The notes beneath the pieces were generated by a model that ran no database searches, was not told the DNA's origin, and saw only the letters and a program-made list of their open reading frames with translations. From Amycolatopsis roodepoortensis (GTDB lineage: Bacteria > Actinomycetota > Actinomycetes > Mycobacteriales > Pseudonocardiaceae), in contig NZ_JADBEJ010000004.1 in the NCBI RefSeq assembly GCF_014873915.1, forward strand, positions 1,240,001 through 1,304,000: a DNA stretch of 64,000 nucleotides, given 5' to 3'. Shown here piece after piece: positions 1 through 64,000 of this stretch (position 1 is its first letter; each line of letters opens with the position of its first letter). A program made the translations under genes and the position numbers.

Positions 1-676
1 GCGGATCGAGGGCGGCAAGTTCATGGTCTCCCTCACCGGCGTGCTCGGCGACAGCGCGCCCACCGACGAAGCCGGCTTCATGGCGTTCGCGAAGTCGCTC
101 GAAGTCCCCGACGTGTACGACGTCATGAAGGACGCCGAACCGCTCGGCGACGCGGTCGCCTTCCGGTACCCGGCGAGCGTCCGCCGTCACTACGAACGGC
201 TGACCGGGTTCCCGGACGGTCTGCTCGTCGTCGGCGACGCCGTGTGCAGTTTCAACCCGGTCTACGGACAGGGCATGACCGTCGCCGCGCTCACGGCGCT
301 GACCCTGCGGAACCACCTGCGCGAAGGGAAGGCCCCGGAAGCACTGGCCTTCTTCAAGGACATCTCCGCGGAGATCGACGTCCCGTGGCAGATCTCCGCG
401 TCGGGTGACCTGAGTTTCCCCGGTGTCGAAGGGAAACGTCCGGCGCAGGTCCGGATCGCCAACGCCTACATGGGCCGCGTGCAGCGCGCCGCGACCAGGG
501 ACGGCCGGGTCACCGGCACCTTCATGCGGGTCGCCGGGCTGGTCGAGCCCGCGACGACCCTGATGAAGCCCGCCATGATGCTGCGCGTGCTGAGGCAGTC
601 CCGCCGGGTCCCCGCCCCGGTACCCGCGCCCATATCCGTTGCCACCGACGAGAAATCAGGGAGGCGCGCGGCATGA
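1..676 (+). CDS. FAD-dependent monooxygenase, C-terminal part (5' end outside window)
   Basis: The reading frame is open from base 2, so the protein starts upstream of the window; only about 224 C-terminal residues are visible. The segment GDAVCSFNPVYGQGM is the second FAD-contacting (GD) motif of class A flavoprotein hydroxylases, where the Asp binds the ribityl chain. The Rossmann GxGxxG end is not in view, so substrate class cannot be judged. The C-terminal tail after the motif resembles the squalene-epoxidase/polyprenylphenol-hydroxylase-like proteins common in actinomycetes rather than kynurenine 3-monooxygenase. The stop overlaps the next start (ATGA), so it belongs to the aromatic operon and probably hydroxylates a pathway intermediate; that role is inferred from context. 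Confidence 0.8.
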   Translation, partial: RIEGGKFMVSLTGVLGDSAPTDEAGFMAFAKSLEVPDVYDVMKDAEPLGDAVAFRYPASVRRHYERLTGFPDGLLVVGDAVCSFNPVYGQGMTVAALTALTLRNHLREGKAPEALAFFKDISAEIDVPWQISASGDLSFPGVEGKRPAQVRIANAYMGRVQRAATRDGRVTGTFMRVAGLVEPATTLMKPAMMLRVLRQSRRVPAPVPAPISVATDEKSGRRAA

Positions 677-1437
677 CCGCTGCCGACGAAGCAGCCCATA
701 CCGCCTACCGCGGTTATCTCGCCCTCGACGAACTGCTGGAGCTTCAACAGCCCAACACCGGCGAACACGACGAGTTGCTCTTCGTCATCGTGCACCAGGT
801 GCACGAGCTCTGGTTCAAGCAGCTGCTGCACGAGTTCGCCGAGCTCGCGCGGGCGTTCGAAGAAGGCGAGCCGGGAGCGGCGCTGCGGACCATCGGGCGG
901 CTCATCGCGATCGTGCGGGTGACGCTCCGGCAGATCGACGTGCTCGACACGCTCACACCGGGGCAGTTCGTCCGGTTCCGGGACGACCTCGGCGGCAGCG
1001 GGTTCTACTCCGCGCAGTTCCGCGAGATCGAGGTCGTCCTCGGCAGGCGTGACCCCGGCGTGTTCGACAAGTTCCCGGAGGGCACGTCCGACCGGGAGCG
1101 GCTGATCACCGCGATGACCAGGCCGCCCCTGTTCGACTCGTTCGCCGGCTACCTCACCGCGCAGGGGTTCCCGGTACTGCCCGGCGAATCCCCGGAAACG
1201 GCGGCGCCTTCGATCGCGAAGGCGTACCGCGAGGACGGCGTGGTGGCGCAGCTGTGCGAGCGCATGGTCGACCTCGACCAGATCTTCACCGAATGGCGCT
1301 ACCGGCATTCGACGATGGCCCGGCGCATCATCGGCGACAAGACCGGAACCGGTGGTTCGTCCGGCGCGGTCTATCTGCGCCGTGGCGTGTTCACGCCCTT
1401 GTTCCCCGCGCTGTGGGAGGTGCGGAACATCACTTGA
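673..1437 (+). CDS. kynA: Tryptophan 2,3-dioxygenase
   Basis: A 254-aa haem dioxygenase that opens the indole ring of L-tryptophan to N-formylkynurenine. The distal-site motif VHQVHELWFKQLLHE carries His41 (the usual active-site His). The axial haem ligand is His212 in RYRHSTMARRIIG, followed by the family hallmark GTGGSSG. Length is close to other bacterial enzymes. It overlaps the preceding monooxygenase by four bases, so it is translationally coupled. In this operon it most likely feeds kynurenine and then anthranilate to the downstream CoA ligases. No formamidase or kynureninase lies in the window, so these must be upstream or elsewhere in the genome. Confidence 0.95.
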   Translation: MTAADEAAHTAYRGYLALDELLELQQPNTGEHDELLFVIVHQVHELWFKQLLHEFAELARAFEEGEPGAALRTIGRLIAIVRVTLRQIDVLDTLTPGQFVRFRDDLGGSGFYSAQFREIEVVLGRRDPGVFDKFPEGTSDRERLITAMTRPPLFDSFAGYLTAQGFPVLPGESPETAAPSIAKAYREDGVVAQLCERMVDLDQIFTEWRYRHSTMARRIIGDKTGTGGSSGAVYLRRGVFTPLFPALWEVRNIT

Positions 1438-1488
1438 CACGCGGTGAAACCCTGCCGTCGATTCCGGACCTGATGAGGGAAAGCACTT

Positions 1489-2802
1489 ATGACACCGCAG
1501 AAGGACACCCCGGCCGGCTCGGTAGCCGCTCCGCCCACGACGACCGGGGTCGGCAGGCTCAGCCTCCGGGCCGTCGGCGCGGGCTCCTGGAGACGCTCAC
1601 CCCGGCTCGCCGTCGAACTCCTCGACCGTTGGTCCGCGCGGACCTCAGGGCCGGCGGCGGAGGGAACCTCGGGATTCCCCTTCGAGGCCGTGCTCGGGCA
1701 TTTCCAGGCGGTCGGCCGCAACCAGGCCGATCCGGACCTGATCGAGAGACTCCGTGTCCTCGCCGGATCGCTCCCCCCGCCGCGCACGGTCCACGACCGG
1801 ATCCTGGCGAACTGGCTGCCCGGCACCTTCGACCACGAGGACGGGAACTACGACTCCTACGCCGCGATCCCGCTCCTGGAGGAACTCGCCGGCGCGGACG
1901 GGCCGGACCGGATCGACGCCGGGCTCGACGGCTTGATCGTCGCGCTGCTGGCCGATCTCCTGCGGTTCGAAGCGACCGGGCTGCGGGCGAACCCGAACGC
2001 GGCCAAACAGCGGGCGCGGACCCAGGCCACGTTCCGCGCGCTCGTCAGGGCGGGGGAGATCGCTCCGCTCGCGGAGGATCTGCTCCCCTCCATCCCGTCG
2101 AGCGATACCGCGCGGGGCGACCGGGAACTCGCGGCGGCGGACGCGGTGCTCACCCGGGTCGCGGAGCCGGTGCGGCACGCGGTGCGGATCGCCATGCTGC
2201 CGACCACGAACAGGCACGACGAGGTCATGTTCATCCGCAGCGTGCAGACCTTCGAGCTGCTCTACCGCAGGATCGCGCGCGGTCTCGAGCGCGCGGTGTC
2301 CTTTGTGGATGGTGGGGAACCGTCGGCCGCGATCGGCGAGGTCACCGAAGCGGCGGACAAGATCGCCGCGACCACGCTGCTCTATCGCGTGCTGACGACC
2401 ATGCCGCGGGAAAGCTTCGCCGAGATCCGCGCGAACACGAGTGGCCGCAGCGCGATCCAGTCCAGGGCCTACCGCGAGATCGAACTGCGCGGGGCGCCGA
2501 TCCCGCCGAATCCGCAGGCACCACCGCTCTCCGTGGAAGGCATTTCCCTGCAAGAGGTCTTCACGGCCATGCCCGGCGGACCCGCCGCGACCGCGCTGGC
2601 GGCGGCGATGCGAAACCTCGACGACGCCTGGCGCGGCATGAAGAGAACCCACTGGGGCATCACGCTGAAGATCATCGGCCAAGTGCCGGGCACCGGGGGC
2701 ACCAGCGGGGCGGACTACCTCCGGATCGCGGCCGATCAGCCGCTGTTCCCCGTACTCCACCCCGGCACCGGCGAACAGGACGGAGGTGTCCGCATTGCTT
2801 GA
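1489..2802 (+). CDS. TDO/PrnB-superfamily haem protein, divergent second copy
   Basis: A 437-aa protein whose C-terminal two thirds align to tryptophan dioxygenase. The axial His388 (KRTHWGI) lies at the same spacing from GTGGTSG as in the neighbouring TDO, and NRHDEVMF matches its EHDELLF. The distal His is replaced by Val252 (RSVQTFELLYRR instead of the VHQxHELWFK type). An N-terminal extension of about 200 residues is absent from ordinary TDO. It should bind haem but act on another substrate or do another oxidation, as known for superfamily members such as PrnB and MarE. The ATG at 1489 follows a GAGGGA ribosome-binding site after a 51-bp gap. Reaction unknown. Confidence 0.8.
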   Translation: MTPQKDTPAGSVAAPPTTTGVGRLSLRAVGAGSWRRSPRLAVELLDRWSARTSGPAAEGTSGFPFEAVLGHFQAVGRNQADPDLIERLRVLAGSLPPPRTVHDRILANWLPGTFDHEDGNYDSYAAIPLLEELAGADGPDRIDAGLDGLIVALLADLLRFEATGLRANPNAAKQRARTQATFRALVRAGEIAPLAEDLLPSIPSSDTARGDRELAAADAVLTRVAEPVRHAVRIAMLPTTNRHDEVMFIRSVQTFELLYRRIARGLERAVSFVDGGEPSAAIGEVTEAADKIAATTLLYRVLTTMPRESFAEIRANTSGRSAIQSRAYREIELRGAPIPPNPQAPPLSVEGISLQEVFTAMPGGPAATALAAAMRNLDDAWRGMKRTHWGITLKIIGQVPGTGGTSGADYLRIAADQPLFPVLHPGTGEQDGGVRIA

Positions 2803-3781
2803 CAACGACGAAGCGAACAGCCTGCTGCGGCGGAAGATCATGGGTTACATCGTTTCGCAGGCGATCTTCGCGGTGACCCGGGCGGACGTCGTCGAGCACC
2901 TCGGCGACGACGCGCTCCCGGTCGAGGTCATCGCGGCCAAGGCCGGGGTCGATCGCGACGCGCTGACCCGGTTCCTCCGGGTGCTCGTCGCCGAAGGCCT
3001 CTTCACCGAGGAGCCGAGAGGCAGCTTCGCCGTCACCGGGCTCGGTTCGCTGCTGCGCGAGGAAACCCCCGGCTCGCTGAGACATCTGGCGACGCTGATG
3101 GACAACGAGGCGTACCAGGCCTGGTCCGCGGCGGAACACAGCCTGCGCACCGGCGAGGCCGGTTTCGACAAGGTGTTCGGCAAGCCGATGTTCGACTGGC
3201 ACGGCGAGCGCCCGGCCGAGGCGGCGGCCTTCGACCGGGCACAGGCGGGCCTGGTCACCTTGCGGATGCTGCCGCTCCACGAATGGGACTGGAGCGGCGT
3301 CGGAAGCGTGGTCGACGTCGGAGGCGGCAACGGCACGCTCGTCGACGGGCTGCTCGCCCGCCATCCGCGTCTGCGTGGCACCGTCTTCGACCAGCCGCAC
3401 GTCGTCGGGCCGACGACGACGTCCGGCCGCCGCGAGGCGATCGGCGGCGACTTCTTCGAGCGCGTCCCGCCCGGCGGGGACGTGTACGTGCTCGCGCAGA
3501 TCCTGCACGACTGGGACGACGCCGACGCGACCCGGATCCTGCGGCGGGTCGCGGAGGCCATGACACCCGGCTCGCGGCTGCTGATCCTGGAGCAGGTCGT
3601 CCCCGACGGCGCCGAACCCCATCCGGCGAAGCTGCTCGATCTGCACATGCTCGTGCTGCTCGGCGGCCGGGAACGGACCGAGACCCACTGGCGGGAACTG
3701 CTCGGCGGCGCGGGTTTCGAGATCTGTCGCGTCACCGGCTCGTCCCGTTCTTCCCTCATCGAGGCCAGGGTGGCGCGATGA
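2786..3781 (+). CDS. SAM-dependent O-methyltransferase (plant-type/ASMT family)
   Basis: A 331-aa methyltransferase. An N-terminal winged-helix dimerisation domain (about residues 1-110) is followed by the catalytic domain. SAM motif I is VVDVGGGNGTLVDGLL, with the acidic residue at the end of the next strand (TVFDQPHV). The ILHDWDD segment contains the catalytic His expected in small-molecule O-methyltransferases. The GTG start at 2786 overlaps the preceding gene by 17 bp and sits in a GGAG-rich context. It probably methylates a phenolic hydroxyl put on the anthranilate ring by one of the flavin monooxygenases here; substrate is inferred from context only. Confidence 0.9.
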   Translation: MSALLDNDEANSLLRRKIMGYIVSQAIFAVTRADVVEHLGDDALPVEVIAAKAGVDRDALTRFLRVLVAEGLFTEEPRGSFAVTGLGSLLREETPGSLRHLATLMDNEAYQAWSAAEHSLRTGEAGFDKVFGKPMFDWHGERPAEAAAFDRAQAGLVTLRMLPLHEWDWSGVGSVVDVGGGNGTLVDGLLARHPRLRGTVFDQPHVVGPTTTSGRREAIGGDFFERVPPGGDVYVLAQILHDWDDADATRILRRVAEAMTPGSRLLILEQVVPDGAEPHPAKLLDLHMLVLLGGRERTETHWRELLGGAGFEICRVTGSSRSSLIEARVAR

Positions 3782-4830
3782 CGACGGACGGACGGGACTT
3801 CACGGAGCTCACCAAGCGGCTGCTCGACGGGATCGATCTGTCCACTTCGGACGCCGCGTGGGTGATCGACGCGGTGATGGCGGGCGACGTCACCCCCGTC
3901 CGCCTCGCCGGTTTCGCGGTCGCCCTGCGCGCGAAGGGCGAAACGGCGGCCGAGGTCGCGGCGCTGGCGGAACGGACCGTGTCCCACGCGCCCCCGGTGC
4001 GCCTGAGCCGTCCGGCGGTGGACATCGTCGGTACCGGCGGTGACGGTTCCCGTTCGGTGAACATCTCCACCATGGCGGCGATCGTCGTCGCCGCCACCGG
4101 CGCGGACGTGGCGAAGGTCGGCAACCGGAGCGCGTCGTCGTCCTCCGGTTCGGCGGACGTGCTGGAGGCGCTGGGCGTCGCGGTCGATCTGCCGCCGGAT
4201 GGGGTGGAACGGTGCCTCGCCGAGCTCGGCATCGGATTCTGCTTCGGGCCGGCGTTCTATCCGGGCCTCCGGCACATCGGCCCGGCACGCCGCGAACTCG
4301 CCGTTCCGACCACGTTCAACCTGCTGGGCCCGCTGTCGAATCCGGCTCGACCGGACGCCGCCCTCGTCGGCTGCGCCTTCGCCGGGCAGACGAAGACACT
4401 CGCCGAGGCCTTCGCCCGGCGCGGGACACGCGCCCTGGTCGTCCGCGGCGACGACGGGCTCGACGAGTTCACCACGGCGACCACGAGTCAGGTCTGGGTC
4501 GCCTCCGGGGGAACGGTGCGACGGCACGAGTTCGATCCCGGTTCGGTGGGGATCCCGCTTTCCGCGTCCGGCGCGTTGCGTGGCGGCGGTCCCGCGGAGA
4601 ACGCGGCGATCGCGCTGGAGACCTTGGGCGGCAAGCGAGGTCCCGTCCGGGACGCCGTGCTGCTCAACGCGGCCGCGGCCTTGGCCGCCCATCACGGTTT
4701 CGGCGAGTCGCTGGCCACCGATATCCGGCGTCGGCTCGCCGATGCGGAGCACGCGATCGATTCCGGCGCGGCGGAATCCCTGCTGCGCGCCTGGGCGAAG
4801 CTTTCCAGCGCCATCGCCGGCCCGCGGTGA
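3778..4830 (+). CDS. Anthranilate phosphoribosyltransferase paralogue (TrpD-like)
   Basis: A 350-aa TrpD-family protein. TrpD joins anthranilate to PRPP. The PRPP loop GTGGDGSRSVNIST, the SSSSGSADVLEALG segment, the RRELAVPTTFNLLGPL region and the metal-binding DGLDE motif are all present. The conserved KHGNR anthranilate-site motif reads KVGNR here, so the His is lost, and the usual HPAMRH is YPGLRH. It is coupled by ATGA to the methyltransferase and lies with TrpC-like and TrpA-like genes but no trpE, trpF or trpB. This is therefore a specialised copy, probably handling a substituted anthranilate, not the housekeeping enzyme. Confidence 0.85.
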   Translation: MTTDGRDFTELTKRLLDGIDLSTSDAAWVIDAVMAGDVTPVRLAGFAVALRAKGETAAEVAALAERTVSHAPPVRLSRPAVDIVGTGGDGSRSVNISTMAAIVVAATGADVAKVGNRSASSSSGSADVLEALGVAVDLPPDGVERCLAELGIGFCFGPAFYPGLRHIGPARRELAVPTTFNLLGPLSNPARPDAALVGCAFAGQTKTLAEAFARRGTRALVVRGDDGLDEFTTATTSQVWVASGGTVRRHEFDPGSVGIPLSASGALRGGGPAENAAIALETLGGKRGPVRDAVLLNAAAALAAHHGFGESLATDIRRRLADAEHAIDSGAAESLLRAWAKLSSAIAGPR

Positions 4831-4896
4831 ATCCGGCAATCAGCGAGAAGATCCAGTACCGCTGCCGATGCGACGATTTCCGAGTTGCTCGTGATC

Positions 4897-4902
4897 AGGA
4901 GG
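4897..4902 (+). promoter_or_regulatory. Strong ribosome-binding site for the TrpC-like gene
   Basis: AGGAGG lies 6 bases before the in-frame GTG at 4909. It decides that start over the GTG-rich positions further upstream (4885 and 4891). It is the first clear Shine-Dalgarno after the 78-bp non-coding gap that follows the TrpD-like gene. Confidence 0.75.
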
Positions 4903-4908
4903 AACCAG

Positions 4909-5625
4909 GTGGACGGTCGGAGTTTGCAGGAGGTTCTCGACAACGCGCGCCTGGACGGCCGGGCCGCGTTGATGGCCGACGTCAAGTTCATCTCGCCACG
5001 CGACGGGCTGCTGCTACGCCCTGAGGACCTGGAGGGCTACCTCGCCGAACTGGTCGCGGGCGGGGTCGAGGCGGTGTCGACGCCGACGGACCCGGTGCAC
5101 TTCGGCGGCGGGATCGAACTGGCCGCGCGTATTCGCGCCCTTTGCCCGCTTCCGTTGATGCGCAAGGAGTTCTTCAACGCCATCGAGCAGGTGGACGAAT
5201 CGGCGGACGCCGGTTTCGACGCGGTGCAGCTTTCGGTCAACACCGTCGTCGAGCCCGGGCTGCTGGAGCGCATGATCGCCCGATCGGAACGCCTCGGCCT
5301 GGAAGTGGTCGTCGGGGCGCATGAGCCCGAGCACGTGGCGCGGGCGCTGGAACTCGGCGCGAAGACCATCGCCGTGAACAACCGGGACATCGTCGCGCTG
5401 GAACTCGACACCGGCACGGTGAGCCGGACCGAATCACTGCTTTCGGCCATCCCGCCGGAGGTCCGGGTCATCTCCGAGAGCGCGTTCCACACCCCCGAAG
5501 ACGTCGTCCGGGCCGTGGCCGCCGGAGCGGACGCCGTACTGGTGGGCACGGCGCTGGCGCAGAGCCCCGACCCCGCCGGGCTGGCGAGGCGGCTGCGAGC
5601 GGGAACCGTCCGATGCCCCACGTAG
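4909..5625 (+). CDS. Indole-3-glycerol-phosphate synthase paralogue with altered active site (TrpC-like)
   Basis: A 238-aa beta/alpha-barrel of the TrpC family. Retained: Lys26 (MADVKFISP, the strand-1 Lys), Lys86 (MRKEFF, the proposed catalytic acid), Asn157 (NNRD) and the Glu-Ser pair of VISESAF. Changed: the strand-1 Glu is Asp24, the phosphate-loop SPSKG is SPRDG, and the catalytic-base Glu of the LVEVH strand is Gly136 (VVVGAH). Loss of that Glu normally cripples indole formation, so this enzyme may catalyse only decarboxylation or ring closure, or another reaction. It overlaps the TrpA-like gene by 13 bp. The GTG start was chosen by the AGGAGG just upstream. Confidence 0.82.
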   Translation: MDGRSLQEVLDNARLDGRAALMADVKFISPRDGLLLRPEDLEGYLAELVAGGVEAVSTPTDPVHFGGGIELAARIRALCPLPLMRKEFFNAIEQVDESADAGFDAVQLSVNTVVEPGLLERMIARSERLGLEVVVGAHEPEHVARALELGAKTIAVNNRDIVALELDTGTVSRTESLLSAIPPEVRVISESAFHTPEDVVRAVAAGADAVLVGTALAQSPDPAGLARRLRAGTVRCPT

Positions 5626-6404
5626 GCGAGCGGTTCCGCGAAAGCCGGTCACGGGACGAGGCGCTCCTGGTGGTCTACCTGACCGTCGGTGATCCGATCG
5701 CCCCGTTCGAGGCACTCGCCAGGGCGGTGGTCGAAGCGGGCGCCGACGTCCTGGAACTCGGCATCCCCACCGAAGGCACCCGGCCACGCGGAGCCGAAGT
5801 GGCGCGCTCCTTCGAGCGGGCGGGCGACCTCCCGGCCGTCCGCTCGTGGGAGATGGTCGGGAAGCTGCGCGCGGCACTGCCGGAAACCCCGCTGCTGCAA
5901 CTGGTGTACCCGGCCACGACCGCCGATCTCGGCGTCTCCCCGCTGCTGGCCGAGGCGGCCGCCGCGGGCCTGGACGGACTGGTGCTGACCGATCCGTCGA
6001 ACGCGCCGTCCATCGGCCGGGTCCTCGACCGGGGGCTCAGCGCGATTCCCCTGATCACCTCGTCGACGGAACCCGCCCGGGCCGCCCGGCTGGAGGCCGA
6101 AGCCGACGTGCTGACCTACCGTTCCCTCGCGGCCCGGACCGGCGATCCGCTCACCCCGGCCGAGGCGGGACGGCTGACCGAGGCGGCGGCCGGTGGCGCG
6201 GGGCGGCCTTTCCTCGCCGGATTCGGTCTTCGTGACGAGGCCGGCGTCCGCGCGGTGGCGCGGCACGCGGCCGGAGTGGTCATCGGAAGCGAGCTCTACC
6301 GCGTGCTCGGCGCCACGGGCGGCGCGCCGCTCGACCGAGTACGCGACGCGGTCACGCGCTGGAAGGCGGCGACCGTCCGGACGAGTACCGAATCGAGGGC
6401 GTGA
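5613..6404 (+). CDS. Tryptophan synthase alpha-chain paralogue with altered active site (TrpA-like)
   Basis: A 263-aa TIM-barrel related to TrpA, which splits indole-3-glycerol phosphate to indole. Glu48 (LELGIP) matches the catalytic Glu49. The loop that should read PFSDPLADGP is PTEGTRPRGA, so Asp60 of the family is Arg59, and the YxNP motif is YPATT. The GFG phosphate-site region is kept. No TrpB gene is near. A lone alpha-type lyase can release free indole (plant BX1 is the known case), but the loss of Asp60 makes that activity doubtful. Fixed position after the TrpC-like gene suggests the two act in sequence on the same small molecule. Confidence 0.78.
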   Translation: MPHVGERFRESRSRDEALLVVYLTVGDPIAPFEALARAVVEAGADVLELGIPTEGTRPRGAEVARSFERAGDLPAVRSWEMVGKLRAALPETPLLQLVYPATTADLGVSPLLAEAAAAGLDGLVLTDPSNAPSIGRVLDRGLSAIPLITSSTEPARAARLEAEADVLTYRSLAARTGDPLTPAEAGRLTEAAAGGAGRPFLAGFGLRDEAGVRAVARHAAGVVIGSELYRVLGATGGAPLDRVRDAVTRWKAATVRTSTESRA

Positions 6405-8149
6405 TGCGAGTCGACATCATCGGGGCGGGGCCTGGCGGTCTCTTCCTCTCCACTCTGCTGAAGCGGCAAGGGATCGCGGACGAGGTGAACGTCTTCGAAC
6501 GCAACGCCGAGGACGCCTCGGCGGGCTGGGGGCTGGTGTTCCCCGACGGCGCGCTGGCCGAACTCGGCGCGATCGCGCCGGACATCCACGAGGAGATCGT
6601 CTCGGCCGGGACCACCTGGACCCCCGTCGAGATCCGGTACCGCGGCACGGTCCGCCGGGTGGAAGGCAACCGTTTCCACGGCATCCCCCGCAATCAGGTG
6701 CAGACCGTGCTGCGCCGCGACGCCCGCCGTCTCGGCGTGAAGCTCCACTTCGGACACCCGACCCGGTCCATCGCCGAGCACGGCGAGGCCGATCTCGTGG
6801 TCGGCGCGGACGGCGTCGGCTCCGTGATCCGGTCCGAACTCGCCGAAACCTTCCGGCCCGTGTTCACCCCGTCGAAGTTCCATTTCGGCTGGTTCGGTGT
6901 CGAACTTCCGCTGCCCTATTTCACCTACGCCTTCGCCGAGACGGAATGGGGCCTCTTCCAGGGCTACTTCTATCCATCGGGCCAGGGCTGGTGCTCACTG
7001 ATCCTCTACGTCTCGGACGACATCTGGCAGCGGTCCGGACTGTCCGAAATGGACTTGGCGGAATCCCTCCGGTTCTGCGAGACCGTGTTCGCGGAGCACC
7101 TCGACGGCAAGCCGATCCTGCCGCGTGACTCGGAATGGTCGCGGTTCCGGCTCCTCGAATGCGAGAACTGGCACACCGACGACGTCGTGCTGATCGGGGA
7201 CGCGGCGCACACCGCGCACTGGTCCATCGGCTCCGGCACCCGGCTGGCGCTGGAAGACGCCATCGCGCTCGCCGGTGAGCTCAAGGAGCAGCCCGGCCGG
7301 ATCTCCGAAGCGCTCGCGATGTACGAGAAGACCCGGCGGCCCAGGGTCGAGCAGTTCCAGAAGGCGTCCCTTCGCTCGGAACGCCATTTCGACCACGCGC
7401 ACCGCTATCTCGGCTTCGAGCCGGTCCAGTTCGCCTATCAGCTGCTCGCCAGGTCGTGGCGGATCTCCCACGACGACATCGCCCGGCTGGACCCGCCGTT
7501 CGCGGCCGAGTTCAACGAGTGGTTCCACACGCGGGCGACCGGGGAACGAGTGCGGCCGTCGCCGTCGCCCGCGTTCACGCCGCTGAGCCTGGGGCCGCTC
7601 GAACTCGCGAACCGGATCGTGACGACCACCGGTGAACCCGGCGCGGGGCTGATCCTCGTCGACGGGACAGCGGGGATCCCGCCCGCACCGGTGGGTCCCG
7701 TCCCGGCGGCGGTCCGGCTCGCCGCCGCGGACGCCGGGCTGTCCGCGGCCGCGGCCGAACTGGGCTACCGGCTGCTGGTGCTCGACCTCGGGGACCGGCT
7801 CACCGCGACCGTGCCGCCCGCCGCCGAGCTTCGCGAAGCGAGTGCCTCGCTCCCGGTCGTGGCCGCGTTCGGCCTGGACGAGGAGACCTACACCGGGGAC
7901 GGGCTGGAGGCGGCGATCGCGCTGGCCGCTTCGCTCAAGGAGTCCGGAGTGGACGGTCTGCTGCTCTCGGCCGCGGAGGCGGATCCGCTGTCCGCCGGGC
8001 GGGTCGTCCAGGTCTCCGACCTGATCCGCAACACCGCCGGCGTCGTGGTGATCGCCGACGACGGGCTGACGACGGTCGACGAGGCCGACACGACGGTCGC
8101 TTCCGCCCGCGCCGACCTGGTCGTCCTGAACACGGAGGAGACGGAATGA
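6401..8149 (+). CDS. 2-Aminobenzoyl-CoA monooxygenase/reductase-like flavoprotein with shortened C-terminal half
   Basis: A 582-aa protein. The N-terminal 380 residues form a class A flavin hydroxylase: GAGPGGLFLS (FAD dinucleotide fold), VVGADGVGS, and GDAAHTAHWSIGSGTRLAL (FAD ribityl motif), closest in style to anthraniloyl-/salicyloyl-CoA 5-hydroxylases. From about residue 390, FTPLSLGPLELANRIV is the start signature of an Old Yellow Enzyme domain. However, only about 190 further residues follow where a full OYE barrel needs about 350, and the usual active-site region is missing. Likely role: hydroxylation of anthraniloyl-CoA. GTG 6401 overlaps the TrpA-like stop; ATG 6404 is an equally good start. 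Confidence 0.82.
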   Translation: MMRVDIIGAGPGGLFLSTLLKRQGIADEVNVFERNAEDASAGWGLVFPDGALAELGAIAPDIHEEIVSAGTTWTPVEIRYRGTVRRVEGNRFHGIPRNQVQTVLRRDARRLGVKLHFGHPTRSIAEHGEADLVVGADGVGSVIRSELAETFRPVFTPSKFHFGWFGVELPLPYFTYAFAETEWGLFQGYFYPSGQGWCSLILYVSDDIWQRSGLSEMDLAESLRFCETVFAEHLDGKPILPRDSEWSRFRLLECENWHTDDVVLIGDAAHTAHWSIGSGTRLALEDAIALAGELKEQPGRISEALAMYEKTRRPRVEQFQKASLRSERHFDHAHRYLGFEPVQFAYQLLARSWRISHDDIARLDPPFAAEFNEWFHTRATGERVRPSPSPAFTPLSLGPLELANRIVTTTGEPGAGLILVDGTAGIPPAPVGPVPAAVRLAAADAGLSAAAAELGYRLLVLDLGDRLTATVPPAAELREASASLPVVAAFGLDEETYTGDGLEAAIALAASLKESGVDGLLLSAAEADPLSAGRVVQVSDLIRNTAGVVVIADDGLTTVDEADTTVASARADLVVLNTEETE

Positions 8150-9453
8150 GCACCCCGGAGACCACGTTCTGGCAACCCGCCACCGAGACCATGTCGCGGG
8201 ACCGGCTGGCCGCGTGGCAGTGGGTGAAGCTGCGGAAGGCCTTGGAACACGCCAGGACCAACTCGAAGTTCTGGGCGACGCGGATCCCGGACGGCCTCGA
8301 GTCGCTCGCCGACTTCCAAGAGCGGGTTCCCCTGCTGTACAAGAAGGATCTCGTCGCGGCGGAAGCCGTCGACCCGCCGTTCGGCATCCTGCCGTCCACC
8401 GATCCCGTGGCGGGCGTCCGGTTCCATCAGACCAGCGGCACCAGCGGCCACACACCACTGCGCACCTTCGACACCGCGCGGGACTGGGCGTGGGGCGTCG
8501 ACATGTGGTGCGCCGCCTTGCACGCCGCGGGCGTCCGCCCCGGCCAGAAAGGCTGTGTGGCCTTCGGATACGGCCTGTTCATGGGGTTCTGGGGAATGCA
8601 GGACGCGCTGTCCAGGATGGGCTGCACCATCGTGCCCACCGGCTCGATGGATTCCGTCACCCGCGTCCGGTTGATCGTCGACCAGGGGATCGAGGTGCTC
8701 GGCTCCACCCCCACCTACGCGATGCGGCTGCTGGAAACCGCCGCCGAGCTGGGCATCGATCTGGCGACCGAGAGCAAGCTCCGGATCATCGTGACCGGCG
8801 CGGAACCGCGCTCCGCGGCCACGACCCGCACGCTGACCGAGGGGTTCGGCGCGCGGGTGTTCGATTTCGCCGGGATGACCGAACTCGGCACGGTCTTCAT
8901 GTTCGAATGCCCGTCCCGGCCCGGCGCCTGCCACATCATCGAACCCGGTGTCGTCGAAGAGGTGCTCGACCCCGAGACCGGCCGCCCCGCCGGTTACGGG
9001 GAACGCGGCGTGCGCGTGATGACCGGTCTCGGCCGGGAAGGGATCCAGGTCTTCCGCTACTGGACGGACGACGTCGTGGTGAAACGCCCTTGGCACGACT
9101 GCCCGTGCGGTCGCACCTGGGACTTCTACGACGGCGGGATCCTCGGCCGCAGCGACGACATGCGCAAGATCCGCGGGATCTCGGTGACCCCGGTCCTCGT
9201 CGAGGACGTCGTGCGCGGTTTCGACGCGGTGGCGGAGTTCCAGACGGTGCTCCGCACGGACGGCGGTCTCGACAAGATGGTGCTGCGGATCGAGCCCCGC
9301 CCCGGCGCCGACCAGGCGGCCCTCGCCGCCGGAGTCCGCGACGCGGTCAAACGACTGATCGGACTGCAACCGGAAGTCCGGCTCGCCGCACCGGGCGAGC
9401 TCCCCCGATTCGAGGCGAAGGCGGCGAGATTCCATGACGAACGCGACCGGTGA
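8146..9453 (+). CDS. PaaK-type aryl-CoA ligase
   Basis: A 435-aa member of the phenylacetate-CoA ligase branch of adenylating enzymes. The nucleotide-binding P-loop is TSGTSGHTPL, an aromatic pocket segment AFGYGLFMGFWG follows, FAGMTELG matches the AMP-binding aromatic/Glu motif, and the C-terminal HDCPCGRTW plus GRSDDM hinge is typical of PaaK. It should activate an aryl acid with ATP and pass it to CoA or to a carrier. Coupled by ATGA to the flavoprotein before it, it probably acts on anthranilate or a hydroxylated/methoxylated form. Why the operon needs two ligases is unclear; one may be for loading the PKS. Confidence 0.87.
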   Translation: MSTPETTFWQPATETMSRDRLAAWQWVKLRKALEHARTNSKFWATRIPDGLESLADFQERVPLLYKKDLVAAEAVDPPFGILPSTDPVAGVRFHQTSGTSGHTPLRTFDTARDWAWGVDMWCAALHAAGVRPGQKGCVAFGYGLFMGFWGMQDALSRMGCTIVPTGSMDSVTRVRLIVDQGIEVLGSTPTYAMRLLETAAELGIDLATESKLRIIVTGAEPRSAATTRTLTEGFGARVFDFAGMTELGTVFMFECPSRPGACHIIEPGVVEEVLDPETGRPAGYGERGVRVMTGLGREGIQVFRYWTDDVVVKRPWHDCPCGRTWDFYDGGILGRSDDMRKIRGISVTPVLVEDVVRGFDAVAEFQTVLRTDGGLDKMVLRIEPRPGADQAALAAGVRDAVKRLIGLQPEVRLAAPGELPRFEAKAARFHDERDR

Positions 9454-9670
9454 ACTCAGCGCCGAACACCGGCACGCGCTGATCGACACGTACCTGACCC
9501 TGCACGAACTCGCCACCGGCTGCGCCGTCCCCTCGGTGCGGGCGGCGGCGAGGGCGGCCGTCGCCGAGGTCCACGCCGCGCTCGACGGGCAGGCGATCGA
9601 TTTCGAGTTCTATTCGCATCGATGGGTACCCGCTGATCCGACCGAGGGAGTACAGAAACGATGTCCCTGA
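9434..9670 (+). CDS. Small hypothetical protein between the two ligases
   Basis: A 78-aa ORF that overlaps the PaaK-type gene by 20 bp and the next ligase by 10 bp, a layout that suggests it is really translated. The sequence is mostly helical (HALIDTYLTLHELATG, then an Ala-rich helix) and ends with YSHRWVPADP. No metal, nucleotide or carrier motif is visible; there is no DSL-type phosphopantetheine serine, so it is not an ACP. Possibly an accessory subunit of one of the ligases or of the flavoprotein. Function unknown. Confidence 0.65.
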   Translation: MTNATGELSAEHRHALIDTYLTLHELATGCAVPSVRAAARAAVAEVHAALDGQAIDFEFYSHRWVPADPTEGVQKRCP

Positions 9671-11181
9671 CCGGCTCCGACCAGAGCTTCAACGTCGCCG
9701 AACGCTTCCTCGACGGGCAGGACGGGCGACGGACGGCTCTGCTCACCCAGGACGGCCCGACGAGCTACGACGAACTCCGGGCACAGGTGAACCGGGCGGG
9801 CAACGCCCTGCGCGCGCTCGGGGCGGGCCGGGGCGACCGGGTCCTGATCGCCTTGCGCGACGGGGTGGAGTACGTGGCGACCTGGTTCGCGGCGCAGCGG
9901 ATCGGCGCCGTCACCGTCGAGGTGTACAACTTCCTCGGCACCGGCGATTACCGCTACTACCTGGACTACCTGAAGCCGAAGGTGGTGGTCGCCGACGTCG
10001 GCACGGCGCCGAAGCTGCGGGAGGCCGGGGCGCGGGAGATCGTCGTCGTCGGCGCGGAGCCGGGCGAACTCGCGCCGGGGGAACACCATTTCGAGACGCT
10101 CGTGGCGAAGCTGCCCCCGGTGCTGGACGCCGTGCACGTCGACGGCGACGACGAGGCGATCTGGAAACTCACCAGTGGGAGCACGGGGAAACCGAAGGCC
10201 TGCCGGCTCACCGCCCGCAGCCCGTGGCTGAGCTTCCAGTGGTACGCGCGCACGGCGCTCGGCATCAGCGAGGACGACGTCGTGCTGCCGGTGCCGAAGC
10301 TGTTCTTCGGTTACGCGAGGGATCTCGTGGCGCTCTTCCCGCTCGGGGTCGGCGGGACCGGGATCCTGTTCCCGGAACGGTCCACCGCGGACACGATCTT
10401 CGACCTCGTCGAGCGGTACCGCCCGACGATCCTGGTCAACGTGCCCACCATGATGAAGGCGATGCTCGAGCATCCCGGCGCCGGCGGCAAGGATCTGAGC
10501 AGCCTGCGGTTCGTCACCTCGGCGGGCGAGCATCTGCCGCCCGATCTGCACCGGCGGTGGCTGGACACCTTCGGGGTCGAGGTCATCGACGGCATCGGCT
10601 CTTCGGAGGCCTATCACGGCTACATCACCAACCGGCCGGGCGAATCCCGGGTCGGCACGCTCGGCAAGGTCGTGCCCGGCTACCGGGCGCGGGTCGTCGA
10701 CGACGGCGGGAAGGCCCTGCCCGACGGCGAGGTCGGCGTGTTGGAGGTGTCCGGCGAGCCGGTGGCGCTCGGCTATTACCGGTCGCCGGAGAAGTCGGCG
10801 GCCACCTTCCCCGCCGAGCACACCGTCCGGTCGGGTGACCTGTTCACCCGCGACGAGGACGGGTACTTCCACTACCGGGGACGGGCCGACGACCTGCTCA
10901 AGGTCGGCGGGGTGTGGGTGGCCCCGGTCGAGATCGAGAACTGTCTCGCGACGCATCCGGCGGTCGAAGCGTGCGCCGTCGTCGGCTACGAGGACGGCGG
11001 GCTCACCCGAAGCCGCGCGTACGTGGTCGTATCCGACCCTGTCGAAGCGGCCGAATTGCAGCGGTACGTGCGGGAACGGCTGGCGCCGTACAAGTACCCG
11101 CGCGACATCCGCTTCGTCGACGCCCTTCCCGAAACGCCTTCCGGGAAGGTGGACCGGGGCCGGCTGCGCGACGCCGCCTGA
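9661..11181 (+). CDS. Benzoate-CoA-ligase-type aryl-CoA synthetase
   Basis: A 506-aa ANL-superfamily enzyme. Motifs in order: A3 P-loop KLTSGSTGKPKAC, A5 region GIGSSEAYHGY, YRGRADDLLKVGGVWVAPVEIE (A7/A8 hinge of the benzoate:CoA ligase branch), and the A10 lysine in TPSGKVDRG. These ligases make aryl-CoA from benzoate, anthranilate or aminobenzoates. In this operon anthranilate or its modified form is the obvious candidate. It is the last gene before a strong terminator. Together with the PaaK-like enzyme it gives two phylogenetically different ligases for apparently similar acids. Confidence 0.88.
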   Translation: MSLTGSDQSFNVAERFLDGQDGRRTALLTQDGPTSYDELRAQVNRAGNALRALGAGRGDRVLIALRDGVEYVATWFAAQRIGAVTVEVYNFLGTGDYRYYLDYLKPKVVVADVGTAPKLREAGAREIVVVGAEPGELAPGEHHFETLVAKLPPVLDAVHVDGDDEAIWKLTSGSTGKPKACRLTARSPWLSFQWYARTALGISEDDVVLPVPKLFFGYARDLVALFPLGVGGTGILFPERSTADTIFDLVERYRPTILVNVPTMMKAMLEHPGAGGKDLSSLRFVTSAGEHLPPDLHRRWLDTFGVEVIDGIGSSEAYHGYITNRPGESRVGTLGKVVPGYRARVVDDGGKALPDGEVGVLEVSGEPVALGYYRSPEKSAATFPAEHTVRSGDLFTRDEDGYFHYRGRADDLLKVGGVWVAPVEIENCLATHPAVEACAVVGYEDGGLTRSRAYVVVSDPVEAAELQRYVRERLAPYKYPRDIRFVDALPETPSGKVDRGRLRDAA

Positions 11182-11183
11182 GC

Positions 11184-11210
11184 CGAAGGGGACTTCCCCG
11201 CGTCTCACGC
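11184..11210. repeat. Half of a terminator-type hairpin repeat
   Basis: This stretch contains GAAGGGGACTTCCCC and then CGCGTCTCACGC. The last 12 bases (11199-11210) are identical to 35733-35744, where they form the top of a complete hairpin. Here the matching right arm is absent and another complete hairpin starts at once. It looks like a broken member of the same repeat family. Confidence 0.5.
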
Positions 11211-11212
11211 CA

Positions 11213-11257
11213 CGAAAGGGCCCTTCACCGCATCCCATGCGGTGAAGGGCCCTTTCG
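11213..11257. terminator. Bidirectional terminator, perfect 21-bp stem
   Basis: The arm 11213-11233 is exactly complementary to 11237-11257 with a 3-base loop. Stem core GGGCCCTTCACCGCAT. It lies between the convergent ends of the aromatic operon (11181) and the last PKS gene (11266), so it can end transcription from both sides. There is no long T-run, as is common in high-GC actinomycetes. Confidence 0.85.
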
Positions 11258-11265
11258 TCCGTTCG

Positions 11266-14200
11266 TCAGCGATCCCCGAAGAGCTCCGTCAGCCAGTCGT
11301 GCAGCGCGGCCGCCGCCGCGTCCGCGTGCTCGGTGAGCAGCGTGTAGTGGTTGCCGGGCAGATCGACGGTCCGCGCGCCGAGCGCGTCCGGGAACTGTTC
11401 GTCCGCGGTGAAGGCCGGCAGCCCCGGCAGGGATTCCGCGGCCCGCAGATGCAGGGTCGGCGTGCGGATCGGGACGGGCTCCCAGGTGTCGAACAGCGTG
11501 ACGTACCGGCCCATCGCGCCGAGCTGGCTCGCCATCGAACCGGTTTTCCCGCCACCGAAGAGTTCCTGCCGCCCGGCCTGCTCGCGCATGAACCGCCCGC
11601 GTACCTCGTTCCGGTCCGAAGCGGGCAGGTAGATGTCCACGAGCACGACGGCGTCGGCGGGGCGGCCCTCCGCCTCCAGATACTCCGCGAAGGCCCGCGC
11701 GACCCAGCCGCCCGCCGAGTAACCGACCAGCACCAGCGGCCCGGTGCCGACATGTTCGTCGAGCGCGCGGCGCTGCGCTTCGAACAGGCTGGGCAGGTCG
11801 GGCGGCAGCGGCTGGCCGTCGGTGAACCCCGGCGGCCACATCGTCCACATGTCGCGTGGCCGTGGCATCGCGGGAGCGATGAACGAATACGCGGCGTCGG
11901 TGATCGGCGAGACCGGCGGCACCGCGCAGACCAGCGCGGGACCGCCCGAACCGACGGCCAGCCGCGAGATCCCCACCAGGGCGGCCGTGTCCGTCTCTTC
12001 GTCGAACGAAGCCCGCAGCAGTCCGGCCATCCTGGCCAGGCCCATCGCGTCGTGCGGTCGTCCCTGCCCGACTCCCCGCAGGTAAAGCGAAACCAGACTG
12101 TCCGAATCGGATTCGTCCGATGTGGACACAGCGGATCCGCTCTCGGGCACCTCGTCCGACAGGAACTCCGCCAGCTCCTCGACCGTCGGATAGTTGAGCA
12201 CGTCGGTCAGCTGGAGGTCGACGCCGGTCGCGGCCGCGAGCCGGTTGCGCAACTCCACGGCGGTGAGCGATTCGAAACCGAGGTCGCGGAAGGTGTCGTC
12301 CAGCGGGACCTCACGCCCCCGCGGGTACTTCAGCACCGCGGCGACATGTCCGCGGACCAGCCGGACCAGCCGTTCCCGCCGCTCTTCCGGTGACAGCGCG
12401 GCCAGGCCGGTGTCCGGTTCGGCGTGCTCCTCCCCGGCCGTGCCGTCCCCGAACTCGGGCAGGACCGGATCGAGCCAGTACCGGTCACGCTGGAACCGGT
12501 AGGGCGGCAGATCCACCCGGCTCGCCCCGCTGCCCTCGAAAACGACCCGCCAGTCCACCTCGACCCCGGCGACGTGGGCTTCGGCGAGGGCGCGCAGGAA
12601 GCGGTCCGGACCGCCTTCGCCACGTTGCAGCGTCCCGAGCACGGAGGCGGTCGCGCCGCTCGTGTCCAGGGTCTCGCGCATCGCGCCGGCGAGCACCGGA
12701 TGCGGGCTCACTTCGAGCAGCACCCGGTGACCGTCGCGCAGCAGCGCGGTGGTCACCTCGTCGAACCGGACCGTTTCCCGCAGGCTTCGGTACCAGTACC
12801 CGGCGTCCAGCGGTTCGCCGTCGAGCCACCGGCCCGTCCGGCCGGAGACGAACGGCAGCACCGGGTCGGCGGGCACCAGCGGCGCCAGTTCGTGCAGGAC
12901 GGTGTCCCTGATCCGCTCGACATGAGCCGAATGCGACGCGTAGTCGACCGGGACGCGACGCGCTCGCACGCCTCGCTCCCCGCACTTTTCGAGCAGTTCC
13001 GTCAGCGCGGCCGGGGTACCGGAGACCACTGTGGACAGTGCGCCGTTGACCGCGGCGACAGTGAGCTCGCCCGGTATGCCGTCGATCAGTTCGGCCGTCG
13101 CTTCGGCGCCGAGAGCGACAGAGACCATCCCGCCGGTTCCCGACAGCGCCGTCAGCGCACGGCTGCGCAGCGCGGCCACGCGCATGGCGTCGGAAAGACT
13201 CAGGCCACCGGCGATCCAGGCCGCCGGGATCTCGCCCTGCGAGTGACCGGCGACGGCGGACGGCTCCACACCGTGCTGCCGCCAGAGCCGGGCGAGCGAG
13301 ATCATCACGGCCGCCAGCACGGGCTGGACGACGTCGACGCGATCGAGTGACGGCGCGCCCTCGGCCTGGCGCAGGACGTCGACCAGGGACCAGTCGACGA
13401 ACGGCGTCAACGCCTTCTCGCACTCGACGATCTGTTCGGCGAACACCGGTGAAGCGTCGAGCAGGCCCACCGCCATGCCTTGCCATTGCGCGCCCTGGCC
13501 CGGGCAGACGAACACCACACCGGCGTCCGGGATCGCGGTGCCTTCGACCACGAACGGCGACGGTTCCCCAGAGGCGAGCGCCGAAAGGCCGGAGACGAGT
13601 TCCTCGCGATCGGCGCCCAGCACCACCGCGCGGTGCCGGTGATGGGTTCGCGTCGTGGCGAGCGAATACGCGACGTCGGCCGGGTCCGCGTCACCGAGTT
13701 CGTCGAGCAGCTTCTTCGCCTGGGCCGCGACCCCGGCCGCCGTGGCCGCGGAAACCGCCCACGGCAGCAACGGCGGAGGAGCGCCGGCTCCGGCCGCCTC
13801 CGGTGACTCGCCCTGTTCGAGAATGAGATGCGCGTTCGTTCCGCTCATCCCGAACGACGAGACGGCGGCGCGGCGGGGGCGGCCGGTCTCCGGCCAGGGA
13901 ACGGTTTCGGTGGTCAGGCCGATCCCGCCGCCTTCCCAGTCGACGTGCGGCGTGGGGCGGTCGAGATGCGGCAAGGGGGGCACGAGACCGTGACGCATCG
14001 CCATGAGCATCTTGAGCACGCCGGCGATCCCGGCGGCGGCCTGGGTGTGCCCGACGTTGGCCTTGGCCGAACCGACGAGCACCGGCTCGGCACGGCCCTT
14101 CCCGTAGGTGGCCTGCAGCGCCTGTGCCTCGATCGGATCGCCCAGTTTCGTGCCCGTGCCGTGGGCTTCGAGCACGTCGACGTCCTGTGTGGACAGTCCG

Positions 14201-15183
14201 GCGTCGGCGAGCGCGTCGGTGATCACCCGTTGCTGCGCCCGCCCGCTCGGCGCGGTGAGACCGTTGGAGGCCCCGTCCTGGTTGACCGCCGACCCCTTGA
14301 GCACGGCGAGCACCCGGTGCCCGTTGCGCCGCGCGTCGGAGAGCTTCTCCAGGACGACGATCCCGGCGCCTTCCGCCCAGGCGGTGCCGTCCGCGGCGGC
14401 GGCGAACGGTTTGCACCGGCCATCGGGTGCGAGGCCGCGCTGCTGGGAGAACTCGATGAACCGGATCGGGCTCGGGATGAGCGTCGCGCCCCCGGCGAGC
14501 GCGAGGTCGCATTCGCCGTTCCGCAGCGACCGGGCGGCCAGGTGCATCGCCACGAGCGAGGACGAACACGCCGTGTCCAGGGTGATCGCCGGGCCCTCGA
14601 AACCGAAGAGGTACGACACCCGCCCGGAGGCGACACTGGCCGCGTTGGCGATCGAGACCTGCCCGACCAGATCGACCGGTACCTCCTCCACCCGGGAGGC
14701 GTAATCGCCCCCGACCAGGCCGGTGAACACGCCGGTCCGGCTGCCGCGAAGCCGCGCCGGATCGACCCCGGCGGACTCGAGCGCGTGCCAGGAGACCTCC
14801 AGCAGCAGCCGGTGCTGTGGGTCCATCACCAGCGCTTCCCGCGGCGAGACGCCGAAGAATCCCGCGTCGAACTCCGTCGCCGATTCGATGAACCCGCCGT
14901 GGCGGACATACGACTTCCCCGGCGCCTCGGGGTCGGGATCGTAGATCTCCGCCAGGTTCCAGCCTCGATCGGCGGGGAACTCCGAGATCAGGTCCCGTCC
15001 CTCGACGAACACCTCCCACAGCTGTTCGACCGATTCGACCCCGCCCGGGAACCGGCAGCCGGCGCCCACGATCACCACCGGGTCGGCCTCGGCGTTTTCA
15101 AGGCGGCTCAACCGCTTCTTGGTCTCGTACAGCTCCGCCGTCACCCGCTTGAAGTACTCGACGAGCTTCGGGTCATCGGACAT
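11266..15183 (-). CDS. Type I PKS, final module: docking-KS-AT-ACP-TE
   Basis: A 1305-aa protein. A short N-terminal coiled-coil docking segment ([19 protein letters not shown]) precedes the KS (active Cys206, TACSSS). The AT has Ser648 (GHSQGE) and a YASH motif, both pointing to methylmalonyl-CoA. There is no KR, DH or ER. The ACP carries Ser972 in GFESLT, with Glu in place of the usual Asp. The thioesterase has Ser1156 in GYSAGG and a later His (NHYTLL). This module adds a methyl-branched beta-keto unit, and the TE releases the chain by hydrolysis or cyclisation. It follows the PKS at 15186-21689 by only 2 bp, and KS-N/ACP-C docking helices suggest it is the next protein in line. Confidence 0.95.
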
Positions 15184-15185
15184 GG

Positions 15186-18100
15186 CTAGGCCCCCACGGT
15201 TTCGTCGTCGTCACTGGCACGGCCGAACTCCCGGTCGACGAAGTCGAACAATTCGTCGACGGAGGCGGACCGCAGCGTGTCCTCCGCGTCGCCGGAACTC
15301 TCGCCTTCCAGCTGCGTCAGCAGGGCTCGCACACGCGCGCTCAGCGTCGGGCGCACTTCGGCGTCCTCGTCCAGCTCGGCGACAGTTCGTTCCAAAGCGG
15401 TCAGCTGAGCAAGAGCGGGCGAAGGCGCCGGAGCGGCGGGAGCGCCGGAGCCGGCGATCTCCGTGCCGAGGTATCCGGCCAGGGCGTTCGCCGTCGGGTG
15501 GTCGAAGACGAGCGTCGGCGGCAACCTGAGGCCCGTGGCCGCGGTGAGCCGGTTGCGGAGCTCGACCGAGGTCAGGGAGTCGAAACCCAGTTCGCGGAAG
15601 GGGGTTTCGGTGGGCACCTCGTCGCCCGACGCGTAGCCGAGGACGGCCGCCAGGTGACTTCGCACGAGGGACACCAGCTGCCGTTCGCGCTGGGCCTCGG
15701 GCAGCGAACCCAACCTCCGGATGAGCGCGTCGGGTGACTCGGTGGGCGTGTCCTGGCGGCGACCGGCCGCCACCCGCCGGGCGGAGCCGCGGACGACGTC
15801 CCGAAGCAACGGCGGGATGCCGTCGCCCAGCCCGGAAATCGTGCCGAGGTCGAGCCCGAGCGGCGCGAGCAGCGCCCGGTCCGACTCCTGCGCCGCGTCC
15901 CAGAGCGCGAGGCCCTGCTTCGCGGTCAGCCCGCGGACACCGGTTCGCCCCATCCGGGCCCAGTCCGCCGCGCTGAGCCCGCCCGCCATCCCACCGCGTT
16001 CGGCGGAATCGTCGCCCGGCGCCCAGAGCCCCCAGGCGAGCGAGGTGCCGGGGAGTCCGGTGTCCCGCCGCCAGTTCATCAGCGCGTCGGCGAAGGAGTT
16101 CGCGGCGGCGTAGGCGCCCTGCCCCGCGGCCCCGAAGATGCCGGCCGCGGAGGAGAAGCAGACGAAAGCGGCGAGGTCGAGGTCCTTGGTGAGTTCGTGC
16201 AGATGCCAGGTCCCGTCGAGTTTCGGCCGGAGGGTGGCGTCGAGCTGCTCGCCGGTCAGCGTGGCGACGACGCCGTCCGCGAGCACCCCGGCCGCGTGTA
16301 CGACCGCGGTGAGCGGGTGTTCCGGCGGCACGGCGGCCAGCGCGGCTTCGACGTCGCCCCGGTCGGCGACGTCACCCTTGACCACCGTGACCTCGGCACC
16401 GAGGCCGGACAGCTTCGCGATCAACTCTCCGACGCCGGGTGTGCCGTCGCCGCGGCGGCTGAGCAGCGTCAGGTGCCGCGCGCCCCGGCGTGCGAGGTGC
16501 TCGGCGATCAGGCCGCCGAGCCAGCCCGTGCCGCCGGTGACCAGGATCGTGCCGTCGGGTTCGGGTTCGCGCGGCACGGTGAGGACCACCTTGCCGACGT
16601 GCTTCGCCTGGCTGACGTGCCTGAGCGCCTCTCCCGCGCGCCGGAGGTCGTAAGCGCGGCGCGGCGGCAGGGTGAGCACGCCGCGGCCGAACAACGCGGA
16701 GACCTCGTCCAGCATCTCCCGGACCCGGTCTTCGCCCGCGGAGGCGACCAGGTCGTAGGAGTGGTAGCGGACGCCGGGATGGGCAGCGGCCACCGCTTCG
16801 GGATCGCGGACGTCGGCCTTCCCGATCTCCAGGAACCGTCCTCCCGGAGCGAGCAGGCGCAACGACGCCTCCAGGAACTCACCGGTCAGCGAATTCAGCA
16901 CCACGTCGACGCCCCGGCCGCCGGTCGTCTCCCGGAACCGGGTTTCGAACTCGACCGTCCGCGAGGAAGCGATATGCGCGTCGTCCAGCCCGAGCCCCCG
17001 CAGCGTGTCCCACTTGCCTTCACTGGCCGTGGCGAACACCTCCGCCCCGAGATGCTTCGCGAGCTGGATCGCCGCGATGCCGACACCGCCCGCGCCCGAA
17101 TGGATCAGCACGGACTCGCCCCGCCGGAGCCCGGCGAGATCGGTGAGGCCGTAGTACGCGGTGAGGAACGTGATCGGCACGGAAGCCGCGGCTTCGTACG
17201 ACCAGTCCTGGGGAATCGGCGCGATCAGCCGGTGATCGGTGACCGCCACCGGCCCCATCGCGCCGGTGAACACGCCGAACACGGGGTCGCCGGGGCTGAG
17301 ATCGGATACGCCGTCGCCTGTTTCCAGGACCACCCCGGCGGCTTCCGCTCCCGGTACCGCTTTCCCGGGATACATGCCGAGGGCGACCAGGACGTCGCGG
17401 AAGTTGACCCCCGCGGCCCGGATCCCGACCCGGACGTCCAGCGGCCCGAGCGGTCCGAGCACCTCCGGACAAGGCAGGAGCGCCAGGTTGTCCAGCGTGC
17501 CGTGCCCGGTGCTGTCGAGGCGCCAGGCCGGTTCCGCCGGGACCGGCAGGAGCCCGTCCGCCGCGACCGGATGCAGCCGCGGGATCAGGGCCGTCCCGGC
17601 CCGCACGGCGATCTGCGCTTCGCTGGTCGCGAGCGCGACAGGGATCGCGTCGTCGATCGGTCCGTCGGTGTCGAGCAGCACGATCCGGCCTGGATGCTCC
17701 GCTTGGGCCGACCGCGCGACGCCCCAGATCCCGGCGATCGTCAGATCGATCCGGTCCCCGGCCACCGCGGCGACGGCCCCTCGGGTGGAAAGCACCAGTT
17801 TCGCGTCGGCGAACCGCTCCTCGGCGAGCCAGGCGCGCAGCACTTCGGTCACCTCCGTCAGCGCCTCCCTGGCCGACGGCACCACCGAACCGTCCTTTGT
17901 GGACACCGGGACGACCACGGTCTCCGGGACCGGACCGCCCGCGGCGATCAGCGCGGCGAGCCCGGCGGATCCCGAATCGAGCAGGACATGCCCGCCGGCA
18001 CCCGCCGCGGCCGGTCCGCGTGCGGGTACCCAGTCCAGCCCGTACAAGGAATCGTCCACGTCCGGCGCCCCGAGGGCCGACCGTTCGGCGACCGGCCGCC

Positions 18101-21100
18101 ACGCGAGGTTCTCGATCGTGGCCACCGGCGCGCCCGCGCCGTCGGCGAGGGTCAGCGCCACATGCCCGTCGGCGCCGGTGACCCGCACCCGCAGCATCGA
18201 CGCCCCCGCCGCGTGCAGGGTCAGCCCGGACCAGGCGAACGGCATGCTGCCGGAGCCCTGGTTGATCGAATCCAGGAACGGGCCGAGCCCGACGGCCTGG
18301 AGCGCGGCGTCGAGCAGGGCCGGATGCAGGCCGTACCCGTCGGTCAGCGACCGGTCCCCGGGCAGCTCGATCTCCGCGAACAGCTCCGCGTCCCCGCGCA
18401 GCCAGACTTTCCGCAGACCGCGGAACACCCCTTCGTACCCGAACGCCAGCACGACCTCCGGGTCGTCGTAATAGCCGCCATCGAAAGGAATCGGCTCCGC
18501 ACCCGCGGGAGGCCATTCGGTCAGCCCGTCGCCGGCGGGCGCGGTGCGCGCCCCCAGGAGCCCGCCGGCGTGGGAACGCCAGCCTCCGACGTCGGCGCCG
18601 TCGGGCCGGGAGAACACCCGGACCGGACGGCTGCCGGAGTCCAGCGGTTCACCGACCAGCACCTGGATCCGCACCCCGCCCTCGTCCGGCAGGGTCAGCG
18701 GGGTCTCCATCGTGAGCTCTTCGATCACGTCGCAGCCGACCTGTTCGCCGGCGGACAGCGCGAGTTCCACGAACGCCGTGCCCGGCAGGATCACCGTGTC
18801 GTGGGCGCGGTGGCCGGCCAGCCAGGGCTGTGCCCGCAACGAGATCCGGCCGGTGAGCACGACACCGCCGCCGTCGGCGAGGGTCAGCGCGGCACCCAGC
18901 AGCGGATGCCCCGACGGGAGCAGACCTGCCGCCTGGACGTCGGCGGTGTCCGCGTCCGGCGCGATCCAGTAGTGCTCGCGCTGGAAGGCGTAGGTCGGCA
19001 GTTCGACGGGCGAGGACGCGACGGGAGGGAGGACCGCCGCCCAATCCACCGGCACCCCTCGGGCATGCAGCGCGCCTACCGCCCGCAGGACGGCTTCGGC
19101 CTCGTCACGGTCGGTGCGCACGGCCGGGATGGCGACCATTCCGGGTTCACCGCCGGCGGGCACCATCGCGGAGAGGACCGCGGCCGGGCCGAGCTCAAGC
19201 AGGGTGGTGATCTTCGCTTCCCGCAGGGTGGCCAGGCCGTCGTGGAACCGGACGGCCGCTCTCGCGTGCTCGACCCAGTACCGGGGAGACGCCAGCAGCT
19301 CCGCCGTCGCCGGTTCCCCGGTCACGTCGGACACGATCGGGATGGACGGCGGATGGTAGGTGAGTTCGCCGAGCAGGGCTTCGAATTCGGCGAGCATCGG
19401 CTCCATCCGCGGAGAATGGAAGGCGTGGCTGACGCGGAGCCGCTTGGTCCGGCGCCCACGGCCTTCCCAAAGCCGTTCGAGACCGGCCAGCGCGTCCTCG
19501 TCCCCGGACAGCACCACGGACTCCGCGGTGTTGATCGCCGCGATCGAGACCCGGTCTTCGAGACCGGCCAGGTCGGGCAGCACCTCCGCTTCGGTCGCGT
19601 CCACCGAGACCATCGCCCCGCCCTCGGGCAACGCCTGCATCAGGCGTCCCCTGGCGGCGATCACCCGGCAGGCGTCGGGCAGGGACCAGACCCCGGCGAC
19701 GTGCGCGGCGGCGATCTCGCCGACCGAATGCCCGAGCAGCTGATCCGGGCGCACCCCCCACGACTCGACGAGCCGGAACAAGGCGACTTCGAAGGCGAAC
19801 AACGCGGGCTGGGTGAATTCGGTGCGGTACAGCAGTTCCGCTTCCGCCGAGCCGGTTTCGGCGAACATGATCTCGCGCAGCGGCCGGGGAAGGTGCTTGT
19901 CGAGTTCGGCGCAGACGGCGTCGAGCGCGGCGGCGAACACGGGGTACTCGGCCGCGAGCCGGTGTCCCATCCCCGGCCGCTGCGCGCCTTGCCCGGTGAA
20001 CAAGAAGGCGAGTGAACCGTTGCCGGTCACGTCTTCGACGACAGCGCCGTTCGTGGTGCCGTCCGCGTAGGCCTTCAGCGCGACGGCGAAGTCTTCGGCG
20101 GTCCTGCCGAACGCCACCGCCCGGTGCCGGAAACCGACCCTCGTGCTGGTCAGCGCGCCCGCGATGTCGGCGGGAGCGTGGTTTTCGGCGAAGGACGCCA
20201 GCCTGGCCGCCTGGCCACGCAGCGCCGCCCCGGTCTTGGCCGAGATCACCCACGGCAGCACCGGAAGCGACCCGGTCGCCGCCACCGGGGCCGCCTCCTC
20301 GGCGGGCGCCTCCTCGATCAGCAGATGGGCGTTCGTGCCGCTGATGCCGAAGGAGGACACACCACCTCGCCGCGGTGTCGTCGTTTCCGGCCACGGCACC
20401 GGTTCGGTGAGCAGTTCGACCGCACCCTTCGTCCAGTCCACTTTGGACGAGGGAGCGTCGACGTGCAGGGTCTTGGGCAGTTCACCGTGCCGCATGGCCA
20501 TGATCAGCTTGATCGCGCCGGCGACCCCCGCCGCGCCCTGGGTGTGCCCGATGTTCGACTTCAGTGAACCGAGCCGCAGCGGACGCTCCGGCGACCGGTC
20601 CTTGCCGTAGGTCGCGATCAGCGCGTTCGCCTCGATCGGATCGCCGAGGGTGGTGCCGGTGCCATGCGCGTCCACCACGTCGACGTCCTGTGTGGACAGT
20701 CCGGCGTCGGCGAGCGCGGCCCGGATCACCCGCTGCTGCGCGGGCCCGCTCGGCGCGGAGAGACCATTGCTCGTCCCGTCCTGGTTCACCGCGGAACCCC
20801 GCAGCAGCGCCAGCACCGGATGCCCGGCGCGACGCGCGTCGGACAGTCGTTCGAGCAGGAGGAGACCGGCGCCCTCGGCCCAGATCGCCCCGTCCGCCCC
20901 GTCGGCGAAGGATTTGCACCTGGCGTCGATCGAGGTCACGCCCTGGCCGCAGAACTCGGTGAAGGTGTCCGGCGTGGCCATCACGGTGATCCCGCCGGCC
21001 AGCGCCATCCCGCACGCGCCCTCGCGCAGCGCGCGAATGGCTTCGTGGATCGCCACCAGCGAAGAGGAACAGGCGGTGTCGACGGTCACCGCCGGCCCTT

Positions 21101-21689
21101 CCAACCCGAAGCAGTAGGAGATCCGCCCCGAGATGACACTCGAACTGTTCCCGGTGATGCCGTGCGGGGAGTACTCCTTCGAGCCCTTCCACACCAGCTC
21201 GTAGTCGTTCCCGGTGGAGCCGACGTAGACCCCGGTCCGGCTGCCGCGCAGTTCGTCCGGATCGATCCCGGCGGACTCCAGCGTCGCCCACGCGACCTCC
21301 AGCAGCACTCGCTGCTGCGGGTCCATCACGAGCGCTTCCCGAGGGGAGATGCCGAAGAAGCCGGCGTCGAAAAGCGCGGCGTCGTGCAGGAAACCGCCCT
21401 CGCGGACGTAGGAGCGACCGGATCTCCCCGCGTCCGGGTCCGGGTCGTAGAGCTCGTCGAGATCCCAGTGCCGGTCGTTCGGGAACGGCGTGATCGCGTC
21501 GCCCCCGTCGCGGACCAGGTCCCACAGCCCGGCCGGGGAGTCGATGCCGCCGGGAAGGCGGCAGCCCATCCCCACGACGGCGATGGGCTCGTGCGCACGG
21601 CCCTCCACCTCGCGAAGCCTGTCCTGGGTACGCCGCAGTTCGGCCGTGACCTTCTTCAGGTACTGGCGGGTCTTGTCCTCTGTAGACAT
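15186..21689 (-). CDS. Type I PKS, fully reducing module: KS-AT-DH-ER-KR-ACP
   Basis: A 2167-aa single module with an N-terminal docking helix ([19 protein letters not shown]). KS Cys207 (TACSSS). AT Ser655 (GHSVGE) with HAFH, predicted malonyl-CoA. DH His960 and Asp1127 are present, but the HxxxGxxxxP motif reads [10 protein letters not shown], so Gly is Asp. The ER NADPH loop [12 protein letters not shown] is near residue 1530. KR catalytic Tyr1860, with LAD at the LDD position (B-type-like). ACP Ser2038 (GFDSLT), then an acidic C-terminal docking tail. It gives a saturated two-carbon extension if DH works. The ATG at 21689 follows GGAG; it lies 34 bp after the P450 gene. Confidence 0.95.
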
Positions 21690-21723
21690 CAAAGCTCCAG
21701 TTTCGGTGTTGTCGCCGGAGGGC

Positions 21724-23001
21724 TCAGCGCGAGACGCGGACGGTCATCTTCCGCAGGCCGCGGACGACCACGTGGCGGCGGTATTCCAGCGAACCCTCGT
21801 CGACCTCGAAATCGGTGAAGCGTTCGGCGACGGCACGGAAGGAGAGTTCGGCTTCGAGCTTGGTGAGACTGGAACCGATGCAGAAATGCGGGCCCGCGCC
21901 GAAGGCCAGTTGCATGCGCTTGGTGGTACGGGAGATCAGGAACCGGTCCGCCTCGGGGAATTCGGCCTCGTCCCGGTTCGCGGCGGCGAGCAGGAGGATC
22001 ACCACGGTCCCGGCGTCGACGTCGAGCCCGGCGACCGTGGTCGGGCTCAGCGCGACCCTGGCGGTCAGCTGGACCGGCGCGTCGTAACGGAGCACCTCGT
22101 CGGCCATCGGCGCGGCCAGCGCCGGGTCGGCCCGCAGCAGTGCCAGCTGGTCGCGATTGCGGTGCAGGGCGAGGATCCCGTTCGAGATGAGGTTCGTGAC
22201 CGACTCGTGCGCGGCGGCGAACAACGTGACGAGCACGTTCGTCACCTCGTGCCGGGCGAGGGTCTGCCCGCGGTCCTCCGTCCGGATGAGACTGGACACG
22301 AGGTCGTCGCCCGGGTCGCGGCGGCGTTTGAAGATCAGGTCGGCGAAATAGGCGTGCATCGACGCGCACGTGCGGTCGACCACGGCCAGTTCCTCCGGCG
22401 AAAGCAGGCCCAGCCGCCGGAACCCGGCGACCAGCGTGGGAAGCTCGGTCGCGAGCGCGAGGTCGTCCGACCACTCCTTGAGAACGTCCACATCGGACAT
22501 CGGGACGTCGAGGAGCTCGCAGATGATCCTGATGGAAAGCAGATTGGCGAAATCGCCGACCGCGTCGAATTCGGTCGCGCCGGCGATTTCCGAAAACAGT
22601 TCGTCGACGATGTTCTCGATCCACGGGCGGTAGCGCGCGGTGATCCTCGGCGTGAAGGCCTTCGAGATCAGCCGCCGCTGCCTGCCGTGGTCACCGCCGT
22701 CCATGAAGAAGATCGAGTCGAGAACCTGTTTCGCGCCACTGTTCGGCACCAGGCCACGCAAGCCGGGCGAGTCCAAGGTGTCGTTGCCCATCGCGGGATT
22801 CCGCATCACGTCGAGACAACTCGCGTAGTCGCCGACGACCACCGTGCCGTCCGGCGTCACGAGCGGGCTCGCGGCCCGCAGCCTGGCCAGGGTCGGATGC
22901 GGATCGATCCGCATCGCCGGGTCCAGCAGCACGTGGAGCGGATTCCCCGGTTCCGCCACCCGTTCGCGTTCGTCGAGCGAAGTCGTTCCGACGTCGGTCA
23001 T
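21724..23001 (-). CDS. Cytochrome P450
   Basis: A 425-aa bacterial P450. The I-helix oxygen-activation motif is AAAHES (Ser where Thr is usual), the K-helix ExxR is in ADEVLR, and the haem-Cys loop is [10 protein letters not shown]. The ATG at 23001 gives a normal N-terminus; the longer frame to 23055 has no support and would intrude into the divergent promoter region. It is first in the operon with the two minus-strand PKS genes, so it probably hydroxylates or epoxidises the polyketide or its aryl starter during or after assembly. Redox partners are not in the window. Confidence 0.92.
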
Positions 23002-23182
23002 TCTCAGCGCCCCCGGAGGTCGAGTCGATGGACGCCACTCTGCCCGCCGCGCCACCGGGGGCGCACCTCCGTCTTTGCTCCGCTGCCAGGCTCATGACCA
23101 GGTAATACCTCAGTTCTTCCGATGTGCCGGATGCGCCCGGAGAACTGGCTCGCGCTTCGGCGGCGGACGTAGTTTCGGAGCC
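23002..23182. promoter_or_regulatory. Divergent promoter region of the PKS locus
   Basis: 181 bp between the start of the P450 (minus) and the start of the large PKS (plus). It is the only place from which both PKS transcripts can begin. A TAATAC at about 23104 could be a -10 element for the plus strand, but I see no convincing -35, and no operator palindrome is obvious. Confidence 0.5.
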
Positions 23183-26100
23183 ATGTCCGCATATTCTGGT
23201 GGGGAAGTTTTCACGCGGTCCGGATCGGTCGCGATCGTCGGCATGGCCTGCCGGGTCGCGGGAGCGGCGGACGTTTCCGAGTTCTGGGACGTCCTGCGCG
23301 CGGCGAGGGACATGGTCACCGAGGTTCCCGGCGACCGCTGGGATTCCGGCGGTGCCGCCGGTTCGCGGCATGGCTCGTTCGTGGCGGACGTCGAGGAGTT
23401 CGACGCGGCGTTCTTCGGGGTGTCACCGCGCGAAGCGGCGGTGCTCGACCCGCAGCAGCGGCTCGCGCTCGAACTCGCCTGGGCGGCGATGGAAGACGCC
23501 CGCCTGGTCCCCGCCACGCTGCGCGGCCAGGACTGCGGCATGTTCCTCGGCGCGATGCGGGACGACTACGCGCGGCTGGCCCAGGAACTCGACGTGACCA
23601 CCCAGCACAGTTTCACCGGCCTCCAGCGCGGGCTGATCGCCAACCGGGTGTCCTACTTCGCCGGCCTGCGCGGCCCGAGTATCACCGTCGACAGTGGACA
23701 GTCTTCGTCCCTGGTCGCCGTGCACCTGGCCACGCGGAGCCTGCTCTCCGGCGAATCCACCATCGCGCTGGCGGGCGGGGTGAACCTGAACCTGGTCCCG
23801 GCGAGCGCGCGCGAGGCCGAGAAGTTCGGCGGCCTGTCCGCGAGCGGCCGCTGCCGCACCTTCGACGCGGCCGCGGACGGCTTCGTGCGGGGCGAAGGCG
23901 GCGGCATCGTCGTGCTCAAACCGCTGGACGCCGCGATCGCCGACGGCGACCGGATCTACGCGGTGATCGCGGGCAGCGCGGTCAACAACGACGGCGGCGG
24001 CGCCGGCCTCACCGTGCCCGACCGGGCAGCCCAGGAACAGGTACTGGCCCAGGCACTCGAAAGCACCGGTCTCGCCCCGGACGACGTCGGCTACGTCGAA
24101 CTGCACGGGACCGGGACCAAGGTCGGCGACCCGATCGAGGCCGCGGCACTGGGCGCCGTATACGGCCGTGACCGGTCGGCACCGTTGCCCGTGGGGTCGG
24201 TGAAGACGAACCTCGGACATCTCGAGGCCGCGGCCGGGGTGATCGGGCTGATCAAGGCGACCCTCGCCGTCCACCACGGGGAAATCCCGCCCAGCCTGCA
24301 CTTCCGCGAGCCGAATCCGCGGATTCCGTTGGAAGACTTGAAGTTGCGCGTCTGTACCGAAGCGACCGCCTGGGACGGCGACGAACGTGCCGCCGGTGTC
24401 ACCTCGCTCGGGATGGGCGGCACGAACTGTCACGTCGTGCTCGGCGCGGCTCCGGAGACTGCACCGCGCACCACCGTAACCGCTCCGCCGTCCGCGGCTT
24501 GCGTGGTTTCCGGCCGGACACCGGCCGCGCTGCGCGCACAGGTCGCCAGGCTGAAGGCGCATCTCCTCACACGCCCGGACCAGGACTTCGCGGAGATCGC
24601 CTGGTCGCTGGCCACCACGCGGACCGCCTTCGAGTACCGGGCCGCCGTCGTCGCGGGCGATCGGGCGGAGCTGCTGGCCGCGCTGGACGAGGTGGACACC
24701 GAGGTGCCGGAAGCCGATCCCGGCTGGTCCGCGGAGCTGCGGTTCGGCTCGGCGCCCGTCGACTTCGGCGATTCACCCGACGTGTTCCCGGCGTTCGCCA
24801 CGGCGTTCGACGAAGCTCTCGCGCTCTTCGGCGACCGGAGCGGGGACCCGGCGGCCCGGACCTTCGCTTCCCAGGTCGCGACCCACCGGCTGCTGACCGC
24901 CTCGGGAATCGAGCCGGAATCCGTTTCCGGCGAGGGGATCGGCGGGTTCGCGGCGGCGTATGTCACCCGGACGATCCCGGCGGACGAGGTGGCCGAAGCG
25001 GTTCTCACCGCGCCTGAACGCGCGGGCGAACCCGTCGTGCTCCTTTCCTCGGGCGGACGGGAAATCCCGCTCGGGCCTGGCGCCAGGGCCTTCCTCGCCG
25101 CGGTGGCTTCCGCGTACGTCGAAGGCGCTTCCGTGGACTGGACCGCGCTGTTCCCCGGCGGACGACCGGCGACCGTGGACCTTCCCGGTTACGCCTTCCA
25201 GCGCGAACGCCACTGGCTCGACACGCTCCCCTCCGCCGACGCGGCGTCCACAGTGGACATCGAGCACACGATCGCCGGGGCCGTGCTCGGCCACGCGGCG
25301 GCGGTGCTCGGACTCGACGACGGGGAAGGCACTTCCCCCGGCCGTCTGTTCACCGAGCTGGGCTTCGACTCGATCATGGGCGCGGAACTGGCCAGGCGGC
25401 TCACCGAGGCGCTGGGCGTGACCGTGCCCGAGACGGTGATCTTCGACCACCCCACCCCCGAAGAACTGATCCGCCACCTGGGTTCGCTGCTGTCCGGCGA
25501 GGAACAGGAGCGCCGTCCCCCCGCGACGGTGTCCGAGCCCGCCGAGGCCCACGAGCCGATCGCCATCATCGGCATGGCCTGCGCATTCCCCGGCGGGGTG
25601 ACCGATCCGGAAGGGCTCTGGCGGCTGGCGGCCGAAGGCACCGACGCGATCGGTGAACTCCCCCGCGACCGCGGCTGGGACGTCGACTCGCTCTACGACC
25701 CGGATCCGGGCAGGCAGGGGCATTCCGTCACCCGCAACGGCGGTTTCCTCTACGACGCGGCCGAATTCGACGCGGGGTTCTTCGGCATCTCGCCGCGGGA
25801 GGCGCTGACCACCGACCCGCAGCAGCGCCTGCTGCTGTCCGCCGCCTGGGAAGCGTTCGAGGACGCGGGAATCGTGCCGGCGAGCCTGCGCGGCAGCCGT
25901 ACCGCGGTGTTCGCCGGTGTCATGCATCACGACTACGCGCCGCGCGTGCACACCGTGCCGGACGGACTCGAAGGGCACCTGATCACCGGGAACACCTCCA
26001 GCGTGGTCTCCGGGCGACTGTCCTATGTGTTCGGTCTGCACGGCCCTTCGGTGACGGTGGACACGGCCTGCTCCTCGTCGCTCACCGCGCTCCATCTCGC

Positions 26101-29100
26101 GGCGCGATCACTACGCTCGGGGGACAGCGATCTGGCGCTCGCCGGCGGTGTCACCGTGATGGCGACGCCGGAGATGTTCGTCGAGTTCTCCCGCCTGCGG
26201 GGCCTCGCCCCGGACGGCCGCTGCAAGTCCTTCTCCACGTCGGCGGACGGCACCGCATGGGCGGAAGGCGTCGGTGTGCTCGTGGTCGAGCGGCTCTCCG
26301 ACGCACGACGGAACGGACACCGCGTACTCGCCCTGCTGCGGGGCTCGGCGGTCAACTCCGACGGCGCTTCGAACGGGCTCTCCGCGCCGAGCGGCCCGGC
26401 GCAGGAGCGGGTGATCCTGGACGCGCTCGCCGACGCGGGTCTTCGTGCCTCGGACGTGGACGCCGTCGAGGCGCACGGCACGGGCACCACCCTCGGCGAC
26501 CCGATCGAGGCGCAGGCGCTGCTCGCCACCTACGGCCAGGCACGCCCGGCGGGCCGTCCGCTGCTGCTCGGTTCGCTCAAGTCGAACCTCGGCCACGCCC
26601 AGGCCGCGGCCGGCGTCGGCGGCGTGATCAAGATGGTCCAGGCGATGCGGCACGGAATACTGCCGAAACTGCTGCACCTGGACGAGCCGACCCGGCACGT
26701 GGACTGGTCGGCGGGCCGGGTCGAACTGCTCGCGGAGCACACGCCGTGGCCGGACACCGGCCGCAAGCGCCGTGCCGCGGTGTCGTCGTTCGGGATCAGC
26801 GGGACCAACGCCCACGTCGTACTCGAAGAGGCCCCGGACGAGCCCGGAACGGCCGCGCGGACCGCTTCGGTGGTACCGCTGATGCTTTCGGCGAACGGCG
26901 AAGAAGCGCTGAAGGACCAAGCGGGACGGCTTCGCGACCGCCTCGAAGCCGACCCCGGGCTCGACGTCTACGACGCCGGTTTCACCTTGGCGGGCGCGAG
27001 GACCCGTTTCGCTCATCGGGCGGCCGTGGTGGGAAGCGATCGCGAGGAACTCCTCCGCGGCCTCACCGCGCTCGCCGCCGGGGAATCGGCGGCGGAGGTC
27101 CTCACCGGCGCGGACAAGGCCGATCCGCGGCCGGTGTTCGTGTTCCCCGGCCAGGGCAGCCAATGGGTCGGGATGGCCAAGGAACTGCTGGACACCAGCC
27201 CGGTGTTCGCCGAACGCATGGCGGACTGCGGACGGGCGCTCGAACCACACGTGGACTGGCTCCTGCCGGAGGCGCTGGCCGACAAGGCCGCGCTGGACCG
27301 GGTCGACGTCGTCCAGCCGGTGCTGTGGGCGGTGATGGTCTCGATCGCCGCGCTGTGGGAGTCGCACGGGGTGCGGCCCGCCGCCGTCGTCGGCCATTCG
27401 CAAGGCGAGATCGCGGCGGCGACCGCGGCCGGCGCATTGTCCCTTGAGGACGGCGCGCGAGTGGTCGCGTTGCGCAGCAAGGCGATCCGGGCGATCTCCG
27501 GCCGCGGCGGGATGCTTTCGGTGGCACTGCCGCGGGCGGAGGCCGGGCGGAGGATCGAGCGCTGGAACGGCCGGGTGTCGATCGCGGCGGCGAACGGGCC
27601 GTCGGCGACGGTGCTCTCGGGCGATCCGGCCGCGCTGGACGAATTGGCCGCGGAACTCGGCGAAGCGGGCGTCCGGGTCAGGCGGCTTCCGGTCGACTAC
27701 GCGTCCCATTCCGCCCATGTCGAGGAACTCCACGCTCCGCTGCTCGAACTGCTCGCGGAGCTGGCTCCGCGAACTAGCGGAATACCGTTCCATTCGACGT
27801 TGACCGGCGGCCTGATCGACACCGCCGTCCTGGACGCGGGATACTGGTACCGGAACCTCCGGAACCCGGTCGAGTTCGACCGGGTGATCCGGGCGCTGGC
27901 GGACGAAGGACACGCGCTGTTCGTCGAATGCAGCCCGCATCCCGTGCTCACCGTGGGACTCCAGGAAATCCTGGACGAGTCGGCGCGGGAGGGTGTCGCG
28001 CTGGGTTCCTTGAGGCGGGGCGAAGGCGGCCTCCCCCGCTTCCGGCGCTCGCTCGCCGAAGCGGCGGTGTACGGGGCCGACGTCGGGTGGGACACCGTCT
28101 TCCCCGGGGGCAGGCTCGTGTCGTTGCCCGCCTATGCCTTCCAGACGGAGCGTTTCTGGCTCACGCCCTCCACAGGGGCCGCCGGGTCGGCGTCGCTGGG
28201 CCTGCGGGACGCGGGCCATCCCCTGCTCGGCGCCATGGTGACCCTCGCGGACGGCGACGGATCGCTGTGGACCGGCAGGCTTTCGCTGTCGACCCATCCT
28301 TGGCTGGCCGACCACGCCGTGAACGGCACTGTTCTCCTGCCCGGAGCGGCCTTCGTGGAGCTGGCTTTGCACGCCGGTGACCGGATCGGCTGCCGCCGGG
28401 TGGACGAGCTGGCCTTGGAGAGCCCGCTGATCATCCCGGCCGACGGCGCCGTCGAAATCCAGCTCGCGGTCACCGCGGGCGAACCAGGACGACGAAGCTT
28501 CACCGTCCACTCGCGGCCCGCGGATTCCGACGGCGAATCGGGCTGGGTCCGCCACGCCACCGGGTCCCTCGCCACTCCCACCGCACCCGCGCGGGATCCG
28601 CGAGAGTGGCCGCCGCCGGGAGCGGAACCCGTCGACCTGGACGGGGCTTACGCGCGCCTCGCCGACATCGGTTACGAATACGGCCCCGCTTTCCAGGGAC
28701 TTCGCGCCTTGTGGCGGCTCGGCGAGGAGCTGTACGCGGAGGTCGCGCTGCCAGGCGAATCGACTGAAGGATTCGGCATCCACCCCGCGCTGCTCGACGC
28801 TTCCCTGCACGCGATCCTCGCCGGCCGGACGGGCGACGACACCGTCCGGCTTCCCTTCGCCTGGACGTCGGTCGATCTTCACGCCACCGGCTCGACCTTC
28901 CTCCGGGTGCACGTCACCCCGGCTGGAGACGACGCGGTCACCCTGACCCTGTCCGACGGGGCGGGCGATCCCGTCGCGACGATCGAATCGCTCACCCTCC
29001 GGCAGGTCGACCTCGCCAAGCTCGCCGGGCCGCGGGCGAATCGCACCCTGCTGCGGGTGGACTGGATCCCGGCTCCGGAGGCACGGGCGGAGACCCCCTC

Positions 29101-32100
29101 GTTCGCCGTCTTCGACGATCTTGCCGCGCTGCGCGCTTCACTCGCCGACGGCGGGGCACTGCCCGATCTCGTCGGTGTCCATTGTGGACCCGAAGGCTCC
29201 TCGGTGGATCCGCGCGCCGTCACGATCGAGGCATTGGACCTGGTGCGGGACTGGATCACCGACGAGGCCTTCAGCGACGCGAAGCTCGTCGTGCTCACCC
29301 GGCGGGCGATCGCCACCACCGCGGACGACCCGCCGGAAACCACCGGTTCGCCGGTGTGGGGACTGGTCCGCGCCGCACAGTCGGAAGCACCGGATCGCGT
29401 GCTGATCGCCGACCTCGACCACGAAAGCACACCGGAACAGGCGCTCGCCGCGGGAGAACCGCAGTCGGCGGTCCGCGGCGGCCGGGTGCTCGTGCCCCGG
29501 CTCGTCAGGGCGACCGAACCCACCGAGCAGCGGGAAAGGCCGTTCGATCCCGACGGGACGGTGCTCGTCACCGGCGGCGTCGGCAGCCTCGGCCGGCTGA
29601 TCGCCCGGCATCTCGTCACCGGACACGGGGTACGTCACCTGCTGCTCACCGGCCGCAGCGGCCTGGACACCGAAGGCGCCGGTGAGCTGGTCGCCGAGCT
29701 GACCAAGGCAGGCGCGCGAGTGACCGTGACCGCCTGCGACGTCGCCGACCGCGACCGGCTGGCCGGGGTGCTCGGCGCCATCCCCGCCGAACACCCGCTG
29801 ACCGCGATCGTCCACGCCGCCGGGGTACTGGACGACGGAACGGTCGAATCGCTCACCGAGTCCAATGTGGACACCGTGTTCCGGCCGAAGGTCGACGGCG
29901 CGCGGAATCTGCACGAGCTCACCGAGGGGCTGGACCTCGCCGCGTTCGTGCTGTTCTCCTCGATCGCGGGCATCATCGGCAACGCCGGCCAGGCGAACTA
30001 CGCGGCGGCGAACAGCTACCTCGACGCCCTCGCCCACCGTCGCCGCGCGCTCGGCCTGCCCGCGACGTCGCTCGCCTGGGGGCTGTGGGCGCTCGACACG
30101 GGAATGACCGGGCATCTGTCCGAGACCGACGTCGCCCGGATGGCCCGCCGCGGCCTGCTTCCGCTGTCCACCGACCAGGGGCTCGCGGCGTTCGACGCCG
30201 CGCTCACCGGCGGCCCCGCCCTGCTGGTCCCCGCGCGCCTCGACGTCACCGCCCTGCGCGACCAGCGTTCGCCGTTGTTCTCCGCACTTGCCGCGCCCTC
30301 TCGGCGCGTGGCGGCCGCCACCCGGGAAACGGGCGCGGCCGGGCCCTCGCTGCCGCCGGAGCGGGACGACAAGGCGATGAACGAACTCGTCCGCCGTACC
30401 GTCGCGGCGGTACTCGGCCACACCACGAAGGACTCGGTGGTGAGCGACCGGGCGTTCCAGGACCTCGGTTTCGACTCCCTCACCGGCCTCGAACTGCGTA
30501 ACAGGCTCGGGGAGGCGGTCGGGCTGCGGCTGCCCGCGACCCTGGTCTTCGACCATCCGACCCCCGGCGCGCTGGCCGGGTACCTCGCGGGCAGGTTCTG
30601 GGGCGAGAGCGCACCACGAGCCGCCGAGAGCACTCCCGCGCCGGTCCGCGCCGTCGACGACGACCCCATCGTGATCGTCGGCGCGGGCTGCCGGTACCCG
30701 GGCGGGGTGGAATCCGCGAAGGACCTGTGGGAGGTGTTCGCCCAGGGCCGCGACGTGATTTCGGAGTTCCCCGCCGACCGGGGCTGGGATCTGGGCGGGA
30801 TCTACGACCCGGATCCCGAGACACCGGGCAAGTCCTACGTCCGGCACGGCGGATTCCTCACCACGGCGACGGAATTCGACGCGGAGTTCTTCGGGCTGTC
30901 GCCGCGTGAGGCGCTCGTGATGGATCCTCAGCACCGGTTGCTCCTCGAGGTCTCCTGGCACGCGCTGGAATCGGCGGGGATCGATCCGGCCGCGCTGCGC
31001 GGCAGCCGGACCGGTGTCTTCACCGGCATCATGGGCGGGGACTACGCGCTCCCGCTCGCCGAACTGCCGGAAGACCTCGTCGGCCAGGTGTCGGTGGCCA
31101 ACGCCGGCAGTGTCGCCTCCGGCCGGGTGTCGTACGTGTTCGGCTTCGAGGGGCCGGCGATCACCCTGGACACGGCGTGTTCGTCCTCGCTGGTGGCGAT
31201 GCACCTGGCCGCCCAGTCCCTGCGCAACGGGGAGAGCGAACTCGCCCTCGCCGGTGGCGCCACGGTGATGGCCACCCCGAAGCTGTTCGTGGAGTTCTCC
31301 GAGCAACGCGGCCTCGCCCCGGACGGGCGGTGCAAGCCTTTCTCCGCCGACGCCGACGGCACCGCCTGGGCCGAGGGCGCCGGGATCGTCGTCCTGGAGA
31401 AGCTGTCGGACGCCCGGCGCAACGGCCACCCCGTCCTGGCGATCCTCAAGGGCTCCGCGATCAACTCCGACGGCGCGTCCAACGGGCTCACCGCGCCGAG
31501 CGGACGGGCACAGCAGCGCGTCATCACCGGCGCCCTCGCCGACGCCGGACTGTCCACACAGGACATAGACGTGGTCGAAGCGCACGGCACCGGGACAACC
31601 CTCGGCGACCCCATCGAGGCGGGAGCGCTGCAAGCCACCTACGGGCAGGACAGGCGTTCCCCGTTGCTCGTCGGTTCCGCGAAGGCCAACCTCGGCCACG
31701 CCCAGGCCGCCGCGGGAATCGCGGGCGTGCTCAAGATGATCGAGGCGATGCGCCACGGCACCCTGCCCGGGCTGCTCCACGACCGGCCCAGCACCCACCT
31801 CGACTGGAACGACGGCGGGATCGCGCTGATCACCGAACCGACGCCCTGGCCGGAGACGGACCGGCCGCGCCGCGCCGCCGTGTCCGCGTTCGGGATCAGC
31901 GGCACCAACGCGCACGTCATCCTGGAACAGCCCGAGCCGGAAGCCGCCGAACCCGCCCCTGCGCCAAGGGGACCGCTGGTCCCCTGGCTCCTCTCCGCGG
32001 CCTCGCCCGGCGCGCTGACGGAACAGGCGCGGCGGCTGGCGCGGCACGTCACGCCCGGCGGCGACGCGCTCGACCTGGCCCGGTCCCTGGCCACGACGCG

Positions 32101-35100
32101 GACCCGGCACCGTTACCGCGCGGCGGTGCTCGGCCGTGAAACCGCCGATCTGGTGACCGCGCTGACCGGTGCCGGACCGGCGGCCGCCCTGTTCACCGGC
32201 GAGGTCGCCGACGGGCCGGTCGCGCTGGTCTTCCCCGGTCAGGGCAGTCAGTACCCGGGTATGGCGAGCCGGCTGCGCGAGGACCTGCCCGGCTTCGCGG
32301 AGGCTTTCGACGAGGTCTGCGCGGAACTGGACCCGCACCTGGAACGCCCGCTCGCGGACATCGTGTTCGCCGCGCCGGGCACTCCGGAGGCGGCGCTGCT
32401 GGATCGCACCGACTTCACCCAGCCCGCCGTCTTCGCCGTCGAAGTGGCCGTGTTCCGGGTGCTGACCGGATTCGGGGTACGGCCGGGGCTGCTCGCCGGG
32501 CATTCGGTCGGCGAGATCGCCGCCGCGTACGCCGCGGGGGTGTTCTCGCTTCCGGACGCCGCCGCGCTGGTGGCCGCGCGAGGGCGGCTGATGCAGGCCC
32601 TGCCGGGCGGTGCGATGGCCGCCTTGCGCACGACTGAGCACGAGCTGGAAGACCTGCTCGCGAACCACCCTGGCCGGGTCGGGATCGCGGCCGTGAACGG
32701 TCCCGGCTCCGTGGTCGTCTCCGGTGACGAGGACGCCGTCCTGGCCCTGTCGGCGACCGTCACCGCGGCCGGCGGCCGGGCGACGCGGCTCGCGGTGAGC
32801 CACGCGTTCCACTCGCCGCACATGGATCCGATGCTGGCCGGCTTCCGGCGGATCCTGGACACGCTGGACTTCCGCCCGGCGGAGGTGCCGATCGTCTCGT
32901 GCGTGACCGGGGAACGGCTCGAACCGTCCGAAGCGAGCACCCCGGAGTACTGGGTACGGCACGCCAGGGAAACCGTCCGGTTCGGCGACGCCTTGCGCGT
33001 GATCGCCGCCGAAGGCGCCCACACCGTCGTCGAGACCGGCCCCGGCAACGCCCTCACCACGCTGGGACAGCAGGCTCTCGCCGACCATCCGATCGAACTC
33101 GTGTCCTGTCTCCGGCGCGGCCGGAACGAGACCGAGATGCTGGGCGCCGCGCTCGCGACGCTGTACACGCGAGGGGCCGACGTGGACTTCTCACCGTGGT
33201 ACGAGGGCGGCCGCCGGGTGGATCTGCCCGGCTACGCCTTCCAGCGCAGGCGTTACTGGATCCATCGACGACAGTCCACGACGGACTCTTTGGCGGGCGA
33301 ACCCGTGTGGCGGCTCAGGAACGCCGGGGTGCACCCGCTGCCGACCGGCGCCTGGCTGGTGATCGCCCCGCCGGGAGAAGACCTCGACGAACGGGTCGCC
33401 AAGGCGGACCGGGCATTGACCGAACGCGGCTGCGCGGTGCGGATCGTCCGGCACACCGGCTCCGACGGCTGGACGGACCGGCTCGCGGAGCACGCGGCGA
33501 CCGCCCCTGGCGGGATCCTGTGGCTGGCGGGCGCCCGGGACACGACGGGTGTCGCGGCGACGGCGGACGTGCTCGCGCTCGTCCAAGCCCTGGAACGGAC
33601 CTCGATCGAGGCGGCGGTCTGGGCGGTGACCACCGGCGCGGTCGCGATCGGACCCGCCGACCCGCCGCCGGACCCCTGGCAGGCGGGCGTCTGGGGGCTC
33701 GGCCGGGTGGTCGCGCTCGAAGCCCCGCACCGCTGGGGAGGGCTCATCGACCTGCCGCCGGAACCCGACGACGCCGGCTGGGCACATCTCTGCGAGGCGC
33801 TGACCTGTGACGACGGCGAAGACCACTTCGCGGTGCGGGCGAGCGGGCTCCACGTGCGACGGTTGAGGGCTCTCGAATTCCCGGAGACCGGGGCCGGCTG
33901 GCGGCCATCGGGCACGGTCCTGGTCACCGGCGGGCTCGGTGCGCTGGGCAAGCGGGTCGCCCGATGGCTGGCCGGACACGGCACACCGCATCTGGTCCTC
34001 GCCGGCCGTCGTGGCGCGGAGACGCCGGGAGCCGAAGAACTGCGCGCCGAACTGACCGCGCTCGGTGCCACCGTGACGATCGCCGCCTGCGACGTCGCCG
34101 ATCGGGAAGCACTGCGAGCCCTGCTCGCCGAGCATCCGGTGACCGGTGTCGTGCACGCGGCCGGGCTCCTCGACGACGGCGTACTGGACGCCCAGTCCGC
34201 GCGACGGCTGGAGACGGTCTTCGAGGCGAAGGCCGGCGCCGCCTGGCATCTGCACGAACTGACCAGGGACCTGCCGCTCGAACAGTTCGTCCTGTTCTCC
34301 TCGATGGCGGGCACCTTCGGCGCTCCCGGTCAGGCCAACTACGCCGCGGCGAACGCCGCCGTCGACGCGATCGCCCAGCACCGGGCGGCGCTCGGGCTGC
34401 CCGCCACCGCGGTGGCTTGGGGACCGTGGGCGGAGGAGGGCATGGGGACCGCGGTCCCCGGACAGGGTCAGCACGAAGGTGTGTCGGGCATGAGCGCGGA
34501 GACCGCGCTGGCGGCGCTGGACCGCGCGCTCGCCCGCCCGGTGGCCGTGCAGACGGTCGGCGACGTCGACTGGGCCAGGTTCGCCCCCGTCCACACCGCG
34601 ACCCGGGCCAGCCGGGTGTTCGACGAACTGGTGGAGGGACGGCGGGCGAACACGACGACGGCGGCGCCGGAGACGTCCCTGCGGGACCGGCTCGCCGGGC
34701 TCTCGGCCGAAGAACGCCGGACCGCCCTGCTCGGCCTCGTGGTGCGCTCGGTCGCCGCGGTCTCCGGTCACGAGGACGACGCGATCGGGGTGCACCAGCC
34801 GTTCCGCGACCTCGGGATGGACTCGCTCGCCGCGATCCAGCTCCGCAACCGGCTCAACGCGGAGACCGGCCTCCGGCTCGCCACCACCGTCGTCTACGAA
34901 CAGCCGACCCCGGCCGGTCTCGCCGCGCACCTCGACGAGTGCCTTGGTGACGACAGGGCGGACGCGACGCGGGCCGTGCTCGCGAAACTCCAGGAGCTCG
35001 AAACCACTCTGTCCACTGTAGACATCGATGCCGAGATAGCCGGGAGACTCGAAGCGATGGCGCTCAAGGCGCGCCCGGCCTTGCCCGGCGACGACGACCT

Positions 35101-35179
35101 CGACTCGGCGTCGGAAGACGAACTGTTCGACCTCATCGACGACGTCCTCGCCTTCGACGACGACGCGTCAGCCGCCTGA
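23183..35179 (+). CDS. Type I PKS: loading module plus two extension modules
   Basis: A 3998-aa protein; ATG 23183 follows CGGAG and longer frames lack homology. Loading: KSQ with Gln173 for Cys (DSGQSSS), AT remnant (residues about 460-700) with no GQGSQ, GEGIGG in place of GHSxGE (Gly585 for Ser) and no C-terminal half, then ACP Ser730. Module 1: KS Cys963; AT Ser1406 (GHSQGE, YASH at 1506, methylmalonyl); DH His1711 and Asp1872; KR with LDD (2216) and Tyr2273; ACP Ser2432. Module 2: KS Cys2666; AT Ser3108 (GHSVGE, HAFH at 3207, malonyl); KR with LDD (3663) and Tyr3720; ACP Ser3881. The acidic C-terminal docking tail fits hand-over to the next protein. Confidence 0.96.
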
Positions 35180-35198
35180 GAAAAGGAAAGCAGGGAAA

Positions 35199-35693
35199 AT
35201 GAGCACTGGTATCCGAGAACCATTGAAGGCAGGCCGTCCGCACATGCCCGGCTACGGCACCCAGCAGTGTGAAGCCGGGTTGCTGCCCTGGTCCTGGGCC
35301 GACGACAAACTCCGGGCCACGATGAACTACTGGGTCGCGACCGTCCGGCCCGACGGCAGGCCGCACGTGATGCCGGTATGGGCGGCCTGGGACGGCGAGG
35401 CCCTCTGGTTCGGCAGCACCCACACCTCGCGCAAGATGCGCAACCTGCGCGCCGACCCGCGCTGCACCGTCACCATCGACGACGCGCTCGACCCGGTCGT
35501 CCTCGACGGCGTCGCGGAGTTCGTCACGGACCCGGAGGCCATCGCCACGTTCGTCGAAACGGCCAACGCGAAGTACTCGTCGGCCTACAGCTACGACCCG
35601 GACGTCAACGCCGTCGTCGCGATCCGGCCGGCCTGGGCGTTCGGGATGCGGGCCGAGGACTTCACCGGGACGCCGACCCGGTGGCAGTGGTAG
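35199..35693 (+). CDS. PPOX-fold flavin/F420-dependent protein
   Basis: A 164-aa pyridoxamine-phosphate-oxidase-like split-barrel. YWVATVRPDGRPHVMPVWAAWDG and the later LWFGSTHTSRKMRNLRADPRCTV are the typical first strands and cofactor-binding region of this family. A good ribosome-binding site (GAAAGGAAAG) stands before ATG 35199, only 19 bp after the PKS stop, so it is cotranscribed with the loading PKS. Family members bind FMN, F420 or haem and carry out small redox steps. Here it may reduce or dehydrogenate the polyketide; the real substrate is not known. Confidence 0.85.
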   Translation: MSTGIREPLKAGRPHMPGYGTQQCEAGLLPWSWADDKLRATMNYWVATVRPDGRPHVMPVWAAWDGEALWFGSTHTSRKMRNLRADPRCTVTIDDALDPVVLDGVAEFVTDPEAIATFVETANAKYSSAYSYDPDVNAVVAIRPAWAFGMRAEDFTGTPTRWQW

Positions 35694-35714
35694 CCGGTCT
35701 CCCGGCTACCACAT

Positions 35715-35763
35715 GACGAAGGGAGCTTTCCTCGCGTCTCACGCGGGGAAAGCTCCCTTCGTC
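35715..35763. terminator. Bidirectional terminator
   Basis: The 17-bp arm 35715-35731 is perfectly complementary to 35747-35763. The top of the stem contains CGCGT/ACGCG around a CTC loop. It separates the convergent PPOX-like gene and the P450 at 35769 and shares its 12-base top with the broken repeat at 11199-11210. Confidence 0.85.
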
Positions 35764-35768
35764 TTTGC

Positions 35769-36959
35769 TCAGCGCAGGTTCAGCAGCAGCCGGGACGGCC
35801 GCTTGAAGGCGCTGTCGGTCCACTCGACCTCGTCCGGGTCCTCGGCGAGCGAGAGATCCGGATGCCGGTCGACGAAGGCGCCGATCAGTTCCTGCATCTC
35901 CATCCTCGCCAGGTTCGCGCCGAGGCAGAAGTGCACCCCGCGGCCGAAGGTCAGATGGGCCTTCTCGTCCCGGTCGAGGCGCAGCTCCCGCGGGGCGTCG
36001 TAGATCGCCGGATCGTAATTCGGCCCGACGAAGGACGCGACGACCGCCTCACCCTTGCGGATCGTCCCGGACGCCAGCTCGACGTCTTCCAACGCGACCC
36101 GCAGCGGAGCGCCGTCCCCCGGTACCTCGACGCGCAGCAGTTCCTCGACCGCGCTGGGGATCAGACCGGGCTCGGCGACCAGGCGGTCGTAGTGCTCACG
36201 CGGGGCCAGCAGCCGCAGGAACGCACGGGACAGCACCGATCCGGTCGTCTCGTGCCCGGCGAGGAACATGCCGATCGTGTTGCGCACCAGCTCGTCGTCG
36301 GTGAGCCGGTCGCCTTCGTACCGCGCTTGGATCATCGTCTGGAGCACGCCGTCGCCCGGCAGGTGGCGGACCTGTTCGATCAGTTCGACGCAGTACGCCG
36401 CGAACTCCATCAGCGCCGCGGTCTGCTCTTCGATCCCGAGGCCGCCGGACGGGAGCAGGAGATCCGACCAGTGCCGGATCCGCTCGGCGTCGATCCCCGG
36501 TACCCCCATCACCTCGCTGATCACCTCGACGGCGAACGGGAACGCGACCGTGCTCACCACGTCGACGACCGGGCCATCGAGCCCGTCGATCATCTTGTTC
36601 GCCATGGTGCGCACCCTTGGCCGCCACTCCTCGACCTTGCGCGGGGTCAGGGTCCCCGCCAGCAGGCGGCGCAGCCGGGTGTGGCGGGGCGGGTCCATGT
36701 TCATGATGATGTCGGGGTCGACGGTGAAATCGAGACCGTCGGCCTGCCTCGGCGCCCCCTCGTACGTGAGGTTCCGGCTGAATCGCTGGTCGCTGAGCAC
36801 CTTGACGACGTCGTCGTACCGGACCGCGAGCCTCGCCACGTCGCCGCTCTGGAGCCGTACGTTGCCGAGCGGGCATTCCCGCAGGCGGTGCTCGTAGTCT
36901 TCGACGGGACGGCCCCGCGGGCCCTGCGGGAACGGGAAACTGTCGAGTTCTTCAGCCAT
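35769..36959 (-). CDS. Cytochrome P450
   Basis: A 396-aa P450 with a canonical I-helix AGHETTG, K-helix ExxR in VEELLR, and haem loop FGRGVHFCLG. Its start overlaps the acyltransferase stop by 8 bp, so the two are coupled. It is the last gene of the minus-strand run that includes YcaO and TfuA, separated from it by one 137-bp gap. Whether it serves the thioamide-type pathway or the PKS cannot be decided from the sequence; strand and coupling favour the former. Confidence 0.92.
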   Translation of the reverse strand: MAEELDSFPFPQGPRGRPVEDYEHRLRECPLGNVRLQSGDVARLAVRYDDVVKVLSDQRFSRNLTYEGAPRQADGLDFTVDPDIIMNMDPPRHTRLRRLLAGTLTPRKVEEWRPRVRTMANKMIDGLDGPVVDVVSTVAFPFAVEVISEVMGVPGIDAERIRHWSDLLLPSGGLGIEEQTAALMEFAAYCVELIEQVRHLPGDGVLQTMIQARYEGDRLTDDELVRNTIGMFLAGHETTGSVLSRAFLRLLAPREHYDRLVAEPGLIPSAVEELLRVEVPGDGAPLRVALEDVELASGTIRKGEAVVASFVGPNYDPAIYDAPRELRLDRDEKAHLTFGRGVHFCLGANLARMEMQELIGAFVDRHPDLSLAEDPDEVEWTDSAFKRPSRLLLNLR

Positions 36960-38160
36960 GGTCTTCCATCCTCACCGTGGGTGCCGGTGCCGCGGTTTTC
37001 GCGGAAGCCGGATCTTGCCGATACACAACGAACCGCGGTCTGCGCCGGGTGGAGAAGCGCCGCATGACGGGTCGTTCCACGCCCGCGTAAAGCAGCCAGG
37101 ACAAGACGAGCGTCACGCCGAAGAGCAGGGCGGTCACCCCCAGCGCCGCCGGTGTCCCCCATTCGTCCCCGATCCACCTCACCCCGAAGGTGAGCACGAG
37201 CCAATGCACCATGTAGAAGGCGAAGGAGACTTCACCGAGCCACACCATCCGGCGGCCGGCCAGGAAGGTCCGTTTCCCGTCACGGTCGGCCACCGCGCCC
37301 GCCGCGATGAGCAGGCCGAGGGGCACCACGGTGACCGCCGTCAGCTTGTAGGTCATCGGGAACAGCGGCGCCGTCGCGTAGGCGACCAGGGAAAGGGCGG
37401 CGGCCCAGCCGAATCCCAGCGGCAGGCGGCGCCCTTCCTGCACGACCCGCGCCAGCAGGATGCCGAACACGAAGTCGAGCAGGCGTACGGGGGCGAACGC
37501 GTAGACGAACCAGAACCGCGGTACCGAGGTCTCCGCGTACCAGAGGTAGGGCTCGTTCGGCAGGGAGGTCGCGGCGAGCGGGACGAGCAGGATCAGCGCG
37601 ACGACCACGCCCACCCAAAACCACAGCCGGTCCGGCCGGATCCGGCGGATGTACCGGAACAGCAAGGGGAACGACAGGTAGAACAGCACTTCGCAGGAAA
37701 GGGACCACGAGACGATGTTGAAGCCGCCGTTGACCGGCGCCCAGGCCTGCAGCAACGACAGGTTCAGCGCCGCTGTCCCGATGTCGAAGGTCTCGTTCGC
37801 GACGAAGCCCAGCAGCAACGCCGCCGCGACGAAGGTGACGACGTGGTTCGGGTAGATCTTGAAGAACCGACGCCGCCAGAACGTCCGTGCCGTGTCCTTC
37901 TCCCGTGCGGACCAGGCCAGCACGAATCCGCTGAGCACGAAGAAGAATCCGACGCCGGTGAAACCGCCCTGGATGAACATCGCCGTCATCGACTTCTGGA
38001 CGCCGTCGTCGGCGAACAGGTTCTCCAGGGTGAGATGGGAGAGAAAGACCGCGAGCGCGGCGATGAAGCGCATCCCGGTCAGCGACGGCAGGCGTGCGGC
38101 CTGCGCGTTTCGCGCCGCCCGGCGGCCCGATCCGGCCGCGGGCGAAAGGGAAATGTCCAT
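36952..38160 (-). CDS. Acyltransferase-3 family membrane protein
   Basis: A 402-aa integral membrane acyltransferase with about ten hydrophobic segments. The N-terminal LPSLTGMRFIAALAVFLSHL carries the catalytic-type His of this family, and a second conserved region is GFFFVLSGFVLAW. Such enzymes move acyl groups (often acetyl or isovaleryl) onto sugars or natural products. In an operon with two glycosyltransferase-type genes, acylation of a sugar on the product is a natural guess. Coupled to the P450 downstream. The ATG at 38160 is preceded by a non-coding gap of 137 bp to the MFS gene. Confidence 0.9.
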   Translation of the reverse strand: MDISLSPAAGSGRRAARNAQAARLPSLTGMRFIAALAVFLSHLTLENLFADDGVQKSMTAMFIQGGFTGVGFFFVLSGFVLAWSAREKDTARTFWRRRFFKIYPNHVVTFVAAALLLGFVANETFDIGTAALNLSLLQAWAPVNGGFNIVSWSLSCEVLFYLSFPLLFRYIRRIRPDRLWFWVGVVVALILLVPLAATSLPNEPYLWYAETSVPRFWFVYAFAPVRLLDFVFGILLARVVQEGRRLPLGFGWAAALSLVAYATAPLFPMTYKLTAVTVVPLGLLIAAGAVADRDGKRTFLAGRRMVWLGEVSFAFYMVHWLVLTFGVRWIGDEWGTPAALGVTALLFGVTLVLSWLLYAGVERPVMRRFSTRRRPRFVVYRQDPASAKTAAPAPTVRMEDHG

Positions 38161-38297
38161 GTCCCCATCGTCAGCGACCGCTCTTCACCAGGGCATCTCC
38201 GCCGGTGCGGAGCTGATCGGGATCGGTCCGCACCCGGCGGGGTCGCACCCGCCGCTGGATACGGATCGGGTTCCCGTGCTCCTCGATTCCTGATCGG

Positions 38298-39680
38298 TCA
38301 GGTCACCCGGCTCCGCAGTGCCAGCAGGCAGGCGGGAACGGCCACGAGGGTGACGAACCCGAAGACCACGCCGTAGACCAGCGCACCGGGGTACTCGACG
38401 GCCGTCCCGGCGTTGAACAGCGCCCCCGCCGCGCCGATCAGCACCACGCTCCCGAGGCCCTGCGACACCTGCATGGCGGCCGAGTACCGGCCTTGGTCCT
38501 CCGGCGGGCAGTGGTCGAAGGCGAGCACCGTCAAGCTCGGCATCACGAGCCCCATCCCGAATCCGGCGACGATCAGCGCGGCGCTCGCGGTCAGCGGCGG
38601 CACGAACCCGAACACGCCGAAGATCGCGATCGCGCTCGATCCGGCGATCACCACCGAACCGAGCAGCACCAGCCGGTGCCGGGGCACCTCGGCCCACGGA
38701 TGCCCCTGCAGCCAGGCCGCGCCCGCCCACAGCAGCGTCGCCCCGGTGAAGGAGACACCGGCGACGGTCACCGAGATCTGCCGCTGGTTGATCAGCATCA
38801 GCGGGATGTAGGACTCCAGCGTGAAGTAGATGCCCGCGCTGAGCCCCCGCAGCAGGATCGCGGCGGGGATGCCCCTGGCCGCGCGGAGCGTCCCTTCCGG
38901 CAGCAGCCGCGGCACGCTGATCACCAGCGCGACGACGCCGACGGCGGCGAACGCGAGATGTGTCAGGTCCAATCCGGACGCGCCGAAGTGCAGGATCCCC
39001 GCCGCCACCGCGACGATCGCCGCGGCCCGCACGAGACCCGGCGGCGTCGCGCGTTCGTCGTCGGCCACCGGGCTGAGCCGCCGCAGGAAACCGAGCGGGA
39101 TCAGGGAAGCGACCGAGACCAGGATCGCCAGCCCGAAGAACACCCACCGCCACGACAGCAGCTCGGTGACCGTCCCGGCGATCGCCGGGCCGATCATCGA
39201 CGGCACGATCCAGCAGGTGCTCATCAGCGAGAGCGCCTTCGGCCGCAGCTTCGGCGGATACGACTGCGCGATGGTGACGTTGAGCCCGACGACCACGACA
39301 CTGCTCGCGAAACCCTGCACGCAGCGGCCGGCGATCAGCTGCCACATCGTGGTCGCGGTCCCCGCCACCAGCAGCCCGGCAAGGAACAGGCCCAGTCCGA
39401 GTATCAGCAGCAGCCGGGGCCCGCGTTTGTCGGCGATCTCGCCCGCCAGCACGCTGCCGAACAGGCTCATCGTGACGAACCCGCCCAGCGCCAGCGCGTA
39501 CACGTGGAGCCCGTCGAGCTGGCCGACCGCCACCGGCAGGGTGGTGACCAGCGCCAGCGCGGCGAACCCTTCGAGGAACATCACGCAGGCGAAGCCGATC
39601 GTGCTCGCCCGGTACTCCCTGGAGAAGATGCCCACCTTCGACGGTGTGACAGTCTCCTCCGCCAAAGGCGCCGCGGTCAT
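38298..39680 (-). CDS. MFS drug-type exporter
   Basis: A 460-aa major facilitator protein with 12-14 predicted membrane segments. The loop GEIADKRGPRLLLILGL is the family motif A between segments 2 and 3, and GLNVTIAQSYPPKLRPKALSL resembles the conserved loop of DHA-type transporters. ATG 39680 overlaps the stop of the 48-aa ORF (ATGA), which decides the start over a longer frame running upstream. It most likely exports the product of the YcaO-TfuA operon and so may give self-resistance. Confidence 0.9.
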   Translation of the reverse strand: MTAAPLAEETVTPSKVGIFSREYRASTIGFACVMFLEGFAALALVTTLPVAVGQLDGLHVYALALGGFVTMSLFGSVLAGEIADKRGPRLLLILGLGLFLAGLLVAGTATTMWQLIAGRCVQGFASSVVVVGLNVTIAQSYPPKLRPKALSLMSTCWIVPSMIGPAIAGTVTELLSWRWVFFGLAILVSVASLIPLGFLRRLSPVADDERATPPGLVRAAAIVAVAAGILHFGASGLDLTHLAFAAVGVVALVISVPRLLPEGTLRAARGIPAAILLRGLSAGIYFTLESYIPLMLINQRQISVTVAGVSFTGATLLWAGAAWLQGHPWAEVPRHRLVLLGSVVIAGSSAIAIFGVFGFVPPLTASAALIVAGFGMGLVMPSLTVLAFDHCPPEDQGRYSAAMQVSQGLGSVVLIGAAGALFNAGTAVEYPGALVYGVVFGFVTLVAVPACLLALRSRVT

Positions 39681-39823
39681 TCGATCGAGGTCATGATCGT
39701 CATGGTCAGGGATTCCAGCGTGCCCTGGACGCCGTCGGACGACGTCCGCACGGCCTCCAGGAACCGTTCCAGCTGGTCGGGGCTGAACCCGGCCAGCGGG
39801 GCGAGTGACGGGTCGATGTTCAC
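39677..39823 (-). CDS. 48-aa ORF between TfuA and exporter, candidate RiPP precursor
   Basis: A GTG-started ORF of 48 codons overlapping TfuA by GTGA (39820-39823) and the MFS gene by ATGA (39677-39680). The N-terminal part (IDPSLAPLAGFSPDQLERFL) looks like an amphipathic helical leader, followed by EAVRTSSDGVQGTLESL. The C-terminus TMTIMTSIE is rich in Thr, Met and Ile. It lacks Cys, so it is not a thioviridamide-type core with an AviCys ring. YcaO/TfuA pairs modify peptide backbones, and a precursor is expected nearby; this is the only small coupled ORF in the operon. It could instead be a regulatory or structural small protein. Its coding status rests on the exact couplings. Confidence 0.6.
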   Translation of the reverse strand: MNIDPSLAPLAGFSPDQLERFLEAVRTSSDGVQGTLESLTMTIMTSIE

Positions 39824-40515
39824 AGCGCACCTCGGACGTCGACGGATCTGATCTGCGGTTCGGTGGCCGGGTCGAGGAAGTCCCGCATCGCCGCGAGGAG
39901 CAGCAGGGCGTCCTCGCGTTTCGTGTCGGGGGCCCCGCCGGCGAAGAAGGCGGCGATCCTGGCGTGCTCGTCCTCCGGGATCTCCCGGCGCAGCAGCATG
40001 AGCACGGTCCGGTTGACCCGCTGCGGGAAGTACAGCTCCTTGGCGATCTCGAGGAACCGCTCGCCCGTCCCGGGGGCGAACGCGCCCTGCTCGATACCGG
40101 CGGCGATGGCGAACCGCATGTTCACCATCGGCTCCGACAACGCCGAGAGGTTCTCCTCGTCGTAGGTGACGGCGACCTCGTCGTCGGCATCGATCCGCCC
40201 GGAGAAGTACTCCTCGTAGATCTTGCCGACGCCGACCATGCCGAACGGCGAGCATTCCGCCGCGCGCAAGGCGCCCATGCTCGACGAACCGAACATCGTG
40301 ACACCGCGGTCCATCGCTTCGAGCACCTCCTTCGGCGAGACGCACAGGCTCTGCAGGAAGCGGCCGTCGACGATGCCGATGGCCTCCGGCGGCTCCGGCC
40401 TGGCCAGCAGTCCGGCGAGGTCGCCCCGTTTGACCGGCGGCAGGAACTCGACGTCGAGTTCGGCCGAAGCCGATTCGATGTCGATGCTCGGGCCGATGAA
40501 AACCACTGCGCGCAT
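39820..40515 (-). CDS. TfuA-like protein
   Basis: A 231-aa protein with the TfuA core: FIGPSIDIESA at the N-terminus, VDGRFLQSLCVSPKEVLEAM, and the diagnostic FGSSSMGALRAAECSPFGM. TfuA proteins work with YcaO enzymes in thioamide formation, in natural products such as thioviridamide and in methyl-CoM reductase maturation, where they are thought to deliver or activate the sulfur donor. It starts 9 bp after YcaO, and its stop overlaps the 48-aa ORF. Length is normal for the family. Confidence 0.93.
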   Translation of the reverse strand: MRAVVFIGPSIDIESASAELDVEFLPPVKRGDLAGLLARPEPPEAIGIVDGRFLQSLCVSPKEVLEAMDRGVTMFGSSSMGALRAAECSPFGMVGVGKIYEEYFSGRIDADDEVAVTYDEENLSALSEPMVNMRFAIAAGIEQGAFAPGTGERFLEIAKELYFPQRVNRTVLMLLRREIPEDEHARIAAFFAGGAPDTKREDALLLLAAMRDFLDPATEPQIRSVDVRGAL

Positions 40516-40524
40516 GACGATCTC

Positions 40525-41877
40525 CTAGGCGGGCTTGGAAAGTTCGGCGGCCCGGATCCGGGCGGAGAGTTCCAGCAGCGTGTCGTTCCAGACCGCGGCG
40601 CCACGCGGGCCGATCTTGCAGTGGTCGACGGCCCACGATTCGAGCCGCGGCACGATCACCCGCACGACGCTCACCGGGATCCCCGGCGGCGAGAGGTCGA
40701 CGACGAGCGCGCGGTCGATACCGGCGGCGCGGATCCGGTCCAGGATCAGCTCGATGTCGGTCATCACGTCGTCGGTGGTCCACGACGGGATCTCGTCGAA
40801 CGCGACCTGTTTGCGCATCGGCCGCCAGGCCCACGCGCCCTTGTCGATCGTCGCCGACCGCTGGACGTGGTTCTGGTACTTGGACACGTTCTCGGTCGGG
40901 AGCCGGATGTCCTCGCGCATCGCCTGGATGTCGACGGCGCGACCCTGCGCGCATTCGGTGATGGCGCGGATGAGCGCGACGTTCGCGTCGGGATGCGTGC
41001 CGAATCCGCCGTGGCCCTGCGACGTCGTCGGGCCGAGGTCTTCGGAGGTGGCGGCGAGGAAACTCGGGATCTCCAGATCCGAGGTGATGTGCACGATCCG
41101 CATCTTCAGCCCGGCGTCGTGGAACTTGTCCACGAGGGACTTCGCGAGCGGCGGCAGCGTTTCCAGGTCCACGTGCGGGTGGAGTTCCCTGAGGTAGGAC
41201 GTGATGTGCTCGGGCTGCGGCTCGACGAAGATGCCCTTTTCCAGCACCTGCGCCAGCTGGCTGCTCACGAGTTCCGCGTTGGTCATCGAGTCGCGCTCGA
41301 TCAATTCGGTGAGCGCGTGGCAGATGGCCTCTTCGAGGCTGTTCCCCGACGCCAGGCCATTGGTGGAAAGCACCTTGTAGCAAGGAGGTTCATGGAACTT
41401 CAGCCCGTAGACGGCGGACGCCTGCGGGATGAGGACGGACTCTTCGTTCATCAGGTCGTACGCCTCGACCCACGAGATCGGGAGATCGTCGCGGTAGTGC
41501 GCGGAAAGCTCCGCGTTGTTCTCGCGCGGATCCAGCACCGTGCGGCCCTCGGCGACCAGCTCCTCGTAGGACGCGATGACCCGCGGCCGCACCGGGAGCG
41601 CGGCGGAGAACCGCTCGATCGCCTCCATCGCCGCGGACGTCCTGGCGTCGATGTTCGTCAGGCCTTTGCCGTTGTAGACGGAGATGATGTCGTTGGCGCG
41701 CGGCGCGATGGCGTTGTAGACCGGGATGCCGACCCGGTCGAGCCAGGTGATCTCCGCGACCCGGGTGACCCCGGCGCGCCGCAGATGCGGCTCGATCCGC
41801 GCGTAGGTCTGCTCGGCGGTGAATTCCCGGTGCACCCCGCCACCACCGACCTTCGGAACGCTCTTCCTGAGTTTCAT
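40525..41877 (-). CDS. YcaO-domain ATP-dependent backbone-modifying enzyme
   Basis: A 450-aa YcaO. The ATP/Mg-binding segments are visible: TNIDARTSAAMEAIERFSAA, EEAICHALTELIERD and ALIRAITECAQGRAVDI, with the conserved Glu, Gln and Arg. With TfuA beside it, the expected chemistry is phosphorylation of an amide oxygen and exchange for sulfur (thioamide) rather than azoline formation; no E1-like cyclodehydratase partner or RRE protein is in the window. The C-terminus ends SKPA, without the proline-rich PxPxP tail of classical azoline-forming enzymes. ATG 41877 overlaps the SenB-like stop (ATGA), which fixes the start. Confidence 0.93.
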   Translation of the reverse strand: MKLRKSVPKVGGGGVHREFTAEQTYARIEPHLRRAGVTRVAEITWLDRVGIPVYNAIAPRANDIISVYNGKGLTNIDARTSAAMEAIERFSAALPVRPRVIASYEELVAEGRTVLDPRENNAELSAHYRDDLPISWVEAYDLMNEESVLIPQASAVYGLKFHEPPCYKVLSTNGLASGNSLEEAICHALTELIERDSMTNAELVSSQLAQVLEKGIFVEPQPEHITSYLRELHPHVDLETLPPLAKSLVDKFHDAGLKMRIVHITSDLEIPSFLAATSEDLGPTTSQGHGGFGTHPDANVALIRAITECAQGRAVDIQAMREDIRLPTENVSKYQNHVQRSATIDKGAWAWRPMRKQVAFDEIPSWTTDDVMTDIELILDRIRAAGIDRALVVDLSPPGIPVSVVRVIVPRLESWAVDHCKIGPRGAAVWNDTLLELSARIRAAELSKPA

Positions 41878-42854
41878 CGCACTCCCTCGTATCCGGAGTT
41901 CGCCGGCACCGCTTCGGCGAGCAGTCGTCGCCATGCCTGGGTTTCGCGCTCCGGATCCGCCGAAGCGCGGCGGGCGGCGCACTGCCGCCGTATCCGCGTG
42001 TAGAGCCCGTCGCGGTCGTGCTCGGCGTCGTCGAGCACGGTGGCGAGCGCGGCCGTGTCACCGACGGGGAAGTAGCCGGCGTAGTCCTCACCGAGCAGCC
42101 CGACGGAACCCGGGACGCGGGTGGACACGATCGGGACCCCGGCGGCGAGCGCTTCGGTGACCACGTTCGCCCCGCCCTCGTGCAGCGACGTCAGCACCAG
42201 CAGGCGGCTGCGGGCGAGGACGGCGAGCGCTTCGGGTCGCGGCAGCGGGCCGAGCCAGGTGTAGCGCGGGTTTTCCGCCGACTCGGCACGCAGCCGCTCG
42301 CCGACGTCGTCCTCGCGCACGCCGCCGACATGGGTCACGGTGATCCGCGACGACGACGGCAGCAGGCGCACCGCCTCGCTCAGCCGCAGCGGATCCTTGA
42401 CCGGCCGGGCGTGTGCCAGGAACGCGACCTCGAAGCGGTCCTCCGCCGGTGCCTCGCCCGGAATCGGCGGCATCGACTGGATGATCACCCTGGTACGGCC
42501 GCGAAGCCCCAACGGAACCTGGAGAAGTCCTCGCGGCTGAAGGACGACGATCCGCGCGGCTCGTCCGAGCAAGCCCAGGTCGACGCCCCCGGTGACCAGG
42601 TCCGGGTAGAGATCCGTGCCGGTCAGCGCGATCACGACCGGCGTGTCCGGGCAAGCGGCGGAGAAGGCGCGGATCGCGGCCTCGCTTTTGCGCGCGTGCA
42701 AGGCGATGAGCAGGTCGTAGCGCTCGCCGTCGTAGTCCTGGGCGACCCGGACCTCGTGGCCGAGGTTCCGCAGCAGACGCGCCCACCGGCGCGCGGTGAC
42801 GCCGTTGCCGTAGTCGCTGGTTTCGGGGACGGGGCCCGCGACGAGGATCCTCAT
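41874..42854 (-). CDS. SenB-family (TIGR04348-like) glycosyltransferase
   Basis: A 326-aa GT-B protein whose N-terminus matches the SenB pattern: GNGVTARRWARLLRNLGHEV, YDLLIALHARKSEAAIRAF and VVIALTGTDLYPDL. The C-terminal donor site EGGANVVTEALAAGVPI followed by GLLGEDYAGYFPVGD also fits. SenB joins UDP-sugar and selenophosphate to a selenosugar in selenoneine biosynthesis. Its partners SenA and SenC are not present here. In an operon with YcaO-TfuA, which handle sulfur, a C-S bond to a sugar is an attractive guess, but ordinary O- or N-glycosyl transfer is possible. Starts at the ATGA overlap with the preceding gene. Confidence 0.82.
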   Translation of the reverse strand: MRILVAGPVPETSDYGNGVTARRWARLLRNLGHEVRVAQDYDGERYDLLIALHARKSEAAIRAFSAACPDTPVVIALTGTDLYPDLVTGGVDLGLLGRAARIVVLQPRGLLQVPLGLRGRTRVIIQSMPPIPGEAPAEDRFEVAFLAHARPVKDPLRLSEAVRLLPSSSRITVTHVGGVREDDVGERLRAESAENPRYTWLGPLPRPEALAVLARSRLLVLTSLHEGGANVVTEALAAGVPIVSTRVPGSVGLLGEDYAGYFPVGDTAALATVLDDAEHDRDGLYTRIRRQCAARRASADPERETQAWRRLLAEAVPANSGYEGVR

Positions 42855-44482
42855 CGGACCCGGTCCACGTCGTAGGCGAGCCATTTGCCGAAGGCCCGGA
42901 CGGCTTCGTCGGCCGGGACCGTGGCCGTCCAGCCGAGTTCCGCGGCCGCGAGGCCCAGCTTCATCACGCGCGTGTCCGACGGGGCGGTGACGACTTCGGT
43001 CGGCACGGCGCGAACCGCGGCGCAGACGACCTTCGCCAGTTCATTCCCGGTGAGGGTCGCCGTCGCGATGTCGTACACCGGCGCGACCGGTCCGCCGGTC
43101 AGCACCGCGTCGATCGCGCTCGCCATGTCGCGTACGTCGGTGAACTGGTGGACGCGGCCGGGGTCGACCGGCAGCGGCCGCCGGGTCCATGCCAGCTCGA
43201 TCCAGTGCGCCACCAGGGTTTCCGTCGAGGTATGCGGCCCGATCGGCGTCGCGAACCGCAGGACGTGCTCACGCGATCCGGCGTCGACGATCGCGCAGAA
43301 GACGTCGCCGGGATCCGCCACGTCGCCGAGGTGCACGCGCCTTGTCCCCTCGGCGGCCCTCGCGCTGTCGACGACGTCGTGGCCGAGTTCGGTCAGCAGT
43401 CCGGAAAGGTGCTCGGCGAGCGGGCCGCCAGGGCCGGTGATCGCGATCCGGATCCCGGTCCCCCGGCGTGGCCGCCGGGGCCTGCCCGCTCGATCACGCC
43501 CCGCCGCGAAACCCCATACGGCGACGTCGTGGTGCGAGGGTGTGATCGCCTCGATCTCGGACGCCAGCAGCCGATCGCAGAGACCGCCCGGGCCGATGGT
43601 CGCCAGCGCCTGGTCCAGCACCGCACCACTGTGTTCCACAGTGGACAGTCCCATGGCGAACGCGGTCAGCCAGGTCTGCCAGGCGGCTTCGGACAGGTCC
43701 GAGCCGCGTTCGAACCCGGTTCTGCACTCCTGCGGCGAAATCCCCGATCGCCGCAGGAGCCGTTCTGTTCCGAGGTACTCCCAGTACCCGTCGCCGCGTA
43801 CGGCGCATTCGGAAGTCAGGTGTTTGTGGAAGGGGATCACTTCGTGCTCGGCGAGCGCGTCACCGGCCGTCGCGGGGGCGACCGCGGAGAAACACGCGGA
43901 ACGCCGCAGACCGTGTGCGTCGTTGCCGGCGACACTGGGCAGGCCGGAATGTTCGACGGTGTTCGGCACCGCGATGCGGATCGGTGTCCCCACTGCCTTG
44001 AGATAGCGGAACATCAGCACGTCGCACGGCCACCGGTCACCGTCGCGGACCGCGTATCCGGCGTAACCGCGCGCGATCTCGGCCGGCAGCATCAACGCGA
44101 CGCAGGGCGCGTACTCGTTGACCGCCGTCGCCCAGTCCGCACCGGCGGCCGCGGCCATCCGCACGGCCGCGCCGTTGCGCGAGTTCCAGTTGGCGTAGAA
44201 CGCGATCGCGTCGCCGGGCAGCCGCCCGGCCGCCTTCCGCGCGTGCTCGAAGAAGCCGTCGGCGAGCCGGACGTCGTCCTGCAGGACGAGAAAGTGGGTC
44301 GCGTCGTCGGGAACGCCGCTCCAGGCCAGTCTCGTGGTGCGCGCGGCCGTCGGCGGCCCGTCCGGATCGGGGTCCAGGACGACCCGCGTCGCACCGGCGG
44401 GATCGAGTCGCGCGAGTGCTTCCGCCTCTGCCCGGCGCCGGGGGTGCGCCATGACGGCGCCGTGCACCCGTATCTCGGTCAT
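42851..44482 (-). CDS. Glycosyltransferase-like / NAD-epimerase-like fusion
   Basis: A 543-aa two-domain protein. Residues 1 to about 320 look like a GT-A fold glycosyltransferase: THFLVLQDDVRLADGFFEHA supplies an acidic DD pair at the end of a beta strand, and FYANWNSRNGAAVRMA and PCVALMLPAEIARGYAGYA follow. From about residue 343, IRIAITGPGGPLAEHLSGLL is a Rossmann start, and VHQFTDVRDMASAIDAVLTGG resembles the C-terminal part of extended SDR epimerases; the YxxxK catalytic pair is not evident, so the second half may only bind a nucleotide sugar. First gene of the minus-strand operon. Substrate unknown. Confidence 0.7.
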   Translation of the reverse strand: MTEIRVHGAVMAHPRRRAEAEALARLDPAGATRVVLDPDPDGPPTAARTTRLAWSGVPDDATHFLVLQDDVRLADGFFEHARKAAGRLPGDAIAFYANWNSRNGAAVRMAAAAGADWATAVNEYAPCVALMLPAEIARGYAGYAVRDGDRWPCDVLMFRYLKAVGTPIRIAVPNTVEHSGLPSVAGNDAHGLRRSACFSAVAPATAGDALAEHEVIPFHKHLTSECAVRGDGYWEYLGTERLLRRSGISPQECRTGFERGSDLSEAAWQTWLTAFAMGLSTVEHSGAVLDQALATIGPGGLCDRLLASEIEAITPSHHDVAVWGFAAGRDRAGRPRRPRRGTGIRIAITGPGGPLAEHLSGLLTELGHDVVDSARAAEGTRRVHLGDVADPGDVFCAIVDAGSREHVLRFATPIGPHTSTETLVAHWIELAWTRRPLPVDPGRVHQFTDVRDMASAIDAVLTGGPVAPVYDIATATLTGNELAKVVCAAVRAVPTEVVTAPSDTRVMKLGLAAAELGWTATVPADEAVRAFGKWLAYDVDRVR

Positions 44483-44680
44483 CGACCACCCCTGCCGTCC
44501 ATTTCGAACACCGGCCGAAGTGTGTCACCACCCTTATACCGTCCTCTTCTTCAAGACTGCGAGTGGGACGGAACGGTGAACTTCTCCTCGATTGCGCCTC
44601 TTTTCCGCATGTCCCACGAATGAGATTTTCACGGGTAACGTCGGGAGCAGGCCACGAAACCGAGGAGAGCGGGCGAGAAG
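44483..44680. promoter_or_regulatory. Divergent intergenic region upstream of the YcaO operon
   Basis: 198 bp between the first gene of the minus-strand operon and the plus-strand ArsC-like gene. On the minus strand a TATAAG-like -10 can be read near 44535, about 50 bp from the start codon, but spacing to any -35 is poor. No clear operator. No regulator gene lies in the operon. Confidence 0.35.
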
Positions 44681-45112
44681 ATGACGGATATCCTTTTCGT
44701 GTGCGTGCACAACGCGAGCCGATCGCAGATGGCGGCCGCGTTGCTGAAGCATCACGGATTCGGCCGGGTGACCGTGCGGTCCGCGGGGTGCGACCCGGCG
44801 GAGCGGATCAATCCCTTGGTGGCGGGCGCGCTGGCGGAATGGGACGTCGACATCTCGGGCGAGGTGCCGAGCCGGGTCACCTACGAAGACGTGGCGGCGG
44901 CCGACATCGTCATCACCATGGGCTGCGAGACCTATCCGGTCGCCGAAGGGACAAGATACGTCGAATGGGTCGTCCCCGACCCGGAAACCGAAGGGATCGT
45001 CGGCATCCGGCCGCTACGGGACGACATGGACCGGCGGGTTCGCGAGCTTCTTTCGTCCCTTGTGGACACTCCAGCCCGCGTCCGACCCGCTCTTCTCGGG
45101 AAATCCTCCTGA
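44681..45112 (+). CDS. Low-molecular-weight phosphatase / ArsC-like protein
   Basis: A 143-aa protein of the LMW tyrosine phosphatase-arsenate reductase fold. The N-terminal phosphate loop CVHNASRSQ is the CX5R signature, and a later Asp-Pro (VVPDP) matches the general acid region. The organisation (MGCETYPV, RYVEWVVPDP, IRPLRDDMDRRVRELL) follows actinobacterial mycothiol-dependent ArsC proteins. The second Cys of their MGCGxxCP motif is absent, so thiol-relay arsenate reduction may work differently or be lost. No ars operon genes are near. ATG 44681 is preceded by GAGAGCGGGCGAGAAG. Confidence 0.8.
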   Translation: MTDILFVCVHNASRSQMAAALLKHHGFGRVTVRSAGCDPAERINPLVAGALAEWDVDISGEVPSRVTYEDVAAADIVITMGCETYPVAEGTRYVEWVVPDPETEGIVGIRPLRDDMDRRVRELLSSLVDTPARVRPALLGKSS

Positions 45113-45337
45113 TCAGGCGCACGGTGACCTGGTCGCCTCGTGGTCGTGACCGCCCACGGTGCCGCCGACCTCGACGGCCATTCCGGTACCGGAGAATTCG
45201 GCGAATTCCTGCATGTTCACCCAGGGCAGGCCGCTATTGGAATCAGGAACGACTTCGGCGGTGAAGGTCACGTCGATTTCCCGCGGCGCTTCGCGTCCGC
45301 CATATTCGAGCCTTTCCGATCGGAGGTGAGACGACAC
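45082..45337 (-). pseudogene. Remnant of a DUF1905-like gene
   Basis: The minus-strand frame 45337-45113 begins REIDVTFTAEV, continues PWVNMQEFAEFSGTG and VEVGGTVGGHDHEA, then stops. In the neighbouring frame the expected family end, DQVTVRLIRRIS, follows at once. The pattern fits a gene with an internal deletion of about 40 codons and a frameshift. The DUF1905-type assignment is from sequence style only. It overlaps the 3' end of the ArsC-like gene slightly. Confidence 0.4.
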
Positions 45338-45431
45338 CCTTTACAGACGGCGCGCCACGCAATCGGGAAGAGGCCGGGCGGCAGCGCCGGAGGCTACTTT
45401 TGACGGACGAGAAAGGGCGCCGCCGCGGACC

Positions 45432-45446
45432 GGGGGTCGAGTCCCC
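45432..45446 (+). other. tRNA T-arm-like hairpin
   Basis: GGGG-GTCGAGT-CCCC forms a 4-bp stem with a 7-base loop that matches the T-psi-C loop at six of seven places, then an acceptor-like stretch. No 5' half of a tRNA is found upstream. It may be a leftover of an attachment site or pure chance. Confidence 0.2.
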
Positions 45447-45510
45447 AGTTCGCACCCCGGCTGACGATCCCCGGAAGCGGAGCCGTGGCACCGCCCCGAC
45501 TCGCCGGAAC

Positions 45511-45548
45511 GCTCAGCGCCCGCGACCGTGACCCCGCGGGCGCTGAGC
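45511..45548. terminator. Hairpin terminator after the PLP-enzyme remnant
   Basis: The arm 45511-45524 (GCTCAGCGCCCGCG) pairs perfectly with 45535-45548 around a 10-base loop. It stands 8 bp after the stop of the minus-strand pseudogene, as expected for its original terminator. Confidence 0.7.
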
Positions 45549-45556
45549 GGCCGGGT

Positions 45557-45915
45557 TCACCGGTACGCCGCCGAAATCGCGGCGACACCGCGGTCGACGT
45601 CCGCTTCAGTCGTACTCCAGTCGGACACCGGGACGCGCATCAACCGGCGGCCGCGCCACGTGGTCGCGCCCATCCAGCACTCACCGGAACGCTGCACGGT
45701 CTCGACCACGCGCTCCGTGTCAGCACGACGTCGTTCACGACGGTGACGCCCGCTTCGGTGAGCTTCTCGGCGAACCTCCTGGCCAGCGGGCAGCACCGCT
45801 CGATCATCTCGGCGATCCCCGTGCGGCCCAGCTCGCTGAGCGCCGCCCACGTCGCGAAGCCCCGCGCCCGGCGGGAGGATTCCGGCACGAAGTCGCCCGG
45901 CGCCCTCACCCCGCC
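45557..45915 (-). pseudogene. C-terminal remnant of a PLP-dependent decarboxylase/aminotransferase, frameshifted
   Basis: Two minus-strand frames together give the end of a group II-type PLP enzyme. One frame reads DFVPESSRRARGFATWAALS, GIAEMIERCCPLARRFAEKL and VTVVNDVVL. After a shift near 45720 the other reads ERVVETVQRSGECWMGATTW, GRRLMRVPVSDWSTTEADV and ends AAYR-stop at 45557. The N-terminal two thirds, including the PLP lysine, are missing and there is no plausible start. This is a decayed gene, with its terminator still in place. Confidence 0.7.
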
Positions 45916-46104
45916 CTCTCCCTGGCCGGAGGGGCCGCCAGAGTGAGCACTGAGCAGGAAGGCGAGCCCCTCGGGCGGCACGCTCGGAGACCGCCCAGCT
46001 CATGACGGCTCGTACCCTGGACCAGAGCCGATCTCGGTCCGGCAAGGAACAGGTACGGAACAGAGGGCGTGACCAGGTCGTCATGTGACCTTGGGAAACC
46101 TTGT
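45916..46104. other. Non-coding stretch
   Basis: Between the pseudogene and the FmdB promoter. Short frames exist on both strands but have no ribosome-binding sites, no recognisable products and no conserved motif. I see nothing functional in it. Confidence 0.5.
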
Positions 46105-46134
46105 TTGACCTGCGTCGGAATGCCCCGGTACCGT
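46105..46134 (+). promoter_or_regulatory. Sigma-70-type promoter of the FmdB gene
   Basis: TTGACC at 46105-46110 and TACCGT at 46129-46134 are separated by 18 bp. Transcription would begin at about 46141, directly at the CIRCE-like element. Confidence 0.65.
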
Positions 46135-46140
46135 AGGGCG

Positions 46141-46167
46141 TTAGCACTCTTGTCGGCTGAGTGCCAA
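46141..46167 (+). promoter_or_regulatory. CIRCE operator (HrcA-binding element)
   Basis: TTAGCACTC, nine bases, GAGTGCCAA. This matches the CIRCE consensus TTAGCACTC-N9-GAGTGCTAA at 17 of 18 arm positions, with the exact nine-base spacer. It lies between the promoter and the start codon of the FmdB gene, the classical place for HrcA repression. Confidence 0.85.
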
Positions 46168-46184
46168 TGCACGAAGGAGCAGCA

Positions 46185-46496
46185 GTGCCCACCTACCAGT
46201 ACGCCTGCAAGGAATGCGACCACGCTTTCGAGGCCGTGCAGTCGTTCTCCGACGCGAGCTTGACCGTGTGCCCGCAGTGCTCGGGCCCGCTTCGCAAGGT
46301 CTTCAGCTCGGTCGGCGTGGTCTTCAAGGGCAGCGGTTTCTACCGCACCGACTCGCGTGACTCGAAGGCCAGCACCACCTCGGCCCCGGCCAAGTCCGAG
46401 ACCAAGACGGAGTCGAAGAGCGAGTCGAAGCCGGAGACCAAGAGCGCGACATCCTCCTCCACGGGTACGACGAAAACGGCCGCCGCCGCTTCCTGA
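46185..46496 (+). CDS. FmdB-family zinc-ribbon protein
   Basis: A 103-aa protein. The N-terminal PTYQYACKECDHAFE and VCPQCSGPLRKVFSSVGVVFKGSGFY contain the two CxxC pairs of the FmdB regulatory/zinc-ribbon family (residues about 8-32). The rest is a Lys/Glu/Ser/Thr-rich low-complexity tail. The GTG at 46185 with AAGGAG (46174-46179) gives the canonical family N-terminus; the ATG at 46161 lies inside the CIRCE element and is unlikely. CIRCE control suggests a heat-shock role. Confidence 0.9.
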   Translation: MPTYQYACKECDHAFEAVQSFSDASLTVCPQCSGPLRKVFSSVGVVFKGSGFYRTDSRDSKASTTSAPAKSETKTESKSESKPETKSATSSSTGTTKTAAAAS

Positions 46497-46505
46497 CGTC
46501 CCGAG

Positions 46506-46532
46506 TTGTCCACAGGCCCCCGGTTATCCACA
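46506..46532 (+). promoter_or_regulatory. Pair of DnaA-box sequences
   Basis: TTGTCCACA at 46506-46514 and TTATCCACA at 46524-46532 are both perfect DnaA boxes, in the same orientation, 18 bp apart. The second lies in the loop of the FmdB terminator. No origin genes are nearby, so this may be a DnaA titration or control site, or chance. Confidence 0.5.
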
Positions 46533-46546
46533 GCCGGGGGTTTTCG
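46517..46546 (+). terminator. Rho-independent terminator of the FmdB gene
   Basis: CCCCCGG (46517-46523) pairs with CCGGGGG (46534-46540), loop TTATCCACAG, then TTTTCGTTCTTT. It is one of the few hairpins in the window with a T-rich tail. Confidence 0.8.
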
Positions 46547-46611
46547 TTCTTTCCAGGGCGGCGCACCCGCCCCTAACGTCGAGATCATCACCGATCGACG
46601 AGGGGGATCCC

Positions 46612-47253
46612 GTGTTCCATCAACTGCCCGTCCTGCGAAGACTCCAAGGCAGGCCGGCCCGGCTGCTCCGCCGCTGGCTCGCCCTTTCCCTGCTGCTCGG
46701 CGGCCTGATCGCGCTGTTCCTGCCCGCGTCCGCACGCGGCACGCCCGGCACCGCGACCGTCGTCTCCGCCCGCGACCTCCCGGCAGGCTCGCTGCTGCGC
46801 GCCGAGGACGTCAAACTCGTCGACCTCCCGGACGACGTCCGTCCACAGGGCGCCACCGGCCTGCCTTCCTCGGTGGAGGGGCGGATGCTCGTCGGTGCGG
46901 CGCGGTCGGGCGAACCGCTGACGGACGTCCGCCTGCTGGACGCGGGCATCCCCGGATCGGGTGATCCCGAGAGTTCGACCGTGCCGGTGAGGCTCGCCGA
47001 CGCCGGTGTCGCGGAGTTGCTCAGGCCGGGCCGCCGCGTCGACGTCGTCGCGGCCGCCGAAGCCGGGCGCGAGGCGTCCGTGCTGGCCAGCGCGGCCGTC
47101 GTGGCGGCGGTGGGCGAGCAGAGCACCCGCGATCCGACGTCGCCCCGTGCCGGAAGCAAGGGACCTTTGGTGCTGCTTTCCCTGCCTTCCGCGATCGCGA
47201 CACGGGTCGCGGCCACCTCGCTGGAACGGTCCATAACGGTTACCCTCCGCTAG
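46612..47253 (+). CDS. SAF-domain membrane-anchored protein (CpaB/RcpC-like)
   Basis: A 213-aa protein with one N-terminal membrane segment (WLALSLLLGGLIALFLP) followed by a SAF domain: VVSARDLPAGSLLRAEDVKLVDLP is the characteristic antifreeze-like/flagellar-chaperone fold, and SVEGRMLVGAARSGEPL completes it. Such proteins occur in Flp pilus assembly and as lone actinobacterial genes. No other pilus genes are here. GTG 46612 with GAGGGGGA upstream gives the right N-terminus. Confidence 0.8.
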   Translation: MFHQLPVLRRLQGRPARLLRRWLALSLLLGGLIALFLPASARGTPGTATVVSARDLPAGSLLRAEDVKLVDLPDDVRPQGATGLPSSVEGRMLVGAARSGEPLTDVRLLDAGIPGSGDPESSTVPVRLADAGVAELLRPGRRVDVVAAAEAGREASVLASAAVVAAVGEQSTRDPTSPRAGSKGPLVLLSLPSAIATRVAATSLERSITVTLR

Positions 47254-47348
47254 CTCGCGCCTGCCCTGTGGCGGCGGGCGCCTGCGTCCCCCCGGTACGG
47301 AAGAAAGGGACGGTCGGCGAACCGTCCCAGGTGAAAGAGGAGAGCGTC

Positions 47349-47753
47349 TTGATCAAGGGCTTCAAGGACTTCCTGATGCGCGGGAACGTCGTCGACCTCG
47401 CGGTCGCGGTGGTCATCGGCGCCGCGTTCACAGCGATCGTCACGGCCTTCACGAACGGCCTGGTCAAACCGTTGATCAACACCATCGGCGGATCGGACGC
47501 CGCCAAGGGGCTGGGGTTCAACATCCTGGCCGAGAACGACGCCACGTTCCTCGACTTCGGCGGCGTGATCAACGCGGCGATCAACTTCGTGCTGGTCGCG
47601 GCCGTCGTCTACTTCGTGATCGTGCTGCCGGTCAAGCACGTCCAGGAGCGGCGCAAGCGCGGTGAAGAGGCCGGCCCCTCGGAGCCGACCGACGTCGAAC
47701 TGCTCACCGAGATCCGTGACCTGCTGCGCGCGCAGCAGAACCGCGCGAACTGA
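47349..47753 (+). CDS. mscL: Large-conductance mechanosensitive channel MscL
   Basis: A 134-aa channel subunit that opens under membrane stretch to release solutes. GFKDFLMRGNVVDLAVAVVIGAAF is the conserved N-terminal helix and first membrane segment (quoted in part: FLMRGNVVDLAVAVVIGAAF), and INFVLVAAVVYFVIVLPVKH is the second. The C-terminal bundle helix (DVELLTEIRDLLRAQ) is normal. A TTG start at 47349 follows AAAGAGGAG; the GTG at 47331 lies in front of that site and would add six residues that the family lacks. Confidence 0.95.
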   Translation: MIKGFKDFLMRGNVVDLAVAVVIGAAFTAIVTAFTNGLVKPLINTIGGSDAAKGLGFNILAENDATFLDFGGVINAAINFVLVAAVVYFVIVLPVKHVQERRKRGEEAGPSEPTDVELLTEIRDLLRAQQNRAN

Positions 47754-47759
47754 CCCGGG

Positions 47760-47942
47760 TCACCGGTCGTGGTGAGGCGGCCGGTTCTCCAGGAACCACG
47801 AGTCGGAGTCCGGGGTGCGCTGCCCCGGCTCTCGCTCGTCGGAGGTCGTGTCCGGCAGGACGTCGCCGAAGATCTCGTCGACCCGCCGTTTCTTCGCCGC
47901 GGAGGAACGCTTGTCCTCGTCTTCACCTGGCATGACACCCAT
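47760..47942 (-). CDS. Small conserved actinobacterial hypothetical protein
   Basis: A 60-aa acidic/basic, disordered-looking protein: KRRVDEIFGDVLPDTTSDER and SDSWFLENRPPHH. The order of these segments is familiar from short actinobacterial proteins of unknown function. Convergent to mscL with a 6-bp gap. An in-frame ATG at 47933 is an alternative start. Function unknown. Confidence 0.65.
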   Translation of the reverse strand: MGVMPGEDEDKRSSAAKKRRVDEIFGDVLPDTTSDEREPGQRTPDSDSWFLENRPPHHDR

Positions 47943-47988
47943 TTTCGCACCGGTCGCGGGGGCCGCCCGCCGGTGGGACCATCAGCGC

Positions 47989-48276
47989 ATGAGCATCGTC
48001 GACAAAGCGAAGGGGCTGGCCGCGCAGGCCATCCACAAAGCGGAAGAGGTCGCGGGCGAAGTCCGCGAGAAGGCCGGGCCGCTGGCCGAGAAGGCGGGCG
48101 ACGTGGCGGCCAAGGGTGTCTCGGCGGCGTCGGCCGGGGCGAACAAGGTCACCGGCGGCCGGTTCGAGGACAAGATCGGCCAGGTCACCGAAAAGGTGGA
48201 AGGAGTGCTGCACCACGACAAAAAGGGCGAGCCCGGGACCGAACCCGGACCCGCCCCGAAAGGCCCCGCCTCCTGA
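47989..48276 (+). CDS. MT0933-type antitoxin-like small protein
   Basis: A 95-aa helical protein with Ala/Lys/Glu heptads (DKAKGLAAQAIHKAEEVAGE) and the family-like segment NKVTGGRFEDKIGQVTEKVEGVL. This matches the pattern of the Rv0909/MT0933 antitoxin family of mycobacteria, which is often found without a toxin. No toxin gene is adjacent, so a true toxin-antitoxin role is not supported here; a stress-related CsbD-like function is equally possible. Confidence 0.7.
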   Translation: MSIVDKAKGLAAQAIHKAEEVAGEVREKAGPLAEKAGDVAAKGVSAASAGANKVTGGRFEDKIGQVTEKVEGVLHHDKKGEPGTEPGPAPKGPAS

Positions 48277-48309
48277 AAGCCGGGCCTCTGAAAACTGAGC
48301 CTCTGAAAA

Positions 48310-48816
48310 TTAGGCCTCTTCGAGCCCGGACAGCTCGTCGATCACGTACGGCACCAGCGACGAGAGCGTCGCCATGCCGTCGCGGACGGCCGCGCGCGAA
48401 CCCGCGAGGTTGACCACCAGCGTGCTGCCGGAGACGCCGACGAGCCCGCGGGAGATCCCCGCGTCCACCGCGCCGGCGGCCAGGCCGGAGGCGCGCAGGG
48501 CTTCGCCGATGCCCGGGATCGGGCGGTCGAGCACCCCGGCCGTCGCGTCGGGGGTGCGGTCGCGCGGCGAGACCCCGGTGCCGCCGACGGTGATCACCAG
48601 GTCGGCACCGCCGATCACCGCGGTGTTGAGCGCGTTGCGGATCGCGGCCGTCTCGGCCTCGACCACGACGACGCCGTCGACGATGAATCCGGCCTCTTCG
48701 AGCAGCTCCGTGACCAGCGGTCCCGTGTTGTCCTCGTGTTCGCCGTGGGCGACCCGATCGTCCACGATGACCACCAGTGCGCGGCCCAGCCGTTGTGCGC
48801 TCCGTTCCATGGTCAC
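48310..48816 (-). CDS. MogA/MoaB-family molybdenum-cofactor protein
   Basis: A 168-aa molybdopterin-binding fold protein. ADLVITVGGTGVSPRDRTPDAT is the hallmark MPT-binding loop (TVGGTGVSPRDRTPDAT), and STLVVNLAGSRAAVRDGM is the second conserved region. It acts in adenylation or handling of molybdopterin. It may support the membrane molybdo-oxidoreductase encoded at 57405. Starts at GTG 48816 or ATG 48810. Confidence 0.9.
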   Translation of the reverse strand: MTMERSAQRLGRALVVIVDDRVAHGEHEDNTGPLVTELLEEAGFIVDGVVVVEAETAAIRNALNTAVIGGADLVITVGGTGVSPRDRTPDATAGVLDRPIPGIGEALRASGLAAGAVDAGISRGLVGVSGSTLVVNLAGSRAAVRDGMATLSSLVPYVIDELSGLEEA

Positions 48817-48932
48817 ACCGTATCCGGTTTCGGCTGATCTTCGCTTCGGCGGTGCCGCGTAGTTGTGACGATTCCCTGACGTGAGCCCGCGATCCGGCGC
48901 CGCCGCCCGGGATCGCCCCTAGCGTCGGAACG

Positions 48933-49994
48933 GTGCGAACACTGATAACCGGCGGGGCCGGCTTCATCGGCTCCCACATCGCCGATCTGCTGTCCGATCA
49001 AGGTGACGAGGTCGTCGTCCTCGACAACCTCCTGAGCACCGCGCACGGTTCGTCGCGCCCGCCGGAGTACACCGGCCGCCACCGGTTCCTGCGTGGCGAC
49101 GTCACCGACCCGGAGCTGGTCGCGGAGCTGCTGGACGGTGTCGACGCGGTCTGCCATCAGGCGGCCGTCGTCGGGCACGGCGTCGATCCGTCCGACGCGC
49201 CGTCGTACGCGCTGAACAACGACTACGGGACCGCCGTCCTGCTCGCCGCGATGCACCGGGCCGGGGTCCGGAAGCTGGTGCTCGCCTCGTCGATGGTCGT
49301 CTACGGCGAAGGCCGCTACGAATGCCCCATCCACGGGATCGTGCCGCCGTCGCCGCGGAAGCGGTCCGATGTGGACGCCGGCTGCTTCGAGCCGTCGTGC
49401 GCTACCTGCGGCGCCGAGCTCGACTGGCGCCTGGTCCCCGAAGACGCGCCGCTGCGGCCGCGAAGCACCTACGCGGCCACCAAGCTCGCCCAGGAACATC
49501 TGGCGGCGGCGTGGGCCCGGCAAACCGGCGGAACGGTCTGGGCCCTGCGCTACCACAACGTCTACGGACCGCGGATGCCGCAGAACACCCCGTACGCGGG
49601 CGTCGCGTCGCTGTTCCGTTCCTCGCTCCTGCGCGGCGAGGCCCCGATCGTGCTGGAGGACGGGAAACAGCAGCGCGACTTCGTGCACGTCCACGACGTG
49701 GCGAGGGCGAACGTCCTGGCTCTGCACGCCGACGGGCCCGAAGGTGACCTGACACCGTTGAACATCTGTTCCGGGCAGCCCCACACCGTCGGCGAACTCG
49801 CCGAGGAACTCGCGAAGGCCTGTGGCGGGCCGTCCCCGAAGATCGCCGGCGGCGCCCGGCCCGCCGACGTCCGGCACGTCGTCGCGGACCCCGCCCGCGC
49901 CCGGCGGCTGCTCGGCTTCACCGCGCGAACCGGTTTCGCCGAGGGCATCGCCGGGTTCGCCACCGCTGAGCTGCGGGAACCGGCCGGTCTCTGA
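48933..49994 (+). CDS. NAD-dependent nucleotide-sugar epimerase/dehydratase
   Basis: A 353-aa extended SDR. LITGGAGFIGSHIADLL is the NAD-binding GxxGxxG fold, SSMVVYGEG precedes the catalytic region, and STYAATKLAQE holds the YxxxK pair. A Cys-containing insert (CFEPSCATCGAEL) within residues about 144-160 is unusual and could bind zinc. RQQ-type substrate contact DGKQQRDFVHVHDVA is kept. It probably acts on a UDP- or dTDP-sugar. GTG 48933 begins the gene. The genes downstream (GT2 and others from 55497) may belong to the same cell-envelope function. Confidence 0.88.
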   Translation: MRTLITGGAGFIGSHIADLLSDQGDEVVVLDNLLSTAHGSSRPPEYTGRHRFLRGDVTDPELVAELLDGVDAVCHQAAVVGHGVDPSDAPSYALNNDYGTAVLLAAMHRAGVRKLVLASSMVVYGEGRYECPIHGIVPPSPRKRSDVDAGCFEPSCATCGAELDWRLVPEDAPLRPRSTYAATKLAQEHLAAAWARQTGGTVWALRYHNVYGPRMPQNTPYAGVASLFRSSLLRGEAPIVLEDGKQQRDFVHVHDVARANVLALHADGPEGDLTPLNICSGQPHTVGELAEELAKACGGPSPKIAGGARPADVRHVVADPARARRLLGFTARTGFAEGIAGFATAELREPAGL

Positions 49995-50064
49995 AACCGG
50001 GAACAGACCGGGCCCTCCGCCGGTTGTCGTTCCCGGCAACGGAATCGGCTTTTTGGGGGTTTTG

Positions 50065-50868
50065 GTGGGCATCACCGTCGGAGACATCGAGATCGAAGCG
50101 CTCGGGGACGGTCTGATCAGGCTGCCGCTCGCGTTCTTCCCGGGTCTCGACCCCGAGGCCCACCCGGAGATCTTCGACGAGGACGGCACCGTGCACGTCC
50201 CGACCGGCGCGTACCTGATCCGCGGCAACGGCCGCACGATCCTGGTCGACACCGGCCTCGGCCCGCGCGAATTCGCCTTCCCGCCGGGGATGACGCCCGC
50301 CAAGGGCGATCCCACCCCGCCGATGGGCACGGGCGGCGACCTCGCGGCCGCGCTGGACAAGGCGGGCTGCCCGGTCGGCGAGATCGACACCGTCTTCCTC
50401 ACCCACCTGCACAACGACCACATCGGCTGGATCGCGCCCGAAGGCGAACTGACCTTCCCCGGCGCTCAGGTCGTCTTCGGCCAACTCGACTGGGAGGCCC
50501 TGATCGCGCCCGCCGGGACGGGCGAATGGAGCCGTGTCGGCATGGAGACCGCCCGAAGCGCGGGGCTGACCGAGGCGATCAGCGGCGACCGGGTCGAGAT
50601 CGCGCCCGGGATCGTGGCGCGGCACGCCCCGGGGCACACGCCCGGCCACTACGTCCTCGACATCACGGCGGACGACGAGCGCCTGCTGCTGCTCGGCGAC
50701 GTCCTGCACACGCCCGCGCAGCTGACGGACACGCGGGTGGGCTTCCTCGGCGACGCCGACCCGGATCTCGCGCTCCGCACCCGGCAGCGCTTCCTCGCGG
50801 AAGCGGAAGAGACCGGCGCGATCATCGCGCCGGCCCACTTCCCGGACATGGGGTTCCTGCGGCTCTGA
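50065..50868 (+). CDS. Metallo-beta-lactamase-fold hydrolase
   Basis: A 267-aa MBL-fold enzyme. THLHNDHIGW is the HxHxDH metal site; later His residues in HAPGHTPGHY and the Asp in LLGDVLHT complete a binuclear site. The general organisation matches quorum-quenching lactonase/glyoxalase II-like hydrolases. GTG 50065 follows TTTGGGGGTTTTG and is the most probable start. Substrate unknown. Ends 1 bp before the convergent serine hydrolase. Confidence 0.88.
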   Translation: MGITVGDIEIEALGDGLIRLPLAFFPGLDPEAHPEIFDEDGTVHVPTGAYLIRGNGRTILVDTGLGPREFAFPPGMTPAKGDPTPPMGTGGDLAAALDKAGCPVGEIDTVFLTHLHNDHIGWIAPEGELTFPGAQVVFGQLDWEALIAPAGTGEWSRVGMETARSAGLTEAISGDRVEIAPGIVARHAPGHTPGHYVLDITADDERLLLLGDVLHTPAQLTDTRVGFLGDADPDLALRTRQRFLAEAEETGAIIAPAHFPDMGFLRL

Positions 50869-50869
50869 C

Positions 50870-52036
50870 CTACTTGCCGCAGAGCACCTTGTCGGTGAGC
50901 AGCTGGTCGGCCTTGTTGTAGGCCTGGCCCAGATCGGCGTCCGAGTCACCGTAGGTCATGGACAGCTCGTAGGTCCGGCTGCCGTCGGGCGTGCTGGCCA
51001 TGACCGTCCCGTAGCCGTGGAAACCGCCCATGCCCTTGATGACGGTGCCGCAGCTTGCTTCCTGCACGTAGATGCCCAGGCCGTAGCCGCCCTTCGGGTG
51101 CGGCTTGCGCATCTCGTCGAGCAGCGGGGCCGGCAGGAGCTTTCCGCCCAGCAGCGCGGAGAAGAACGTGTGGAGGTCCTTCGTGGTCGAGATCATCTCA
51201 CCGGCGCTGGACGCCCACGACGGGTTCTGGGTCGTGATGTCGACCGTCTTCCACTGCCCGGGCTTCTCCTCGTAGCGGTAGTAACCGTGGGCGTGCGGAC
51301 CGGGGATGCCCGGCCAGGTACCGGGAACCACGGTGTCGCGCAGTCCGAGCGGCCGCAGGATCCGGCGCTGGATCTCGTCGCCGTAGGGACGGCCGGCGAC
51401 CTTCTCGATCACCAGCCCGGCGAGGACGTAGTTGATGTTCGTGTAGGTCCAGTCCGTGCCCGGCGCGTACAGCGGCGGCTTGGACAGGCCGAACCGCACC
51501 AGCTCCTGCGGGCGGTAGGTGTGGAACCGGTTGTCCAGGAACTCCTTACCGGTCAAGGGGATCCCCGGCACGATCGTGCCGTCGGGCAGCATCGCGCCGG
51601 TGTAGTCGAACAGGCCGCTGGTGTGCTGCAACAGCATCCGCACCGTGATCCGCCGGTCGAGGCCGAACTCGGGCAGGTACCCGGCCACCGGCGCGTCCAG
51701 GCCCACCTTGCCCTCGCCCACCAGCTGCAGGACGACGGTGGACACGAAGGTCTTGGTGTTGCTGCCGATCCGGAACCGCCCGTTCGTCGGCGGCTTGGCG
51801 GCCGAGCCCAGCTCGCGCACCCCGGCGCTGCCGGTCCAGTCGCCCCGCGCGTCGTGCACCCGCAGCTGTGTCCCGGCGAAACCGGAGGCGACGATCTGCT
51901 CGGCCATCGCTTGCAGGTCCGGCCGGTCCCGTCCCTTGTCCGCGGCGGCCACGCCGGGCGTGATCCCGGCCAGCAGTGCGGCCGCCACCGCGGTGATCCC
52001 GGCCCGTCGGAAGAATCGCTTCGCTGAAGTCGTCAT
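50870..52036 (-). CDS. Secreted serine beta-lactamase/DD-peptidase-like hydrolase
   Basis: A 388-aa class C beta-lactamase-family protein with an N-terminal signal peptide (FFRRAGITAVAAALLAGITPGVAAA). SxxK is in IGSNTKTF, the YxN motif in YTNINY, and the third motif region near KGMGGFHGYG has an HGYG in place of KTG, typical of D-aminopeptidase/esterase relatives. Probably an extracytoplasmic peptidase or esterase. ATG 52036 is set by the signal peptide. Confidence 0.9.
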   Translation of the reverse strand: MTTSAKRFFRRAGITAVAAALLAGITPGVAAADKGRDRPDLQAMAEQIVASGFAGTQLRVHDARGDWTGSAGVRELGSAAKPPTNGRFRIGSNTKTFVSTVVLQLVGEGKVGLDAPVAGYLPEFGLDRRITVRMLLQHTSGLFDYTGAMLPDGTIVPGIPLTGKEFLDNRFHTYRPQELVRFGLSKPPLYAPGTDWTYTNINYVLAGLVIEKVAGRPYGDEIQRRILRPLGLRDTVVPGTWPGIPGPHAHGYYRYEEKPGQWKTVDITTQNPSWASSAGEMISTTKDLHTFFSALLGGKLLPAPLLDEMRKPHPKGGYGLGIYVQEASCGTVIKGMGGFHGYGTVMASTPDGSRTYELSMTYGDSDADLGQAYNKADQLLTDKVLCGK

Positions 52037-52090
52037 GGCGGCAACGATCGCGGCCCGCCCTGACACCGCGGTGACACGCCGCTGACACGG

Positions 52091-53140
52091 TCAGCGCATG
52101 GCGAGCGGGAGCCGGACCTCGAACCGGCAGCCGGGGCCGTCGTTCCGGACGCCGATGCGGCCGCGATGGGCCTCGACCAGGCCTTTCGCGATCGCGAGCC
52201 CGAGCCCGCCGCCGCTCGCCAGCCCTCCGCGCTCGGGCGTGCGCGCCGTCGTCCCGCGGAACGCGACGTCGAAGACCCGCCCGATCTCGTCTTCGGGGAT
52301 CCCGCCGCAGCCGTCGGAGACCGCGAGCAGCGCCTCGCCGCCCTCGATGCCGATCTGGACCGCGACCGTCCCGTCCGGCGGCGTGTGCCGCACGGCGTTG
52401 GACACCAGGTTCCGCACGATCCGCGCCAGTTCCGGGTCGCTGCCGGAGACGACCGGCCACACGTTCGCGTACTCGATCATCCGCACGCGTTTCTGCTCGG
52501 CGAGCGGCGCCTGCGCGGCGACGGCGTCGCTCACGACGTCGCGCAGCGGAACGGCCGCCATGGTCAGCTGCAGCGCGCCCGCGGTGATCCGCGAGAGCTC
52601 GAACAGGTCGCCGACCATGCCGGACAGCCGCGTGGTCTCCCCGCTGATCCGCCGCGCGTAGCCGGTGACCTCGATCGGATCGGCGACGACGCCGTCCGCG
52701 ACGGCCTCGGCCATCGCCTGGATGCCGGCCAGCGGGCTCCGCAGGTCGTGGCTGATCCACGCGACCAGTTCGCGCCGCGACGCCTCGGCCGCGCGCTCCC
52801 GTTCCCGCGCCTCCCGCTCCCACACACTGCGGCGCGCGATCGCGCGGCCGAGCACGAGCGCCGCCGGCACGGTCACCAGCGCGACCAGCACACAGACCAG
52901 CGTCATCGTCGTCAGCGCGGGGGTGAACATGAACCCGCTGATCCCGAGCACCGCGATCAGCGTGGCGAGCACCGGGATCAGCACGAGGATCGTCATCGTG
53001 CTGGCCAGCGAACCGCGGCGGAGCAGGTACAGCGCCAGACCGCCGAGCACCATCACCGGCAACGCGAACATCAGCGCGAACGGCAGGATGTGCCAGGCGT
53101 GCGCCAGCATCTCGCCGAACGACTCACCGGAGCCGATCAT
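52091..53140 (-). CDS. Two-component sensor histidine kinase
   Basis: A 349-aa kinase. Three or four N-terminal membrane helices ([20 protein letters not shown] and following) with little external domain, then HisKA with the phospho-His in [12 protein letters not shown], and a HATPase_c domain with [11 protein letters not shown] (N box), GCGGIPEDE (G1) and [16 protein letters not shown] (G2). Start at ATG 53140 overlaps the response regulator stop (ATGA). It most likely senses a membrane or envelope signal. Confidence 0.93.
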
Positions 53141-53844
53141 CGCCGCACCGGGTCGTACCGATAGCCGACGCCCCACACGGTGGCGACGCGGACGGGTTTC
53201 GCCGGGTTCTTCTCGATCTTCTCCCGCAACCGTCTCACGTGGACGGTCACCGTGGACTGGTCGCCGAAGTCCCACCCCCAGACCTTCTCCAGCAGATCGG
53301 CGCGGGAGAACGCGACACCGGGATGGGTGAGGAAGAACGCGAGCAGATCGAATTCCCGGCTCGTCAGCGGAAGTTCCACGCCACCGAGGGCCGCCTGCCG
53401 CGCCGACATCTGCAACGCGAGGTCGCCGTCGGTGATCACGCGTGCCGCCGGTTCGGGCCGCGGCATCCGCGCCCGCCGCAGCACCGACGCCACACGCAAC
53501 GCGAGTTCCTTGGGGCTGAACGGTTTCGTGACGTAGTCGTCGGCGCCGAGCTGGAGCCCGGCGATCCGGTTCTCCTCCTCGCCGAGCGCGGTCAGCATCA
53601 CGACCGGCACCTGGCTCACCTGGCGCAGGCGGCGGCACACCTCAAGGCCGTTCAGGCCGGGCATCATGACGTCGAGGACCACGAGATCCGGCCCGGTCGC
53701 GGAGAACAGCCGCAACCCCTCGGTGCCGTCACCGGCGACGTCGACTTCGAAGCCCGCGACCTCCAGGTACCGCCGGACGACGTCCCGCACGGTCTCGTCG
53801 TCGTCGACCACGAGTACGCGGCCCTGCTCTGTCATGTCGTCCAC
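53137..53844 (-). CDS. OmpR/PhoB-family response regulator
   Basis: A 235-aa regulator. The receiver has VVDDDETVR acidic residues, the phospho-acceptor Asp in [10 protein letters not shown] and Lys in VTKPFSPKE. The winged-helix DNA-binding domain ends with [15 protein letters not shown] and VWGVGYRY. Cotranscribed with the kinase. The 178-bp gap behind it holds its likely promoter. A direct-repeat site at 55415 could be one of its targets. Confidence 0.94.
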
Positions 53845-54021
53845 CTCATCGTCTGTCAGTAAACCCGCGGCCGCGATCGACGCCGGCAGGACGCTGCCTG
53901 GTCGAGCAACTCACGTCGGACCGCGAGGGCGCCCTGCCACCGCGATAGCGGGGCCTTCGGCCGGGCGGGTTCACACGTATTGTCACCTTTCCGAATTCGT
54001 CGCAGCTCCGCCAACAGGAAC

Positions 54022-55362
54022 TCACCAGCTCGTCAGCACCAGATGGTTCACCACCAGCGCCGTCGCCGCCGACGCGGCGAGCCACCACCGCCGCCCCTTC
54101 GGCGGCAGCAGCGCCACCGCGGGCAGCAGCCACACCTCGAACGGTAGCCAGATGCGTTCGACCTCCGCCTTCGACAGGCCGGACAGGTCGGCGAAAGCGA
54201 TCGCCAGTACCGCGGCCACCACGATGAGGGTGACCGGCTCGCGGAACGACCGTTTCGGCCCGGCGAGGAACTCCGCGCCCGCCCGCCGCGTCCCGGCGAT
54301 CACGGCCGGGCCGAGCGCGATCAGCACCGCCGCGATATCCGCCCACACCCAGTAGGAGTACGGGCGCAGTGTCGCGATCCCCTGGTAGTAGCGCTCGACC
54401 ACCAGGTGATAGCCGTCGAGCCACCAGAACCCGGCCAGCGCGAACGCCACCACGACCACGGCCACGCCCGCCGTGGCGAGGAGCAGGATCCGCCATTCGC
54501 GGGTCAGCACGACGACGGCCAGCACGATCACGCCGAGCAGCACGAGACCGTAGGAGAGGAAGAGCCCGAACCCGAGCAGCAGACCACCGGGGAGCGCGAG
54601 GATCCGCCGTCGCGTGGCGAGCGCCAGCAGCGCGATCCCGGTCGCCGTGACCCCCGCGAAGAGACCGTCCGCGGAGACACCGATCCAGATCGCGCCCGGG
54701 GTCAGGACGGCGAAGGGAAGGACCGTCCTCGCGGCGTCCTGCCTGCCCAGCGCGGCGAGCGTCACCGGCACCGCGACCACCGCCAGGCAGCCGACCAGTA
54801 CGACGACCGTCGAAGCCCACGCCCCACCCTGCAGGCCGAGCCGGTCGAGCCACACGAAGACCAGGGTCGCGCCCGGCGGATGCCCGGAGACGTGCGTCGT
54901 CCACGAATCCGGCTGGAAGTCCAGGATGCGCGAGGAGAACTCCGCCAGCATCTTCGGGATGTCGGTGATCCCCGGAACCTCGTGCAGGTACTCGTGTTCC
55001 GTGGTGAGCCTGCCGGTGAAACCGCGCGCCCACCCGTCGACCATCGCCAGCGAGAACGTCCACGCCAGCGCGGTCACGTAGCCGAGCGCGAGCAGCGGAC
55101 GCCAGCCCAGCCGCGCGGCGAGCAAGGGACCTTTGGTGACGACCACGAGCGCGAGCACGACCGCGGCCACCGAACCCGGCCCCACATGCGGCAGCCACAA
55201 CCCGAACAGCGGCGGCGCGAAGGCGTAGATCACCACGCCGGAACCGGGCCGGTTGTAGTGGAGGCCGACCGCGATCGCGGCGGCGACCACGAGCATCGCC
55301 AGCCCCACGGCGATCAGATCGGCCCGGCGGCCGGTACGGGAAGGGGCGGTGACAGTGGACAT
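54022..55362 (-). CDS. Multi-spanning membrane protein (possible GT-C glycosyltransferase)
   Basis: A 446-aa protein with about 11-12 hydrophobic segments. The first extracytoplasmic loop has acidic and His residues (TTEHEYLHEVPG and THVSGHPPGATL), a position at which GT-C polyprenyl-phosphate sugar transferases carry their catalytic acidic pair. No named family could be assigned with certainty. It is divergent from the GT2 gene and may take part in the same surface glycan pathway. ATG 55362 chosen over 55374 because the protein then begins MSTVTAPS. Confidence 0.75.
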   Translation of the reverse strand: MSTVTAPSRTGRRADLIAVGLAMLVVAAAIAVGLHYNRPGSGVVIYAFAPPLFGLWLPHVGPGSVAAVVLALVVVTKGPLLAARLGWRPLLALGYVTALAWTFSLAMVDGWARGFTGRLTTEHEYLHEVPGITDIPKMLAEFSSRILDFQPDSWTTHVSGHPPGATLVFVWLDRLGLQGGAWASTVVVLVGCLAVVAVPVTLAALGRQDAARTVLPFAVLTPGAIWIGVSADGLFAGVTATGIALLALATRRRILALPGGLLLGFGLFLSYGLVLLGVIVLAVVVLTREWRILLLATAGVAVVVVAFALAGFWWLDGYHLVVERYYQGIATLRPYSYWVWADIAAVLIALGPAVIAGTRRAGAEFLAGPKRSFREPVTLIVVAAVLAIAFADLSGLSKAEVERIWLPFEVWLLPAVALLPPKGRRWWLAASAATALVVNHLVLTSW

Positions 55363-55414
55363 CACCGGCACCATAACCGCGTTCCCCTTGCCCGGCGGCC
55401 GGGCGACGCGGACC

Positions 55415-55458
55415 GTCAGAACTCGGTAAGAACTTGCCCGACGTCAGAATTCGGTAAG
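55415..55458. repeat. Direct repeat in divergent promoter region
   Basis: GTCAGAACTCGGTAAG (55415-55430) and GTCAGAATTCGGTAAG (55443-55458) differ in one of 16 bases and are 28 bp apart. A third GTAAG is at 55463. They lie between the divergent membrane protein and GT2 genes and look like a regulator-binding site. Confidence 0.6.
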
Positions 55459-55496
55459 CAGCGTAAGGGTTCTCGTCCGTCCACCCCGGACTTAAC

Positions 55497-56162
55497 GTGC
55501 GTTGCGTGAACGATGACCAGGTTGACGTCGTGCTCCCCTGTCTCGACGAGGCCGGCGCCCTCCCCGGGGTGCTGGCGGCCCTGCCCGGACACTACCGGGC
55601 GATCGTGGTCGACAACGGCTCCACGGACGGCTCCGCCGAAATCGCGGCCGGGCTCGGGGCGAAGGTCGTCCACGAGCCCAGGCGCGGCTACGGCGCCGCG
55701 GTGCACACGGGCCTGGAGGCGGCCACGGCGGACGTCGTCTGTTTCGCCGACGCCGACGGTTCCCTCGACCTCGCCGAGCTGCCGACGCTGGTGCGCGGGC
55801 TGGCCGATGCCGATCTGACGGTCGGGCGGCGGGTGCCCACCGGCCCCGGAGTCTGGCCATGGCACGCGAGAGCGGGCAACGCGCTGATCTCGTCTCTCCT
55901 GCGGTACAAGGGATTGCCGGTCCGCGACATCGCGCCGCTGCGGGCCGTCCGGCGGCAGGCCCTGCTCGATCTCGACGTCACCGATCGTGCCTTCGGCTAC
56001 CCGCTCGAACTGCTGATCAAGGCGAATCGCGCGGGCTGGCGGGTCACCGAGTTCGACGTGTCCTACGGCGAACGCGCCAAGGGCACGAAATCGAAGGTCT
56101 CCGGCTCACTGCGGGGAACCCTGCGGGCCGCAAGGGATTTCGGGCGGGTGCTGAGCCGATGA
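55497..56162 (+). CDS. Family 2 glycosyltransferase (DPM1/DolP-mannosyltransferase-like)
   Basis: A 221-aa GT-A enzyme. VVLPCLDEAGALPGVLAALP is the N-terminal nucleotide-binding strand, VVDNGSTDGS follows, and the DxD metal site is in CFADADGSLD. Short GT2 enzymes of this sort transfer sugar to polyprenyl phosphate. GTG 55506 is an alternative start and would leave the transcript nearly leaderless. Coupled by ATGA to the TIGR04282-type gene. First of a five-gene operon that ends at 58879. Confidence 0.9.
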   Translation: MRCVNDDQVDVVLPCLDEAGALPGVLAALPGHYRAIVVDNGSTDGSAEIAAGLGAKVVHEPRRGYGAAVHTGLEAATADVVCFADADGSLDLAELPTLVRGLADADLTVGRRVPTGPGVWPWHARAGNALISSLLRYKGLPVRDIAPLRAVRRQALLDLDVTDRAFGYPLELLIKANRAGWRVTEFDVSYGERAKGTKSKVSGSLRGTLRAARDFGRVLSR

Positions 56163-56803
56163 CCTTCTGTCTGTTGATCGTCGCCAAAGCGCCCGTGCCC
56201 GGTTTCGCGAAGACGCGCCTCTGCCCGCCCGCGACACCGGAGCAAGCGGCCGAGATCGCGGCCGCCTCGCTGCTCGACACTCTCGAAGCCGCCCTCCTGA
56301 CCCCGGAGGCACGCGTAGTCGTCGCCATGACCGGCGAGCTCGACGAAGCCGTCCGCGGCCCGGAAATCGCTTTAATGCTACGAAAAACGGAGGTGATCCC
56401 CCAACGCGGGGAAGGTTTCGACCTGCGGCTGGTCAACGCCTACGCCGACGCGCCCCGCCCCGGCGAACCGGTGCTGCAGATCGGGATGGACACCCCGCAG
56501 GTCACCCCGGCGCTCCTGGCCGAGGCGGCCGACCGGCCGGAAGATGCCGTCCTCGGACTCGCCGAAGACGGTGGCTGGTGGGCACTGGGCCTCAAGGATC
56601 CGCTGCACGCCAAGGCTCTCGCCGGGGTGCCGATGTCGCGTGACGACACCGGACGCCAGACTGTGCAGGCCCTGGCCGCAATCGGGCTTCATCCCGGCAT
56701 ACTGCCCACACTGTCCGATGTGGACACGATCGCGGACGCGCGCCGGGTCGCGGCGGCGGCTCCGCACGGCCGGTTCGCCCGAGCGGTGGCGGAAGTCCGG
56801 TGA
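56159..56803 (+). CDS. TIGR04282/DUF2064-type nucleotidyltransferase-like glycosyltransferase
   Basis: A 214-aa protein. LLIVAKAPVPGFAKTRLCPPA is the family hallmark (AKAPVPGxxKTRL), and QIGMDTPQVTPALLAEA and LGLAEDGGWWALGL complete the nucleotide-sugar fold. The codon at 56372 is TTA, followed by ATG-CTA-CGA-AAA, a run of rare codons for this genome, so translation may depend on the bldA leucyl-tRNA. Overlaps GT2 and methyltransferase genes by four bases each. The family name (arsenosugar) is not evidence for arsenic chemistry here. Confidence 0.85.
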   Translation: MTFCLLIVAKAPVPGFAKTRLCPPATPEQAAEIAAASLLDTLEAALLTPEARVVVAMTGELDEAVRGPEIALMLRKTEVIPQRGEGFDLRLVNAYADAPRPGEPVLQIGMDTPQVTPALLAEAADRPEDAVLGLAEDGGWWALGLKDPLHAKALAGVPMSRDDTGRQTVQALAAIGLHPGILPTLSDVDTIADARRVAAAAPHGRFARAVAEVR

Positions 56804-57408
56804 CCGCCTTCGACCGCGGCCTGCTCGGCCACCGCTGCTGGCTGGAACTGGCGACCGGGGAACGCGTCGACCTGCCGGTCGACCGCTGGACGGCCATCCC
56901 CTGCGAAGGCGACGACGTCCTCCTCGACGCCTGCGACGGCCCGACCATCGACGTCGGCTGCGGGCCCGGCAGGCTCACCGCCGCGCTGACCGAACGCGGC
57001 GTCGCCTCGCTCGGCGTCGACATCTCGGCCACCGCCGTGCGGCTCACCCACGCCCGTGGCGCCGCCGCGCTGCACCGGGACGTGTTCGACCGGCTCCCCG
57101 GCGAAGGGCGTTGGCGGCATGCCCTGCTCGCCGACGGGAACATCGGCATCGGCGGCGACCCGCGTCGCCTCCTGGCCCGGATGGCGGAACTGATCACCGA
57201 CGGCGGGACGGTGCTCGTCGAACTCGACCCACCCGGCCGCGGCCTCCGGCAGGACCGGGTCCGTCTCCGGCCCGACAACGGCGCCTGGTTCACCTGGGCG
57301 TGGGTCGGCGTCGAGGCGATCGCGGACCTCGCCGCCCGCACCGCGTTCCGCGTCGCGTGGTCCACCAGCCACGGCCACCGCTGGTTCGCCTGCCTGGAGA
57401 AAGCATGA
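56800..57408 (+). CDS. Class I SAM-dependent methyltransferase
   Basis: A 202-aa Rossmann methyltransferase. TIDVGCGPGRLTAAL is motif I, and LGVDISATAVRLTHARG holds the SAM ribose-binding Asp. LADGNIGIGGDPRRLLARM occupies the position of the acceptor site. GTG start overlaps the previous stop (GTGA). Substrate is unknown, but the conserved partners (GT2, TIGR04282 protein, Mo-enzyme) suggest a common small-molecule or glycan role. Confidence 0.85.
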   Translation: MTAFDRGLLGHRCWLELATGERVDLPVDRWTAIPCEGDDVLLDACDGPTIDVGCGPGRLTAALTERGVASLGVDISATAVRLTHARGAAALHRDVFDRLPGEGRWRHALLADGNIGIGGDPRRLLARMAELITDGGTVLVELDPPGRGLRQDRVRLRPDNGAWFTWAWVGVEAIADLAARTAFRVAWSTSHGHRWFACLEKA

Positions 57409-58472
57409 ACACCCCTTCGGAGCGGGTGACGTCCCGGATCGGGCTCGCGCTCGCCGTCACGTTCACGCTGTGCTTCGTCACCGGCCTGATCAGCCATCTC
57501 ATCCAGCATCCGCCGTCGTGGTTCGGCTGGCCGAGCCGCCCGGTCTGGCTGTACCGGGTCACCCAGGGCACGCACGTGATCTCCGGTATCGCGTCGGTTC
57601 CCTTGCTGCTGGCCAAACTCTGGAGCGTCTACCCGAAGCTGTTCGAGCGCCCCGTGATCCGCTCGCTGCCGCACGCGCTGGAACGCCTGTCGATCCTGGT
57701 GCTTTCCGCGGCCGCCTTCTTCGAGCTAGTCACCGGCCTGTTCAACGTCGCGCAGAACTATCCGTGGGCGTTCTACTTCCCGCAGCTGCACTACGCGGTC
57801 GCGTGGGTGGCGATCGGCTCGATCCTGGTGCACATCGCGGTGAAACTCCCGATCGTCCGCCGCTCACTCACGACCAAGCCCGAGCCCTCGCGGCGCGCCT
57901 TCCTCCGCACGACCTGGCTCGCCGCGGGTGTCGCCGTCGTGGCGACCGCCGGAGCGACGGTCCCCTTGCTACGAAACGTTTCCGGGCTGTCTTGGCGCAG
58001 CGACAAGGGACCGCAAGGGCTGCCGGTGAACCGGACCGCCTCGGCGGCGGGTGTCCTGGACACGGCGAACGACCCCGGCTGGCGGCTTTCGGTGGTGACG
58101 CCGAACGGTACGAAGACCTATTCACTGGAAGAACTCCGCGCTCTCCCGAGAACGTCGGCCGAACTGCCGATCGCGTGCGTCGAAGGATGGAGCGAGTCCG
58201 CGGGCTGGAGCGGCGTCTCCCTACCGGATCTGTTGCGGCACGCCGGAAGCACGCCGGGCACACCGGTCCGCGTGTTCTCGTTGGAGAAGGCCGGGCCCTA
58301 CGGGATCAGCGATCTCCCCGGCGAGCACACCGCGGACGACCTCACCCTGCTGGCACTGGAACTCAACGGTGAGGTGCTCGACGCCGACCACGGCTTCCCG
58401 TGCCGGATCATCGCCCCGAACCGGCCCGGCGTCCTGCAGACGAAATGGGTCACCCGCTTGGAGACGCTGTGA
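57405..58472 (+). CDS. Membrane-anchored molybdopterin-dependent oxidoreductase
   Basis: A 355-aa protein. The N-terminal half (residues about 10-150) has four membrane helices with His in a cytochrome b561-like arrangement (GTHVISGIASVPLL and LHYAVAWVAIGSILVHIAVK). A twin-arginine-like RRAFLR precedes a fifth hydrophobic stretch. The C-terminal half is a sulfite-oxidase-fold Mo domain, with the likely Mo-ligand Cys258 in PIACVEGWSES. It would transfer electrons between the membrane and an extracytoplasmic substrate. Coupled by ATGA and GTGA to its neighbours; the MoaB/MogA gene at 48310 may help supply cofactor. Confidence 0.88.
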   Translation: MNTPSERVTSRIGLALAVTFTLCFVTGLISHLIQHPPSWFGWPSRPVWLYRVTQGTHVISGIASVPLLLAKLWSVYPKLFERPVIRSLPHALERLSILVLSAAAFFELVTGLFNVAQNYPWAFYFPQLHYAVAWVAIGSILVHIAVKLPIVRRSLTTKPEPSRRAFLRTTWLAAGVAVVATAGATVPLLRNVSGLSWRSDKGPQGLPVNRTASAAGVLDTANDPGWRLSVVTPNGTKTYSLEELRALPRTSAELPIACVEGWSESAGWSGVSLPDLLRHAGSTPGTPVRVFSLEKAGPYGISDLPGEHTADDLTLLALELNGEVLDADHGFPCRIIAPNRPGVLQTKWVTRLETL

Positions 58473-58879
58473 AGACGTTGCGGCTGCTGCTGTTCCTGCC
58501 CGGCCTCGCCGCGCTCGCGTGGGGCGCGGTGCTGTTCTCCGAGTACGCGTTCCCGCTGCGCCCGGACGTCTTCAAGACACTCGGCTGGCTCGCCGGCGGC
58601 CCGCTTGTCCACGATCTGCTGATCGCGCCACTGGTCGGCGCGGTGGGGTTCACGCTGAGCAGGTTCCTCCCGGAACGCTGGATGACGCCGGTCAAGACGG
58701 GAGCGGTGCTCAGCGGGGTGTTGACACTGCTCGCGATCCCGTTGCTGTGGCGGCCTTTCGGCGGCGCTCGGAACCCGGGCCTGCACGACGCCGACACCGT
58801 CACCGGCCTGCTCGTCAGTCTGGGAGTCGTCTGGCTCGGTGTGCTCGTGGCCGCGCTGCTGCGGCGGAGGGCGAAATAG
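58469..58879 (+). CDS. Small multi-TM membrane protein of the Mo-enzyme operon
   Basis: A 136-aa protein with four hydrophobic segments (LLLFLPGLAALAWGAVLFSE, LLIAPLVGAVGFTL, AVLSGVLTLLAIPLL and TGLLVSLGVVWLGVLVAALL). No cofactor ligands are obvious. The GTG at 58469 overlaps the stop of the oxidoreductase, so it is probably an accessory or anchor subunit. Function otherwise unknown. Confidence 0.75.
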   Translation: MKTLRLLLFLPGLAALAWGAVLFSEYAFPLRPDVFKTLGWLAGGPLVHDLLIAPLVGAVGFTLSRFLPERWMTPVKTGAVLSGVLTLLAIPLLWRPFGGARNPGLHDADTVTGLLVSLGVVWLGVLVAALLRRRAK

Positions 58880-58920
58880 ATAGGTCTTGGTGGGTTGCCT
58901 GCTCCGGGGCGTACAGCGAC

Positions 58921-58977
58921 GTGTCGCGAAAGCCACTTTCGGGACGTCACATGTCGCGAAAGTGGCTTTCGCGACAC
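58921..58977. repeat. Perfect 21-bp inverted repeat
   Basis: 58921-58941 is exactly complementary to 58957-58977 with a 15-base loop. Each arm contains the near-palindrome CGAAAGCCACTTTCG, so each arm can also fold by itself. No gene lies in 58880-59241. Confidence 0.85.
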
Positions 58978-59022
58978 GCGGCGGTGCCGTCTGCGATGAA
59001 TGGTCCGACCAGAATCCGCGGT

Positions 59023-59075
59023 GTTGCGAAAGCCACTTTCGCAACCTTCAACGTTGCGAAAGTGGCTTTCGCAAC
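59023..59075. repeat. Perfect 23-bp inverted repeat, same family
   Basis: 59023-59045 pairs exactly with 59053-59075 around a 7-base loop. The arm core GCGAAAGCCACTTTCGC is shared with the repeat 100 bp before it, while the flanks differ, so the two are related copies of a REP-like element. Confidence 0.85.
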
Positions 59076-59121
59076 CCCTTCCTGACCTGGGCGGCGCGCA
59101 ATTGCCTTACCCATCACTAGA

Positions 59122-59168
59122 AAGAGCCACGCGCGACCGGGATTGGCAGCCGGTCGCGCGTGGCTCTT
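59122..59168. terminator. Bidirectional terminator, 19-bp stem
   Basis: AAGAGCCACGCGCGACCGG (59122-59140) pairs perfectly with 59150-59168, loop of nine bases. It stands between the end of the Mo-enzyme operon (plus) and htrA (minus). Confidence 0.85.
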
Positions 59169-59204
59169 GGGTCCGGCCCGCTGGGGGTTCGAGCCGGAGC
59201 TGGT

Positions 59205-59227
59205 CTCGGCCGCGCACTGCGGCCGAG
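59205..59227 (-). terminator. Small hairpin after the HtrA gene
   Basis: CTCGGCCGC (59205-59213) pairs with GCGGCCGAG (59219-59227), loop five bases, starting 15 bp after the htrA stop. It probably acts with the larger hairpin to stop minus-strand transcription. Confidence 0.55.
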
Positions 59228-59241
59228 CGTTTCTGGGATGG

Positions 59242-60642
59242 CTAGTTCGGCGTGACGGGCTGCCCGCCGAGGGTCACCTCGATGACCTTGTCCCCGCCGA
59301 GCGTGAACTTCACCTTGTCGTTCGGCGCCCTGGTGCGGATCTCGGCGACGAGCGCGTCCGCGTTGGGGATCGGCCGGTCGTCCAGCTTCGTCACGACGTC
59401 ACCGGATTTGAGGCCTGCCTTCTCCGCGGGGCTGCCCGGCGAGATCTCACCGAGCTGCGCTCCACCGGTCGGCGCCGTCTGCACTCGCGCGCCGATGAAG
59501 GTCTGCGTCGCCTGGCCGGTGTTGATGATGTCGTCGGCCGTGCGGCGCGCCTGGTCGATCGGGATCGCGAAGCCGATGCCGACGTTGCCGCCGCTCTCGC
59601 CGCCCTGGCCCTGCGCGGACCTCGGGCTGTAGATCGCCGAGTTGATGCCGATGACCTGGCCCGCCATGTTCGCGAGCGGGCCGCCGGAGTTGCCGGGGTT
59701 GATCGCCGCGTCGGTCTGCACCGCCGACATCACCGTGGTCTGGTCGCCGTTGCCGCCGGCGCTCACCGGCCGGTTCAGCGCGCTGACGATGCCCGACGTG
59801 ACCGTGCCGGCCAGCTCGAACGGCGAGCCGATGGCGACCACCGGCTGCCCGACGCGCAGGTCGTCGGAGCGGCCGAGCTCCACCGGGGTCAGGCCGCTGA
59901 CCCCGCTGACCTTCACCACGGCGATATCCGTCGTGGGGTCGCGGCCGACGATGGTCGCCGTGCCCTTCTTGCCGTCCTGGAACACCGCCTGGATCTGCCC
60001 GCCACCGGCGGCGACCTCGACGACGTGGTTGTTGGTCAGCACGTAGCCGTCGGTGCTGAGCACGAAGCCAGAACCCTCGCCCGCACCCGACCGGCCGGAC
60101 ACCTGCAACTCGACCACGCTCGGCGACAGCTTCTGCGCCACGGATTCGACCGAACCGGCGGGCAGGTTGCCCGTCTGCTGGGCGGGCTTCGGCGCGTCGA
60201 GCGCGTTCACCGCCGAGCCGCCGGACGCGTCACCGGTCAGGTAGCCGACCGTGCCGCCCGCGACACCGCCGACGACCAGCGCGATCGCCGCGACACCGGC
60301 GAGCAGCTTGCCCGAAGTGGACTTCTGCGCCTGCCGCTGCTGCGGGACCGCGTACACCGACGGACCCGGCTGGGTGAACGGCGTCTGCTGGCCCGGGATC
60401 TGGTGCCCCTGCGTGGGCGCGTGCTGGGCCTGCGCCTGCGGGGACCACGGGTTGTACTGCTGCTGTTCCTGGGAGTAGGCCTGCTGCGCTCCGGTGTGCG
60501 GAGTGGCATGGCCGCCGAGGCCGGTCGCGTCGGGCTGCTGCGGCGCGGGCTGAGCCCAGTTCGCGCTCTGCTCCGCGTCCGGCTGAGCGACGGCGGGCCG
60601 CGCCTTCTCGGCGTCCTGGCCGCTGGGGTCGTTCTCGGTCAT
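59242..60642 (-). CDS. HtrA/DegP-type membrane-anchored serine protease with PDZ domain (PepD-like)
   Basis: A 466-aa protease. A long Gln/Pro-rich cytoplasmic region (residues 1-105) is followed by a membrane helix (LLAGVAAIALVVGGVAGGTV), then the trypsin-like domain with the triad His (TNNHVVE), Asp (TTDIAVV) and Ser (NPGNSGGPL), and one PDZ domain at the C-terminus (GAQLGEISPGSPAEKAGLKSGD). It degrades or refolds damaged envelope proteins. The MprB-like kinase lies about 2 kb away, and the promoter carries a TCCTGAG repeat, so control by an MprAB-type system is likely. ATG 60642 follows GGTGAAG. Confidence 0.94.
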   Translation of the reverse strand: MTENDPSGQDAEKARPAVAQPDAEQSANWAQPAPQQPDATGLGGHATPHTGAQQAYSQEQQQYNPWSPQAQAQHAPTQGHQIPGQQTPFTQPGPSVYAVPQQRQAQKSTSGKLLAGVAAIALVVGGVAGGTVGYLTGDASGGSAVNALDAPKPAQQTGNLPAGSVESVAQKLSPSVVELQVSGRSGAGEGSGFVLSTDGYVLTNNHVVEVAAGGGQIQAVFQDGKKGTATIVGRDPTTDIAVVKVSGVSGLTPVELGRSDDLRVGQPVVAIGSPFELAGTVTSGIVSALNRPVSAGGNGDQTTVMSAVQTDAAINPGNSGGPLANMAGQVIGINSAIYSPRSAQGQGGESGGNVGIGFAIPIDQARRTADDIINTGQATQTFIGARVQTAPTGGAQLGEISPGSPAEKAGLKSGDVVTKLDDRPIPNADALVAEIRTRAPNDKVKFTLGGDKVIEVTLGGQPVTPN

Positions 60643-60662
60643 GTCTTCACCTTGCGGGATGG

Positions 60663-60680
60663 TCCTGAGAAGTTCCTGAG
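60663..60680 (-). promoter_or_regulatory. Putative MprA-type direct repeat before htrA
   Basis: TCCTGAG occurs at 60663-60669 and again at 60674-60680, i.e. CTCAGGA twice on the minus strand, 11 bp apart (one helical turn). Such spaced direct repeats are typical OmpR-family operators. They are about 21-38 bp upstream of the htrA start codon. Confidence 0.55.
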
Positions 60681-60727
60681 CCAATGCTGTGCATCGCACA
60701 TGAGTATGGCGCCAACGGCCGCCGGCT

Positions 60728-61546
60728 TCACGCTTCTTCGGCTTCCGCCGTATCCACCGTTTCGGCGATCATCAGTTCACCCGCCTGCTCGGTGAGCGTT
60801 TCCCTTGCCCGGCCGGAAAGACCGTCGTCCGAGACGACGACGTCGGCCTCTTCGAGCCCGGCGATCGTGGAGATGCCGACGACGCCCCATTTGGTGTGGT
60901 CGGCCAGCACGACCAGCTTGCGGCCCGCTTCGACCAGCGCGCGGTCGGTCTCGGATTCGGTGAGGTTCGGCGTGGTGAACCCGGGCCCGTCGGCCATCCC
61001 GTGCACGCCGAGGAAGACGACGTCCAGGTGCAGCGACCGCAGGCTCTGCACGGCGACCGGCCCGACGAGGGCGTCCGACGGGGTGCGGACGCCGCCGGTG
61101 AGCACCACCGTGCGATCCGGCTGGTTCGCGCCGCGCAGCACGTCGGCGACCTGGATGGAGTTCGTGACGATCGTCAGGCCGGGGACCTCGTCGAGCGCCC
61201 TCGCCAGCGTCCACGTGGTGGTGCCCGCGGAGACGCCGATCGCGGTGCCCGGCCGGACCAGCCCGGCGGCGAGCGCGGCGATGGCCTCCTTCTGCGCGCG
61301 CTGTCGCACGGATTTGGCCTCGAAACCGGGCTCGTCGGTGCTCTTGCCGACGACGGAGGTGGCGCCGCCGTAGACCTTTTCGACCAGGCCGCGGCCGGCG
61401 AGCACGTCGAGATCGCGGCGCACCGTCATATCGGACACGCCGAGCCGCGCGACGAGGTCGCTGACCCGGACCGCCCCGGTCCGGCGCGCCTCCTCGAGGA
61501 TCACCGCCTGTCGCTGCCGCGCGAGCACAAAATCCTCCTCCATCAA
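60728..61546 (-). CDS. DeoR-family transcriptional regulator
   Basis: A 272-aa regulator. The N-terminal winged helix has VSDLVARLGVSDMTVRRDLD, the DeoR recognition helix, and GLVEKVYGGA after it. The C-terminal sugar-phosphate sensor domain shows GVSAGTTTWTLARAL and DHTKWG, the ligand-binding signatures of the DeoR/GlpR group. It probably represses a sugar or nucleoside operon not in this window. The neighbouring genes give no target. Two adjacent ATG codons (61546, 61543) can be starts. Confidence 0.92.
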   Translation of the reverse strand: MMEEDFVLARQRQAVILEEARRTGAVRVSDLVARLGVSDMTVRRDLDVLAGRGLVEKVYGGATSVVGKSTDEPGFEAKSVRQRAQKEAIAALAAGLVRPGTAIGVSAGTTTWTLARALDEVPGLTIVTNSIQVADVLRGANQPDRTVVLTGGVRTPSDALVGPVAVQSLRSLHLDVVFLGVHGMADGPGFTTPNLTESETDRALVEAGRKLVVLADHTKWGVVGISTIAGLEEADVVVSDDGLSGRARETLTEQAGELMIAETVDTAEAEEA

Positions 61547-61610
61547 CTACACAAAATCCTACGCGATCAAACATGGCGCGACGAGCCGAGCGGGCTGTCA
61601 CCATGAGGCC

Positions 61611-61982
61611 ATGGCCAGGCTTCGCGACGTCGTCTTCGACTGCCGTCATCCGGCTTCGCTCGCCCGTTTCTGGGCGGCCGCGCTCGACGGCTACGAAATC
61701 GCAGCCTATGACGAAGAAGAGCTTGATCGCCTTCGTTCGCTGGGATTTTCGGGCCCCGAGGACGACCCTTCGGTATTGGTCGAAGCGGCGTCGGGGCCGC
61801 GGCTCTTCTTCAATCTGGTGCCGGAATCGAAGACCGTCAAGAACCGGGTGCACCTGGATCTGACGGGCGACAGCGTCGAACGGCTCGTCGCCTTGGGTGC
61901 GCACGTACTCGCGCGTGCCGAAGACGGCTTGGTCGTGCTCGCGGATCCGGAAGGGAACGAGTTCTGTCTCGTTACTCCTTGA
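61611..61982 (+). CDS. VOC-family (glyoxalase-like) protein
   Basis: A 123-aa single-domain vicinal-oxygen-chelate protein. DVVFDCRHPASLARFWAAAL is the first beta-alpha unit, VHLDLTGDSVERLVALGA the second, and LADPEGNEFCLV the end strand with the usual metal-site Glu. Members range from glyoxalases to antibiotic-binding proteins; no specific reaction can be assigned. Overlaps convergent lspA by 11 bp. Confidence 0.85.
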   Translation: MARLRDVVFDCRHPASLARFWAAALDGYEIAAYDEEELDRLRSLGFSGPEDDPSVLVEAASGPRLFFNLVPESKTVKNRVHLDLTGDSVERLVALGAHVLARAEDGLVVLADPEGNEFCLVTP

Positions 61983-62481
61983 CGCCCTCGATCGGGACGC
62001 CGCGGAAGCTCAGCACGAAAAGCGAGACGGCGCCGAAGAACAACGCGATGTCGGCGACGTTGCCGACGAACCAGCCGTTGTAGTCGATGAAGTCGACGAC
62101 GTGGCCGCGCGCGAAGCCGGGCTCGCGGAACAACCGGTCCCCCAGATGCGTCGTCGCGCCGCCGAGCAGCAACCCGAGCGAGATCGCCCAGCCCGCCGAG
62201 CGGACCTTGCGGGAGATCCAGAGCAGCGCGACCACCGCGACCGCGGCCAGGATCGCGAAGATCCAGGTGGAGTTCGCGCCCAGCGAGAACGCCGCGCCCG
62301 GGTTGTAGAGCAGCCGGAACCGGATGAAGTCGCCGATCACCGGGATCGGCGCCCGGTCGGTGAGGGCGTCGACGGCCCACCATTTGGTCAGCTGGTCGGC
62401 GGCCAGCAGCACCGCGGCCACCAGCAGTGTCCACAGCAGACGGCGGGGCGGAAGCTCAGGCGCGTTCTCGGTGCTCATCAC
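61972..62481 (-). CDS. lspA: Signal peptidase II-like protein (LspA)
   Basis: A 169-aa protein with four membrane helices and the LspA layout: LLAADQLTKWWAV in helix 1, YNPGAAFS, GDRLFREPGFARGHVVDFID, and GNVADIALFFG carrying the second catalytic Asp. The first active-site motif GNxxDR reads THLGDR, so the conserved Asn is His, although the Asp is kept. It should remove lipoprotein signal peptides. The Asn change suggests an LspA paralogue, perhaps with altered substrate or globomycin sensitivity. ATG 62481 or 62478. Confidence 0.87.
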   Translation of the reverse strand: MMSTENAPELPPRRLLWTLLVAAVLLAADQLTKWWAVDALTDRAPIPVIGDFIRFRLLYNPGAAFSLGANSTWIFAILAAVAVVALLWISRKVRSAGWAISLGLLLGGATTHLGDRLFREPGFARGHVVDFIDYNGWFVGNVADIALFFGAVSLFVLSFRGVPIEGVKE

Positions 62482-62500
62482 CCGTCAGAGTAATCACCCG

Positions 62501-63925
62501 TCAGGCCGGGGCTCCCGGGAGCCGCAGCGTCATCAACGCGCCGCCAGTGGACGCGCGGCCCGCGTAGACGTCGCCGCCGTGCCGCTGCGCCGCGTGCTGG
62601 ACGATGGCGAGGCCGAGACCGGAACCGGGCAGCGTCCGCGCCTCCGACGAGCGATAGAAGCGGTCGAACACCTTCGGCAGATCCTCGTCGGCGATGCCCG
62701 GCCCGGAATCTTCGACTTCGAGCACCGCGGTGCCGTCGCCGACCGGGTACAACCGGACCCCGACCGTCGATCCCTCCGGCGAGAACTTCACCGCGTTGTC
62801 CAGCAGGTTCAGCACCGCGCGTTCCAGCGCGCTGGTGTCGCCGGTGAGCACCCACGGCTGGAGCGAGACGTCGAACTCGATCTCGCCCGCGCGGCGGCGC
62901 GCCCTGTCCAGCGCGCGCTCGACCACGTCGACCATCTCGACCCGCTCGTGCTCGATCCGCGGCTCGTCCTGGCGCGCCAGCTCGACGAGGTCGCCGATCA
63001 GCTGGGTCAGCTCGTCGAGCTGGCCGCGGATGTCGGCCTCGATGTCGCTGCGGTCCTCGTCGGACAGCGTCCGCGCGCCCGGCCTGCTCGCGGACAGGAG
63101 CAGCTCCAGGTTCGTGCGAAGCGACGTCAGCGGGGTGCGGAGCTCGTGGCCGGCGTCGGCGACGAGTTGCCGTTGCCGCTCCTGCGATTCGGCGACCGTG
63201 CCCAGCATCGTGTTGAAACTCTGGGTGAGGCGGGCGAGTTCGTCGTCACCGCTCACCGGGATCGGCCGCAGGTCACCGGTGGTGGCGACACGTTCCGCCG
63301 CCGACGTGAGCCTGTCGACCGGCCGCAGGCCCGCTCTCGCGACGGCCGTTCCCGCGGCCGCCGCGACCAGGATCCCGGCGCCGCCGATCAGGAACAGGAC
63401 CACCGAAAGCTCGTTCAGGGTGCGCTTCGTCGGCCCGAGCGACTGCGCGAGCACCATCGCCTGGCCGTCGCCCTGCGGGAGGGCGACGACGCGGCTGTCG
63501 GTCCTCGGGTCGGTGCGCAGGGAGAACGCCTTGTCCCCGGAGGCGACCGCGATCTCGTCCTCGCCGTACGGCGGGCGGCTCCCGGACTGCGGATAGGTCA
63601 GCCGGACCTTCTCCCCGACCGTCAGCTGGCCGATCTGCAGGTCCGCGCTGGCGAGGAAGGCGCCGGGCACCTGCTGCAGTTCGGTCTGCACCTGGGGCGA
63701 TTCGACCGCGGCCTGCGCGCGGGCGAGCAGGTTGTCGTCCACCTGCTGGTAGAGGTTGTCGCGCACGACGAGGTACGCGCCGAGCGACACCAGCGCCACC
63801 GCGCCGGCCACCGAAGCGGCCGCGAGCAGCGTCACCCGGCCTCGGAGCGAGAACCGCCGCGTGCCCCAGCGGTCGCCGCGCGGATCCTTTTCGGACACGT
63901 CGACGACCGGGACCGGTTCGGTCAC
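62501..63925 (-). CDS. Sensor histidine kinase, MprB-like
   Basis: A 474-aa kinase. N-terminal helix VTLLAAASVAGAVALVSLGAYL, an extracytoplasmic sensor of about 130 residues, a second helix (VVLFLIGGAGILVAAAAG), HAMP domain (ARAGLRPVDRLTSAAERVA), HisKA with DAGHELRTPLTSLR, and HATPase with LNLLDNAVKFSP, DSGPGIADED and GSGLGLAIV. Domain order and proximity to htrA fit MprB, which in mycobacteria senses envelope stress. GTG 63925 overlaps the regulator stop by GTGA. Confidence 0.93.
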   Translation of the reverse strand: MTEPVPVVDVSEKDPRGDRWGTRRFSLRGRVTLLAAASVAGAVALVSLGAYLVVRDNLYQQVDDNLLARAQAAVESPQVQTELQQVPGAFLASADLQIGQLTVGEKVRLTYPQSGSRPPYGEDEIAVASGDKAFSLRTDPRTDSRVVALPQGDGQAMVLAQSLGPTKRTLNELSVVLFLIGGAGILVAAAAGTAVARAGLRPVDRLTSAAERVATTGDLRPIPVSGDDELARLTQSFNTMLGTVAESQERQRQLVADAGHELRTPLTSLRTNLELLLSASRPGARTLSDEDRSDIEADIRGQLDELTQLIGDLVELARQDEPRIEHERVEMVDVVERALDRARRRAGEIEFDVSLQPWVLTGDTSALERAVLNLLDNAVKFSPEGSTVGVRLYPVGDGTAVLEVEDSGPGIADEDLPKVFDRFYRSSEARTLPGSGLGLAIVQHAAQRHGGDVYAGRASTGGALMTLRLPGAPA

Positions 63926-64000
63926 GGCGGGGTTTCCCTCAGGACGTAGCCCACTCCCCGCACCGTGTGGATCAGCCTCGGTTCGTTCCCAGCCTCGGTC
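63922..64000 (-). CDS. Response regulator, C-terminal end only (MprA-like)
   Basis: The last 25 residues are visible: RLIHTVRGVGYVLRETPP-stop. GVGYVLR is the conserved end of the OmpR/PhoB winged helix. The rest lies beyond the window. Coupled to the kinase by a GTGA overlap, so it is the partner of the MprB-like protein. Confidence 0.9.
   Translation of the reverse strand, partial: TEAGNEPRLIHTVRGVGYVLRETPP

What the first reader, a model, noticed from the sequence alone, without database searches (positions are those of the whole stretch)
41874..44482. SenB-like glycosyltransferase outside selenoneine biosynthesis, in a sulfur-handling operon
The GT closely follows the SenB pattern (GNGVTARRWARLL, ALHARKS, ALTGTDLY), but SenA and SenC are not present. 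It lies between YcaO and a GT/epimerase fusion. SenB makes a carbon-selenium bond on a sugar; here it could make a thiosugar as donor for thioamide formation, or a C-S-linked glycoside of the peptide or polyketide.
Basis: partly seen in the sequence, partly recalled or inferred. Interest (0 to 1): 0.8.

Follow-up and report, generated by a model that had tools for sequence, protein, structure and literature searches.

The report
Selenosugar-type enzyme in sulfur-peptide cluster
A few Amycolatopsis bacteria carry a close relative of the enzyme that puts selenium on sugars, wired into a small cluster that probably makes a sulfur-modified peptide, in genomes where the usual selenium-activating enzyme was not found, so it may make a sulfur sugar for that peptide.

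Summary
The 41874-42884(-) product is a SenB (TIGR04348 337 bits, cut-off 300), keeps the mapped active site including the Se-P-cleaving lysine, and branches inside actinobacterial SenBs, apart from ordinary GT4 enzymes.

SenB lies in a ~5.4-kb island (about 39669-45081) found in 8 of 80 Amycolatopsis genomes: fusion protein, SenB, YcaO, TfuA, an unlisted 48-aa precursor peptide (39677-39823) and a divergent ArsC-like gene. The adjacent polyketide genes are not conserved beside it. The peptide looks like a divergent relative of thioviridamide-family precursors; the nearest YcaO-TfuA pairs found sit in thioamitide clusters without SenB.

All 8 island genomes lack detectable SelD and SenA; both other SenB-bearing Amycolatopsis have them near SenB. 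The known selenium supply is absent while selenosugar chemistry is conserved. Best reading: a SenB recruited as thiosugar synthase for a thioamidated peptide (0.45). A role as sulfur donor for YcaO is unlikely, since homologous pairs do without it. Sulfur donor, attachment point and product are unknown. New variant of a known kind.

The parts
44681..45112 (+). divergent ArsC-like low-molecular-weight-phosphatase-family protein (143 aa); the island edge falls in its 3' end
   Evidence: PF01451 63.6 bits, cut-off 23.2; in 8 of 8 islands, 89-93% identical; the A. orientalis copy hits PDB 3T38, arsenate reductase, E 4e-30
42851..44482 (-). FUS: N-terminal ~330 aa of unrecognised family with a QDD motif (GT-A-like by eye only), C-terminal shortened SDR/epimerase-like part
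   Evidence: 8 of 80 Amycolatopsis genomes at 78-100% identity; no Pfam match over cut-off
41874..42854 (-). SenB-family glycosyltransferase (326 aa from the ATG that overlaps the FUS stop; longest ORF reaches 42884)
   Evidence: TIGR04348 337.4 bits vs 300; phmmer to 8K5U/8JJQ/8FBX E about 1e-54; ATGA overlap
40525..41877 (-). YcaO amide-activating enzyme (450 aa)
   Evidence: PF02624 243 bits; starts in an ATGA overlap with the senB stop; 55-66% identical to YcaOs of three thioamitide clusters
39820..40515 (-). TfuA partner of YcaO (231 aa)
   Evidence: PF07812 138 bits; SPKE and GSSSMGALR stretches identical in three thioamitide TfuAs
39677..39823 (-). precursor peptide, 48 aa, GTG start overlapping the TfuA stop (GTGA), stop overlapping the likely MFS start (ATGA)
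   Evidence: same ORF in 8 of 8 islands; last 14 residues identical, 8 of the last 15 codons (stop included) differ only synonymously; NF033415 20.1 bits, below its cut-off of 40
38298..39680 (-). MFS exporter (likely start 39680)
   Evidence: PF07690 144 bits; in 5 of 8 islands, absent at this place in L024, L028 and L149

Best explanation
A small RiPP cluster related to the thioamitides, into which a selenosugar synthase (SenB) was recruited. Shown: SenB family membership, retained catalytic residues, a conserved and mostly overlapping gene order, a conserved precursor-like peptide under purifying selection, a thioamitide-type YcaO-TfuA pair, no detectable SelD or SenA. Inferred: YcaO-TfuA thioamidates the C-terminal core (TLESLTMTIMTSIE). 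SenB uses a UDP-sugar and a phosphate-bound sulfur nucleophile (thiophosphate or an equivalent) to make a 1-thiosugar, by the attack-then-phosphate-cleavage chemistry that SenB uses with selenophosphate. The thiosugar, possibly handled by FUS, decorates the peptide or a product made from it; the MFS protein exports the product.
For: Family. The VpSenB sites that are near-invariant in 61 SenBs with SenA and/or SelD in the locus are kept in 8 of 8 island SenBs; site 61 is K, as in 9 of 12 actinobacterial ones. 52 of 55 columns conserved at 95% or more are kept 8 of 8. Island SenBs are one clade (100/100) within a 16-row set with 8 actinobacterial sen SenBs (98/95), also when rooted on GT4 proteins. 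SelD in 0 of 8 island genomes, 2 of 2 other SenB-bearing genomes of the genus and 43 of the 70 without SenB. SenA only in those 2 of the 10 searched. This YcaO occurs in 8 of 80 genomes, the 8 that have FUS at 78% or more and SenB in the island. Precursor. [quoted passage not shown]
Against: No source of thiophosphate is known in the cluster. Pocket conservation could equally reflect use of phosphate, or of selenophosphate obtained without SelD. The core has no Cys, so no obvious attachment site for a thiosugar. Only 8 species of one genus carry the island, and island and SelD absence may both follow phylogeny. The precursor is below the curated cut-off of its family, and no thioamide or sugar has been seen.
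Confidence: 0.45

Rival explanations
1. SenB glycosylates the peptide directly, on the thioamide sulfur or on Ser/Thr of the core (S- or O-glycosylated thioamide peptide), without a free thiosugar.
For: Conserved coupling of senB to YcaO-TfuA-precursor; core rich in Ser/Thr.
Against: SenB's acceptor pocket is described as narrow, hydrophilic and phosphate-binding (PMC10891094), and its residues are unchanged here; a switch to a peptide acceptor would be expected to change it.
Confidence: 0.17
2. SenB works with phosphate (or an arsenate relative) or another oxygen acceptor and is an ordinary sugar-transferring step.
For: Phosphate was bound in a SenB crystal (PMC10891094); ArsC-like gene in every island.
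Against: Retention of the Se-P-cleaving lysine 158 in 8 of 8; apart from the ordinary GT4 proteins tested.
Confidence: 0.13
3. The thiosugar is a sulfur carrier that feeds YcaO for thioamide formation, parallel to the selenosugar feeding SenA.
For: The selenosugar is the substrate that SenA joins to hercynine in selenoneine biosynthesis (PMC10702425); adjacency to YcaO.
Against: Three related YcaO-TfuA pairs (YcaO 55-66% identical) lie in thioamitide clusters with no SenB in the fetched stretch, and two of those three genomes have no SenB over cut-off at all (G371, G647; the third, G303, has only its island SenB). TfuA releases sulfide from ThiS-COSH (PMC13185837 passage).
Confidence: 0.12
4. 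It does use selenium, with selenophosphate made by a SelD-independent route or taken up, giving a seleno-modified peptide.
For: The active site is that of the actinobacterial sen SenBs.
Against: SelD not found in 8 of 8 carriers; no SenA.
Confidence: 0.1
5. SenB is a bystander that came along with the island and does not act on the peptide.
For: FUS, MFS, nucleotide-sugar dehydrogenase and AsnB relatives occur together in one other actinomycete (L147, G498) without YcaO, TfuA or SenB in the stretch and without SenB over cut-off in the genome.
Against: ATGA overlaps on both sides of senB and strong conservation of its catalytic residues in 8 of 8.
Confidence: 0.03

Closest known systems
SenB, selenosugar synthase of the selenoneine pathway (TIGR04348; PDB 8FBX, 8JJQ, 8K5U)
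   Same: Family score over cut-off, catalytic and UDP-sugar residues, nested among actinobacterial SenBs
   Different: No SenA or SelD found in the genome; coupled to YcaO-TfuA and a precursor peptide
Thioamitides (thioviridamide family RiPPs)
   Same: YcaO 55-66% identical to those of three thioamitide clusters; leader stretch LAGFSPDQLERFLE has counterparts in all three precursors, and QG before the core in two of the three (L171, L172; L173 has QQ)
   Different: Short leader, core without the C-terminal His-Cys; no APH phosphotransferase, HopA1-like, flavoprotein, PhyH or C1 peptidase gene between the island edges; SenB and FUS instead
TfuA-YcaO McrA-glycine thioamidation pair (TIGR03266, NF033432)
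   Same: Best NCBIfam models for this YcaO and TfuA
   Different: Both score below cut-off (285.8 vs 365; 213 vs 235.2)

Membership tests
SenB / TIGR04348 | Model score over the curated cut-off | tested here: met
   337.4 vs 300 bits
SenB / TIGR04348 | UDP-sugar, selenophosphate-pocket and catalytic residues (N20, T23, H58, R61, T83, T85, R155, K158, E231, E239 in VpSenB numbering) | tested here: met
   kept in 8 of 8 island SenBs except site 61, which is K, as in 9 of 12 actinobacterial sen SenBs
SenB / TIGR04348 | EGGAHV motif reported for beta-proteobacterial SenBs | tested here: inconclusive
   here EGGANV; N at this site also in 12 of 12 actinobacterial and 25 of 49 other sen SenBs (motif from PMC10891094)
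SenB / TIGR04348 | Forms a C-Se bond from selenophosphate | not testable with these tools
   needs a biochemical assay
Selenoneine biosynthesis cluster | SenA beside SenB or in the genome | tested here: not met
   best hit 36% in each of 8 island genomes; G254 and G327 have hits of 74-100%
Selenoneine biosynthesis cluster | SelD/SenC in the genome | tested here: not met
   0 of 8 island genomes over cut-off; 45 of 80 in the genus
Thioamitide (thioviridamide family) | YcaO and TfuA | tested here: met
Thioamitide (thioviridamide family) | Precursor over the NF033415 cut-off (40 bits) | tested here: not met
   20.1-20.2 bits; precursors of the three neighbour clusters score 69-124
Thioamitide (thioviridamide family) | C-terminal Cys and dehydratase/decarboxylase genes for the AviMeCys ring | tested here: not met
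   peptide ends TSIE in 8 of 8; the island holds no such gene
Thioamidated RiPP | Peptide carries a thioamide | not testable with these tools
   needs mass spectrometry
Ordinary GT4 glycosyltransferase | Closer to other GT4 proteins than to SenB | tested here: not met
   next NCBIfam model 102 bits against 337 for TIGR04348; 6 GT4 proteins of the same genome fall on the other side of one branch (SH-aLRT 99, long branches)

The most novel reading that the evidence does not exclude
A dedicated thiosugar synthase that evolved from a selenosugar synthase in SelD-less bacteria and supplies S-linked sugars to a thioamidated peptide, with the conserved ArsC-like protein (whose family, from memory, works through a phosphate bound to a cysteine sulfur) replacing SelD by providing the phosphate-bound sulfur.
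Probability: 0.15. Interest if true: 0.9.

Novelty: new variant of a known kind. Interest (0 to 1): 0.7.

Why it matters
In the two SenB papers read in part here the enzyme is described for selenium, with thiophosphate only as a poor substitute. A SenB kept catalytically intact where the known selenium donor apparently cannot be made is a natural test of how the enzyme chooses between sulfur and selenium, and a candidate enzymatic route to thiosugars. It also points to a possible branch of thioamide peptides, not met in my literature searches, whose product can be looked for in named strains (A. orientalis, A. coloradensis, A. regifaucium, A. pittospori, A. oliviviridis).

Tried and rejected
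Polyketide glycoside: not supported, since beside the island in seven other genomes none of the window's PKS, P450 or acyltransferase genes matched (pieces over 100 bases). Whether those genomes hold such genes elsewhere was not searched.

Active epimerase in FUS: the Amycolatopsis proteins lack a stretch that L147 and L148 have in the SDR part; that it would hold the catalytic Ser-Tyr-Lys residues is recalled, not computed. Fold of FUS: the AlphaFold model from 6 close sequences had mean pLDDT 41.6 and was not used; a profile of 12 homologues matched PDB chains only in the SDR part among the 60 shown of 87.

Wider search for SenB: 1 of 394 class genomes, the window's own, and 15 of 297 family genomes, own included, so the comparison rests on one family plus the genome-contig loci.

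SenB loci with no SenA, SelD or YcaO detected: 14 of 87 held loci (5 of the 87 are duplicates of others; several of the 14 are cut by contig ends). Five were looked at by eye; some have ABC-type efflux genes nearby, and none showed YcaO or TfuA.

Promoter/terminator scan of 44400-44760 gave nothing.

Literature. No paper holds SenB with thiosugar. None of the papers listed in the others linked SenB to a RiPP or YcaO, judged by title and start of abstract; lists were cut (20 of 28 shown; 20 of 152, mostly unrelated word matches; 20 of 46). Papers seen: PMC10891094 (outline, parts 1-2 of 6, sections 9 and 10), PMC10702425 (parts 1-2 of 3), PMC8120280, PMC13185837 and PMC8153245 (passages only), PMC6511847 (searched for Amycolatopsis, glycosyl, SenB, sugar: none in its text). 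PMC8120280 reports glycosyltransferases as the most abundant tailoring enzymes in TfuA clusters and one figure with a 'glycosyltransferase family 4 protein', so a GT4 near TfuA is not new in itself; whether that one is a SenB was not checked. The 2022 Nature paper on selenoneine (cited in PMC10702425) was not looked up or read.
Full report
What is in the sequence. The GT of the finding (41874-42884, minus strand) passes the curated model of SenB, TIGR04348, with 337.4 bits against 300. The closest solved proteins are SenBs at E about 1e-54; the first chain outside the family is at E 2e-5. It is the only protein over the cut-off in its genome.

Setting. The window is from an Amycolatopsis (named relatives at 85-88% identity). 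Reading from 44482 leftwards the genes are FUS (42851-44482), senB, ycaO (40525-41877), tfuA (39820-40515), a 48-codon ORF (39677-39823) and an MFS gene (38298-39680). FUS/senB, senB/ycaO, tfuA/small ORF and small ORF/MFS overlap as ATGA or GTGA; ycaO and tfuA are 9 bases apart. A divergent ArsC-like gene (44681-45112) starts 198 bases from FUS.

Island. blastn against five named Amycolatopsis shows one block of 86-90% identity with sharp ends: right end at 45067-45081, left end at 39669-39675 (L024, L028) or 38308 (L025-L027). G303 and G350 give 39675-45081 and 38308-45081. Outside the block the only matches over 100 bases are short pieces at 45130-45307; the fetched flanks on the side of the window's acyltransferase, P450 and PKS genes are 4.8-7.8 kb, enough to reach the PKS end at 35179. 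So the unit is the island, not the polyketide cluster. In four islands (L025, L026, L027, L152) it goes on with a nucleotide-sugar dehydrogenase and a convergent AsnB-like gene (families); these have no relative in the window at E 1e-3. In three (L024, L028, L149) the MFS gene is missing after the small ORF.

The peptide. The small ORF is present in 8 of 8 islands; in L027 its N-terminus differs. Over 46 shared codons (stop included) 20 are identical, 20 differ only synonymously, 6 change the residue; in the last 15 none changes the residue and 8 differ synonymously. It hits NF033415, thioviridamide family RiPP peptide, at 20.1 bits, E 7e-4, under the cut-off of 40. The nearest other YcaOs were found in G371 (66%) and G647 (56%), 3 of 296 class genomes with the window's own counted, and as a second copy in G303 (55%), within 8 of 80 genus genomes, all at E up to 1e-60. 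All three lie with a TfuA in clusters whose precursor is over the NF033415 cut-off, 69-124 bits. Pfam finds APH-like (twice), methyltransferase and C1 peptidase genes in all three, PhyH in L171 and L172, and HopA1-like and flavoprotein genes in L171 (those two were scanned for in L171 only). These gene types, PhyH apart, are described for thiostreptamide S4 (PMC8153245, passages; PhyH recalled). None has SenB or FUS in the fetched stretch, and G371 and G647 have no SenB over cut-off. The island precursor shares their leader stretch but lacks the terminal His-Cys.

Selenium. SelD (TIGR00476) is over cut-off in 45 of 80 Amycolatopsis genomes and in none of the 8 with the island; Fisher p 0.0008 against the other 72, not corrected for kinship. 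SenB is in 10 of 80 genomes: the 8 islands, and G254 and G327, where SenA is next to SenB and SelD next to it or about 3 kb away. The only SenA-like hit in each island genome is 36% identical, like a further copy in G254 and G327 (EgtB by memory). The 10 genomes of other genera with SenB all have SelD (11 of 20 handles over cut-off, G254 included; the 9 without are 6 island species, three of them twice). This YcaO and FUS at 78% or more are in the same 8 genomes. Four further genomes of the genus have a FUS relative of 38-43% and one a shorter match, none with SenB.

Active site. On an alignment of 82 SenBs plus VpSenB (5 duplicate loci and 1 row under 270 aa dropped), G19, N20, T23, H58, T83, T85, D86, Q131, R155, K158, E231 and E239 are kept in 8 of 8 island SenBs. 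Site 61 is K for R, 235 N for H, 22 V for R, 17 D for N; the first three are also the commonest residues in the 12 actinobacterial sen SenBs. Groups were set by tblastn hits to SenA and/or SelD in the locus. Of 55 columns conserved at 95% or more in the 61 sen-context SenBs, 52 are kept in 8 of 8; eight columns set the island clade apart from actinobacterial sen SenBs, among them 63 (A to E), near pocket sites 58 and 61 in sequence. In the tree the island SenBs are one clade (100/100) in a 16-row set with 8 actinobacterial sen SenBs (98/95, midpoint root). Rooted on 6 GT4 proteins of the window's genome (a seventh, L005, had no usable match and was left out) all SenBs stay together (SH-aLRT 99) and the island clade lies inside the actinobacterial sen SenBs; the GT4 branches are very long, so this root is rough.

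How it probably works. Known from the papers: SenB joins the Se of selenophosphate to a UDP-sugar and cleaves Se-P with K158 (PMC10891094); it discriminates 10-20-fold against thiophosphate (PMC10702425). Inferred: without SelD the same machinery is used with a phosphate-bound sulfur, and the thiosugar goes to the thioamidated peptide. YcaO-TfuA pairs make thioamides without SenB (PMC8153245), so SenB is more likely a decorating step than a sulfur supply. FUS may transfer or add a sugar; its N-terminal family is not recognised. Where the dehydrogenase and AsnB are present (4 of 8) the sugar may be a uronic acid or its amide; inference from families only.

Limits. No product, acceptor or sulfur donor is shown. 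Eight related species are few independent observations. The precursor is below the family cut-off; its role rests on position, overlap and constraint.

Noticed in passing
window 44681-45112: The ArsC-like protein keeps the CX5R loop but has Tyr where the nearest solved relative (3T38) has a second Cys after MGC; the same in all 8 islands.
   Followed up: partly
L147 3980-10629: Another actinomycete (G498) has a FUS relative with an MFS, a nucleotide-sugar dehydrogenase (70%) and AsnB (63%), no SenB/YcaO/TfuA in the stretch, and an upstream ORF that reads like a PhyH-type dioxygenase by eye.
   Followed up: partly
L173 7641-15442: G303 carries, besides the island, a separate thioamitide cluster.
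   Followed up: partly
L030, L031, L091 around 9400-14500: SenB genes without SenA or SelD in the locus, with ABC-type efflux genes nearby (by eye), in Pseudomonadota metagenome bins; another possible non-selenoneine setting.
   Followed up: no
G071, G180, G154: SelD reading frames with one in-frame TGA, as expected of a selenocysteine-containing SelD.
   Followed up: no
L174, L175: G327 has two sen clusters with SenA, SenB and SelD; its assembly is listed with 7% contamination.
   Followed up: no
L064: A bin titled Akkermansia muciniphila carries a SenB that groups with Limnohabitans, perhaps a mis-binned contig.
   Followed up: no
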